Below are positions 1 to 35,464 of a stretch of 35,464 nt of DNA, one piece after another. This stretch comes from Clostridia bacterium. Lineage in GTDB: Bacteria; Bacillota_A; Clostridia; Christensenellales; Borkfalkiaceae. Below the pieces are notes generated by a model. That model saw only the letters and a list, made by a program, of their open reading frames with translations, made no database searches and was not told the origin of the DNA. Position 1 is the stretch's first letter; each line of letters opens with the position of its first letter. Both the position numbers and the translations under genes were made by a program. Where the stretch lies: contig JAFVQP010000185.1 in NCBI GenBank assembly GCA_017504735.1, positions 1 to 35,464 of the forward strand, written 5' to 3'.

Positions 1-14
1 CTTAAAGGTGGTAT

Positions 15-158
15 TCACGTCAAATGCACCACCGCAGTCGTCTTTTCGGCGCTGCTTTCTACAGAGCTTGTCGCACCCATCTCACATGCGGTAACGATAC
101 CCGCCGTACCTACAAGCGCCAACGCAGAGAATAGAATTGTCAATATTTTTTTCTTCAT
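15..158 (-). CDS. lipoprotein signal peptide with short tail; probably the frameshifted start of a longer gene
   Basis: The frame starts at ATG 158, 15 bp downstream of the MalG-like permease, and ends after 47 codons. It begins with a basic N-terminus (MKKK), a hydrophobic stretch, and a lipobox ending VTAC with the lipidated Cys at residue 25, so the N-terminus should be exported and lipidated. The tail after the Cys is a short Ser/Glu/Thr-rich linker. The frame then stops at a TGA. One additional base in the GAAAAG run near position 53-58 would instead continue in frame to the window edge, reading AEKDDCGGAFDVNTTFK, which looks more like a folded protein than the annotated tail (AVVHLT). 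I infer a single-base deletion, or a sequencing or assembly error, in a longer lipoprotein that runs off the window. It is the last visible gene of the sugar-transporter operon. Its function is unknown. Confidence 0.55.
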   Translation of the reverse strand: MKKKILTILFSALALVGTAGIVTACEMGATSSVESSAEKTTAVVHLT

Positions 159-173
159 AGTTTTCTCCTCCGA

Positions 174-1064
174 TTAGAGTTTCAAGCCAGCGGCAAATTC
201 ACCGCTCTTAAAGTACTTCATAGAAATAATAACCGTGATAATCAACGGGAAGGAGGAAATGACGTACATTGCATAGGTCGCACCGTATTTTACGGTATTA
301 TTTTCCACCACCGCATACATGATGTTGGTTAAGGTTTGGCTGTTTTCCAAAATCAAGCTTGCCCACAGGTATTCGTTGTAAATCCCCGAGAAACAGCCGA
401 CAAAATGATACAAGATGATCGGCAATGCAAGGGGAACGGTAATTTTCGCCAAAATCACCGCGTCGTTTGCACCGTCCAAGCGCGCGCTTTCGTACAACGA
501 TTTGGGTTGTTGGCTGAAGAAGGTTCTAAACAGGAACATACCCGTTACCTGACCGCCGCCCACGATGGGGATGAGATAACCAAGATGGGTATCCCCCAAA
601 TTGAAGGTGTCGCGGATCAACGGTACCAAGATAGGATAACCGATGATAGACGGTACAAGCAATACTGCAATGAACAGCATAAAGACAAAGTCTTTAAAGT
701 AGAAATCCTTAAAGGAAAGGATGTACGCAAGTACTGCACTGATGAGGGTTTGCCCTACCGCACCGCAAAGCGCCACCAAAATCGTCGAGAAGTAGTACGG
801 CCCGATGGCATCCCACGCCGTGGAGAAATTCCCTTTTGCTGCAGATAAAAACGTGGCAAACTGCGGGAAGCTGAAGGCGTTGACTTTTACCTGTTCTTCC
901 GTTTTAATCGAGTTGACAATCGTCAAAAACAAGGGCATAAACGAAAAGAGCAAACAGAAGATAACCACACCAAGGATAACCGCCTGTACGCCGTTTCTTT
1001 CATAAGGCATACGAAGGGTGTGTTTTTTTGGTTGAATTTGCGTATTTTGTTGCATTGCTTCCAT
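174..1064 (-). CDS. carbohydrate ABC transporter permease, MalG/CUT1 type
   Basis: This 296-residue inner permease subunit of a sugar importer has about six hydrophobic segments. It carries the EAA loop that docks the ATPase at roughly residues 189-215 (ESARLDGA, nine residues, then an I/P/LP pattern), which identifies the MalG side of the CUT1 family. The N-terminal 30 residues are polar and cytoplasmic, and the first TM is at about 27-50. The start ATG at 1064 is one base after the MalF-like stop codon. Its ribosome binding site (GGGGGAGG) lies inside the last codons of that gene, so translation is probably coupled. No nucleotide-binding subunit is encoded nearby. CUT1 systems of Bacillota commonly share an MsmX/UgpC-type ATPase encoded elsewhere, and I infer the same here. 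The substrate cannot be told from sequence alone. Confidence 0.93.
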   Translation of the reverse strand: MEAMQQNTQIQPKKHTLRMPYERNGVQAVILGVVIFCLLFSFMPLFLTIVNSIKTEEQVKVNAFSFPQFATFLSAAKGNFSTAWDAIGPYYFSTILVALCGAVGQTLISAVLAYILSFKDFYFKDFVFMLFIAVLLVPSIIGYPILVPLIRDTFNLGDTHLGYLIPIVGGGQVTGMFLFRTFFSQQPKSLYESARLDGANDAVILAKITVPLALPIILYHFVGCFSGIYNEYLWASLILENSQTLTNIMYAVVENNTVKYGATYAMYVISSFPLIITVIISMKYFKSGEFAAGLKL

Positions 1065-1065
1065 T

Positions 1066-3672
1066 TTACAAATCCTCCCCCATGGTGTCTCTCTTTTGCA
1101 TCTTGAAGTTTGCCGCTACCGCCACAAACAGGAAGGCAAAGATGATGGTTGCGTACGCACTCGCCATACCGTAGTCCGCTTGCGTACCCGTCATGATACG
1201 ATACATACTCTCTACCGGTGTAATCGTACCCGCCGAACCTAATATATAGGTACGGGCATAGTTTTGCACCGAGTTAATAAAGGTCATAATAAAGATATAT
1301 TTGATTTGAGGCATAATCAGCGGAATGTCAACGAGGAAGAAGCGTTTTACAACCCCCAAACCTTCCAGCCAGCCTGCTTCGTGGTATTCGTGAGGAATAT
1401 TCATCATACCGCCGTAGAAGATGAGATAACCGCCGACAAACGGGAAGCCCATCATAATCAGCGACCAGCGCGCGTAATCGGTGTTGTCCAAGAAGGCAAC
1501 CGGGTCTTTCCCGAACATAGCCAGGATTTGGTTCATTACACCATCCGCACCGTAGATACCTTCACGCCAAATCAACATCGTTGCCATACCAGGGATGATA
1601 CCAGGGATGAACATCAAGGAACGAATCCAGTTGGACGCCGTCTTGTTGCGGATCAAAATCAACAGGTACGCAAACAAAATGGGAGGCGCAAGGGAGAAAA
1701 TCAAGTCGGTCACCAAGAAGAACAACATATTGCCCACCGACAAAAGGAAGTCGGGTTGATTGAAAATACGCAGATAGTTGCCAAAATTGTTCCATATCCA
1801 AGCCGGTTTTTCACGCGTATAATTGAAGAAGGACATGGAAATTGCACCGATGGCTTCGTAGTAACAGAACATACCCAAGAGCAGAACGAAGAATACCAAG
1901 GACAAATACACCCAACGGTTTTTCTTGAAATCACGTTGAATTACTTTGACACGGTACAATACTCTATCGTTTTTCGTTGCGATATAGAACCAAAGGCAAA
2001 CGCCCAAGGAAATCACCGCAAGCCCCGTCGAAATCACAAACGCCCAAGTGGTTGCCGTTTTGTTGGCAAAGCGTTCGGGCTGGTAGGTGCTTGCATACAG
2101 TTGCACCCTCGTGATACCGTCCATCCCCACCGCGGAAACTTGGTGTAAAACGTGCGTTACCGCATTATCTTTGTCACCGATGATGCTGTACATATCAAAC
2201 GCACCGACAAAGGTATAGGCGATTTCACAATCGTCCTTATCGTTGATATCCACAATGGACAAGGTACGTTCGTTTTCAAACTTCAAATACAAAGTATTTG
2301 CAAACTTGTTGTAGCTTAAGCCGTTACCAAAACTGCTGAACTTTTTATCCCCGATATTGACGGTGTCGATTTTCTTTGCGATATCACTCAAGAACGAACC
2401 GTTTGCCGCCTTATCGATATCCGCTTTTTCCACCACGTATAAATATCCGTCCGCAGCATTGGTGAAATACGCCACTTTGTTCTTTTTGGAATATACAATA
2501 CCGTTTATGGTGTTATTACCCGAATAGATTACCGAGTAGTAAGCAGGGTTTAAGTATTCTTCCTTCACCACGATACTGCCCTTTTCCGCGTTATATTCGC
2601 TGCACCAAGGGTTGAGGGTGAAGAACGCTTCGCCTGCTGCTTCCGCCGCCGTTTCTTCCGCTTGCATATTCATTTGCGCGTTGATAAAACCGCCGATTGC
2701 CTTGTAATAGGTCTTAATCTCGTCAACCGTCGCCGTTTCGAGCAATTCGTCGGGATACTGCGCTTTGATTTGATCCGACGAAGTGTTCAGCTTTGCGCGC
2801 ATTTTCTGCAAGAAGAAGTTTCTATACGCTTCATCGTATTGCGTTTGGTACTGCGTACCTTCGTAGTACGAGCTTACACGGTCGAAAAAGTTTACCTTCT
2901 CCCCGGCGATTTCACAATCCGCCAAGTCCAAGCCAAGCTTTACGACACTGCCGCCTTTACGGAACACGTACACAGCGTCTTCGGTTGCGTCCACACCCAA
3001 AATACCCGTCGTCGATTGCATCGGTACGAGCTTTTTGTAGCCAACCTGCGGATCGGACAAATCCAAATCCCAAATCATCTTCGATTGCGACACGTCCCCT
3101 GCAAGATCGGTTATAGACAATTTTTGTATGTAGGAAAGGTTGTTGATTTGTACAAGCAGATATAAATCCTCTTTTACGTTGTCACAGCCTTTGATAACCG
3201 TATGCGATTTTGCCAAACGATAATCGTCCGTCAAGGATAAATTTATCCCATCGTCGCTCAAACGGAAAATGTTACCGCTGGCGTCGTATGCAATAAACCA
3301 AGTCTCGTCCGTATCGGCGATGCATTTGATGCTCCATTGCTTCAAGCTGCCGCCCACGAGCGTGTCGTACTTACCATCCGCCTTCAGCATTTCCTCAATC
3401 GACTTTAAGGAAAACGTGGAAATTGCTTCCCCCGTCAACGCATCGTAGCGATACATGGTATCTTCCGTCATCAGGAAGTAATCCGAACCATCCTTCCCCT
3501 CTACCTGGGAAAGAATGTTTTTACCATCGCCCAACGCCTTGATTTCCTTTGCGTGCGGTATCAATACGCCGAACAGGATGGAAAGGCAAAGGAAAACCGC
3601 CAACAACGCCGCAAATACAATGCTAGTCGTCTTGGCTGTTTTTCTGTCTTTGTTGGTTACGTTTAAACTCAT
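1066..3672 (-). CDS. MalF-like sugar ABC permease with a ~500-residue extracytoplasmic domain inserted after TM1
   Basis: The C-terminal ~290 residues are a standard CUT1 permease of MalF type. They hold several TM segments from about residue 584 and an EAA loop at about 762-790 (EAGWLEGLG followed by DIPLIMP). The N-terminal half is unusual: a Lys/Arg-rich cytoplasmic start, TM1 at about 17-39, then about 500 residues of soluble sequence, then TM2 at about 545-567 followed by a basic segment. The positive-inside rule places the insert outside the membrane. It has recurring YxxD/G-rich strand patterns (for example DGYLYVVEK), suggesting a beta-propeller-like fold with a helical excursion around residues 285-345. 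Typical CUT1 permeases are near 300 residues, and the E. coli MalF P2 loop is much smaller and in another position. The start ATG 3672 has AGAGGAA 8 bp upstream. The gene lies between the binding protein and the MalG partner. Confidence 0.88.
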   Translation of the reverse strand: MSLNVTNKDRKTAKTTSIVFAALLAVFLCLSILFGVLIPHAKEIKALGDGKNILSQVEGKDGSDYFLMTEDTMYRYDALTGEAISTFSLKSIEEMLKADGKYDTLVGGSLKQWSIKCIADTDETWFIAYDASGNIFRLSDDGINLSLTDDYRLAKSHTVIKGCDNVKEDLYLLVQINNLSYIQKLSITDLAGDVSQSKMIWDLDLSDPQVGYKKLVPMQSTTGILGVDATEDAVYVFRKGGSVVKLGLDLADCEIAGEKVNFFDRVSSYYEGTQYQTQYDEAYRNFFLQKMRAKLNTSSDQIKAQYPDELLETATVDEIKTYYKAIGGFINAQMNMQAEETAAEAAGEAFFTLNPWCSEYNAEKGSIVVKEEYLNPAYYSVIYSGNNTINGIVYSKKNKVAYFTNAADGYLYVVEKADIDKAANGSFLSDIAKKIDTVNIGDKKFSSFGNGLSYNKFANTLYLKFENERTLSIVDINDKDDCEIAYTFVGAFDMYSIIGDKDNAVTHVLHQVSAVGMDGITRVQLYASTYQPERFANKTATTWAFVISTGLAVISLGVCLWFYIATKNDRVLYRVKVIQRDFKKNRWVYLSLVFFVLLLGMFCYYEAIGAISMSFFNYTREKPAWIWNNFGNYLRIFNQPDFLLSVGNMLFFLVTDLIFSLAPPILFAYLLILIRNKTASNWIRSLMFIPGIIPGMATMLIWREGIYGADGVMNQILAMFGKDPVAFLDNTDYARWSLIMMGFPFVGGYLIFYGGMMNIPHEYHEAGWLEGLGVVKRFFLVDIPLIMPQIKYIFIMTFINSVQNYARTYILGSAGTITPVESMYRIMTGTQADYGMASAYATIIFAFLFVAVAANFKMQKRDTMGEDL

Positions 3673-3701
3673 TGTGTATTCCTCTTAAAAAATCCTTAAT
3701 A

Positions 3702-3723
3702 GCGCAGTCGAAAAAGACTGCGC
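3702..3723 (-). other. perfect intergenic hairpin between binding protein and permease genes
   Basis: The 8-bp arms GCGCAGTC and GACTGCGC flank a 6-nt loop. On the transcribed strand it is followed about nine nucleotides later by GGATTTTTT and then the MalF ribosome binding site. Such a stem between a binding-protein gene and its permeases often protects the upstream mRNA or lowers downstream expression; here that is inference. The U tract is too distant for a strong terminator. Confidence 0.6.
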
Positions 3724-3763
3724 CGGTTAAGCATATTTGTCTTTTAGAAAACGATGTCAGAAA

Positions 3764-5539
3764 TTAACCCAAAACGTAGCTGGGATCCTTCCAGAAGCCG
3801 TTAGGCCAGCCGTTGAATGCGATGATTTCCGCCATATCCGCATTTACTGCCGTTTCCCACTTGCTTGCAAAGCCTGCGGGGGTCAACGCTTGATCCGCTG
3901 CAAGACCGGTCATCAAAAGATTTCTCCAGTTTTCACGGATAATCTTTTGCGTTTCGGTGTAACCGTTTGCATATCTTACGCCCCAGCCAAGGAAGGGGTT
4001 CGCGTCAACGTCGCCGTTGAAGGTGATGGTCTTGTTGCTTTCTTCGAAGAATGCTTTCCATTCGTTGGGGATTACCACCAAATTATTCTTAACCGAGGAC
4101 AAGCCCTTAGGTACTTCGCCTGCCGCAGCCAAGCCCTTGTAATAAACGGTTTGACCATAAGGGGACAATACAAACTTCATGAAGTCTTTGTTGAGTTCGT
4201 TTTGCGCTTTGTCGGTGTGGTTGATTACGGACAAGAAACCGCCGTTACCGCCGATGTCACGGGTAATCGTGTTTTCGTTGTCTACGATGTCTTCGCCTTC
4301 AAAGTTACCCTTCGTATATTTACCAGCCATCATTTGAGGATAGTCAAAGTAGCCAAGCTCAATCTTATCCGACTTGCCGTAGTTGATACCAAAGCCTTGG
4401 TAGTCAAGTACGATCTGAGGGGAAGATTTGCCATCGCTCTGCGTTTCGAATTCGTCACGAAGCGCGGTAAATTCCGTCGAGGATACGTCCTTCATAAGGT
4501 AGCCCTTCATCTTTGCAAGATTGCCTACGAAGTCAAGATATACTTCACTGGTCATACCTGCGTAGCCTTTACCGAAAGAGCAGTCCTTATCGAACATAAT
4601 GTTCAAAAGCTTAGCCCATTGTACACCGTAGGTAGGAAGCCCTTCAGGAACCTTTGCGGTAGAGCTGTAATCCGACCAGCTGGAACCTACTTCGCCAGCC
4701 ATGATGTATTCGTAGAATTGACGGTAGTAGTAGTCACCGTAAACACGAAGCAACCAGGTGAACTGCAACGATTCGATACTAGCGTCGCAAAGGGTGATAC
4801 CCAAGGGGTTGGAATAACCTGCCTTTTGCATGCAATCGCAAAGGCTGATCAAATCATCCCAAGTGATGGGATATGCCGCTTCGCTTGCTGCGTTCAAATA
4901 ACCCTGTTCAACCGCCGCGTCAAACGCTTCATCGTTGATGAACCAGCAGGTCTGCATGATTTCAGAGTTCATGATATAACTTTCACCGCTGTTGTCTGCT
5001 TCCTTCGTCTTGTAAGCCACAGACTCCAACACGCTCGACCACATCGTTTGCGTACCGCAATAAGGGTTATACGAGGAAATGGAAGGATACATATCCACAC
5101 AGCGTTTACGCGTGGAACCATAACCAAGGTTACCTTCTACGATATCCCAATCCGTCTTGGGGTTGGTCAATTCGTTGTTCAAACGGCTGGTGTAGGTCGA
5201 ACCAGAGTAGGTGGTGATAACGTTTACGTCAACGCCGTTACCCTGCAAACGTTCGTATTCCGCAGCCAACGCTTCCCAACCTTTTACCGTGCCTTCAAAG
5301 TCAAGCGCGATGTCGATTTTACCCGAATACTGCTTGATTGCAGATTTATCGGGAAGGTACTGTGCCTGGAACCCTTCGCCAAGTTCTGCTGCCGTCAAGG
5401 GATTTACCGCGATGGTATTGCCGCTGCCGCCTTCCGAGGTGCCTTCCGACGTACCGCCGCCACCGATGCACGCCGTCATGCCAAACAAAGACGTAAAGCA
5501 AGTCATAAGCGCAATTGCACTAAAAAGTTTTTTCTTCAT
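3764..5539 (-). CDS. extracellular sugar-binding lipoprotein of the ABC importer
   Basis: This 591-residue solute-binding protein has a lipoprotein signal peptide with lipobox GMTAC and the lipidated Cys at residue 24. A flexible Gly/Ser/Thr-rich linker follows to about residue 42. The body shows the family-1 extracellular solute-binding pattern, with an early strand KIDIALDFEG, a helix around WEALAAEYERL, and Trp/Tyr-rich segments in the second lobe that suit sugar stacking. It is longer than the usual 420-450 residues but within the range of gut Clostridia. It should capture the substrate on the outer face of the membrane and deliver it to the two permeases encoded downstream. It is the first gene of the operon; the start ATG 5539 has AGGAGG 7 bp upstream and a consensus promoter about 100 bp upstream. 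Oligosaccharide specificity cannot be assigned. Confidence 0.92.
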   Translation of the reverse strand: MKKKLFSAIALMTCFTSLFGMTACIGGGGTSEGTSEGGSGNTIAVNPLTAAELGEGFQAQYLPDKSAIKQYSGKIDIALDFEGTVKGWEALAAEYERLQGNGVDVNVITTYSGSTYTSRLNNELTNPKTDWDIVEGNLGYGSTRKRCVDMYPSISSYNPYCGTQTMWSSVLESVAYKTKEADNSGESYIMNSEIMQTCWFINDEAFDAAVEQGYLNAASEAAYPITWDDLISLCDCMQKAGYSNPLGITLCDASIESLQFTWLLRVYGDYYYRQFYEYIMAGEVGSSWSDYSSTAKVPEGLPTYGVQWAKLLNIMFDKDCSFGKGYAGMTSEVYLDFVGNLAKMKGYLMKDVSSTEFTALRDEFETQSDGKSSPQIVLDYQGFGINYGKSDKIELGYFDYPQMMAGKYTKGNFEGEDIVDNENTITRDIGGNGGFLSVINHTDKAQNELNKDFMKFVLSPYGQTVYYKGLAAAGEVPKGLSSVKNNLVVIPNEWKAFFEESNKTITFNGDVDANPFLGWGVRYANGYTETQKIIRENWRNLLMTGLAADQALTPAGFASKWETAVNADMAEIIAFNGWPNGFWKDPSYVLG

Positions 5540-5616
5540 ATAAGCCTCCTATGGGGTTTGATTTTCTCGTTTTTATTTTTAAAATAGTAACGTTTTCCTT
5601 GTCACTTTACCCTCTT

Positions 5617-5645
5617 ATTGTATAAGAAAATCATTTTTGTGTCAA
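5617..5645 (-). promoter_or_regulatory. sigma-A promoter of the sugar transporter operon
   Basis: On the minus strand, TTGACA (5640-5645), a 17-bp spacer and TACAAT (5617-5622) form a near-consensus promoter. The predicted start near 5610 gives a leader of about 70 nt before the binding-protein gene. Confidence 0.8.
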
Positions 5646-5680
5646 CAGCAAATTTTGTCATATATGTAACAGTTTTTGTC
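5641..5680. promoter_or_regulatory. candidate AraC-type operator: two imperfect direct repeats
   Basis: Two similar blocks lie just upstream of the transporter -35 box: GTCAACAG...TTTTGTC (5641-5659) and GTAACAG...TTTTTGTC (5666-5680). They are spaced about two helical turns apart. AraC-family activators typically bind direct repeats next to the -35 box of the target, which fits the divergent regulator gene. The similarity is modest and the assignment is inference. Confidence 0.35.
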
Positions 5681-5751
5681 TTTTTTTCGCTTCCATAAAC
5701 CTTCCTACTCCTTATACATTATTATGTATTACATTTTTTTACATTTTAGTA

Positions 5752-5780
5752 TTGACAAATTTTGACACATATGCTATACT
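5752..5780 (+). promoter_or_regulatory. sigma-A promoter of the AraC-type regulator; predicts a leaderless mRNA
   Basis: TTGACA (5752-5757), a 17-bp spacer and TATACT (5775-5780) make a near-perfect promoter. The ATG of the regulator is at 5787, seven bases after the -10 box, which is where transcription should begin. No Shine-Dalgarno sequence can fit between them. Confidence 0.85.
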
Positions 5781-5786
5781 GTTGCC

Positions 5787-6578
5787 ATGGAAAATACATT
5801 GAAACAAACACCGGCGCTTAATTACATTCACGAAACGCAATCAGACGAGCCTTTTTATTTATTCTTGGAGACGGCAACCTATTTATTGGAAATTCCGCAC
5901 TACCATGATAGCTTTGAACTCGTCTATCTTATCAACGGAAAATCCAAGGTGCACGTAGGCAATAAAACCTTCCCTTTTGAGGCAGGAGATATCTTTATCG
6001 TCAATTCCCAACAGGTGCATTTTTACGAAAATCCGCCTGAAGATAAGCTTGCGCTTATCGTCGTATTCGGTAATAAGTACATGCATAGCTTTAAACAGCT
6101 GCACCAAGGCAAACCCTTCCCCTCTTTGTTGACGAACAAAGAATATAACGACGAGATTTACAGCTTGTTGTTGACTTGGCTTGGATTTGATGATAAAACC
6201 TTTTTATCCGATTGCGCGTTTGCCAACCTGCTTTTGGATAAAATCATCAAGCTGTATGGATTTGGCAACCTTGACGAGCAGGACCCAATACATACCTTGG
6301 CGACAAAGTTCATCAATTACATCAACGACCATTACGCCGAGCCTTTGACCTTGGAAGATACGGCGCAAAAATTTGGATACTCGAAAGAGTATTTCTCTAA
6401 ACTGTTTAAACGGACGGTGGGGGTAAACTTTTTGTCTTTTGTCAATGCGATTCGCGCACAAAAGGCGGTCGAAATGATGAACGATCCTCTTAAAAAACAT
6501 AGCACGCAGGAAATTTGCGCAGCCTGCGGTTTTAACAATGCGGTTAGCTTATACCGCAACCTAAAAAAGCCTCATTAA
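5787..6578 (+). CDS. AraC-family transcriptional regulator with cupin sensor domain
   Basis: This 263-residue protein has an N-terminal AraC-type cupin domain at about residues 20-110, recognisable from the HYHDSFELVYLINGK segment, a conserved GDIFIVNSQQVH strand, and its His residues. The C-terminal double helix-turn-helix spans about residues 168-263 (LTLEDTAQKFGYSKEYFSKLFK, then EICAACGFNN). It presumably senses a sugar and controls the divergent transporter operon. The protein ends right after the last recognition-helix region, where family members usually have about ten more residues (the GxxPxxYR segment), so the C-terminus is short. Frameshift readings downstream do not restore it. The start ATG 5787 is fixed by the cupin domain, which begins within 30 residues, and no upstream in-frame start exists inside the transcript. 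Confidence 0.88.
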   Translation: MENTLKQTPALNYIHETQSDEPFYLFLETATYLLEIPHYHDSFELVYLINGKSKVHVGNKTFPFEAGDIFIVNSQQVHFYENPPEDKLALIVVFGNKYMHSFKQLHQGKPFPSLLTNKEYNDEIYSLLLTWLGFDDKTFLSDCAFANLLLDKIIKLYGFGNLDEQDPIHTLATKFINYINDHYAEPLTLEDTAQKFGYSKEYFSKLFKRTVGVNFLSFVNAIRAQKAVEMMNDPLKKHSTQEICAACGFNNAVSLYRNLKKPH

Positions 6579-6585
6579 TACAATT

Positions 6586-6609
6586 CAACACGTACATGGT
6601 ATGCCCATT
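6586..6609. repeat. intergenic 24-bp repeat, copy 1
   Basis: This block just after the regulator stop codon matches 21 of 24 positions of a second intergenic block at 17728-17751. Both share the core TACATGGTATGC. The core contains a short inverted repeat around ATG. Confidence 0.5.
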
Positions 6610-6625
6610 GTGTACTTTTACGAGC

Positions 6626-6655
6626 AAAGACGCGGTTTTTTCGCCGCGTCTTTTT
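6626..6655 (+). terminator. rho-independent terminator of the AraC-type regulator
   Basis: A stem of GACGCGG and CCGCGTC, extended by AAA/TTT pairs, has an 8-nt loop and is followed by a T run. It lies about 50 bp after the regulator stop codon. Confidence 0.85.
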
Positions 6656-6742
6656 ATTGCAAAATCATCTTTTTGAATAAACGCTATTCGTTTTTTATTC
6701 GACACTTTTTAACATTTTTGTAGATTTTTTTCGCTTAACCTA

Positions 6743-6771
6743 TTGACAAACGCATATTTGCGAGGTATAAT
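6743..6771 (+). promoter_or_regulatory. consensus sigma-A promoter of the SPFH/YidD operon
   Basis: TTGACA (6743-6748), 17 bp and TATAAT (6766-6771) match the consensus in both boxes. The predicted start near 6778 leaves a leader of about 50 nt before ATG 6829. The longer reading frame from TTG 6793 is possible but has no ribosome binding site. Confidence 0.88.
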
Positions 6772-6815
6772 TTATAAAATATATTATTTGTTTTGCGCAC
6801 AACGCACGCAATACT

Positions 6816-6824
6816 GGGGGGGGG
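6816..6824 (+). other. run of nine G acting as the ribosome binding site of the SPFH gene
   Basis: The only purine-rich segment before ATG 6829 is nine consecutive G residues ending 4 bp before the start codon. Homopolymers this long are prone to slippage, which would change the spacing to the start codon. Confidence 0.6.
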
Positions 6825-6828
6825 ATTT

Positions 6829-7950
6829 ATGGCTCTTTTGCATGTCATCGAACAGGAAATGAACAACGAACAGCTGGTTGTTCGCCACCACATCGAAGAT
6901 TTTAATGCAAAATCACAACTCATCGTTTACGAATCGCAAGAAGCGTTGTTTTATAAAAATGGGCAAGCTTTAGACTTGTTTGCCCCGGGCAGACACGATT
7001 TAAAATCGGACAATCTTCCCTTCTTCAAGAAGATTTTTGCCCATCTTTTCGACGGGAAAACACCCCTGCCCTGCGACGTTTATTTTATCAACAAAGTCAA
7101 CGTCCTCAATATGCAATGGGGCACCGATTCCCCCATCGAATTGGAAGACCCGAAATACCCTGCCTTGGTACGTGTGCGCTCCAATGGTCAAACGGGCATC
7201 CGTGTAATCGATTCCCGTAGATTTACGGTAAAAGTAGTTGGACAGTTACGAGAATTCACCGTGGAAGAGCTCCGTCGTTGCATCAAAGGTATGATGATGT
7301 CTTCCATCAAGGAATGTATCGCCACCACCATAATTGAACAAGGCGTCAGCATCTTAGAGATTGCCACAAAGCTTAGTGATATCGCTCGTGCAACGGAAGA
7401 AAAGTTAAACGCACGCATTGCTGACCTCGGTATTGCGCTTGACCATTTCTCCATCAACGCAATTATGCCCAGCGACGGGGATTTAGACATCGTTCGCAAA
7501 ATCAAAAATCAAAACACCGAAGTGGACCTGGAAGCATATCGCATCCGCAAGCTCGGTGAAGCTCGTGCGCATGCACGAAACGCAGAAGGTTACACCTACC
7601 AAGAAGAGCGCCGCTTTGACGTATTGGAAAGCGCTGCGCAAAACGAAGGCTCGGCAAGCGCATTTATGAACGTAGGTATGGGGCTTGGAATGGGTACAGG
7701 CGTTGGCCAAGCTGTCAACACGATGGCGCAAACCTTACAACAACAGCCCACCGCATCCCCTGCCAATACAAAAACCTGTCCTCAATGCGGCGGCACTGTC
7801 CCTGCAAACGCAAAATTCTGCTCCAACTGCGGTCAACCGATGCCCCAAGGCCCTCGTTTTTGCCCTGAATGCGGTACAAAATGTGTGGAAAACAGTAAAT
7901 TTTGCGCAAATTGCGGTACTAGATTAGAAGCATTGCCCGTCAAGGAATAA
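6829..7950 (+). CDS. SPFH/Band-7-like protein with C-terminal double zinc ribbon (YdjI-like)
   Basis: This 373-residue protein begins with a beta-rich segment (VYESQEALFYKNGQ) and continues through an SPFH-like core to about residue 250. A Gly/Met-rich linker follows (about 275-300). Two zinc ribbons close the protein: CPQCG...CSNCG at about 316-337 and CPECG...CANCG at about 345-366. This architecture is that of the YdjI/'virion core protein'-like SPFH family of Bacillota, which is linked to membrane stress and membrane microdomains. There is no signal peptide or clear TM, so it should be cytoplasmic and membrane-associated. It is the first gene of a four-gene operon. Start chosen: ATG 6829, behind the poly-G tract, rather than TTG 6793, because the family begins near this point. 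In B. subtilis the homologue sits with a PspA-type gene, which is absent here. Confidence 0.85.
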   Translation: MALLHVIEQEMNNEQLVVRHHIEDFNAKSQLIVYESQEALFYKNGQALDLFAPGRHDLKSDNLPFFKKIFAHLFDGKTPLPCDVYFINKVNVLNMQWGTDSPIELEDPKYPALVRVRSNGQTGIRVIDSRRFTVKVVGQLREFTVEELRRCIKGMMMSSIKECIATTIIEQGVSILEIATKLSDIARATEEKLNARIADLGIALDHFSINAIMPSDGDLDIVRKIKNQNTEVDLEAYRIRKLGEARAHARNAEGYTYQEERRFDVLESAAQNEGSASAFMNVGMGLGMGTGVGQAVNTMAQTLQQQPTASPANTKTCPQCGGTVPANAKFCSNCGQPMPQGPRFCPECGTKCVENSKFCANCGTRLEALPVKE

Positions 7951-7966
7951 CGAAGGAGACAGCGCC

Positions 7967-8659
7967 ATGAAAAAACTCAACAAATTTTTCGTCCTTATCT
8001 CCCTCGTACTTGTGTGTGCGTTGCTTAACACCATCGTCTTTTTAACGGTGGATAAAGCGCGCTTGAACACCTCCGCCTTTTGGTTGGCTTGGGGCTTTGC
8101 AACCCCCTGGAATTTGGCAATGGCAATTGGCTTACACCTTTGGGCAAGCAAGAAACCAGACGACGCCTTGATAAAAATGCCTGCGGCGTATTATATTTGC
8201 GCAACGTTTGGCGGCGCGTACTTGCTCCTTGGTGCAATTTTCATGTATGCAAACATTGAAAAAATCACGTTGCTTTTGATTTTGGAATTAATTGTAACGG
8301 TTGCATACCTCATCATGACCTTCTACGTATGCTTGGCAGGCAACCACATTGCCCAAAGCGAGAAGGAAACGAAACAAAAGGTGTTTTTTATCCGTATGCT
8401 TCAATCGAACGTTGCTTCCTGTGTGCCGATGGTAAATAACCCCGACATAAAAGCGGCGCTGGAAGAATTGTCGGAAAAAATCCATTACAGCGACCCCATG
8501 GGCCATGCTTCGCTTGCTATGGTAGAAGGCGAGCTTGCCTCCACCATCGATGAAATTGCAAGCAAGCTCGCAACGGGAGATGAAGACGTCGAAGCCTTGG
8601 TCAAGAAAGCAGAAATGCAGTTGGCGCGCAGAAATAGCCAATGCTTAATGTTGAAGTAA
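7967..8659 (+). CDS. polytopic membrane protein of unknown function, four predicted TM segments
   Basis: I do not recognise this 230-residue protein. Hydrophobic segments lie at about residues 8-29, 38-58, 70-92 and 98-122. A cytoplasmic helical tail of about 105 residues follows, rich in Glu, Lys and Ala (ALEELSEKIHYSDPMG, later VEALVKKAEMQLARR). The tail looks coiled-coil-like and could mediate assembly. The gene begins 16 bp after the SPFH gene with a good GAAGGAGA ribosome binding site and is followed 3 bp later by yidD, so it belongs to the same transcript. The SPFH, YidD and giant-protein neighbours suggest a role at the membrane, but no enzyme motif is visible. Confidence 0.8.
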   Translation: MKKLNKFFVLISLVLVCALLNTIVFLTVDKARLNTSAFWLAWGFATPWNLAMAIGLHLWASKKPDDALIKMPAAYYICATFGGAYLLLGAIFMYANIEKITLLLILELIVTVAYLIMTFYVCLAGNHIAQSEKETKQKVFFIRMLQSNVASCVPMVNNPDIKAALEELSEKIHYSDPMGHASLAMVEGELASTIDEIASKLATGDEDVEALVKKAEMQLARRNSQCLMLK

Positions 8660-8662
8660 GTT

Positions 8663-9037
8663 ATGAAAGGTCAAATCCGCGAAGTTAAAATATGGGATTT
8701 ATTCATGTACGTAGTTGCCCCTGCAGGGATTGCCGCCCTACTTTGGACGGTACTGCGTATGGTATATATACAATACATACCTCTCCGCCCTTGGATATTT
8801 TACACCGTGGCAGGTGTAATCAGCTACTTTCTTTTAAAGCGTTTTGTCATCGGTTTGGTGTTATTGTATAAAGTGTGTGCGCCGATGGAAGTGCGTGGCA
8901 GATGTCGATTTGAACCGACCTGCTCCACTTACATGATCATGGCGATATTGAAATATGGATTGGTGTATGGTGTTTTTAAAGGCATCCGCCGTGTGTTGAG
9001 GTGCAAGCCCCCCAACGGCGGCGTCGATTACCCTTAA
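8663..9037 (+). CDS. yidD: membrane protein insertion efficiency factor YidD, with N-terminal TM extension
   Basis: The C-terminal half (about residues 66-124) carries the YidD signature: LLYKV, APMEVRGRCRFEPTCSTY with its two conserved Cys residues, then KGIRRVLRCKPPNGGVDYP at the end. YidD helps YidC insert proteins into the membrane. Typical YidD proteins are 70-90 residues and begin just before this motif. This one has about 60 extra residues with two hydrophobic segments (about 14-33 and 43-60). It starts 3 bp after the previous stop codon with only a weak ribosome binding site, so it probably depends on translational coupling. yidD normally lies next to rnpA and yidC, so its position within an SPFH operon is unusual and suggests a specialised second copy (inference). 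Confidence 0.88.
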   Translation: MKGQIREVKIWDLFMYVVAPAGIAALLWTVLRMVYIQYIPLRPWIFYTVAGVISYFLLKRFVIGLVLLYKVCAPMEVRGRCRFEPTCSTYMIMAILKYGLVYGVFKGIRRVLRCKPPNGGVDYP

Positions 9038-9089
9038 ACCCCATCATGAATTATAGAAAAAATATTTAAATTGATAGGAGGATAGAATT

Positions 9090-12000
9090 TTGAGCGAACA
9101 GTTAACTGGATTTTGCCCGAATTGCGGCAATAAACTCGTTTATGCAAAAAACGACACAACAGTTACGTGCTACGCATGCGACAGCGTAATCAATGCGGAA
9201 GAATTTTCCGGCAAGGCGTCGTCGAGCGTAGCGAATGAAGGTTTGGGCGCAGTAGCGGCTTCCATGCCTTTGATGATGATGGGGTTTGATAACCCTGAAT
9301 CGGGGATTGTATTCATCGAAAACTTCTTCGATAATTACGATTGGGAAACCTATATGGAAGATACGGATCTTGCCATCCCCGAAATTGCAGAGGTTGTTAA
9401 AAACAACAAGATGAAGAATGGTGCATGCGCAACTTCTTGGTACTTGGATTATAAAGCACTTGCTTATCCCGTACGTAAGAAGATTGAAGGCTTGGCAATG
9501 CTCCAAGATAAAATGGCGGCGTTGTACAACCCCGTAGATTCGACAAATGCTTTAGAAGTATTTGACGTTTTCCGCAGAATTTGCTCCGTTTTGAAAGATC
9601 AGGAAGCTGATATTTTCAAACAGTTGGAAACGGCAATCAAGTATGCTGAGAAATTCTCGTTAGACGCCGATCTTCTCGCTGAAATGAACAACGATTTCGA
9701 CAGCTTGAAAAACTTGTTTGAAAACGAAGTTTTCATTGCGAAAGAAATCAACGAAGTTGCAGGTTATTTGTCCGCTGCTAAGGAAGCTAGCCGTAAGATC
9801 GCTGACGATTTGATGTACAACAAAGGCATCAATGCAGAAAGCATTTACGAAAGTGCACTTATGAAATACAACGATGGCTCGCCCAACAAAAATGCGGCGT
9901 TGTCCCTCTTTGAACAAGTTCGCGGCTACGAAGACAGCGTAGAGTACATCAAGAAAATTAACCAATACTTTAACTTTAACGACGAAGTTTACCGCGCATT
10001 CGGTAAGCACTTCATCTACAAGTCGGAAGATTATGCCCCTACCCTTGATATTAAGCAGTTGAAGGCAAAGGGTTGCAGCATGTTCCAAAAGAAAGCCGCT
10101 GCACCTACGGAAGACGCTCCTCAGCCCGTAAAAGCACTTTCCCTTTACGAAATCGTAGATGGTAAACCTGCCAAAGAAGCTACCATTAAGGGTATCGTTA
10201 AAATTATTACCTGCTACGGCAGCCGTTTGTACTACATTAAATCGAACGCAGGTATCCACTGCTTCGATATCTATTCCCGTACGGAAACCTGTATTTGCAA
10301 AGGTGAAGACGCTGATTTCATCATTGATAAGTGCAAGATTATGAGTGACGGTTCTTCCTTCTACATGGTAAAATTGTACAAGGAAGAAAAAGCTGCAGCA
10401 CTTGCAAAGAAAGGTTGCTCCTTGTTGCAGGGCAAAGGTAAAAATAAGAAGGGTGCAACGAGCGACAAATCTTCCCTTGCTGAAAACCACGTATTAAACC
10501 CTTATTGCGTTGTTGTTGTAGATATGAAGAGCAACACCTGCAATATGGTTATTAAAGAAATGGCAGAATTCGAACGCAACTACGGCGATAAGATTTTCTA
10601 CTACTATTCCTACAAACCCGAAATCGTACAGTCTGGCTGTATGAGCAAGTTTAAGAAGGTGGAAGAACCCGAAGCGAAGAAACGCCTTATGGTTTGCGAC
10701 CTTACGACAAAGACCAGCAAGGAAATCAGCGAAGATTGTCAGCTTCACACCGTTTCCGGCGATTGCATCCTCTACTCGATGTGGAGACCCAACCGTTACA
10801 ACAAGGATTTGCATTCGTACAACCTTGAAATGAACGTTGATACCCTTATCGAAAAGAATATTTACAACTACTTCAACGTATTTGAAGGTAAAGTTTACTA
10901 CACCGTTGGTAACGACAAATACGCACCTCTCGTTCGTAACAACCTTGACGGTACCGAACGTATTGAAGTTATGCCCAACGTTCAAAACATCATTTGCGAA
11001 CGCGGCGGTTGGTTGTACGTACAAAAAGGCTCCAACAGCAACTCTGTTCTCGCAAAAGTTAGCGCAGACGGCACAAAACGCGTTGTTATCTGTACGCAGG
11101 TTAGCAAGTTTGTTCGCTTCGAAGGCAACTACTTATACTACGTAGATATTTATAACAACCTTCGCGTTGTTCGTATCGATGGTAAAGGCAACCGTAAGCT
11201 TGCAGAAAACATCAACAAGATTTTCCCTTGCGAAGACGGTTTGTACTACACTCGTCAAGAAAAAGTCTCCGCAAAAGACTCCGCACTTTCCTTGTACTTC
11301 ATGGACAAGGACGGCCGCAACATCAAGAAGATGGTATTCGACGTGGATTACGTTCAAAACGACCAACCTACGAACACCCTCTACCACTCCAAGACGGAAA
11401 ACGTACGCTTCAAGGTATATGCGCCTAAACAGGAAGACAAGGCTACTTACGAATTCCATAAGATTACGAAGTACTCTATCCTTGACAAAGCTACCGGCGA
11501 AAGCAAATTGTTCCTTACCCTCGGTTGGCCTTCCAGCGAAACGAAAGCAGGCTGCTTGAAGAAGAAATCAGTTGCTATGATTTACGAAGAAGCGCCCGTT
11601 CGCCCTACGTATGAACGTGAAGATATCACCGATACGACCAACCCTGAAGACGTGGCTTTGGACGCGCCTGCAGCAATGAAGTTGCCTGGCTGTATCCCTG
11701 AAAAATCGGGTTGCGCAACCCTATTAAAATCAGCTGGAGGAAAAACCAACCTCCCAAATAATGGCGGTAAGCAGTCCGCCAAAACAAAACTGTTCTCGAT
11801 GAAATCGACCAAGTCGGCTGCAAAGTCGACTTCGTCGGCAAAATCGAAAAAGGCGGTAAAAGTTGAGCCTAAAACCTTGATGTTAAGCCTCGCTGTGTAC
11901 GTCTTGTTAGCACTTGGGATTATGACGTTAATCAAACGCACCAACTACCACTATATGGGACATGGTCTCGTAGGAATGTTGTGGCCTGTTTTGATTGGTT

Positions 12001-13061
12001 TGCTCTGCGCAGCTATTGCACTTGCATTGCTCGGTATTCTTCCCCTGAATTTGAACAAGGTGAAGGGTGGAAAGGTCCTCGCAGTATTCTATATTGTGAC
12101 GGCACTTCTTTGGATTGCTACGGGTTTTGTAGGTATGGGTTTTAGCTCTTCTAGTGTTTCCAACGACAATCATAAAGGAAGTATTTATACAAATCAAAGC
12201 AACTATGTCTATGTAGCAGATGGTGAAGAAGCACATTATTCCTTGTACATTTCGGAAAGCGGTGAATATCTTTTCAAGCTCAGCAACTGTTATGATGACG
12301 TGTATATCTATACGGATGCTAACGGCAGTACCTATCTCGATTCTAGCAACAATTACCAAGCAGTTATTGATTTGTACAGCGGTACCAACGATATCACCGT
12401 CAAGTATGTTTCGTCTTATACAAGCGGTAGCTTCAATTTGACGGTTTCGAAGTACGAACCCTTCGCAGAAAACGCAACCAAGATTGTAGGCACGCCTTCT
12501 ATGGGCCAAGACAACACTTACTCGGTATCCGTAAGCACTTCAAACGTTAGATGGTTCGAATTGATTGCCCCTCAATCAGGCTACTATACCTTCTCGTTGG
12601 ACAGCTACGATGCTTATATGGTTGCTTATACCAATGAAGATGATACTGGTAACGAACACACTTCTAGTTTCCAGGTATATCTTGATGAAGGAGATTTCTA
12701 TTTCATTAAGATAAAAGGCAACACGAGTTATTCTACCAGCGTAGATTTTACCGTAAGCGGCGCAGGCTTGACCTCTGACAACGCTATCGAGATGTCTAAT
12801 AATTCTTCCTATGACGTATATATCGCTGAAGGCGGTTACGTTTGGTTGAAATTCTATGCATACTCTGGTTATACGTATTCCGTATCCGTAGGTTCCAATT
12901 ATACCAATACCTATATCTATAATGGAAGTGGTTATACGGAAAACAATTACAGTGGATATACTTATTCGACAAGCGCATCCTCGTCCTATGGTGAATACTT
13001 CTACGTACGCATCAATGCGACAACTGGCGGTAACGTTTCGGTATCCCTTTCTCGTTCCTAA
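9090..13061 (+). CDS. giant protein: zinc ribbon, helical region, beta-propeller, three TMs, extracytoplasmic PPC-like repeats
   Basis: This 1323-residue protein starts at TTG 9090 with an excellent AGGAGG 8 bp upstream. A zinc ribbon lies at the N-terminus (Cys 9, 12, 27, 30). A helical region spans about 60-300. A propeller of DUF5050-like blades spans about 345-850, with patterns such as NLDGTERIEV and VRIDGKGNRKL. A Lys/Ser-rich linker runs about 880-925. Three TMs are at about 930-949, 958-983 and 996-1018. Residues 1030-1323 form three repeats of about 95 residues, rich in Tyr, Ser and Thr, resembling pre-peptidase C-terminal (PPC) domains. The topology puts the zinc ribbon and propeller inside and the PPC-like repeats outside. 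Basic, Cys-containing loops interrupt the propeller (Cys 329, 443, 517, 822). It is the last gene of the SPFH operon. Function unknown; a transmembrane sensor or scaffold is plausible. Confidence 0.85.
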   Translation: MSEQLTGFCPNCGNKLVYAKNDTTVTCYACDSVINAEEFSGKASSSVANEGLGAVAASMPLMMMGFDNPESGIVFIENFFDNYDWETYMEDTDLAIPEIAEVVKNNKMKNGACATSWYLDYKALAYPVRKKIEGLAMLQDKMAALYNPVDSTNALEVFDVFRRICSVLKDQEADIFKQLETAIKYAEKFSLDADLLAEMNNDFDSLKNLFENEVFIAKEINEVAGYLSAAKEASRKIADDLMYNKGINAESIYESALMKYNDGSPNKNAALSLFEQVRGYEDSVEYIKKINQYFNFNDEVYRAFGKHFIYKSEDYAPTLDIKQLKAKGCSMFQKKAAAPTEDAPQPVKALSLYEIVDGKPAKEATIKGIVKIITCYGSRLYYIKSNAGIHCFDIYSRTETCICKGEDADFIIDKCKIMSDGSSFYMVKLYKEEKAAALAKKGCSLLQGKGKNKKGATSDKSSLAENHVLNPYCVVVVDMKSNTCNMVIKEMAEFERNYGDKIFYYYSYKPEIVQSGCMSKFKKVEEPEAKKRLMVCDLTTKTSKEISEDCQLHTVSGDCILYSMWRPNRYNKDLHSYNLEMNVDTLIEKNIYNYFNVFEGKVYYTVGNDKYAPLVRNNLDGTERIEVMPNVQNIICERGGWLYVQKGSNSNSVLAKVSADGTKRVVICTQVSKFVRFEGNYLYYVDIYNNLRVVRIDGKGNRKLAENINKIFPCEDGLYYTRQEKVSAKDSALSLYFMDKDGRNIKKMVFDVDYVQNDQPTNTLYHSKTENVRFKVYAPKQEDKATYEFHKITKYSILDKATGESKLFLTLGWPSSETKAGCLKKKSVAMIYEEAPVRPTYEREDITDTTNPEDVALDAPAAMKLPGCIPEKSGCATLLKSAGGKTNLPNNGGKQSAKTKLFSMKSTKSAAKSTSSAKSKKAVKVEPKTLMLSLAVYVLLALGIMTLIKRTNYHYMGHGLVGMLWPVLIGLLCAAIALALLGILPLNLNKVKGGKVLAVFYIVTALLWIATGFVGMGFSSSSVSNDNHKGSIYTNQSNYVYVADGEEAHYSLYISESGEYLFKLSNCYDDVYIYTDANGSTYLDSSNNYQAVIDLYSGTNDITVKYVSSYTSGSFNLTVSKYEPFAENATKIVGTPSMGQDNTYSVSVSTSNVRWFELIAPQSGYYTFSLDSYDAYMVAYTNEDDTGNEHTSSFQVYLDEGDFYFIKIKGNTSYSTSVDFTVSGAGLTSDNAIEMSNNSSYDVYIAEGGYVWLKFYAYSGYTYSVSVGSNYTNTYIYNGSGYTENNYSGYTYSTSASSSYGEYFYVRINATTGGNVSVSLSRS

Positions 13062-13118
13062 GAATAGACACGTGAACGCTTAAGTACAATTAAAAATTTC
13101 TATTTATAGAAAAGTTTT

Positions 13119-13150
13119 AGCCCGACGGGAAATCCCGTCGGGCTTTTTTT
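13119..13150 (+). terminator. strong rho-independent terminator of the SPFH operon
   Basis: A perfect 12-bp inverted repeat (AGCCCGACGGGA and TCCCGTCGGGCT, two bases apart) is followed by a T run. It lies about 60 bp after the giant gene and before the convergent ZIP gene. Confidence 0.95.
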
Positions 13151-13186
13151 ACAAGATATTCTTTTGTGTATTTGTTGTAATGCCGA

Positions 13187-13939
13187 TTATGCGAGCAGGA
13201 CGTCCATAACCAGCATCAAGCAAAAACCAACCAACAACGCGTACGTTGCGCCTCGCTCGCTACCGTGCGCATGCGTTTCAGGGATCATTTCATCGCTGAT
13301 AACGTACAACATCGTACCGCCTGCAAATGCCAATGCGAAAGGCAAAATCACCGAGGCAATGCTTACCGCAAAATATCCGATTAAGGTACCTACTACTTCC
13401 ACAAGCCCCGTAGCCATCGCAATGATTAAGGTCTTCTTCTTCGAAACCCCTGCCGACAGCATCGGCGCAATAATGACCATGCCTTCGGGGATATTTTGTA
13501 AAGCAATTCCTGCGGCGATAATCATTGCCTGCGTCGTATTATCCGACCCAAAACCAACCCCTGCCGCAATTCCTTCAGGTAAGTTGTGTATCGCAATCGC
13601 CATCACAAACAACAAGATCTTATTGAGGTTTGCATTGTTGTGCGACTCGATCTCCGTCCCTATCATTTTGTGTAAATGCGGTACAAGCTTATCAATCAAA
13701 TTTAAGCATACAGCCCCCGCAAAAATACCCAAAACGGTGACGAGCAATCCCCAATCTCCCCCGTTTTCCAACGACGGTAAAATTAAGCCAACCACCGATG
13801 CGGCAAGCATAACCCCCGCAGCAAAGGATAGTACAATATCTGAAAACTTGTGTGATAAGTTTTTAAACAAGAACCCGATTAGCGCGCCGATAATCGTTGC
13901 ACCGCCAACGCCAAGCGCAGTCAATAATACTTCTTCCAT
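13187..13939 (-). CDS. ZIP-family divalent metal transporter (ZupT-like)
   Basis: This 250-residue membrane protein has about eight hydrophobic segments. It carries the paired ZIP motifs in TM4 and TM5: HNLPEG at 118-123 and QNIPEG at 148-153. These supply the His, Asn and Glu ligands of the transport site. A further acidic/His cluster, DEMIPETH, lies at 216-223. The length and motif spacing fit the ZupT/GufA branch, which imports zinc, iron or manganese into the cytoplasm. The gene stands alone, convergent with the SPFH operon. The ribosome binding site before ATG 13939 is weak (AGGAT) and I see no convincing promoter with a matching spacer. Substrate preference cannot be read from the sequence. 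Confidence 0.93.
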   Translation of the reverse strand: MEEVLLTALGVGGATIIGALIGFLFKNLSHKFSDIVLSFAAGVMLAASVVGLILPSLENGGDWGLLVTVLGIFAGAVCLNLIDKLVPHLHKMIGTEIESHNNANLNKILLFVMAIAIHNLPEGIAAGVGFGSDNTTQAMIIAAGIALQNIPEGMVIIAPMLSAGVSKKKTLIIAMATGLVEVVGTLIGYFAVSIASVILPFALAFAGGTMLYVISDEMIPETHAHGSERGATYALLVGFCLMLVMDVLLA

Positions 13940-13976
13940 AACATTTTATCCTGTCTATTTTTTTCATTCAACGCAT

Positions 13977-14010
13977 ACCTGCCCCCTTCCTTTTAAGGTT
14001 TTTGGCAGGT
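13977..14010. repeat. imperfect inverted repeat upstream of the ZIP gene
   Basis: Arms ACCTGCC (13977-13983) and GGCAGGT (14004-14010) enclose a second small palindrome, CCTTTTAAGG. No T run follows on either strand, so it is not a standard terminator. It could be a metal-responsive operator or a structured leader of the ZIP gene (inference). The left arm is part of a word shared with other sites in the window. Confidence 0.4.
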
Positions 14011-14033
14011 TTCGTTATGTAAAAATCGTTTTC

Positions 14034-14047
14034 GTTTCACATGAAAC
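14034..14047. promoter_or_regulatory. candidate parS-like ParB site, one mismatch in the 14-bp core
   Basis: GTTTCACATGAAAC is an intergenic palindrome that matches the parS core GTTTCACGTGAAAC at 13 of 14 positions. The mismatch is in the central CG. The flanking bases (C and T) also differ from the 16-bp consensus. No parAB genes are present in the window. Confidence 0.35.
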
Positions 14048-14062
14048 TTTTTAAAGATGCTA

Positions 14063-16642
14063 TTATATTTTATGCGTGATACTACGGCTTTCGTGACAAC
14101 AGAAATAGAGGATTTGCCGTGTTTTCGCAAGGTCCGCCATCAACGCCGCCGTACGCGACATATGTTCTTCGTCCAAATGCACAAACGGATCGTCCATGAT
14201 AATAAACGGTTGTTCATTGGGATACATATTATCAATCAACGCAAGGCGCAAGCACAACGCGCAAAGGCTTCTTTCGCCCGTACTCAGGTGCTTATCACTG
14301 CGTTCTTCGCCGCCGCGTTCGAACTTCACGTGATAGTCACTATCCATGATCACTTTTTCATCCAAAACACGCTCCAACGCCTCCGCATAGACGGAAAACT
14401 TATCCTTAATCGGCGCAATATACTTGTCCTTTAAGGCCTTTTCAGCCTCTTTCAACGCATCAATCGTGTCGGACAAAAGTTGATGCTTATCCTTGTAAAG
14501 TTTCAACGTTTCTTCCGCTTGCTCCAGCTCGTTTTCCACGTCAGGAAGCTTCTCCACTTCACGCTCCGTTTCCGCAATGCGCTTGTCGCAATCAGCCAGT
14601 TGCTTTCTTGCAATAGATAATGTATTATGCAGCTCGTCAGAATCCGTTTCTTCCCCCTCAGGGCGTTCCGTCAATCCGTTTTCCGCTTTGTAGGTTTCCA
14701 ACTTTTGCTGTAAAGTTAACCACTCATTTTTTGCCGTTTCCCAGCCCTTACAGTCCATTTCAAGAGCGTTCAACCCAGCCATGGTACCTGCATTTTCATT
14801 TAACGCATAGTTTTCCAAAATTTCAGCAAGCGTCTTGTTGTATTGTAAAATACGTGCGCTTGTATCGCTTTCCTTCGCATTTGCCGCAGCTTTATCCGCT
14901 TGCAAAGACGTATATTGCGCCTTCATTGCAAGCAAACGATTTAACCCGCTTTGCAACTCTGTGCCGGCTTCGCCATAGCTTTGTAAGAATGCCTGCACGT
15001 CAGCAGCAAGCGTTTCCATTTCAGCCGATAATGCTTTCACCTGCAAACCGCACGCCTCTTTTGCGGAAACCTGCGCTTGATAAGTACGCACGTCCTCTTC
15101 CAAGGTGGTAAAATCATACAACACGCCTGCAGGACTATAATAGCCATAAGGGACGGTAAATATGCGGATTTTTTCCTCTAGCATGCGCATTTCTGCTTGC
15201 AGGGATGCAATTTTTACCGTCACGTCCGCGGATGGCATTGCCGCGCTCATCGGCTTTTTCACCAACAATAAGACGCCAAATATCATAAAGAGCATCGGCC
15301 CGCCTATCGTCAACAGCATCCCAACAAAAAATTGCTGTAAAGCGAACATCAGCCCGCCTACCGCTGCGCACAACGCCGCCAAAATCCACAAGAAATGAAT
15401 TTTCCCTCTGTTTTTTTGTACCGTTTGCACAGGCGCAACGTTCAACAACGAAGCATGCAATTCTTTAAGCTGTGCATCTTTTGCCTTATACTCTTCGATA
15501 AGCTGTCTATTTTGCAAGATGCTTTCTTCTGTAGGAAGCTTGTCCGCAAAACGTTTCTCTATCTCTTTTTCTTTCGCAGTCAGTTCGCTATTTTGCAGGT
15601 TATCACGCTCCGCTTTTAACGAGGCAAGACGGGTCAAATTTTGCTGTTTTTTAGCAATATCCTCATCCCTGGGTGCCCCATTTTTAAATTTTACCGTTAA
15701 TTCAGAGAGTGTTTTTCCCTTGTCCTCACCAAAGCCTACCGCTTGCAACGACCCCGTCAAACGATTCACCTCTTGCACGCAATCACGCATGGTTTCACGC
15801 TCGTCCGCGCTCGGTACGCCCTTCGGATATTGCGCCTCATACGCTTGTACCTGCGTACACTTTTCCCTCGCCTGCGCTGTAAGGCTGTCGAAATTTTTCC
15901 ATTTTTGCACAACCACTTCACGCTCGTTGGCGAGCTTCACCGCCCTTTCCATCAACGTGATTTCCTTGGACAAACGTTCTCGCTCTACGTATTCCTCCGC
16001 CAGGCTGTTGCTCATATCCTTCAGGTTTTGAATCCGACCGTTCAAAGCAAGCGTTTCCGCTTTTTTCAAACTAATTAAATCGTTGTTGCCTCGCCCTGCT
16101 TTTAACTGCTTTTTCGCCTTTTCCAAGCTCGCAAGCGCCACCTCAAAATCGTTATCCTCACCGCCTTCCGCATCACGGTTTAACTTTTCGTTGATGCTGT
16201 AGGTCGACTCTATCTCAATTTCGTCCGCGGTGATAAACACCGTCTTTTTAAAGGATTCTTCGTCCAAGCCGAATACCTCTTTGCCGATATCTTCGCCAAA
16301 GCCCGTAAACGGAACGCTGTCGCAATATACCTTCAACTCGTCGTCTTTTGCGCTCTTTTTATCAAAAAAACGCTCGATTTTGTAGGTTTTCCCCTGCATT
16401 TCAAAGGTCAAATTCCCACCAAACTTTCCACCGTTGAACGGGTAGAAATGCTGTCTATCGTCAAAAGTTTTCGTGCGTGCGGTAACCGTTGGCAAGCCAT
16501 AAAACATCGCACGGATAAAGGATGCTAGCGTGGTTTTACCAAAGCCGTTCTTCTCGCAAAATTCCGTCACGCCTGCGTCAAATTTTCCGTCTTGGTTGTG
16601 GATTTTACCATAATTTTCTATATGATAGGAAAGCAGTTTCAT
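14063..16642 (-). CDS. SbcC/YhaN-like SMC-type ATPase of DNA repair
   Basis: This 859-residue ATPase has its two ATP-binding halves at the ends, joined by long coiled coils, as in SbcC/Rad50 and B. subtilis YhaN. The Walker A region at 30-38 reads EKNGFGKTT, with Glu in place of the first Gly. The ABC signature LSTGE is near residue 786 and Walker B (FIIMDDP) near 812. Coiled coil fills about 170-410 and 480-780. A hydrophobic hairpin of two TM-like segments lies at about 417-466, where SbcC has its zinc hook; YhaN relatives also carry it, which suggests membrane attachment. The start overlaps the SbcD-like stop by ATGA and is preceded by AGGAGG, so the two subunits are translationally coupled. 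Together they should process DNA ends or hairpins. Confidence 0.9.
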   Translation of the reverse strand: MKLLSYHIENYGKIHNQDGKFDAGVTEFCEKNGFGKTTLASFIRAMFYGLPTVTARTKTFDDRQHFYPFNGGKFGGNLTFEMQGKTYKIERFFDKKSAKDDELKVYCDSVPFTGFGEDIGKEVFGLDEESFKKTVFITADEIEIESTYSINEKLNRDAEGGEDNDFEVALASLEKAKKQLKAGRGNNDLISLKKAETLALNGRIQNLKDMSNSLAEEYVERERLSKEITLMERAVKLANEREVVVQKWKNFDSLTAQAREKCTQVQAYEAQYPKGVPSADERETMRDCVQEVNRLTGSLQAVGFGEDKGKTLSELTVKFKNGAPRDEDIAKKQQNLTRLASLKAERDNLQNSELTAKEKEIEKRFADKLPTEESILQNRQLIEEYKAKDAQLKELHASLLNVAPVQTVQKNRGKIHFLWILAALCAAVGGLMFALQQFFVGMLLTIGGPMLFMIFGVLLLVKKPMSAAMPSADVTVKIASLQAEMRMLEEKIRIFTVPYGYYSPAGVLYDFTTLEEDVRTYQAQVSAKEACGLQVKALSAEMETLAADVQAFLQSYGEAGTELQSGLNRLLAMKAQYTSLQADKAAANAKESDTSARILQYNKTLAEILENYALNENAGTMAGLNALEMDCKGWETAKNEWLTLQQKLETYKAENGLTERPEGEETDSDELHNTLSIARKQLADCDKRIAETEREVEKLPDVENELEQAEETLKLYKDKHQLLSDTIDALKEAEKALKDKYIAPIKDKFSVYAEALERVLDEKVIMDSDYHVKFERGGEERSDKHLSTGERSLCALCLRLALIDNMYPNEQPFIIMDDPFVHLDEEHMSRTAALMADLAKTRQILYFCCHESRSITHKI

Positions 16643-17706
16643 ACCTCTACCTCCTGCCCTGCCAGCACTTTTAAGCCAAGTGTAATAATTTCACGCTTGT
16701 GCGCCTCGTCCATATCCGCTTTCGCAAGCACCGTCCGTACAAATTCCCCACGCAAGGACGCATCGCCTTCGTATTCCGTCGGGTTGATTTTACGCACGGT
16801 ACGATTTTTTACGGATACAAAGTAACACTCCGTCGCAAGCAAGCGTTCTACGTCTTCCTCCAACGTCTCACTCTCGTATCCAACCTCGCCCGTCAAATGG
16901 ATACGGTAAAGATTTGCAGGGTTAAACTTCACCTGCGCCATAACCCTCTGATACGCTTCATAACCGTTTTTCGTGGTAGATACGTCCACCATACACTCGT
17001 AAATCGTGCGTTGCGCAAAGGGGACGAAGGTGGATTTCACCTCGCGGTCAATTTCCAAAAGGACAAAGCCTTTTTCACCGATTTCGTCAAACCCACGCCC
17101 TTCCAAACAACCACTGAACGCATACCTGCCCCTATCATCCAGCTTATTTTCACTGTACGAGTGGATATGCCCAAGGGCAAGATAGTCGATATTTTTATCC
17201 GCAAGTTTGCCAACGTGCACCTTATCCATACCCGTTGTTGCTTCCACGTTGCCGTGCAACATCACGAGGTTGATTTTGTCCTTGTTAAGCTTTAACGTGC
17301 TGTATAACGATTGCGCATTTTCACGCACAATCTCTAAACCGCACACGCACACGCCATCATACTCATACCCCGACCACTCGGTGGAAAAAGTTTTTAAATT
17401 ATCCAACCCCTCTTCGGTGTACGATTCCTTCCCATCGTGATTACCACGCAAGTATAAAAAATCGATTTCAGGATTTCCTTTTACAACGTCATAGAAAAAT
17501 TCCTTATCACGCTTCAACGGTCTATCGCTGTCAAATACGTCACCCGACAGCAAAATGGCACGCACCCCCTCCGCCTTGGCATATTCGACCATGCGGTGAA
17601 AGGTTTCTCGCACCTCCGCGCGGCGTTCGTCCGCCTTCGCTTTGGGAAGTTTGGATTCCATTTTCGAGCCGAGATGTACGTCGGCGCAATGGATAAACTT
17701 TTGCAT
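16639..17706 (-). CDS. SbcD/YhaO-like DNA repair metallophosphoesterase (exonuclease)
   Basis: This 355-residue nuclease subunit has the complete calcineurin-type phosphoesterase motif set: DVH at 9-11, GDVFD at 55-59, GNHD at 88-91, HGN at 151-153 and GHIH at 179-182. These bind the two catalytic metal ions (Mn in this family). The length and the C-terminal 120-residue capping region fit SbcD/Mre11 and YhaO. It partners with the SbcC/YhaN-like ATPase encoded 4 bp overlapping downstream. The start ATG 17706 has AAGGAG about 7 bp upstream. It follows the helicase gene after a 45-bp gap with no terminator, so the three genes probably form one repair operon driven by the helicase promoter. Confidence 0.93.
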   Translation of the reverse strand: MQKFIHCADVHLGSKMESKLPKAKADERRAEVRETFHRMVEYAKAEGVRAILLSGDVFDSDRPLKRDKEFFYDVVKGNPEIDFLYLRGNHDGKESYTEEGLDNLKTFSTEWSGYEYDGVCVCGLEIVRENAQSLYSTLKLNKDKINLVMLHGNVEATTGMDKVHVGKLADKNIDYLALGHIHSYSENKLDDRGRYAFSGCLEGRGFDEIGEKGFVLLEIDREVKSTFVPFAQRTIYECMVDVSTTKNGYEAYQRVMAQVKFNPANLYRIHLTGEVGYESETLEEDVERLLATECYFVSVKNRTVRKINPTEYEGDASLRGEFVRTVLAKADMDEAHKREIITLGLKVLAGQEVEV

Positions 17707-17727
17707 AAATTACTCCTTACATAATGT

Positions 17728-17751
17728 CAACGCATACATGGTATGCTCATT
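17728..17751. repeat. intergenic 24-bp repeat, copy 2
   Basis: It lies between the helicase stop codon and the SbcD-like start. It matches the block at 6586-6609 at 21 of 24 positions. Here the inverted repeat GCATAC-ATG-GTATGC is perfect. Confidence 0.5.
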
Positions 17752-20445
17752 TTAGTCAATACCGCCATCCCAACGCCCATTTTTCCAAAGATATTCATCA
17801 GGAATTTTTTCCACGTATGGGCTAGGATAAACCCGCTCCCTGCCATTCCAAACAGCGCGTGTCAGCACCAGCCGTTTTTTCGCGCGCGTGATGGCAACGT
17901 AAAACACCTTTTCCTCCCCTTCCTCTTTATCGCTTTGCGCGTAAAAGTTGGGGAAATTGCGATTGTCAACGCCCGCCAAAATTACGGTGTCGAATTCACA
18001 CCCTTTCGAGTGGTGCACGGTCAACAACGGAATACAATTCTCACGTGCAATCAACAGATCGGCACGGCTGCCCGATAGGTCGGCTTTTACGATAAAATCA
18101 CGCAAAAAGCTTTCGGTGTCTTGCCCTTCCGCCATGCGGAAATGCGCACGCAACTCCCTCAAAGCGTGACGTTCTCCATCCGTTTTACACTTTAACTCCA
18201 TACCTAACTTGTCGATAATCGCCGACAAGATAAAATAGGGAGATTCCGTCTTCATTCGCGCAGTCAAATCGGATATAAACGCGTATAATTTGACAAATTT
18301 CTCCTTATGTTTGGCGCAAACGTTTTGTCGTTCCATCGCCGTAGGAATAACGTCCTCCGAAATCATACGGCAAAGCACTTTTCCCGTCGCCACAATATCC
18401 CCGTAAGCATTGTGCGCCGCCTCGTTGGTTATACCGTACTTTTCGCAAAGCGTAGAAAGTTTAAAGTTGGGCAACTCCGCGTGGAATTGTTTGGCAATCG
18501 TCAAAGTATCATACTCCCCTTGGATATCCAAGGGTGGTAAATTGTTCTCTTTTAACTGTCTTGCAACCAAGGAGCAATCAAAACGAAAACTGTTATGCCC
18601 GACCAAAACGGCGCCCTTCACAAATTGTGAAAATTCTTCCAACGCTTCTTTCGCAGACACGCCGCCATGGGAAACAATATACTCCATATCGAACCCGTGG
18701 GTGGTATACGCCCCCTCCCCAATCGGTATGGTTGGGATAATCATTTTTTCAAAAACACCCGTCACTTCCCCTGCGCCGTTGATGCGGATTGCCGCCAACT
18801 GCACCATTTCATCCTTATCCAAATCAAGCCCCGTCGTTTCGGTATCATACACCACAATTTCACCCTTGTGGAAAGCGTCAAGCAATACATGGTATGGGTC
18901 TTCGTGGGTATAAGTCTGTTTTTCTAGGAAAGAAACGATGGATGCGCCAATGCGATTTTGCATGCGGAGCCACTCCACAGTCTTTGCGCCGACAAGGCGC
19001 ACGTATTTCTCTGTGATACGCTCCATACTGACACGGTCGGTGGGATTGAGCAATAATTTCACCATCGCCAAAACGTCTTTCACGATGGTTTTTTTATAAA
19101 ATTGCAAATCCTCTTCCGCTGTAAAAAAACGCAGCTGCTGTTCAGGCGGATATTCTTGATTACACTCCTCAAAGGCACGCGCAAGCATCGACACGTAAAA
19201 ATTAGAACGTGCAATGACACAAAGAGAAGTGACGCCCTGCTCTATGTTTTTACGAATATATCGATAAATTTGGCTCGCCTCTTCGCGGCGGTTGTCAAAC
19301 CCCATACAAAGGATTTTCTCCCCTGCCTCCGCACTTGCCACCTGCACGTCCTTGGGACAATATTTCCCAACCAAATCAGGATACGTGGCACGAAGATACC
19401 CAAAAGTTGCCGCCGTCAACATTTGCGTTGAACGATAATTTTGCGACAGCATATACACCTTCGCATGGTATTTGTCAATAAAGTCTGATAAAACAAATTC
19501 CGGTTTCGCCCCACGCCAGCCATAGATGGATTGAAAGAAATCCCCGCACATCATCACTCGGTTATTTTCAAATAATCTATTTAAAACGGAATATTCAAGC
19601 AAGCTGGTATCCTGCATTTCGTCAACGGTGATATATCGATATTTCGCCGCCCAACGACCGCGCGTATCCTCGTCTTTTAAAGCACGCGAAGCGAAAATAA
19701 TCAAATCGTCATAATCCACGCGGTTGCTTTGACGAAGATGGTCGTCATAGGCAAACACAAGCCTACCTGCGTGCCGTTTCATGGCACTTAAAAACACTTC
19801 GTCGCATACCTGCCACCCTCGTTTTGTGGAAATTGAGGTCAACGTATCACATTGTTCCGCACGATGTTCTCTCAAAAAGTCGAAGGCTTTTTGATAATCC
19901 TCCGCTTCGTTCTCACTGTAAAACCCTCGTTCCTCGCGGATATGTTTTAACGCGCTGACAAAATTACGAAGTGCCCCTTTCTTTGTAAAAATTTCAAAGG
20001 TGGTTTCCTCATTTTCTTCGTTTTTTTCCTCATCGCTGGAAGGCGATTCACCACGTTCCCACCAAACATATTGTGAAGATAAGATACTTTGTAATAAGTC
20101 CTCCGCATCCACTTCATCACAAACAACGACGTCCGCATAGCGGTCCCCTTTGCGACGATTTTCCTCGCGCATCAACTGATAGCAAAAGCCGTGTATGGTG
20201 CGAATTTCCACCTCGCTAGCTTGCGCCCCGACATACTGCGAAATATCCTCTCGCATTTCTTCACAGGCCTTTGTCGTAAAGGTCAAACAGAGGATCTCGC
20301 TTGGTTTTGCTTGCCCAGATTGAATGATTTGTGCAGTGCGCTTCGCAACGGTGAACGTTTTTCCCGTTCCCGCACTGGCAAACAGTATGATATTTTCGTC
20401 TAGCGTTTCAATCACAAGCTGTTGCGCTTCATTCGGCTGCCGCAC
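17752..20445 (-). CDS. UvrD-like superfamily 1 helicase with embedded DEDDh 3'-5' exonuclease domain
   Basis: This protein is about 897 residues (numbering from GTG 20445). UvrD motifs are Walker A ASAGTGKT at 23-30, motif II ITVDEMQDT near 277, motif III GDFFQSIYGWRG shortly after, motif V (HHSKGCEFDTVIL) near 815 and motif VI (YVAITRAKKRL) near 850. Between motifs IV and V, at about 528-695, lies a complete DnaQ-like exonuclease: YDTETTGLD, GHNSFRFD and HNAYGD supply the Asp/Glu/His residues. The helicase should translocate 3'-5' on single strands, and the nuclease may trim the displaced 3' end. Start choice: the open frame extends to TTG 20475, but that codon overlaps the -10 box. GTG 20445 has GGGGGAG 6 bp upstream. 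ATG 20460 is an alternative without a binding site. It is first in an operon with the SbcD/SbcC-like genes. Confidence 0.9.
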   Translation of the reverse strand: MRQPNEAQQLVIETLDENIILFASAGTGKTFTVAKRTAQIIQSGQAKPSEILCLTFTTKACEEMREDISQYVGAQASEVEIRTIHGFCYQLMREENRRKGDRYADVVVCDEVDAEDLLQSILSSQYVWWERGESPSSDEEKNEENEETTFEIFTKKGALRNFVSALKHIREERGFYSENEAEDYQKAFDFLREHRAEQCDTLTSISTKRGWQVCDEVFLSAMKRHAGRLVFAYDDHLRQSNRVDYDDLIIFASRALKDEDTRGRWAAKYRYITVDEMQDTSLLEYSVLNRLFENNRVMMCGDFFQSIYGWRGAKPEFVLSDFIDKYHAKVYMLSQNYRSTQMLTAATFGYLRATYPDLVGKYCPKDVQVASAEAGEKILCMGFDNRREEASQIYRYIRKNIEQGVTSLCVIARSNFYVSMLARAFEECNQEYPPEQQLRFFTAEEDLQFYKKTIVKDVLAMVKLLLNPTDRVSMERITEKYVRLVGAKTVEWLRMQNRIGASIVSFLEKQTYTHEDPYHVLLDAFHKGEIVVYDTETTGLDLDKDEMVQLAAIRINGAGEVTGVFEKMIIPTIPIGEGAYTTHGFDMEYIVSHGGVSAKEALEEFSQFVKGAVLVGHNSFRFDCSLVARQLKENNLPPLDIQGEYDTLTIAKQFHAELPNFKLSTLCEKYGITNEAAHNAYGDIVATGKVLCRMISEDVIPTAMERQNVCAKHKEKFVKLYAFISDLTARMKTESPYFILSAIIDKLGMELKCKTDGERHALRELRAHFRMAEGQDTESFLRDFIVKADLSGSRADLLIARENCIPLLTVHHSKGCEFDTVILAGVDNRNFPNFYAQSDKEEGEEKVFYVAITRAKKRLVLTRAVWNGRERVYPSPYVEKIPDEYLWKNGRWDGGID

Positions 20446-20476
20446 AATATTCTCCCCCATTGTCTTAGTTTGCAAT

Positions 20477-20505
20477 ATTATACCACGCCCACGTTAAAAA
20501 GTCAA
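20477..20505 (-). promoter_or_regulatory. sigma-A promoter of the helicase/SbcDC operon
   Basis: On the minus strand, TTGACT (20500-20505), 17 bp and TATAAT (20477-20482). The predicted start is near 20470, which excludes TTG 20475 as a translation start. Confidence 0.8.
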
Positions 20506-20515
20506 TACGGCATAA

Positions 20516-20547
20516 GCAAAAAACTCTTACCCCGCAAGGTAAGAGTT
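20516..20547 (-). terminator. rho-independent terminator of the repeat lipoprotein gene
   Basis: A perfect 10-bp stem AACTCTTACC/GGTAAGAGTT has a 6-nt loop and a T run following on the minus strand. It begins about 10 bp after the stop codon. Confidence 0.9.
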
Positions 20548-20556
20548 CTCCTTTTT

Positions 20557-23292
20557 TTAATATTTATACACGGTTATTTTTACAGGCCAAGTCACTACGG
20601 TATCCCATTGCCAATCGGCAGGGAAGTTGTTTGACCAACCGCCATTTAACGAATTCACCATAAACCAAGTATTACCATCGTTTGTGTATCCGTATTCCGC
20701 CAAAATATCCGCAATGGTAACGGTCGTAGGATAGGTTTTCGTGCCCTTTTCCGTTTCGCCATCGTTACCTTGTTCAAAGATACTAACCGCTACGGTTTTA
20801 CGCGTACCGATAAGGCTATATAGCGTTCTATAATTGCTTGCAGTGTCGTAATAATCGTACATATCGGGAACAATATAGTTCAAAATGGTATCCGCGGTCA
20901 CTTCAAATTCCCCATTAGGGCCTTTGGCAATCCACGTAAAATCATCAAACTTGTCAAGGTCTTCCTCCGTATCAACATACGTTTCATACGCCGTTTTTGC
21001 ATTTATCGACCAATCCCAAGAGAATGCGTTGTTGAAATCATACTCGCTACCAAAAATCATTTCATCGCCGTATTGATTTACAAAGGTAAAGTTTGCATAC
21101 ACTTTTCTTGCCTCAATAACAATGTTCAGCTCACTTTCACCAAGTTTTTCATACAATAAACCGCTTTCTTCCCAGTAATACTCACTGCCCCAGCCAAGTT
21201 TCCAAGCGTAAGCGCGATAGGTATAGTTTAACCCAAGCGCTTCCACAATCGCAGGCATCGTCACGCCACCATAGAAAGTAAGACTTTTCGATTTTTCCTC
21301 TTCCCCTGCGGCGCGCACGTCTACGTTCACACGATAAATAGGGCGGACTTTTATGGAAATATTTTTGTACTGAGGGTTGATTTCATACTCTGCGAAAATC
21401 TTTTCGCTATCGCCGTAATCAAGCACTTTACCATTCACCGTAATTTCATAGTTCATCCAGTCAATGTAATACCCACTCATTTCCTGCACAAGCTGATGAA
21501 TGGTCATAGGCATAGAATAGGTTTGTTCGTAAAGTTCCGATGCCATATGCCCCCTATTCATAAAATCAAGAGTTACGGTATAACCTGCCGTTAAAACGTC
21601 CGTTTTAATCATGAGCATTTTATATGCATACTCGAAAAATACATCACCGCCATAAAGAGGAAAAAAATGACTGTTCGGCGAATCGGGATACAAGAAGAAC
21701 ATATACTCGTTTTCATAAATGTTATCATTGTCAAAATCGGAGGATAAGTAGATGCGAATAAACTCACCTGCCTTCATATCCAAGCCTATTTCGTAATTTG
21801 ACGTCGTTTCCGTCACGCCGTCGTATTTCAACACGTTAATCGTACGTGAAGTGGGTTTTTCAGGCTCTACGTAAATATAACCGTAAATTTCAATATCGCG
21901 CACCCAAGCCGTGTTGATATCAAAGCTTACCATTTGCGATTCTTTTTCCGTCCACGTATAATCGGACATTTTAAGTTTATTCTGCGCGCAGTATTTTGCA
22001 ATCGCATCGCGCATCGTTACGGGACGGGTGTAGTTGTAACTGATTTTTTCCTGCCCTTCGATATACACAGTTAATGTAAATTCGGGAAGTTCCACGTCTT
22101 GGGTTACATCCACGCAAACCACCGCACATTCTTTGGTCAAAACAGTATCTTCGCTTACTTGCATGCCGTCCATATAGTAGTGGAAGGCGTAATCGGGATT
22201 GTCACCATAACAGAAATTGTAAGCATCTCTTATCGTCGTCCCAGTTGTTACTTCACAATGATTATCTTTGCCCCACGCGCCGTTTAACTCACCCATTTCC
22301 GAGTAGTCATATCCCTCTACAGAAGGCATATACACCGTAAATTCGGTGGGAAGGACCTCTTCCATCCCTCCGTCGCCATCACAGTTATACACAAAACACA
22401 ATAAGCTAGATCCCGTCGTATAGGTGCTATCCAAGCGTTCGGTGTAGCCAGCCTCTACAAAATAACCTTTCGTGATAGCTTCCGCGTAAGGCATTTCAAA
22501 TGCACCCGTACTATGCATCCAGTTGACAAAATCTTCAATACATACTTCCCAAGGGAAGGGCACACATGCATCCATCCAATCGGGATTTAAAGGGTCTTCA
22601 CACACGCAAATACCGATATTCATCCCTGCACCGCTCGGTGTGAAATTGATATTAAATTGTTTCGTGTTTGCAGATAACGATTGCGACAAGATACTGTCAC
22701 CATATTGCAAACGAGAGCCAATTTGCCAAAAAGCCCCCCTAAAGAACTCCTCTTGATAGTAATATTCACTCTCCTCCATATAACCGTGCGCTTTGTTGTA
22801 AACCGCAACAATACCATCCATATGTTCAGCGAAAAAGTCGTTTAAGGTTGCATTTTTATCCACCAAGCCACTATACGTTAAGGGCGTATTCTCTTCCGTC
22901 TGAATGGTGTAAAAATACACGGTTGCCAACATTTTTCCTGCAGGAATATCACTATCTTCTCCATCGTCTGGATTTTCACTGGTTTCAGGGCTAGAGTTTT
23001 CAGGTTCTTCCGATGTCTCAGGCGTACTGCTTTCGGGTTCTTTGCTAGTGTTTGTATCACCATCATCTACACTTTCACTACTCCCCGTACTTTCAGAAGA
23101 ATTTTCTTCTTGGTTCGAGTTTTCCTCTTCCACTTTAGACGAAGCTTCTTCCGTTTGAGTACCGTCAGCAACGGATTGTGTAGAATCGCTTACCATAGAA
23201 ACGTCGTTCGTTCCCCCAGGCATGCTACACGCCGCCACACCCACGCACAAAATGCTGCAAACAGCCAAAATCAACAGTTTGATTTTTTTCAT
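20557..23292 (-). CDS. large surface lipoprotein made of tandem beta-rich repeats
   Basis: This 911-residue exported lipoprotein has the signal MKKIKLLILA..., lipobox VAAC and the lipidated Cys at residue 22. Residues 40-120 are a Ser/Glu/Thr-rich, cell-wall-spanning linker. The rest consists of about eight divergent units of 75-100 residues. Each starts with a strand of type xTVxVxxxG, then a helix-start motif (VTMRDAIAKY, TIRDAYNFCY, MTIHQLVQEM, VTIADILAEYGY) and a terminal hydrophobic strand. This resembles beta-grasp or DUF4430-like adhesion modules. No catalytic motif is visible. A role in binding a polymer, cobalamin or host ligand is possible but unproven. The gene is monocistronic, with its own consensus promoter and terminator. 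The start ATG 23292 has AAGGGG about 9 bp upstream. Confidence 0.85.
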   Translation of the reverse strand: MKKIKLLILAVCSILCVGVAACSMPGGTNDVSMVSDSTQSVADGTQTEEASSKVEEENSNQEENSSESTGSSESVDDGDTNTSKEPESSTPETSEEPENSSPETSENPDDGEDSDIPAGKMLATVYFYTIQTEENTPLTYSGLVDKNATLNDFFAEHMDGIVAVYNKAHGYMEESEYYYQEEFFRGAFWQIGSRLQYGDSILSQSLSANTKQFNINFTPSGAGMNIGICVCEDPLNPDWMDACVPFPWEVCIEDFVNWMHSTGAFEMPYAEAITKGYFVEAGYTERLDSTYTTGSSLLCFVYNCDGDGGMEEVLPTEFTVYMPSVEGYDYSEMGELNGAWGKDNHCEVTTGTTIRDAYNFCYGDNPDYAFHYYMDGMQVSEDTVLTKECAVVCVDVTQDVELPEFTLTVYIEGQEKISYNYTRPVTMRDAIAKYCAQNKLKMSDYTWTEKESQMVSFDINTAWVRDIEIYGYIYVEPEKPTSRTINVLKYDGVTETTSNYEIGLDMKAGEFIRIYLSSDFDNDNIYENEYMFFLYPDSPNSHFFPLYGGDVFFEYAYKMLMIKTDVLTAGYTVTLDFMNRGHMASELYEQTYSMPMTIHQLVQEMSGYYIDWMNYEITVNGKVLDYGDSEKIFAEYEINPQYKNISIKVRPIYRVNVDVRAAGEEEKSKSLTFYGGVTMPAIVEALGLNYTYRAYAWKLGWGSEYYWEESGLLYEKLGESELNIVIEARKVYANFTFVNQYGDEMIFGSEYDFNNAFSWDWSINAKTAYETYVDTEEDLDKFDDFTWIAKGPNGEFEVTADTILNYIVPDMYDYYDTASNYRTLYSLIGTRKTVAVSIFEQGNDGETEKGTKTYPTTVTIADILAEYGYTNDGNTWFMVNSLNGGWSNNFPADWQWDTVVTWPVKITVYKY

Positions 23293-23341
23293 ATTTTTTC
23301 CCCTTATATTTTTATAAAGATTAATTAAATATCTTATTTAA

Positions 23342-23370
23342 ATTATAGCACAATTTTATGCAACTGTCAA
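23342..23370 (-). promoter_or_regulatory. consensus sigma-A promoter of the repeat lipoprotein gene
   Basis: On the minus strand, TTGACA (23365-23370), 17 bp and TATAAT (23342-23347), both perfect matches. The -10 is preceded by TTGTGC, as in the neighbouring ncRNA promoter. The leader is about 42 nt. Confidence 0.9.
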
Positions 23371-23420
23371 TACTTCCTTTCATTTCTTCTTTATCCTCAT
23401 CGATACAAACAATATAAGAC

Positions 23421-23451
23421 GAAAAAACAACCCCTGCCAACCTGACAGGGG
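23421..23451 (-). terminator. rho-independent terminator of the candidate ncRNA
   Basis: On the minus strand, CCCCTGTC pairs with GGCAGGGG (one G-T pair), with a 5-nt loop, followed by TTGTTTTTT. Confidence 0.85.
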
Positions 23452-24073
23452 TATATTTCTTTATTAAGTTGTAAGAATGCAATCTTTCTCTCTTTATTAT
23501 CCGTGTCTTTTTGAACTTAATTTCCTTGTGGTCTTCCCACGCTACTATTACGGATATCTATTTATTTGCACTCCTCACATATTACGTTCATTGGACTGTT
23601 ACCTCGCTTTCTCTTCTTTGTTAAAGTACCTTCTAGACGTAGGAATTGAAATCATCTCTCCGTACCTCCTTTAACAAATTTTCTAAATCTCTGCCGACCT
23701 CCCGTCGGTAGGGAGTTTACGTGTACGTCGGAGTATCCCCGTCCTTTTTAAGTTTTCTCGAAGTTACAACGGTCATGGTCGTGTACCTCCTTTTCACCTA
23801 TTTCCCGTTTCTCTCGTTCCACGGTTACGCTTTCCGAGTATTGCCGAAGCCTTCTTTACGACTTCTTGGTTAGTATTAGGTTTCTCTTTTAGGCTTCCGC
23901 CTCCAAATGGGAAGGAATCATCGCTTTTTGTACCCTCCTTTCTTTTAGTCCTTTGCCGTATCCCTACGGCACCCTGCCAACCCTCTCTCTTGTTGGCGAT
24001 GTTTTATTTGTTCATCGGTTTGCCCTCTTTTTGAAGGTTTGAAACATTTTTTTGTTTGTTTCTTTCTCTTTGT
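23424..24073 (-). ncRNA. candidate large structured non-coding RNA, about 640 nt, family not recognised
   Basis: The 965-bp gap between two genes holds a promoter with UP element (24080-24107) and a terminator (23421-23451) bracketing a purine-rich minus-strand transcript. No frame is open with a start for more than 20 codons. Local hairpins on the RNA are: GATG/CATC (23998-24001 with 24013-24016), GCCAAC/GTTGGC (23976-23981 with 23992-23997), a 7-bp stem with GGGA loop (23954-23971), AGGC-GGAA-GCCT (23891-23902), and CCGAC/GTCGG (23694-23708), which competes with CTCCC/GGGAG (23699-23715). Two loops are GNRA-type, common in ornate RNAs. The size matches the ROOL/OLE/GOLLD class, but I cannot match the sequence to any family. 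Three AAAGGAGG(G)TAC motifs could instead be ribosome binding sites of micro-ORFs. Confidence 0.6.
23562..23921 (-). other. four micro-ORFs behind Shine-Dalgarno-like motifs inside the candidate ncRNA
   Basis: On the minus strand, ATG codons follow purine-rich motifs. 23889-23921 encodes 10 residues behind AAAGGAGGGTAC. 23717-23776 encodes 19 residues (MTVVTSRKLKKDGDTPTYT) behind AAAGGAGGTAC. 23599-23655 encodes 18 residues (MISIPTSRRYFNKEEKAR) behind the same 11-mer. 23562-23591 encodes 9 residues behind GAGG. The two middle ones have ideal 9-bp spacing and both are basic. Their number and spacing are striking, but each is short enough to arise by chance in a purine-rich RNA. They may be leader peptides, small proteins or accidental. 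Confidence 0.3.
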
Positions 24074-24079
24074 AGCTTT

Positions 24080-24107
24080 ATTATAGCACAAATTTTTCAT
24101 TTGTCAA
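24080..24107 (-). promoter_or_regulatory. consensus promoter with rRNA-like UP element driving the candidate ncRNA
   Basis: On the minus strand, TTGACA (24102-24107), 16 bp and TATAAT (24080-24085), start near 24073. Directly upstream are alternating A and T tracts (AAAAATTTTTCAAAAA, about 24112-24127), close to the UP-element pattern bound by RNA polymerase alpha subunits. The remaining 24128-24210 is AT-rich with no feature I can support. Confidence 0.85.
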
Positions 24108-24210
24108 GGGGTTTTTGAAAAATTTTTGATATTTTTTTATGCAACTTTTAGATTTTTTCAATTTATAATTTCGATTGTACTGCTTTCCACTATTAATTTT
24201 ACTGATTTTA

Positions 24211-24244
24211 AGGTAAAAAAGAGAGAGAACGCGCCAACGTTCTC
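24211..24244 (-). terminator. rho-independent terminator of the MreB-like gene
   Basis: A GAGAACG/CGTTCTC stem with a 6-nt loop is followed on the minus strand by TCTCTTTTTT. It begins 14 bp after the stop codon. Confidence 0.85.
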
Positions 24245-24257
24245 CCCCGCATAAAAG

Positions 24258-25259
24258 TTAAATTTTCTTTGCAAAACGGTTTAAAAGTTCCTTATCCTGC
24301 AACAACACGCCGCCGCCTAAAACGGTCACAAATTGCGGTTCTTCCGTGATGTGATAACGCATATTCAAGCTTCCTGCGATGTATTGCGGGGCTTGCGTCA
24401 TTTTCATTACGCCACCCGACAGATATGCGCCATTGCGGTGTACCGCCGCCGCTACCTCTGCAGGTAAATGTTTCAAAACGCCCACAGCATATCCTAAAAT
24501 TTGATCCACACACGCGCGAATAGCCGGCTTTAAGTGCATTGACTGCACCGATTTGGATGCTGGTTGATAATCTTCTGTGGAGCTGCCTTCCACCACCATT
24601 GCGCCGCCCGACCCCGCCGCCAAGGATCCGATATTGTTTTTCACCTTTTCAGCCGTCAACTCACCGATGGTCAAATGATGCTCTTCGCGCATCGTTTTCA
24701 TAATACTCTTGTCAATTCTCGCACCGCCGATATTCAGGGCAATCCCTGCAATAATGCCGTTGGCGGAGATTACCGCCGCATTGGCTACGCCGCCGCCGAT
24801 ATCCAAACAAAAAATAGGTTCCGTTTCACTAAGCGCCGCGCCGCCGCCCAAAGCCGCCAAGTATGGCTGTTCGACAAAGCGCACTTTGCGCAAATCGCAC
24901 TCTTCCGCCAAAGCGACGTATTCATTCAACTGTTCATCGCCCAAACCGCAAGGAATACTAATGACAATCAACGCCTTTTTCAATGCCGATTTTGCGATAC
25001 CGATACGCGACAAAAATTCCTGTAACATCTTTGTCGCCAACGCTCTATCCACAATAATACCATCTTGAATGGGTTTTACAATTTGGGTATATTCCGCCGT
25101 TTTGCCGATTAAATTTTTCGCCTCTTTACCGATCGCCTTGATTTCCTGACCGTCGTTTACGGCAATACAGGAAGGCTCGGCAAGGACAATACCGCTGTTG
25201 GTGTCCGCGCGGTAAATTTTCGTCATACTTGACCCAAAATCGATTGCCAGTTTAATCAT
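24258..25259 (-). CDS. MreB-like actin/Hsp70-superfamily protein
   Basis: This 333-residue protein has actin-fold ATPase motifs. Phosphate-1 is DFGSSMTKIY at residues 7-16, phosphate-2 is DIGGGVANAAVIS near 150, and an adenosine-type motif AYLSGGV lies near 285. The length and the segment VKPIQDGIIVDRALATKML (MreB: RPLKDGVIADF) point to the MreB/Mbl family of rod-shape filaments. Phosphate-1 differs from the usual DLGTANT, so a divergent paralogue is likely. It would act under the cytoplasmic membrane in cell-wall patterning. The start ATG 25259 overlaps the last 8 bp of maf, with AAGGGAG as ribosome binding site inside maf. mreCD do not follow. The maf-mreB neighbourhood is common in bacteria, which supports the call. 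Confidence 0.82.
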   Translation of the reverse strand: MIKLAIDFGSSMTKIYRADTNSGIVLAEPSCIAVNDGQEIKAIGKEAKNLIGKTAEYTQIVKPIQDGIIVDRALATKMLQEFLSRIGIAKSALKKALIVISIPCGLGDEQLNEYVALAEECDLRKVRFVEQPYLAALGGGAALSETEPIFCLDIGGGVANAAVISANGIIAGIALNIGGARIDKSIMKTMREEHHLTIGELTAEKVKNNIGSLAAGSGGAMVVEGSSTEDYQPASKSVQSMHLKPAIRACVDQILGYAVGVLKHLPAEVAAAVHRNGAYLSGGVMKMTQAPQYIAGSLNMRYHITEEPQFVTVLGGGVLLQDKELLNRFAKKI

Positions 25260-25833
25260 TGTCGCTCCCTTTTATATCCTTCATCATTTCTTTTACAAGC
25301 TCAAGGGGAAAACCCACCACGTTGGTGTAGCTGCCCTCAATCCTTTGCACCAAACCGCCGTCTTGGATGCCGTACGCCCCAGCTTTATCCATCGGGGAGC
25401 CGCCACGGATATATTCCGCAATCCACTCGTCGGTCAATTCTTCAAAATATACGTCCGTTTTTTCCGCACGCACGTCTACCTGATACCCATTTTCACCTTG
25501 ATGCGCAAAACACACACCCGTATATACCGCATGCGCCTTTCCCGACAGCATTTTCAGCATACGGAACGCATCCGCCGCATCTTTGGGTTTCCCCAATACT
25601 TCACCGTCAAACGCCACCACCGTATCCGAGCCGATGACGATTTTCCCCGCATTTTCAGGACGAAGCGCCACCTCTTTTGCCTTCAGTTCCGCCAAAACCT
25701 TGACCAAAGCTTCTGGGGTGAAATCCCCCTCGACGTTTTCATCAGCGAGGGACGGAATGATTTCAAATGTATCAATAAGCTCCGCTAAAAGTTCCCTGCG
25801 CCGCGGAGACGCGCTTGCCAAAATCCATTTCAT
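25252..25833 (-). CDS. maf: Maf-family nucleotide pyrophosphatase
   Basis: This 193-residue protein, numbered from ATG 25833, begins with the canonical MKWILASASPRRRELL, where the SxSPRR motif binds the triphosphate. Further family signatures are SDTVV with its Asp, GKPKD, and a KAGAYGIQDGG segment near 150. Maf enzymes hydrolyse non-canonical or specific nucleoside triphosphates (dTTP/UTP or m7GTP) to monophosphates and influence septation. The open frame extends 25 codons upstream to 25908, but those residues match nothing in the family and overlap a hairpin, so the shorter start is preferred. A GGTGGGG lies 13 bp upstream, which is rather distant. The gene lies between the Ppx-like gene and mreB-like, overlapping the latter. 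Confidence 0.93.
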   Translation of the reverse strand: MKWILASASPRRRELLAELIDTFEIIPSLADENVEGDFTPEALVKVLAELKAKEVALRPENAGKIVIGSDTVVAFDGEVLGKPKDAADAFRMLKMLSGKAHAVYTGVCFAHQGENGYQVDVRAEKTDVYFEELTDEWIAEYIRGGSPMDKAGAYGIQDGGLVQRIEGSYTNVVGFPLELVKEMMKDIKGSDND

Positions 25834-25865
25834 TGTACTTCGCGTACCCCACCTTGTATTTACGG

Positions 25866-25904
25866 AAAAGCCGCCCATTCCCCTTTTTGCAAGGAAAAGG
25901 CGGC
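25866..25904 (-). terminator. hairpin between the Ppx-like gene and maf, weak terminator or attenuator
   Basis: GCCGCC (25870-25875) pairs with GGCGGC (25899-25904), with an inner CCTT/AAGG stem. On the minus strand it is followed by only four T residues, so read-through into maf is likely. Confidence 0.5.
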
Positions 25905-25919
25905 GCATTTCACTCTACT

Positions 25920-27431
25920 TTACAAAATTTCCAAATTTTTCTTAAATGCACGCTTAAATTCGGGGTTTGCCGCCGCCGCGTCACGGATTTCCAACGCCGC
26001 GTCGCCTGCAACCATCGTCTTCATAATAACCGAATCACCTAAAACGTCACAGTTCAAGCCCGTTACCATACCGCAATGCGTTCTATCCAAGCTTTCTGCG
26101 ATACGGAGCAATACGCCCAATTTTTTCACTGCATCAAGATCTTCATCCGTTACGATACCCTTGTACTTTTGCCATTCAACCATAGGCACGTCTTCGCGGT
26201 TGTGACAACCTGCGACAAACGCCGCCAAAACGATTTCACGGTGCGTTGCACCATAGATGGAAGAGTTCAAAATCGTGTAACAGCTATGCTTTGCGTGGCT
26301 GTAATATTTTATACGCATACCGCAATCGTGCATACTTGCCGCAATCTTCAACACCTTTAAGTATTGACGGGAGAACTTATGCAACACACGAAGCTGTTTG
26401 AAGAGCTGTACGGAAAGTTGCATAACGTGTTCTACGTGTTTAGGGTCGCAACCATAATATTTAATCAAACGGTCAAGCGAATAAGAAAGCACGTCCGAGA
26501 TGGGTTTTTCCATCGTGATGGGCAATGCCTGGTTTACCATCAAGCCTTCGCGCAAACCGCAACCGCCGATGGTAAAGTTTTCAATACTCATATGCGTAAC
26601 GAACGATTTGATAATCGCCATCGCCGCAGGCATAATATCTGCGCGCGCAGGAGAAAGACCTTTGATCTTCTTTCTCTTATCCACGTCAAGTACCTTCAAC
26701 ATATCGTAAATGCCCGTGAAATCTTCCGTGGACATCTTGTAGTTGTGCGCCATTTCCAAAGGATATTTCTTTACCAAACGGTTGATTTTGAAAAGATTTC
26801 TAAACGAACCGCCCACACCGATCATTTGCACTTCAGGGTCAACCTCGGAAAGCCAAGGAATTTTCTTAAGCTGTTCGGTGAAGAACTCTTCAACGTGCAA
26901 AGCCGCTTCTTCAGGGCTTGTATCGTTTACAAACAAATCGGTCAACGTCACTGCGCCGAAAGGCAAGGACGCAAAACCAAGTACGTTTCTTCTGTTGTAA
27001 TAAATAATCTTCGTACTGCCGCCGCCGATTTCCAAAATTAAACCTTTGGGAATATCCATCGAGTTAATAACGCCGCGATATACAAGCAACGCTTCCTCTT
27101 CTTCGGAGAGTACGCGGATCGTGATGTTGCAGCTTACCTGAATTTCATCCAAGAAGGAGCGTTGGTTTTTCGCACGACGAACCGCCGCCGTACCTACCGC
27201 AATAATACGTTCTACCCCGCTTGCATCGCAAAGTCGTTTAAACATTTTTAACGTTCGAATGGTTTCCGCAATACGCTGAGGCTTTAAGAAACCATCTCTA
27301 TCCATATCCTGACCCAAACGAACGCTTTCTTTTAACTCATCCACGACCATGTAATGGCCTTCCGTGAACATATCCACGATAAGCAATCGCGCCGTATTCG
27401 AACCCAAGTCAATAATACCAATTCTTTCCAC
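25920..27431 (-). CDS. ppx: Ppx/GppA-type phosphatase with C-terminal HD-like domain
   Basis: This 503-residue protein begins with the ASKHA motif GIIDLGSNTARLLI. It also has GTAAVRRAKN near 80, SEEEEALLVYRGV near 112 and the second phosphate motif LEIGGGSTKI near 145, followed by GVGGSFRN near 208. These define exopolyphosphatase/guanosine pentaphosphate phosphatases. The C-terminal half (about 310-503) has the helical pattern of the HD-type domain found in long Ppx proteins, including SMHDCGMRI. It would degrade polyphosphate or (p)ppGpp in the cytosol. The start is GTG 27431 with AGAGG 8 bp upstream. It has its own promoter and a leader of about 125 nt. The order ppx-like, maf, mreB-like suggests partial co-transcription past a weak hairpin. 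Confidence 0.92.
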   Translation of the reverse strand: MERIGIIDLGSNTARLLIVDMFTEGHYMVVDELKESVRLGQDMDRDGFLKPQRIAETIRTLKMFKRLCDASGVERIIAVGTAAVRRAKNQRSFLDEIQVSCNITIRVLSEEEEALLVYRGVINSMDIPKGLILEIGGGSTKIIYYNRRNVLGFASLPFGAVTLTDLFVNDTSPEEAALHVEEFFTEQLKKIPWLSEVDPEVQMIGVGGSFRNLFKINRLVKKYPLEMAHNYKMSTEDFTGIYDMLKVLDVDKRKKIKGLSPARADIMPAAMAIIKSFVTHMSIENFTIGGCGLREGLMVNQALPITMEKPISDVLSYSLDRLIKYYGCDPKHVEHVMQLSVQLFKQLRVLHKFSRQYLKVLKIAASMHDCGMRIKYYSHAKHSCYTILNSSIYGATHREIVLAAFVAGCHNREDVPMVEWQKYKGIVTDEDLDAVKKLGVLLRIAESLDRTHCGMVTGLNCDVLGDSVIMKTMVAGDAALEIRDAAAANPEFKRAFKKNLEIL

Positions 27432-27563
27432 TTATTTTACCTCTAACTTTCTTACCTTTTCAAAAGCCCTCATCACAAAGCTTTTGCCTATATTCTTACG
27501 TATTAAGGGTGATTTCTAACAATTTTGCCGATTTCGCCCCTTTTCCCCATTTTATTTGCAATT

Positions 27564-27592
27564 AGTTTACCACATAAAATGCATTTTGTAAA
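27564..27592 (-). promoter_or_regulatory. promoter of the Ppx-like gene with upstream A/T tracts
   Basis: On the minus strand, TTTACA (27587-27592), 17 bp and TAAACT (27564-27569), each a moderate match. The segment upstream (TGAAAAATTTTCCAAAA) resembles the UP element of the ncRNA promoter. The palindrome CGTGCAA-T-TTGCACG at 27663-27677 lies further upstream, of unknown meaning. Confidence 0.6.
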
Positions 27593-27685
27593 TACCCTTT
27601 TGGAAAATTTTTCAGGGATTTCTTATTTTTTTCTTATTTTGTATAAAATAAGGCAAATTTTTCGTGCAATTTGCACGCGTGTAAA

Positions 27686-27722
27686 ACAAAAAAACACTCC
27701 GCACACCCTCAGCGTACGGAGT
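27686..27722 (-). terminator. rho-independent terminator of the HAD phosphatase gene
   Basis: On the minus strand, ACTCCGTACGC pairs with GTGTGCGGAGT (including G-T pairs) and is followed by a run of seven T. It lies directly after the HAD stop codon. Confidence 0.88.
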
Positions 27723-27728
27723 TTTGTT

Positions 27729-28385
27729 TTATTCACTTAACAATAATGTCTGCAATCCCTTGAAATCGTCAAAGACGTAGGTAGGGTTAGACAAAAGAAA
27801 TTCCTCATCGTTTTCCGCATAGCCAACCTTGAGCAAAGCGCAATCCATACCATGTACCTTCGCCCCTTCCGCATCATGAAAACGATCCCCGACCATCAAA
27901 CATTCGTCCGCGCTTGCGCCCAAGCGTTTCATTGCCTCGGCAATCACGTCCGCTTTCGTGGGCAAGCTACCGTCGATTCCACAGCCAACCTCCTCGTCCA
28001 TATAAGGCGCAAACCCAAACATAGCGGAAATTTTCTCGGCATAAACAATGGGTTTCGAGGTCGCAAGCGCAAGCTTATACCCTGCTTCCTTCAAGGCTTT
28101 TAAGGTATCCAACGCCCCATCGATTGCGGCGTTTTCCTGCCATCCGATTACGGCATATCTCTCACGGTATTTTGCCGTCGCAATCCTTGCCGTTTCCTCA
28201 TCCATACCAAAATAATTTTGGAAGGAATACATCAACGACGGACCGATACAGCGACGCAGTTGTTCCATCTTCGGCTCTTCCAGCCCCATCTTCTCCAACG
28301 CATAGCGGAAACATCCGTAAATGCCTGGGTGCGAATGGGTCAGCGTGCCGTCTAAATCAAATAAAATATAACGATATTTCTTCAT
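27729..28385 (-). CDS. HAD-family phosphatase, phosphoglycolate phosphatase-like
   Basis: This 218-residue protein, numbered from ATG 28385, has HAD motif I as FDLDGTLTHS at 9-18 (nucleophile Asp 10, acid/base Asp 12). Motif II is the Thr-Ser pair in LALATSKP near 108, followed by the conserved Lys region. Motif IV is MVGDRFHDAEGA near 170. The helical cap between motifs I and II is of subclass I, typical of PGP/Gph and PpaX relatives. It should dephosphorylate a small phosphorylated metabolite. The start is chosen from the promoter: the longer frame from GTG 28406 lies upstream of the -10 box. ATG 28385 is only about three bases from the predicted transcription start, so the mRNA is effectively leaderless. 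It is monocistronic. Confidence 0.9.
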   Translation of the reverse strand: MKKYRYILFDLDGTLTHSHPGIYGCFRYALEKMGLEEPKMEQLRRCIGPSLMYSFQNYFGMDEETARIATAKYRERYAVIGWQENAAIDGALDTLKALKEAGYKLALATSKPIVYAEKISAMFGFAPYMDEEVGCGIDGSLPTKADVIAEAMKRLGASADECLMVGDRFHDAEGAKVHGMDCALLKVGYAENDEEFLLSNPTYVFDDFKGLQTLLLSE

Positions 28386-28394
28386 AACGGTGGT

Positions 28395-28423
28395 ATTATA
28401 GCACACTCTTTTTTCTTTGTCAA
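28395..28423 (-). promoter_or_regulatory. consensus promoter of the HAD gene, embedded in the end of the upstream gene
   Basis: On the minus strand, TTGACA (28418-28423), 17 bp and TATAAT (28395-28400). The TGA stop codon of the upstream TauE-like gene lies within the -35 box. The ATG follows the -10 box after exactly nine bases. Confidence 0.9.
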
Positions 28424-28791
28424 TCCTTTTGTGTTTTCAAAGCGCGAAAAGCGGTTATAAACGCCAACACAATAAGAAAAACGCCAAAGCCTTTGCGTAA
28501 AATTGCCGAAGGCAATACGGAGGCGGACCATGCACCGAGCGCAGACAAAGCAAGGGCGGGCAAAACGCCCCACAGCAGCCCTTTCGTTTCCACCAAACCG
28601 TTGTCTGCGTGGGTTTTTAACGCCCCCAAACTCATCGGAAAAAAAGCAAACAAGTTGGCGCATTGCGCTATCTTTTGTTCCACACCGCCAATGAGGACGA
28701 GAAGGGGTATCGTAACCGTACCGCCGCCCATGCCCATACCTGCAGGAATACCGCCTAAGAAACCGAGAAGTAGATACAAGTAGAAGTTCAT
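28420..28791 (-). CDS. half-size TauE/SafE-family membrane protein, second of a pair
   Basis: This 123-residue protein, numbered from ATG 28791, has four hydrophobic segments and the TauE/SafE glycine signature GGIPAGMGMGGGTVTIPLL near the start. Full-length family members have two such halves (about 250 residues) and export sulfite or organosulfur anions. Here the halves are separate genes, and this one probably pairs with the product of 28992-29357. The frame extends to 28818, but those codons lie in the repeat array, so the ATG at 28791 is preferred. No ribosome binding site is visible upstream of it; the repeat array occupies that position. The transported substrate is unknown. Confidence 0.82.
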   Translation of the reverse strand: MNFYLYLLLGFLGGIPAGMGMGGGTVTIPLLVLIGGVEQKIAQCANLFAFFPMSLGALKTHADNGLVETKGLLWGVLPALALSALGAWSASVLPSAILRKGFGVFLIVLAFITAFRALKTQKD

Positions 28792-28797
28792 ATGTAA

Positions 28798-28995
28798 GTG
28801 AAGTTGTGGCAATGCCACAGTGAAGTTGGCTTCGCCAGTGAAGTTGTCCCTTATGGTACAGTGAAGTTTTTACTGCGTAAAAGTTATGGCTATTATAAAT
28901 ATCAGCAATCACTTGCCGACAAGCAAACTTCACTTTGCGGAAGGCAAAACTTCACTTATACAATAAACTTCACTTTGCGGAACGCAAAACTTCAC
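28798..28995. repeat. 198-bp array of eight GTGAAGTT repeats (four direct, four inverted) spaced by mini-hairpins
   Basis: GTGAAGTT occurs at 28798, 28820, 28838 and 28861. Its complement AACTTCAC occurs at 28926, 28948, 28966 and 28988. Most spacers (10-15 nt) are themselves palindromic: TGGCA-A-TGCCA, TGGC-TTCG-CCA, TTGCG-GAA-CGCAA. The whole block can fold into one long stem pairing left with right copies, or into separate hairpins. The centre contains TTTTAC-TGC-GTAAAA and CTTG-CCGA-CAAG. It lies exactly between the two TauE half-genes. The last copy supplies the stop codon of the first. Confidence 0.9.
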
Positions 28996-29357
28996 TTAAA
29001 CATCAAAAACGCCCCTGCCGCCGCCTGCAATATCGCAAAGGTCAAATTCACCCCTTTCACGGGCATTTTTCCCAGTAATTTTGCTCCCAAAAAACCGCCT
29101 GCCGTCACCCCAATCGCCGTAGGAATTAATACCCCGCCCTCATAATACCCTTTCACCGCATACAAAATAAACGACAAAAGCGATATCGGTAAAATCCACA
29201 AAATCGCCGTCGCGTGCGCCCGTTTTTCCTCTAACCCGATCCGCTGTAAAAGGGGCACCGCAATCATTCCGCCGCCACCGCCAAACAAACCGTTCGCAAT
29301 CCCTACCGCCATACCGCACACGATACTTTGTCCATTTTGTATCCAACTTTTTTCCAT
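28992..29357 (-). CDS. half-size TauE/SafE-family membrane protein, first of a pair
   Basis: This 121-residue protein, numbered from ATG 29357, has AGGGG about 6 bp upstream. It has four hydrophobic segments and the glycine-rich family signature GIANGLFGGGGGMIAVPLL, equivalent to the one in the partner gene downstream. It is half the usual length, so a functional transporter would need two chains (inference). The last codons (FK-stop) run into the repeat array, which provides the TGA. A TATAAT sits about 14 bp before the ribosome binding site, but no good -35 box matches it. The frame upstream to 29375 would remove the ribosome binding site spacing and is not preferred. Confidence 0.85.
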   Translation of the reverse strand: MEKSWIQNGQSIVCGMAVGIANGLFGGGGGMIAVPLLQRIGLEEKRAHATAILWILPISLLSFILYAVKGYYEGGVLIPTAIGVTAGGFLGAKLLGKMPVKGVNLTFAILQAAAGAFLMFK

Positions 29358-29437
29358 AATTTCCCCTATATACATTATATAATGCGCATTTTTTTGAAAA
29401 ATATCAAACTTTTTCTTCGTTTTCGTGGTATAAATGC

Positions 29438-29466
29438 TTGCAAAGAGTTTAATTTTGTATTAAAAT
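29438..29466 (+). promoter_or_regulatory. probable promoter of the double-anchored lipoprotein gene
   Basis: TTGCAA (29438-29443), 17 bp and TAAAAT (29461-29466) give a moderate match. The predicted start near 29473 would put the nested stem-loop at the very 5' end of the mRNA, with a leader of about 100 nt. Confidence 0.55.
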
Positions 29467-29475
29467 AGTAAGGTG

Positions 29476-29538
29476 TAGTATAGCCCAAGCTGTAAACTCG
29501 CCTTTTTGCGCGAAAAACAGCAACAAACCGCTATACTA
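29476..29538 (+). promoter_or_regulatory. nested three-tier stem-loop in the 5' leader
   Basis: Outer arms TAGTATAGC (29476-29484) and GCTATACTA (29530-29538) are perfect 9-bp complements. Inside them GCTGT pairs with ACAGC, and inside that TCGC pairs with GCGA. All three stems share one axis, separated by small internal loops. It lies about 30 bp before the ribosome binding site. It may stabilise the mRNA 5' end or be a regulatory leader. I do not recognise a known riboswitch. Confidence 0.55.
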
Positions 29539-29570
29539 GGATAAGAAAAACTAAACCAAAAGGTGGTTAT

Positions 29571-32500
29571 ATGAGAACAACTAACAACAACCGCAAGAGC
29601 AGATTTCTTGCATTCCTTTTATCGGTAATGATGGTATCGTCCGCAGGCGCAATTTTTGCGTCCTGTAAGGACGGCGGAGAAGATTCCTCTTCTTCCTCTT
29701 CCAGCACTTCCGAAGAAACGGGAGCTACCACAAAAGATGAAGGTGAAATTAAAAACGCAAGCTTTAACTTCACCAAACCTACCAAGTCGACCGTTATCAG
29801 CACGTCCGTTACGGGTTGGAGCGCAGCTGCTTATTCCAACGCGTCCGGTTCTGCAGATTCCAACAAGGCAGACTGCGGTGTTATTAACACTGCTGATTGG
29901 GAATATTGGACAACGGCTAAGTTTGAAAAAGCTGATTTGGAAAAGATGACCGAAGCAGAAGCTATCGAAAAGTGGGACGACTTCAACGTAAAAGACAAGC
30001 TTGCTTATTACGAAATTTGGAAAAATAACAACAAGGATAAAACGATTTCCAAGGATTTCAAGAAATACGAATCCGGTATCAACTCCCTTGATAAAGAAAT
30101 CGATATCCCTACCATTAAAAATCCTGAAACTGCACCTGGTTCGGATGAAGATGATACCAACGTATTGATGATCCACAACCACAACTACGTATCCGGCAAG
30201 AAGGATCAATTGATGGGTACGGCAAGAAAATATACGTCTTCCTCTACCGTTACTATCCCTGCAGGTCAAGCGAAGAAAGTATCCGTTTGGGTATATACCG
30301 ACGCTCTTCAATCGTTGGCAAGCGACGGCACCGTACAGGATGCTGTTGGTAAGGGTGCGTATATCAGCGTAAACCACTCGGTTGGCGGCAAAACCCTTGA
30401 TGCTTACGAAGTAAAGAACATCAACACGAACGGTAAATGGAAAGAATATACCTTCGTGATCAAAGGCTCGTACTACGCAGACACCACCTTCTCGTTGGTA
30501 CTCGGTCTTGGTCAAGGTACGAAATCCGACCGTTTGGATTATGTAAACGGTTACGCATTCTTCGATAATATCACCGTAAGCGAAGTAGAGGATTTCGAAA
30601 CGGAAACGACAGGTTTGACTGCCGCTACCCTCGAAAGCGAAAAATTCGACAAGACGGTTGACGCATATAAGAACCCTACGGCGAATAAGTTCGCAATGAA
30701 CTTCTACGGTGCGCCCAATGCTTGGGATAATAAAAACTTCTCCGCAAGCACCGAATTTAAAGCAACGGCAAGCACCGACGGTTCTTCCGTGAACCCCGAA
30801 GCTGCTGCTACCGACGTGAAGAAGGTATTTGCAAATCAAGCAGCTATTGAAACGGAAAAGGCATCCAACGAATATCTCGGTTACGTTTACGACAACTTCT
30901 TCTATGGTGACGATTTTGTTGAAAACAATGAAGTATTGATGTTCCTTAGCACCAACGGTACCGCTTATACCGCTGAAAAAGCAATGACGTTTGAACTTCC
31001 TGCTACTCAGAAGTATATGGCGATTTCCTTCTTCGTGAAGACTTCCGATTTGAACGGCGGCACGGGCGCAGGCATCACGCTTGTAAACGGCTTGAATAAG
31101 ACTTCCTTCAACGCTATCGATACTTCCGCTTTGGCTGAAGACGAAAAGAACACCACCGACGGTTGGCAACAGGTATTCTTCTTCGTAGAAAGAGATGAAG
31201 ACGCTTCTGACAATGCAATCCCCTTCTATCTCAACCTCAACTACGGTCCTACCGACATCACCTCTTCCGCAACGAAGACCAGCTTTACGCAAGGCTTTGC
31301 AGCATTCTCCAAATTCACCGCATATACGGCAATGACCGAGCTTGAATATGAAGCAGCAGCAACCGGCACCTATGCAAAGAAAGTTGTTTTGAAAGAAGCG
31401 GAAGAAGACAAGGCTGAAGGCAACAACGGTTTCGACAGCGCAGTAGGCGTGCCTTCCGGCGCATTGGAAGATGGTCTTGCAAACCCTCAAAACTACAAGG
31501 GTGTTTACAACGACAACTACCGCGTAAAATTGCCTGAAACGGCTAGCGATTTCAACGACGAACTCTCGAAGCGTACGTACAACAACTACGCAGGCCTGGC
31601 AGGTTTGTTGAATAGAGAATATTTCGCAAACTACACCACGGAAAAGTGGGAAGACCATTTCGGCGATGCAACCCAACCCCTCGTTATTGTAAACGATAAA
31701 AACGCAACGAAGTCCTACGGTTTCATCAGCTCCGCAAAATCTACCGCAGATGAATACACGGCAATTTCTCTTCGTGTGAAGACGGTAAATGCACTTGCTT
31801 CCGTATATCTTGTAGATATGGACGACGAATCTCGTCAATCGATGCTCTCCGTAAGCAGAGGCCTTACCTACTGGTACGATGACGAAGGCAACGTTTGCAC
31901 GGGCGATCCTTCCAAGAACAGCACGACGATTGCATTTAAACTTCAAAAGAACGGTTTGTACAAGGCAAACAAGAACTGGGATGGCTACGACAAGCTCAGC
32001 AGCGAATTGAAAGAAGCTTACTTTGCAAACCTTTCCGCTTATACGTTAAAAGACGGCATCTACTATGCAGCTGACAACAGCGCAAGCCACAGCTACGAAA
32101 AGTACGATTGGAACCGCGAAGTATTCTATACGGGTACGGACGGTATCTACACCGAAGCAAACAACGGCGGCGTACAAGTTTTCGACCTCGCGGACATCAC
32201 CAAATCCGTAGGTGCAAATGGTATTTTGGAAGCTCGTTACCTTCCTGAAGACAAGCAGGAATTGAAGATTGAAAAGATTGATACGAAGGGCGAATGGGCT
32301 TACGTAACCTTCTACATCCGTAAGGGTGCAAACGCAAAGAACTATCGTTTGGAAGTTTGGAGCGGTACGAGAGATGGTGAAACCGTAAACACGACCGCAG
32401 GCGGCTACGTTGCATTCGACACCAACAACCCTGGTACGGCATCTGAAAACTTCGCATTGTCCGAAGATTACAAGGCTAACGAACAGGTTGAATGGTTCGA

Positions 32501-32975
32501 CGGCGTATTCTCCTACTTCGACACCGACAAGCACGTAAGATACAATGCTGAACGCGACGAAAAGAAGATCGGTAACCTTTACGCTGAAAGCTACGTTCCC
32601 TCTTCCTTCTCGGAAAGCCTTGCTTACCTCGCTTACCTCAACTACGACGAAGACAACATCTACAACGTATTTGCTGACTACTCGGTATCCGATCAAACGG
32701 TTGTTGCAAAAGAACAATCCGACGATACGACCACCGATAGCAGCAAAGAGGAAGAAGAAACCGAAAGCGAATTGAACATTTGGCTCCTTGTAAGCTCGAT
32801 TTCAGTTGCAGGCGTTCTTGTTCTTGCAGTAGCAAGCATCATTGTTCGTAAAGTAATTGAAAACTACAAAAAGAAGCACGGTGCGAAAGCTCGTAAAACG
32901 GTAAAGGAAAAGAAAGCTCCGAAAGCGAAGAAAGTAGAAAAGACCGTTGACGAGGACAGCCCTTACAACGATTAA
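29571..32975 (+). CDS. 1134-residue surface protein anchored by both a lipid and a C-terminal TM helix
   Basis: The signal peptide ends in a lipobox IFASC with the lipidated Cys at residue 32. A Ser/Glu-rich linker follows to about residue 60. The body contains at least three jelly-roll-like modules. The first, at about 215-345, has VTIPAGQAKKVSVWVYTD and ends with YAFFDNITVSE, the strand pattern of carbohydrate-binding modules. Related modules lie at about 460-595 and 710-985. The C-terminus has an acidic Ser/Thr/Glu linker, a TM helix at about 1070-1092, and a Lys-rich tail of about 40 residues inside the cell. Having both anchors in one protein is unusual. No catalytic motif is visible; glycan binding is plausible. 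The start ATG 29571 has AAGGTGG about 6 bp upstream. It is monocistronic. Confidence 0.85.
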   Translation: MRTTNNNRKSRFLAFLLSVMMVSSAGAIFASCKDGGEDSSSSSSSTSEETGATTKDEGEIKNASFNFTKPTKSTVISTSVTGWSAAAYSNASGSADSNKADCGVINTADWEYWTTAKFEKADLEKMTEAEAIEKWDDFNVKDKLAYYEIWKNNNKDKTISKDFKKYESGINSLDKEIDIPTIKNPETAPGSDEDDTNVLMIHNHNYVSGKKDQLMGTARKYTSSSTVTIPAGQAKKVSVWVYTDALQSLASDGTVQDAVGKGAYISVNHSVGGKTLDAYEVKNINTNGKWKEYTFVIKGSYYADTTFSLVLGLGQGTKSDRLDYVNGYAFFDNITVSEVEDFETETTGLTAATLESEKFDKTVDAYKNPTANKFAMNFYGAPNAWDNKNFSASTEFKATASTDGSSVNPEAAATDVKKVFANQAAIETEKASNEYLGYVYDNFFYGDDFVENNEVLMFLSTNGTAYTAEKAMTFELPATQKYMAISFFVKTSDLNGGTGAGITLVNGLNKTSFNAIDTSALAEDEKNTTDGWQQVFFFVERDEDASDNAIPFYLNLNYGPTDITSSATKTSFTQGFAAFSKFTAYTAMTELEYEAAATGTYAKKVVLKEAEEDKAEGNNGFDSAVGVPSGALEDGLANPQNYKGVYNDNYRVKLPETASDFNDELSKRTYNNYAGLAGLLNREYFANYTTEKWEDHFGDATQPLVIVNDKNATKSYGFISSAKSTADEYTAISLRVKTVNALASVYLVDMDDESRQSMLSVSRGLTYWYDDEGNVCTGDPSKNSTTIAFKLQKNGLYKANKNWDGYDKLSSELKEAYFANLSAYTLKDGIYYAADNSASHSYEKYDWNREVFYTGTDGIYTEANNGGVQVFDLADITKSVGANGILEARYLPEDKQELKIEKIDTKGEWAYVTFYIRKGANAKNYRLEVWSGTRDGETVNTTAGGYVAFDTNNPGTASENFALSEDYKANEQVEWFDGVFSYFDTDKHVRYNAERDEKKIGNLYAESYVPSSFSESLAYLAYLNYDEDNIYNVFADYSVSDQTVVAKEQSDDTTTDSSKEEEETESELNIWLLVSSISVAGVLVLAVASIIVRKVIENYKKKHGAKARKTVKEKKAPKAKKVEKTVDEDSPYND

Positions 32976-32993
32976 TCTAATGATTTAACAAAA

Positions 32994-33023
32994 ACGGCCT
33001 ACCGCTTGGTAGGTCGTTTTTTT
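32994..33023 (+). terminator. rho-independent terminator of the surface protein gene
   Basis: ACGGCCTACC pairs with GGTAGGTCGT (one G-T pair), loop of four, followed by a run of seven T. It lies about 20 bp after the stop codon. Confidence 0.92.
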
Positions 33024-33045
33024 CCTATATATTATATATATTGTA

Positions 33046-33078
33046 TAGTAAAAGCCTTCTCGCTTTGAGAAGGCTTTT
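33046..33078 (-). terminator. terminator of the methyltransferase gene, possibly bidirectional
   Basis: A 12-bp stem AAAAGCCTTCTC/GAGAAGGCTTTT has a 5-nt loop. T residues follow on both strands. It lies 3 bp after the stop codon of the minus-strand methyltransferase. Confidence 0.88.
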
Positions 33079-33081
33079 CTT

Positions 33082-34386
33082 TTATTTTGTTCGCAATCCT
33101 TTCGGGTAATGGTTCTTGACCGTCCCCCCTACCGCTTTGCCAAGCCCCAAGGGGTAACCGTTTACACATACAATGCACCAGCCGTTTTCCACTTCCGCCT
33201 CAATGGTTTCACCGCGGAAATATTTTTCCAAGCGTTCATCCGTTTCCGCCAAGTCCACCACGTTTTTACATTCTTCCTTTTTCACACACATCGCAAGGGA
33301 ATGGGACGGTTCAAATCTACCGTTCTTCACTTCGCCAAGACGCACACCGACACGCAATACGTTCAAGCCCTTCCAGTCAAACACGCCGTCAGGCAACTCG
33401 TACAACATACCGTTAATCTCATACAAGCGGAAGGCAAATTTTTCCTTGAAAAAGCTCTTCTCAAAATCCCGATACGCCTTTTCCGCATCACGGGTATAAG
33501 AGGGCTTGCCCTCTTTCAAGCGTGTATCCCACTCGCTCGTCTTTACTGTCTTCTCAAAAAGCGCCGCAAAATGCCCTTCCCCATCCACTTTGTGAGGGTA
33601 TAATTTTTCTTGGCTAATCAGGCGCATTTCGGGGTGTTTTTCGAGATAATCTCGTACCTGCCCCTCGTCTTCCGTGTACGCAAAGGTACAGGTGGAGTAC
33701 GCCAACCGTCCGCCTTCGCGCAACATTTTGGTCGCCTCGTCCAAGATACGGCTTTGTCTTTCCGTGCATAACGCAACGTTTTCCACGCTCCACTCTCCAA
33801 GGGCTTCTTCCGCATTTTTACGAAACATACCTTCCCCCGAACAGGGTGCATCCACCATAATTTTATCAAAATATCCTGCAAATTTTGTGGATAAATTCTC
33901 AGGCATTTCGCTGATGACTACGGCATTTTTAATCCCCATACGCTCTACGTTTTGGGATAAAATTTTCGCACGCGCAAAGATGGGTTCGTTTAAAACGATG
34001 ATCCCCTTGCCATTCATTTTACAAGCAAGCTGTGTGCCTTTTCCGCCTGGTGCGGAGCAAAGGTCAAGCACCCTTTCCCCTTCCTGCACGTCCAAAAGAG
34101 GTGCGGCGCACATTGCGGACGGCTCCTGCGAGTAGAAGAGCCCCGCCGCATGATAAGGCGACCGCCCCACCTTTTCTTCGGCGGTGTAGTAGCCGTTTTC
34201 CTCCCACTCTACGGGTTTACCGAGGAAGGGCAAAAGCGGTTTCAACGCATCCCTGCCCCCCTTCAATGGGTTCAAACGCACCCCTTTAAAGGGTGGATTG
34301 CCGTAAATGGCGAAAAACGCCTCCCATTCGTTTTCGGGAAGCTGTTTTTTCATATTTTCAATAAATTGTTCGGGTAATTTTACCAT
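33082..34386 (-). CDS. RsmF/NOL1-NOP2-Sun family RNA (cytosine-5-)-methyltransferase
   Basis: This 434-residue enzyme binds SAM through motif I, VLDLCSAPGGKGTQLA, near residue 107. Motif IV, DAPCSGEGMFRK, is near 180, and motif VI, STCTF, near 232 supplies the catalytic Cys. The N-terminal segment (PEQFIENMKKQLPENEW) and the C-terminal ~150 residues fit the RsmF (YebU) group, which has an extra domain and a PUA-like end and methylates C5 of a cytosine in 16S rRNA or tRNA. The exact target base cannot be inferred. The start ATG 34386 has GGGGG 4 bp upstream and is 9 bp after the exonuclease gene, so the two are co-transcribed. A strong terminator follows. Confidence 0.93.
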   Translation of the reverse strand: MVKLPEQFIENMKKQLPENEWEAFFAIYGNPPFKGVRLNPLKGGRDALKPLLPFLGKPVEWEENGYYTAEEKVGRSPYHAAGLFYSQEPSAMCAAPLLDVQEGERVLDLCSAPGGKGTQLACKMNGKGIIVLNEPIFARAKILSQNVERMGIKNAVVISEMPENLSTKFAGYFDKIMVDAPCSGEGMFRKNAEEALGEWSVENVALCTERQSRILDEATKMLREGGRLAYSTCTFAYTEDEGQVRDYLEKHPEMRLISQEKLYPHKVDGEGHFAALFEKTVKTSEWDTRLKEGKPSYTRDAEKAYRDFEKSFFKEKFAFRLYEINGMLYELPDGVFDWKGLNVLRVGVRLGEVKNGRFEPSHSLAMCVKKEECKNVVDLAETDERLEKYFRGETIEAEVENGWCIVCVNGYPLGLGKAVGGTVKNHYPKGLRTK

Positions 34387-34395
34387 AAATCCCCC

Positions 34396-35352
34396 TTATT
34401 CCAGCCCCATATAGGCGGAAAATTCATCTGCGGTCAACACTTTGCCCTTGACCGATTTCAGGCGTTGCCCACCCTCACCCTCAAAGCAAACGTACATATC
34501 ACATTCCTCGGCGCGCGAGGTGAAAAATGCACCCTGCGCAAATGCCGCTGACAACAACTTCTTCGACAAAGGCAATTCCAATTCCAGCGGGTGCGAGAAA
34601 CAAACGGATTTATTTTTCAGCAGTCCCTCTTTCGCGCGCTTGCGTTTTTCTCTATCCGCAAAGCGGTAAAATTCCACCTTCGCACGTTCACGCGCCTCTT
34701 TGCGCTTTTCCTGCTCCGCACGGTGCTTTTCTAACCCCACGGAAGTCGTCAAGGTGATTTCGTAATTATCAATACGCCCCAAGGTGATGTTGTATTTTTC
34801 AATCAAATCAGGTAAAGTCGTCCCCTCGCCTTCAGCTTTGCAAAGCGCTTCGGCGATACGCATGGTCGCATAGGCGTCATCGACAGCGCGGTGCGCGGTA
34901 AATTCCACCCCAAGCTGTTCGGCAATCGAACCAAGTCCAAACTGACGGGAGAATTCCCCCACGCGGTTCATATACAAAAACTGCGTGTCCGCAAACGAGA
35001 AGGAAAAGGACGGAAGCTGAAAACGCTTGCTCTCCAAATTGAGGTACTTGACGTCGTTCATGGTAGCATGTCCGCAAACAAGAGTGTTTTCGTCCTGCAA
35101 AAGCCCATAAATTTTTTCCTTACGCTGTAAGAAGGTGGGGTAGTTTTTGAACCCTGCGTACTCGTACGGCAAAACAAGCCCCTGCGTCCCCTTGCGGTCG
35201 GTCAAGTGGAAACCGCCCTGCGGATTGATGAGCAAATCCTCTTTTTCTAAAATATTAAATTTTTCATCGGTCAAGCAGTAGCCAAACGCGCAAATTTTTG
35301 CCGCATTTTTGGACACCACCGAACATTCGATATCGAAAAATAAATACTTCAT
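34396..35352 (-). CDS. DEDDh 3'-5' exonuclease with C-terminal BRCT-like domain
   Basis: This 318-residue protein is numbered from ATG 35352. The exonuclease domain covers about 1-185: Exo I FDIEC (Asp 7, Glu 9), Exo II CGHATMNDVKYL near 100, and Exo III AHRAVDDAYA near 160, giving the DEDDh set of DnaQ-like enzymes. A charged helical stretch (about 200-240, KRKEARERAK-like) follows. The C-terminal ~75 residues, from NKSVCFSHPLEL to VLTADEFSAYMGL, have the strand pattern of a BRCT domain. That combination suggests a role in DNA repair or RNA processing. The open frame runs to GTG 35382, but that is upstream of the -10 box. ATG 35352 follows the -10 by nine bases, so the transcript is almost leaderless. 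First gene of a two-gene operon with the methyltransferase. Confidence 0.88.
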   Translation of the reverse strand: MKYLFFDIECSVVSKNAAKICAFGYCLTDEKFNILEKEDLLINPQGGFHLTDRKGTQGLVLPYEYAGFKNYPTFLQRKEKIYGLLQDENTLVCGHATMNDVKYLNLESKRFQLPSFSFSFADTQFLYMNRVGEFSRQFGLGSIAEQLGVEFTAHRAVDDAYATMRIAEALCKAEGEGTTLPDLIEKYNITLGRIDNYEITLTTSVGLEKHRAEQEKRKEARERAKVEFYRFADREKRKRAKEGLLKNKSVCFSHPLELELPLSKKLLSAAFAQGAFFTSRAEECDMYVCFEGEGGQRLKSVKGKVLTADEFSAYMGLE

Positions 35353-35361
35353 AACTCTATT

Positions 35362-35390
35362 ATTATAGCATAATTCTTTCACAAAGGCAA
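35362..35390 (-). promoter_or_regulatory. promoter of the exonuclease/methyltransferase operon
   Basis: On the minus strand, TTGCCT (35385-35390), 17 bp and TATAAT (35362-35367), with TATGC before the -10. The region upstream (35400-35455) is A/T-tract rich and holds the 16-bp palindrome TTGAAAAATTTTTCAA at 35416-35431, similar to the UP-like sequence of the ncRNA promoter. Nothing else is visible to the window end. Confidence 0.75.
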
Positions 35391-35464
35391 AGGTTTTTAT
35401 CCTTTTTCTGATTTCTTGAAAAATTTTTCAATTTTTCTGAAATTTTTTCAAAAAAAGTACCCCC

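Follow-up and report, generated by a model that had tools for sequence, protein, structure and literature searches.

What is encoded in an intergenic gap that holds no protein of normal length? The window analysed here, the whole 35,464-nucleotide contig JAFVQP010000185.1 (assembly GCA_017504735.1) of a Clostridia bacterium from the family Borkfalkiaceae, contains such a gap of 965 bases between an ORF of 911 aa and an MreB-like ORF, for which an initial annotation had proposed a discrete minus-strand transcription unit producing an undescribed large structured RNA. The outline of this unit is borne out by the features collected in Table 1, namely the strong promoter and its UP-like stretch, the latter also preceding the promoter in the homologues displayed, and a terminator hairpin that proved longer than the 8 bp first described. 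TTGACA and the TG before the -10 box are present in all 41 tabulated homologues, which were placed by using TATAAT as the anchor. As had been remarked, the RNA is purine-rich, with 40% A and 25% G over a stretch of 647 nt, and this stretch has a folding energy of -157 kcal/mol compared with -132 +/- 5 for 20 shuffled versions (z -4.9), none of which equalled it. From these signals transcription of the RNA appears probable. Blastn identified a likeness between the promoter stretch (24059-24137) and stretches in Dulem virus 36 and Monoglobus pectinilyticus; ordinary annotated genes lie behind the matching stretch in both, and the likeness looks like one of shared strong-promoter type, not of RNA homology.

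Table 1. Features of the predicted transcription unit and its flanking ORFs (window coordinates; codon ranges are those of the homologues).
Feature	Position	Strand	Remarks
911-aa ORF	20557-23292	-	Downstream of the RNA; own 12/12 promoter at 23370-23342
MreB-like ORF	24258-25259		
Candidate structured RNA	23424..24073	-	Predicted start ~24073, end in terminator T run; from sequence and homologues
UP-like stretch, A/T-rich	24109..24140	-	Upstream of the -35 box
Promoter	24080..24107	-	TTGACA-16-TATAAT, TG before -10; 12/12 consensus bases
5' hairpin P1	24041..24062	-	GAAAC...GUUUC; inner pairs vary on both sides (columns 24/39, 25/38)
Micro-ORF A	24004..24015	-	MNK*; 2-3 codons
Hairpin P2	23976..23997	-	GCCAAC...GUUGGC; columns 109-112 with 128-131, two-sided changes
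Hairpin P3	23954..23971	-	GGGA (GNRA) tetraloop; columns 140-143 with 150-153, up to 10 double changes
Shine-Dalgarno site of B	23933-23938	-	GGAGGG; can pair with CCUUCC (23910-23915) within ORF B
Micro-ORF B	23889..23921	-	MIPSHLEAEA*; 10 codons
Micro-ORF C	23717..23776	-	MTVVTSRKLKKDGDTPTYT*; Shine-Dalgarno GGAGG at 23786-23790; 9-20 codons
GUUAAAG beside Shine-Dalgarno site of D	23669-23675	-	Can pair with CUUUAAC (23620-23626) within ORF D
Micro-ORF D	23599..23655	-	MISIPTSRRYFNKEEKAR*; 13-21 codons
Micro-ORF E	23562..23591	-	MNVICEECK*; Shine-Dalgarno GAGG at 23602-23605; 8-11 codons
3' domain with ORF E	23462..23595	-	P_E, P_3dom and two inner hairpins; model R1
Closing helix P_E	23566-23575 with 23473-23482	-	Strand-swap test
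Long-range helix P_3dom	23550-23556 with 23498-23504	-	Strand-swap test
Conserved 3' element	23462..23472	-	ACAACUUAAUA (consensus ANAA[CU]UNAAUA), directly past P_E
Intrinsic terminator	23430..23452	-	10-pair hairpin, T run to ~23424; strands covary (z -10.2)

To collect further copies, the neighbouring MreB-like protein (Pfam MreB_Mbl) was aligned with 21 relatives and used as the query for a scan of genome contigs, which recovered 80 loci, many labelled Clostridia from ruminant and chicken gut; the same scan with the single MreB protein recovered none. At 31 of the 80 loci the mreB-like match ends 35-1571 bases away from the 5' end of the RNA, which is on the same strand as that gene in 29 and on the opposite strand in two. 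No match to the RNA was detected at the remaining 49, for several of them because the contig stops soon after mreB. Three loci (L015, L016 and L026) possess a close MreB-like neighbour and 5 kb of downstream sequence without the RNA. An nhmmer profile resulted in 45 non-redundant homologous loci, so that a proposal made from a single sequence now has a family behind it, with long alignments to the window ranging in identity from 83% down to ~62% and RNA lengths of roughly 300-860 nt. For the comparisons that follow, the table of ORFs comprises 41 of these loci, leaving out two matched at the promoter end only (L089, L095) and two at contig ends (L022, L112); alignment A2 additionally excludes L037, L084 and L086, A3 excludes L084 and L086, and A4 excludes L119, L047, L086, L084 and L037.

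The distribution of the RNA is narrow. A core pattern searched with at most two mismatches was found in 41 of 398 genomes of the family, four of these matches being chance-like (G222, G290, G383 and G519), and 52 of the 398 contained matches at E<=1e-3 to R1, the covariance model built on the 3' domain, with a single place per genome in 51; for 41 of the 52 the match reached E<=5e-9. Up to E 1, R1 matched 39 places in 92 sources. At E<=1e-4 the model matched 3 of 396 genomes across the order, all three already in the family list, and 1 of 391 across the class, the centre genome only. Because these wider searches add nothing beyond the family list, the predicted RNA is, within the reach of the R1 model and these samples, restricted to the family. 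An order-wide DNA search produced matches in 12 of 200 genomes, full-length in the centre genome and limited in the others to stretches of ~24-69 bases, mostly at the promoter end; the nhmmer profile subsequently recovered two loci of this search, L084 and L086, with matches at either end.

Comparison of the homologues revealed an array of compensatory changes. In the 5' part (38 sequences), RNAalifold recovered hairpins P1, P2 and P3 with double changes in 11 of 18 pairs, and the GGGA loop of P3 is kept in 37 of 38 aligned sequences over a stem that varies. This loop (GCCGUA-GGGA-UACGGC) is one of two GNRA-type hairpins in the initial annotation; the other (GGC-GGAA-GCC) has a loop of that type in the window and not in many homologues. 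The pair of mutually exclusive stems proposed there held up less well: judged by eye and uncounted, CCGAC/GTCGG recurs in many homologues and CTCCC/GGGAG does not, which leaves the alternative-stem switch unsupported. Two loci, L013 and L014, carry a second P3-like hairpin after P3 (GCCGTAGGGAGACGGC in L014, approximately columns 165-184 of A2), apparently a tandem duplication.

The poorly aligned 3' part yielded three pairs only with RNAalifold, and its structure of four helices was obtained from single-sequence folds mapped onto a shorter alignment. In a plain MAFFT alignment of 36 sequences, from which the helices were themselves partly derived, double changes occur in 22 of 25 pairs (14.9 in shuffled alignments), 73.7% of cells are paired (65.6% shuffled) and covariation reaches 0.295, compared with 0.183 in shuffled alignments and 0.063-0.150 in slid controls. 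The weakest measure was the number of further pair types (49 versus 44.9), which 26 of 500 shuffles reached. A refit of 39 sequences to the model, which favours the structure, gave 82.3% of cells paired, again 22 pairs with double changes and a covariation of 0.442. In a strand-swap test, each sequence's strand was paired with the partner strand from other species over 2000 permutations. Native P_E strands pair at -12.0 kcal/mol versus -7.7 when swapped (n=40, z -9.0), and a comparably strong preference was found for P_3dom (n=40, z -10.4) and for the terminator (z -10.2), with a smaller one for the two pairings beside the Shine-Dalgarno sites of D (SD-D; n=33, without L006 and L008, z -4.7) and B (SD-B; n=35, z -3.5). 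None of the 2000 permutations reached the native value for P_E, P_3dom, SD-D or SD-B, and two control pairings exhibited no enrichment (z +1.7 and -0.1). Of 42 sequences searched, 41 contain the element ANAA[CU]UNAAUA, directly past P_E, exactly once; the exception is L084, with no match. Taken together, these results leave us almost certain that the locus specifies a conserved structured RNA.

The initial annotation was correct in that no protein of normal length fits the unit; what it overlooked are five AUGs behind Shine-Dalgarno sites, which open tiny ORFs A to E in the window (family range about 2-21 codons). Among the 41 tabulated homologues, A was identified in 39, E in 40, and B and D in 35 each (D rows of L006 and L008 and E positions of L023, L106 and L030 set by hand), and a C-like ORF in 28 of the 45 nhmmer matches. 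The first stop in frame 0 falls within the expected range for A in 38 of 39, for B in 30 of 35 and for E in 40 of 40, compared with 0-3 in the shifted frames, and the five B cases out of range are versions of 15-19 codons. For D the counts are 35 of 35 versus 1 and 4, a comparison biased by the choice of starts, which were selected by Shine-Dalgarno score among those with a stop at most 12 nt beyond the start of E. Stops changed identity while remaining stops at least 12 times in A, 8 times in B and 5 times in E, and ORF length changed at least 8 times in A and 10 times in E, as counted on a quick tree built with the ORF columns included. In all 35 cases the position of the D stop ranges between 18 bases ahead of the E start and an overlap of 4 bases with that start, as in translational coupling. 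Start, frame and stop of these predicted micro-ORFs are thus conserved while the letters change, most strongly for A and E. Such conservation makes translation of the micro-ORFs plausible in general, and for D and E at least we consider it very probable.

Departures from this arrangement are also of interest. L119 and L086 have no A, short versions have no C, and D is without an ATG in L162 and could not be located in L106. The middle part is missing from short versions of ~370-475 nt (L009, L010, L019, L047, L125 and L031). Five short versions (L019, L047, L125, L031 and L030) have B and D fused into one ORF (that of L125 and L047 was counted under both), and in L009 and L010 a single ORF starts with GTG instead of the ATG of D. 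Since the middle is missing where B and D are fused or replaced by the GTG ORF, the extra sequence of the long form appears to have been inserted between B and D, or the short form to have arisen by deletion. D runs in frame into E in L030, L164 and L167. Twelve weak places in 11 genomes (L156-L167) all possess TTGACA/TATAAT upstream and an E-like ORF, of 8-11 codons in ten and of 14 and 25 in the other two (the E ORFs of L158, L164 and L165, which the script did not list separately, were read by hand); by reading, A is missing in at least 7 of the 12, and L160 is not a new locus because it has the same place and sequence as L037. In three of these weak places (L156, L157 and L163) the TGA of D overlaps the ATG of E (ATGA), the classical coupling arrangement.

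How might covarying helices and conserved reading frames be reconciled in one molecule? We favour, at about an even chance, a stand-alone structured RNA gated by translation, in which ribosomes on D and E would open the 3' domain and expose ACAACUGAAUA. In this proposal selection would mainly keep the act of translation and not the peptide.

A different use of ribosomes, which we consider unlikely, is that of an abundant sponge or holding RNA, whose several strong initiation sites would load quickly terminating ribosomes for storage or buffering and whose helices would only shape the particle. The near-consensus Shine-Dalgarno cores (AAGGAGG before B in 31 of 35 and before D in 29 of 35), the consensus promoter and an A of 2-3 codons in 38 of 39 homologues would all suit such a function. 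A sponge, however, has no need for helices formed with an ORF's own nucleotides that can mask the B and D starts, nor does mere binding require constrained ORF lengths or account for the overlap of E with the closing helix.

Conservation of starts, frames and stops would equally be expected of a polycistronic mRNA for functional tiny peptides in which structure only tunes expression, and motifs are often retained, MIPSH.EA.A in B and an aromatic-basic core in D. The 26 versions of B with ten codons differ at codon positions 1, 2 and 3 by 0.25, 0.26 and 0.335, and this slight third-position excess makes some peptide constraint on B possible. The 24 nine-codon versions of E, in contrast, have no third-position excess (0.42/0.46/0.48). 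The conserved codons of B, D and E also lie in covarying helix strands, which can explain the motifs: codons 3-4 of B can pair with B's own Shine-Dalgarno site, the YFN codons of D can pair beside that of D, and the second half of E forms the 5' strand of P_E. This leaves the peptide explanation quite unlikely. The leading edge of an initiating ribosome lies at about +16. The distance from the A of the E AUG to P_E is 16 or 17 nt in 34 of 40 sequences, and P_E ends 1-6 nt before the E stop in 31 of 40 (outside that range in 9), with a weak negative correlation between helix end and stop position (-0.27) and, in a few rows, a computed duplex that extends past the stop. Given the lack of a third-position excess in E, the conserved codons within helices and these offsets, we infer that movement of ribosomes over the helix has been selected more than the peptide.

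It is improbable that the RNA is purely noncoding, with Shine-Dalgarno and AUG motifs that are structural and untranslated. Strong covariation, a strong promoter and the lack of a shared downstream gene would fit a noncoding RNA of this kind, but stops have stayed stops over at least 25 identity changes in A, B and E together, stop spacing is specific to the frame, and GTG has been exchanged for ATG.

Micro-ORFs overlapping helices are a hallmark of attenuators; in leader-peptide attenuators and in leaders that mask a Shine-Dalgarno site, a short ORF overlaps a helix and the position of the ribosome decides the fold. The window RNA resembles them in that its ORFs overlap helices which ribosome transit would disrupt, as the swap tests for P_E, SD-D and SD-B and the P_E offsets indicate, and it differs in having no common downstream gene, a terminator of its own, up to five ORFs and an E peptide that is not conserved. 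The nearest downstream ORF of >=120 aa was taken at 31 loci: one locus had none, and by blastp the ORFs of the other 30 form 23 unrelated groups, the largest comprising five loci. At five loci (L009, L010, L018, L020 and L021) these ORFs, of 653-690 aa, are mutually related and mark a small shared neighbourhood. The 911-aa ORF of the window has no Pfam match and no relationship to the ORFs that come first downstream of the RNA at the other loci compared; elsewhere in the window, an ORF of 1134 aa (29571-32975, plus strand) has no NCBIfam match. Despite those five related ORFs and the attenuator-like overlaps, a leader of the downstream gene that reads through the terminator is highly improbable in view of the RNA's own terminator, the separate promoter of the window's downstream ORF, the 23 groups of downstream ORFs, 11 of the 30 facing the opposite way, and the two copies of the RNA on the opposite strand from the mreB-like gene.

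Returning to translation gating, the following sequence of events would be consistent with the features above. The start regions of B and D may pair with nucleotides inside their own ORFs, while E traverses the 5' strand of P_E and mostly stops just past the helix. A ribosome initiating at E would fit beside closed P_E, and elongation to the E stop would open the helix and free the conserved ACAACUGAAUA element next to the terminator; were initiation to fall, P_E would re-form. If P_E opens and re-forms with initiation in this way, the RNA would read the translation capacity of the cell by presenting or hiding its 3' domain, and the exposed element might, as a guess, bind a protein or another RNA. 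Somewhat more tentatively, at a little under an even chance, we suggest a new kind of RNA machine, a self-contained and possibly trans-acting RNA whose fold, driven by ribosomes starting and stopping on its row of micro-ORFs, reports initiation capacity, with no useful protein made and no neighbour regulated.

These properties were compared with known RNAs. In the window, Rfam release 15 identified nothing at the gathering score. For the region itself there were eight sub-threshold matches up to E 10 (best E 1.5), none to ROOL, GOLLD, OLE, raiA or tmRNA, and for ten homologous loci three matches up to E 2 (best 0.11), none to ROOL, GOLLD, OLE or raiA, in agreement with the initial annotation, which had recognised no such class. 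The RNA resembles ROOL, GOLLD and OLE in its size range, stand-alone unit and rich structure, and differs in the absence of an Rfam match, in its conserved micro-ORFs, which the accessible portion of PMC12286853 does not mention for those RNAs, and in its frequent position near an mreB-like gene (31/80). Formation of a homo-oligomeric RNA particle characterises ROOL, GOLLD and OLE. PMC12286853 describes GOLLD as bound by ribosomes in pull-downs and ROOL as residing in phages or prophages, often near tRNAs; the window, in contrast, has no tRNA, no viral contig contained the one core pattern searched, and blastn against phages and plasmids returned one and two records, with matches of at most 79 bases. 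High expression is known for a large RNA of Lactobacillus salivarius, whose 520 nt can exceed 16S rRNA in expression (PMC5643018).

Among RNAs read by ribosomes, the Vibrio cholerae sRNA VcdRP is likewise a single RNA with regulatory and coding roles, encoding one small protein of 29 aa (PMC8672173), while the window RNA has several ORFs, each about 2-21 codons long, whose frames are conserved. Micro-ORF A recalls the two-codon minigene of axe-txe, which affects a toxin gene in cis (PMC8708949), but no such cis gene is present at the window RNA. Being partly read by ribosomes, the RNA also resembles tmRNA; as a replacement for tmRNA it was rejected, with a separate tmRNA above the cut-off in 14 of 16 genomes that carry the RNA and RF00023 unmatched in the window. 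Only matches above the cut-off were counted here because every one of the 14 control genomes also gives loose E-value matches. The open-licence literature, including the accessible portions of PMC12286853, PMC6429828, PMC8708949 and PMC5643018, yielded no description of such an RNA. The proposal of an undescribed large structured RNA therefore stands insofar as the unit is independent, structured and strongly promoted, and both homologues and covariation, whose absence the initial annotation had named as grounds for refutation, were found. Given Shine-Dalgarno-led micro-ORFs conserved as frames and the lack of an Rfam match, the reading of the RNA as simply noncoding, in the manner of ROOL, OLE or GOLLD, is not supported. 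The RNA sits between two known kinds and has the defining features of neither, and if any new RNA family counts, it would be a member of the 'large structured RNAs'.

It is usual to regard large bacterial RNAs as noncoding and to see micro-ORFs as the leaders of genes. Here, covarying helices and several conserved reading frames share nucleotides within a unit that ends at its own terminator. If the proposed gating is true, it would offer a new, testable explanation for other ribosome-binding RNAs of large size, and if ribosomes do switch the fold, the RNA would directly read out translation in a group of gut bacteria represented here mostly by metagenome assemblies.
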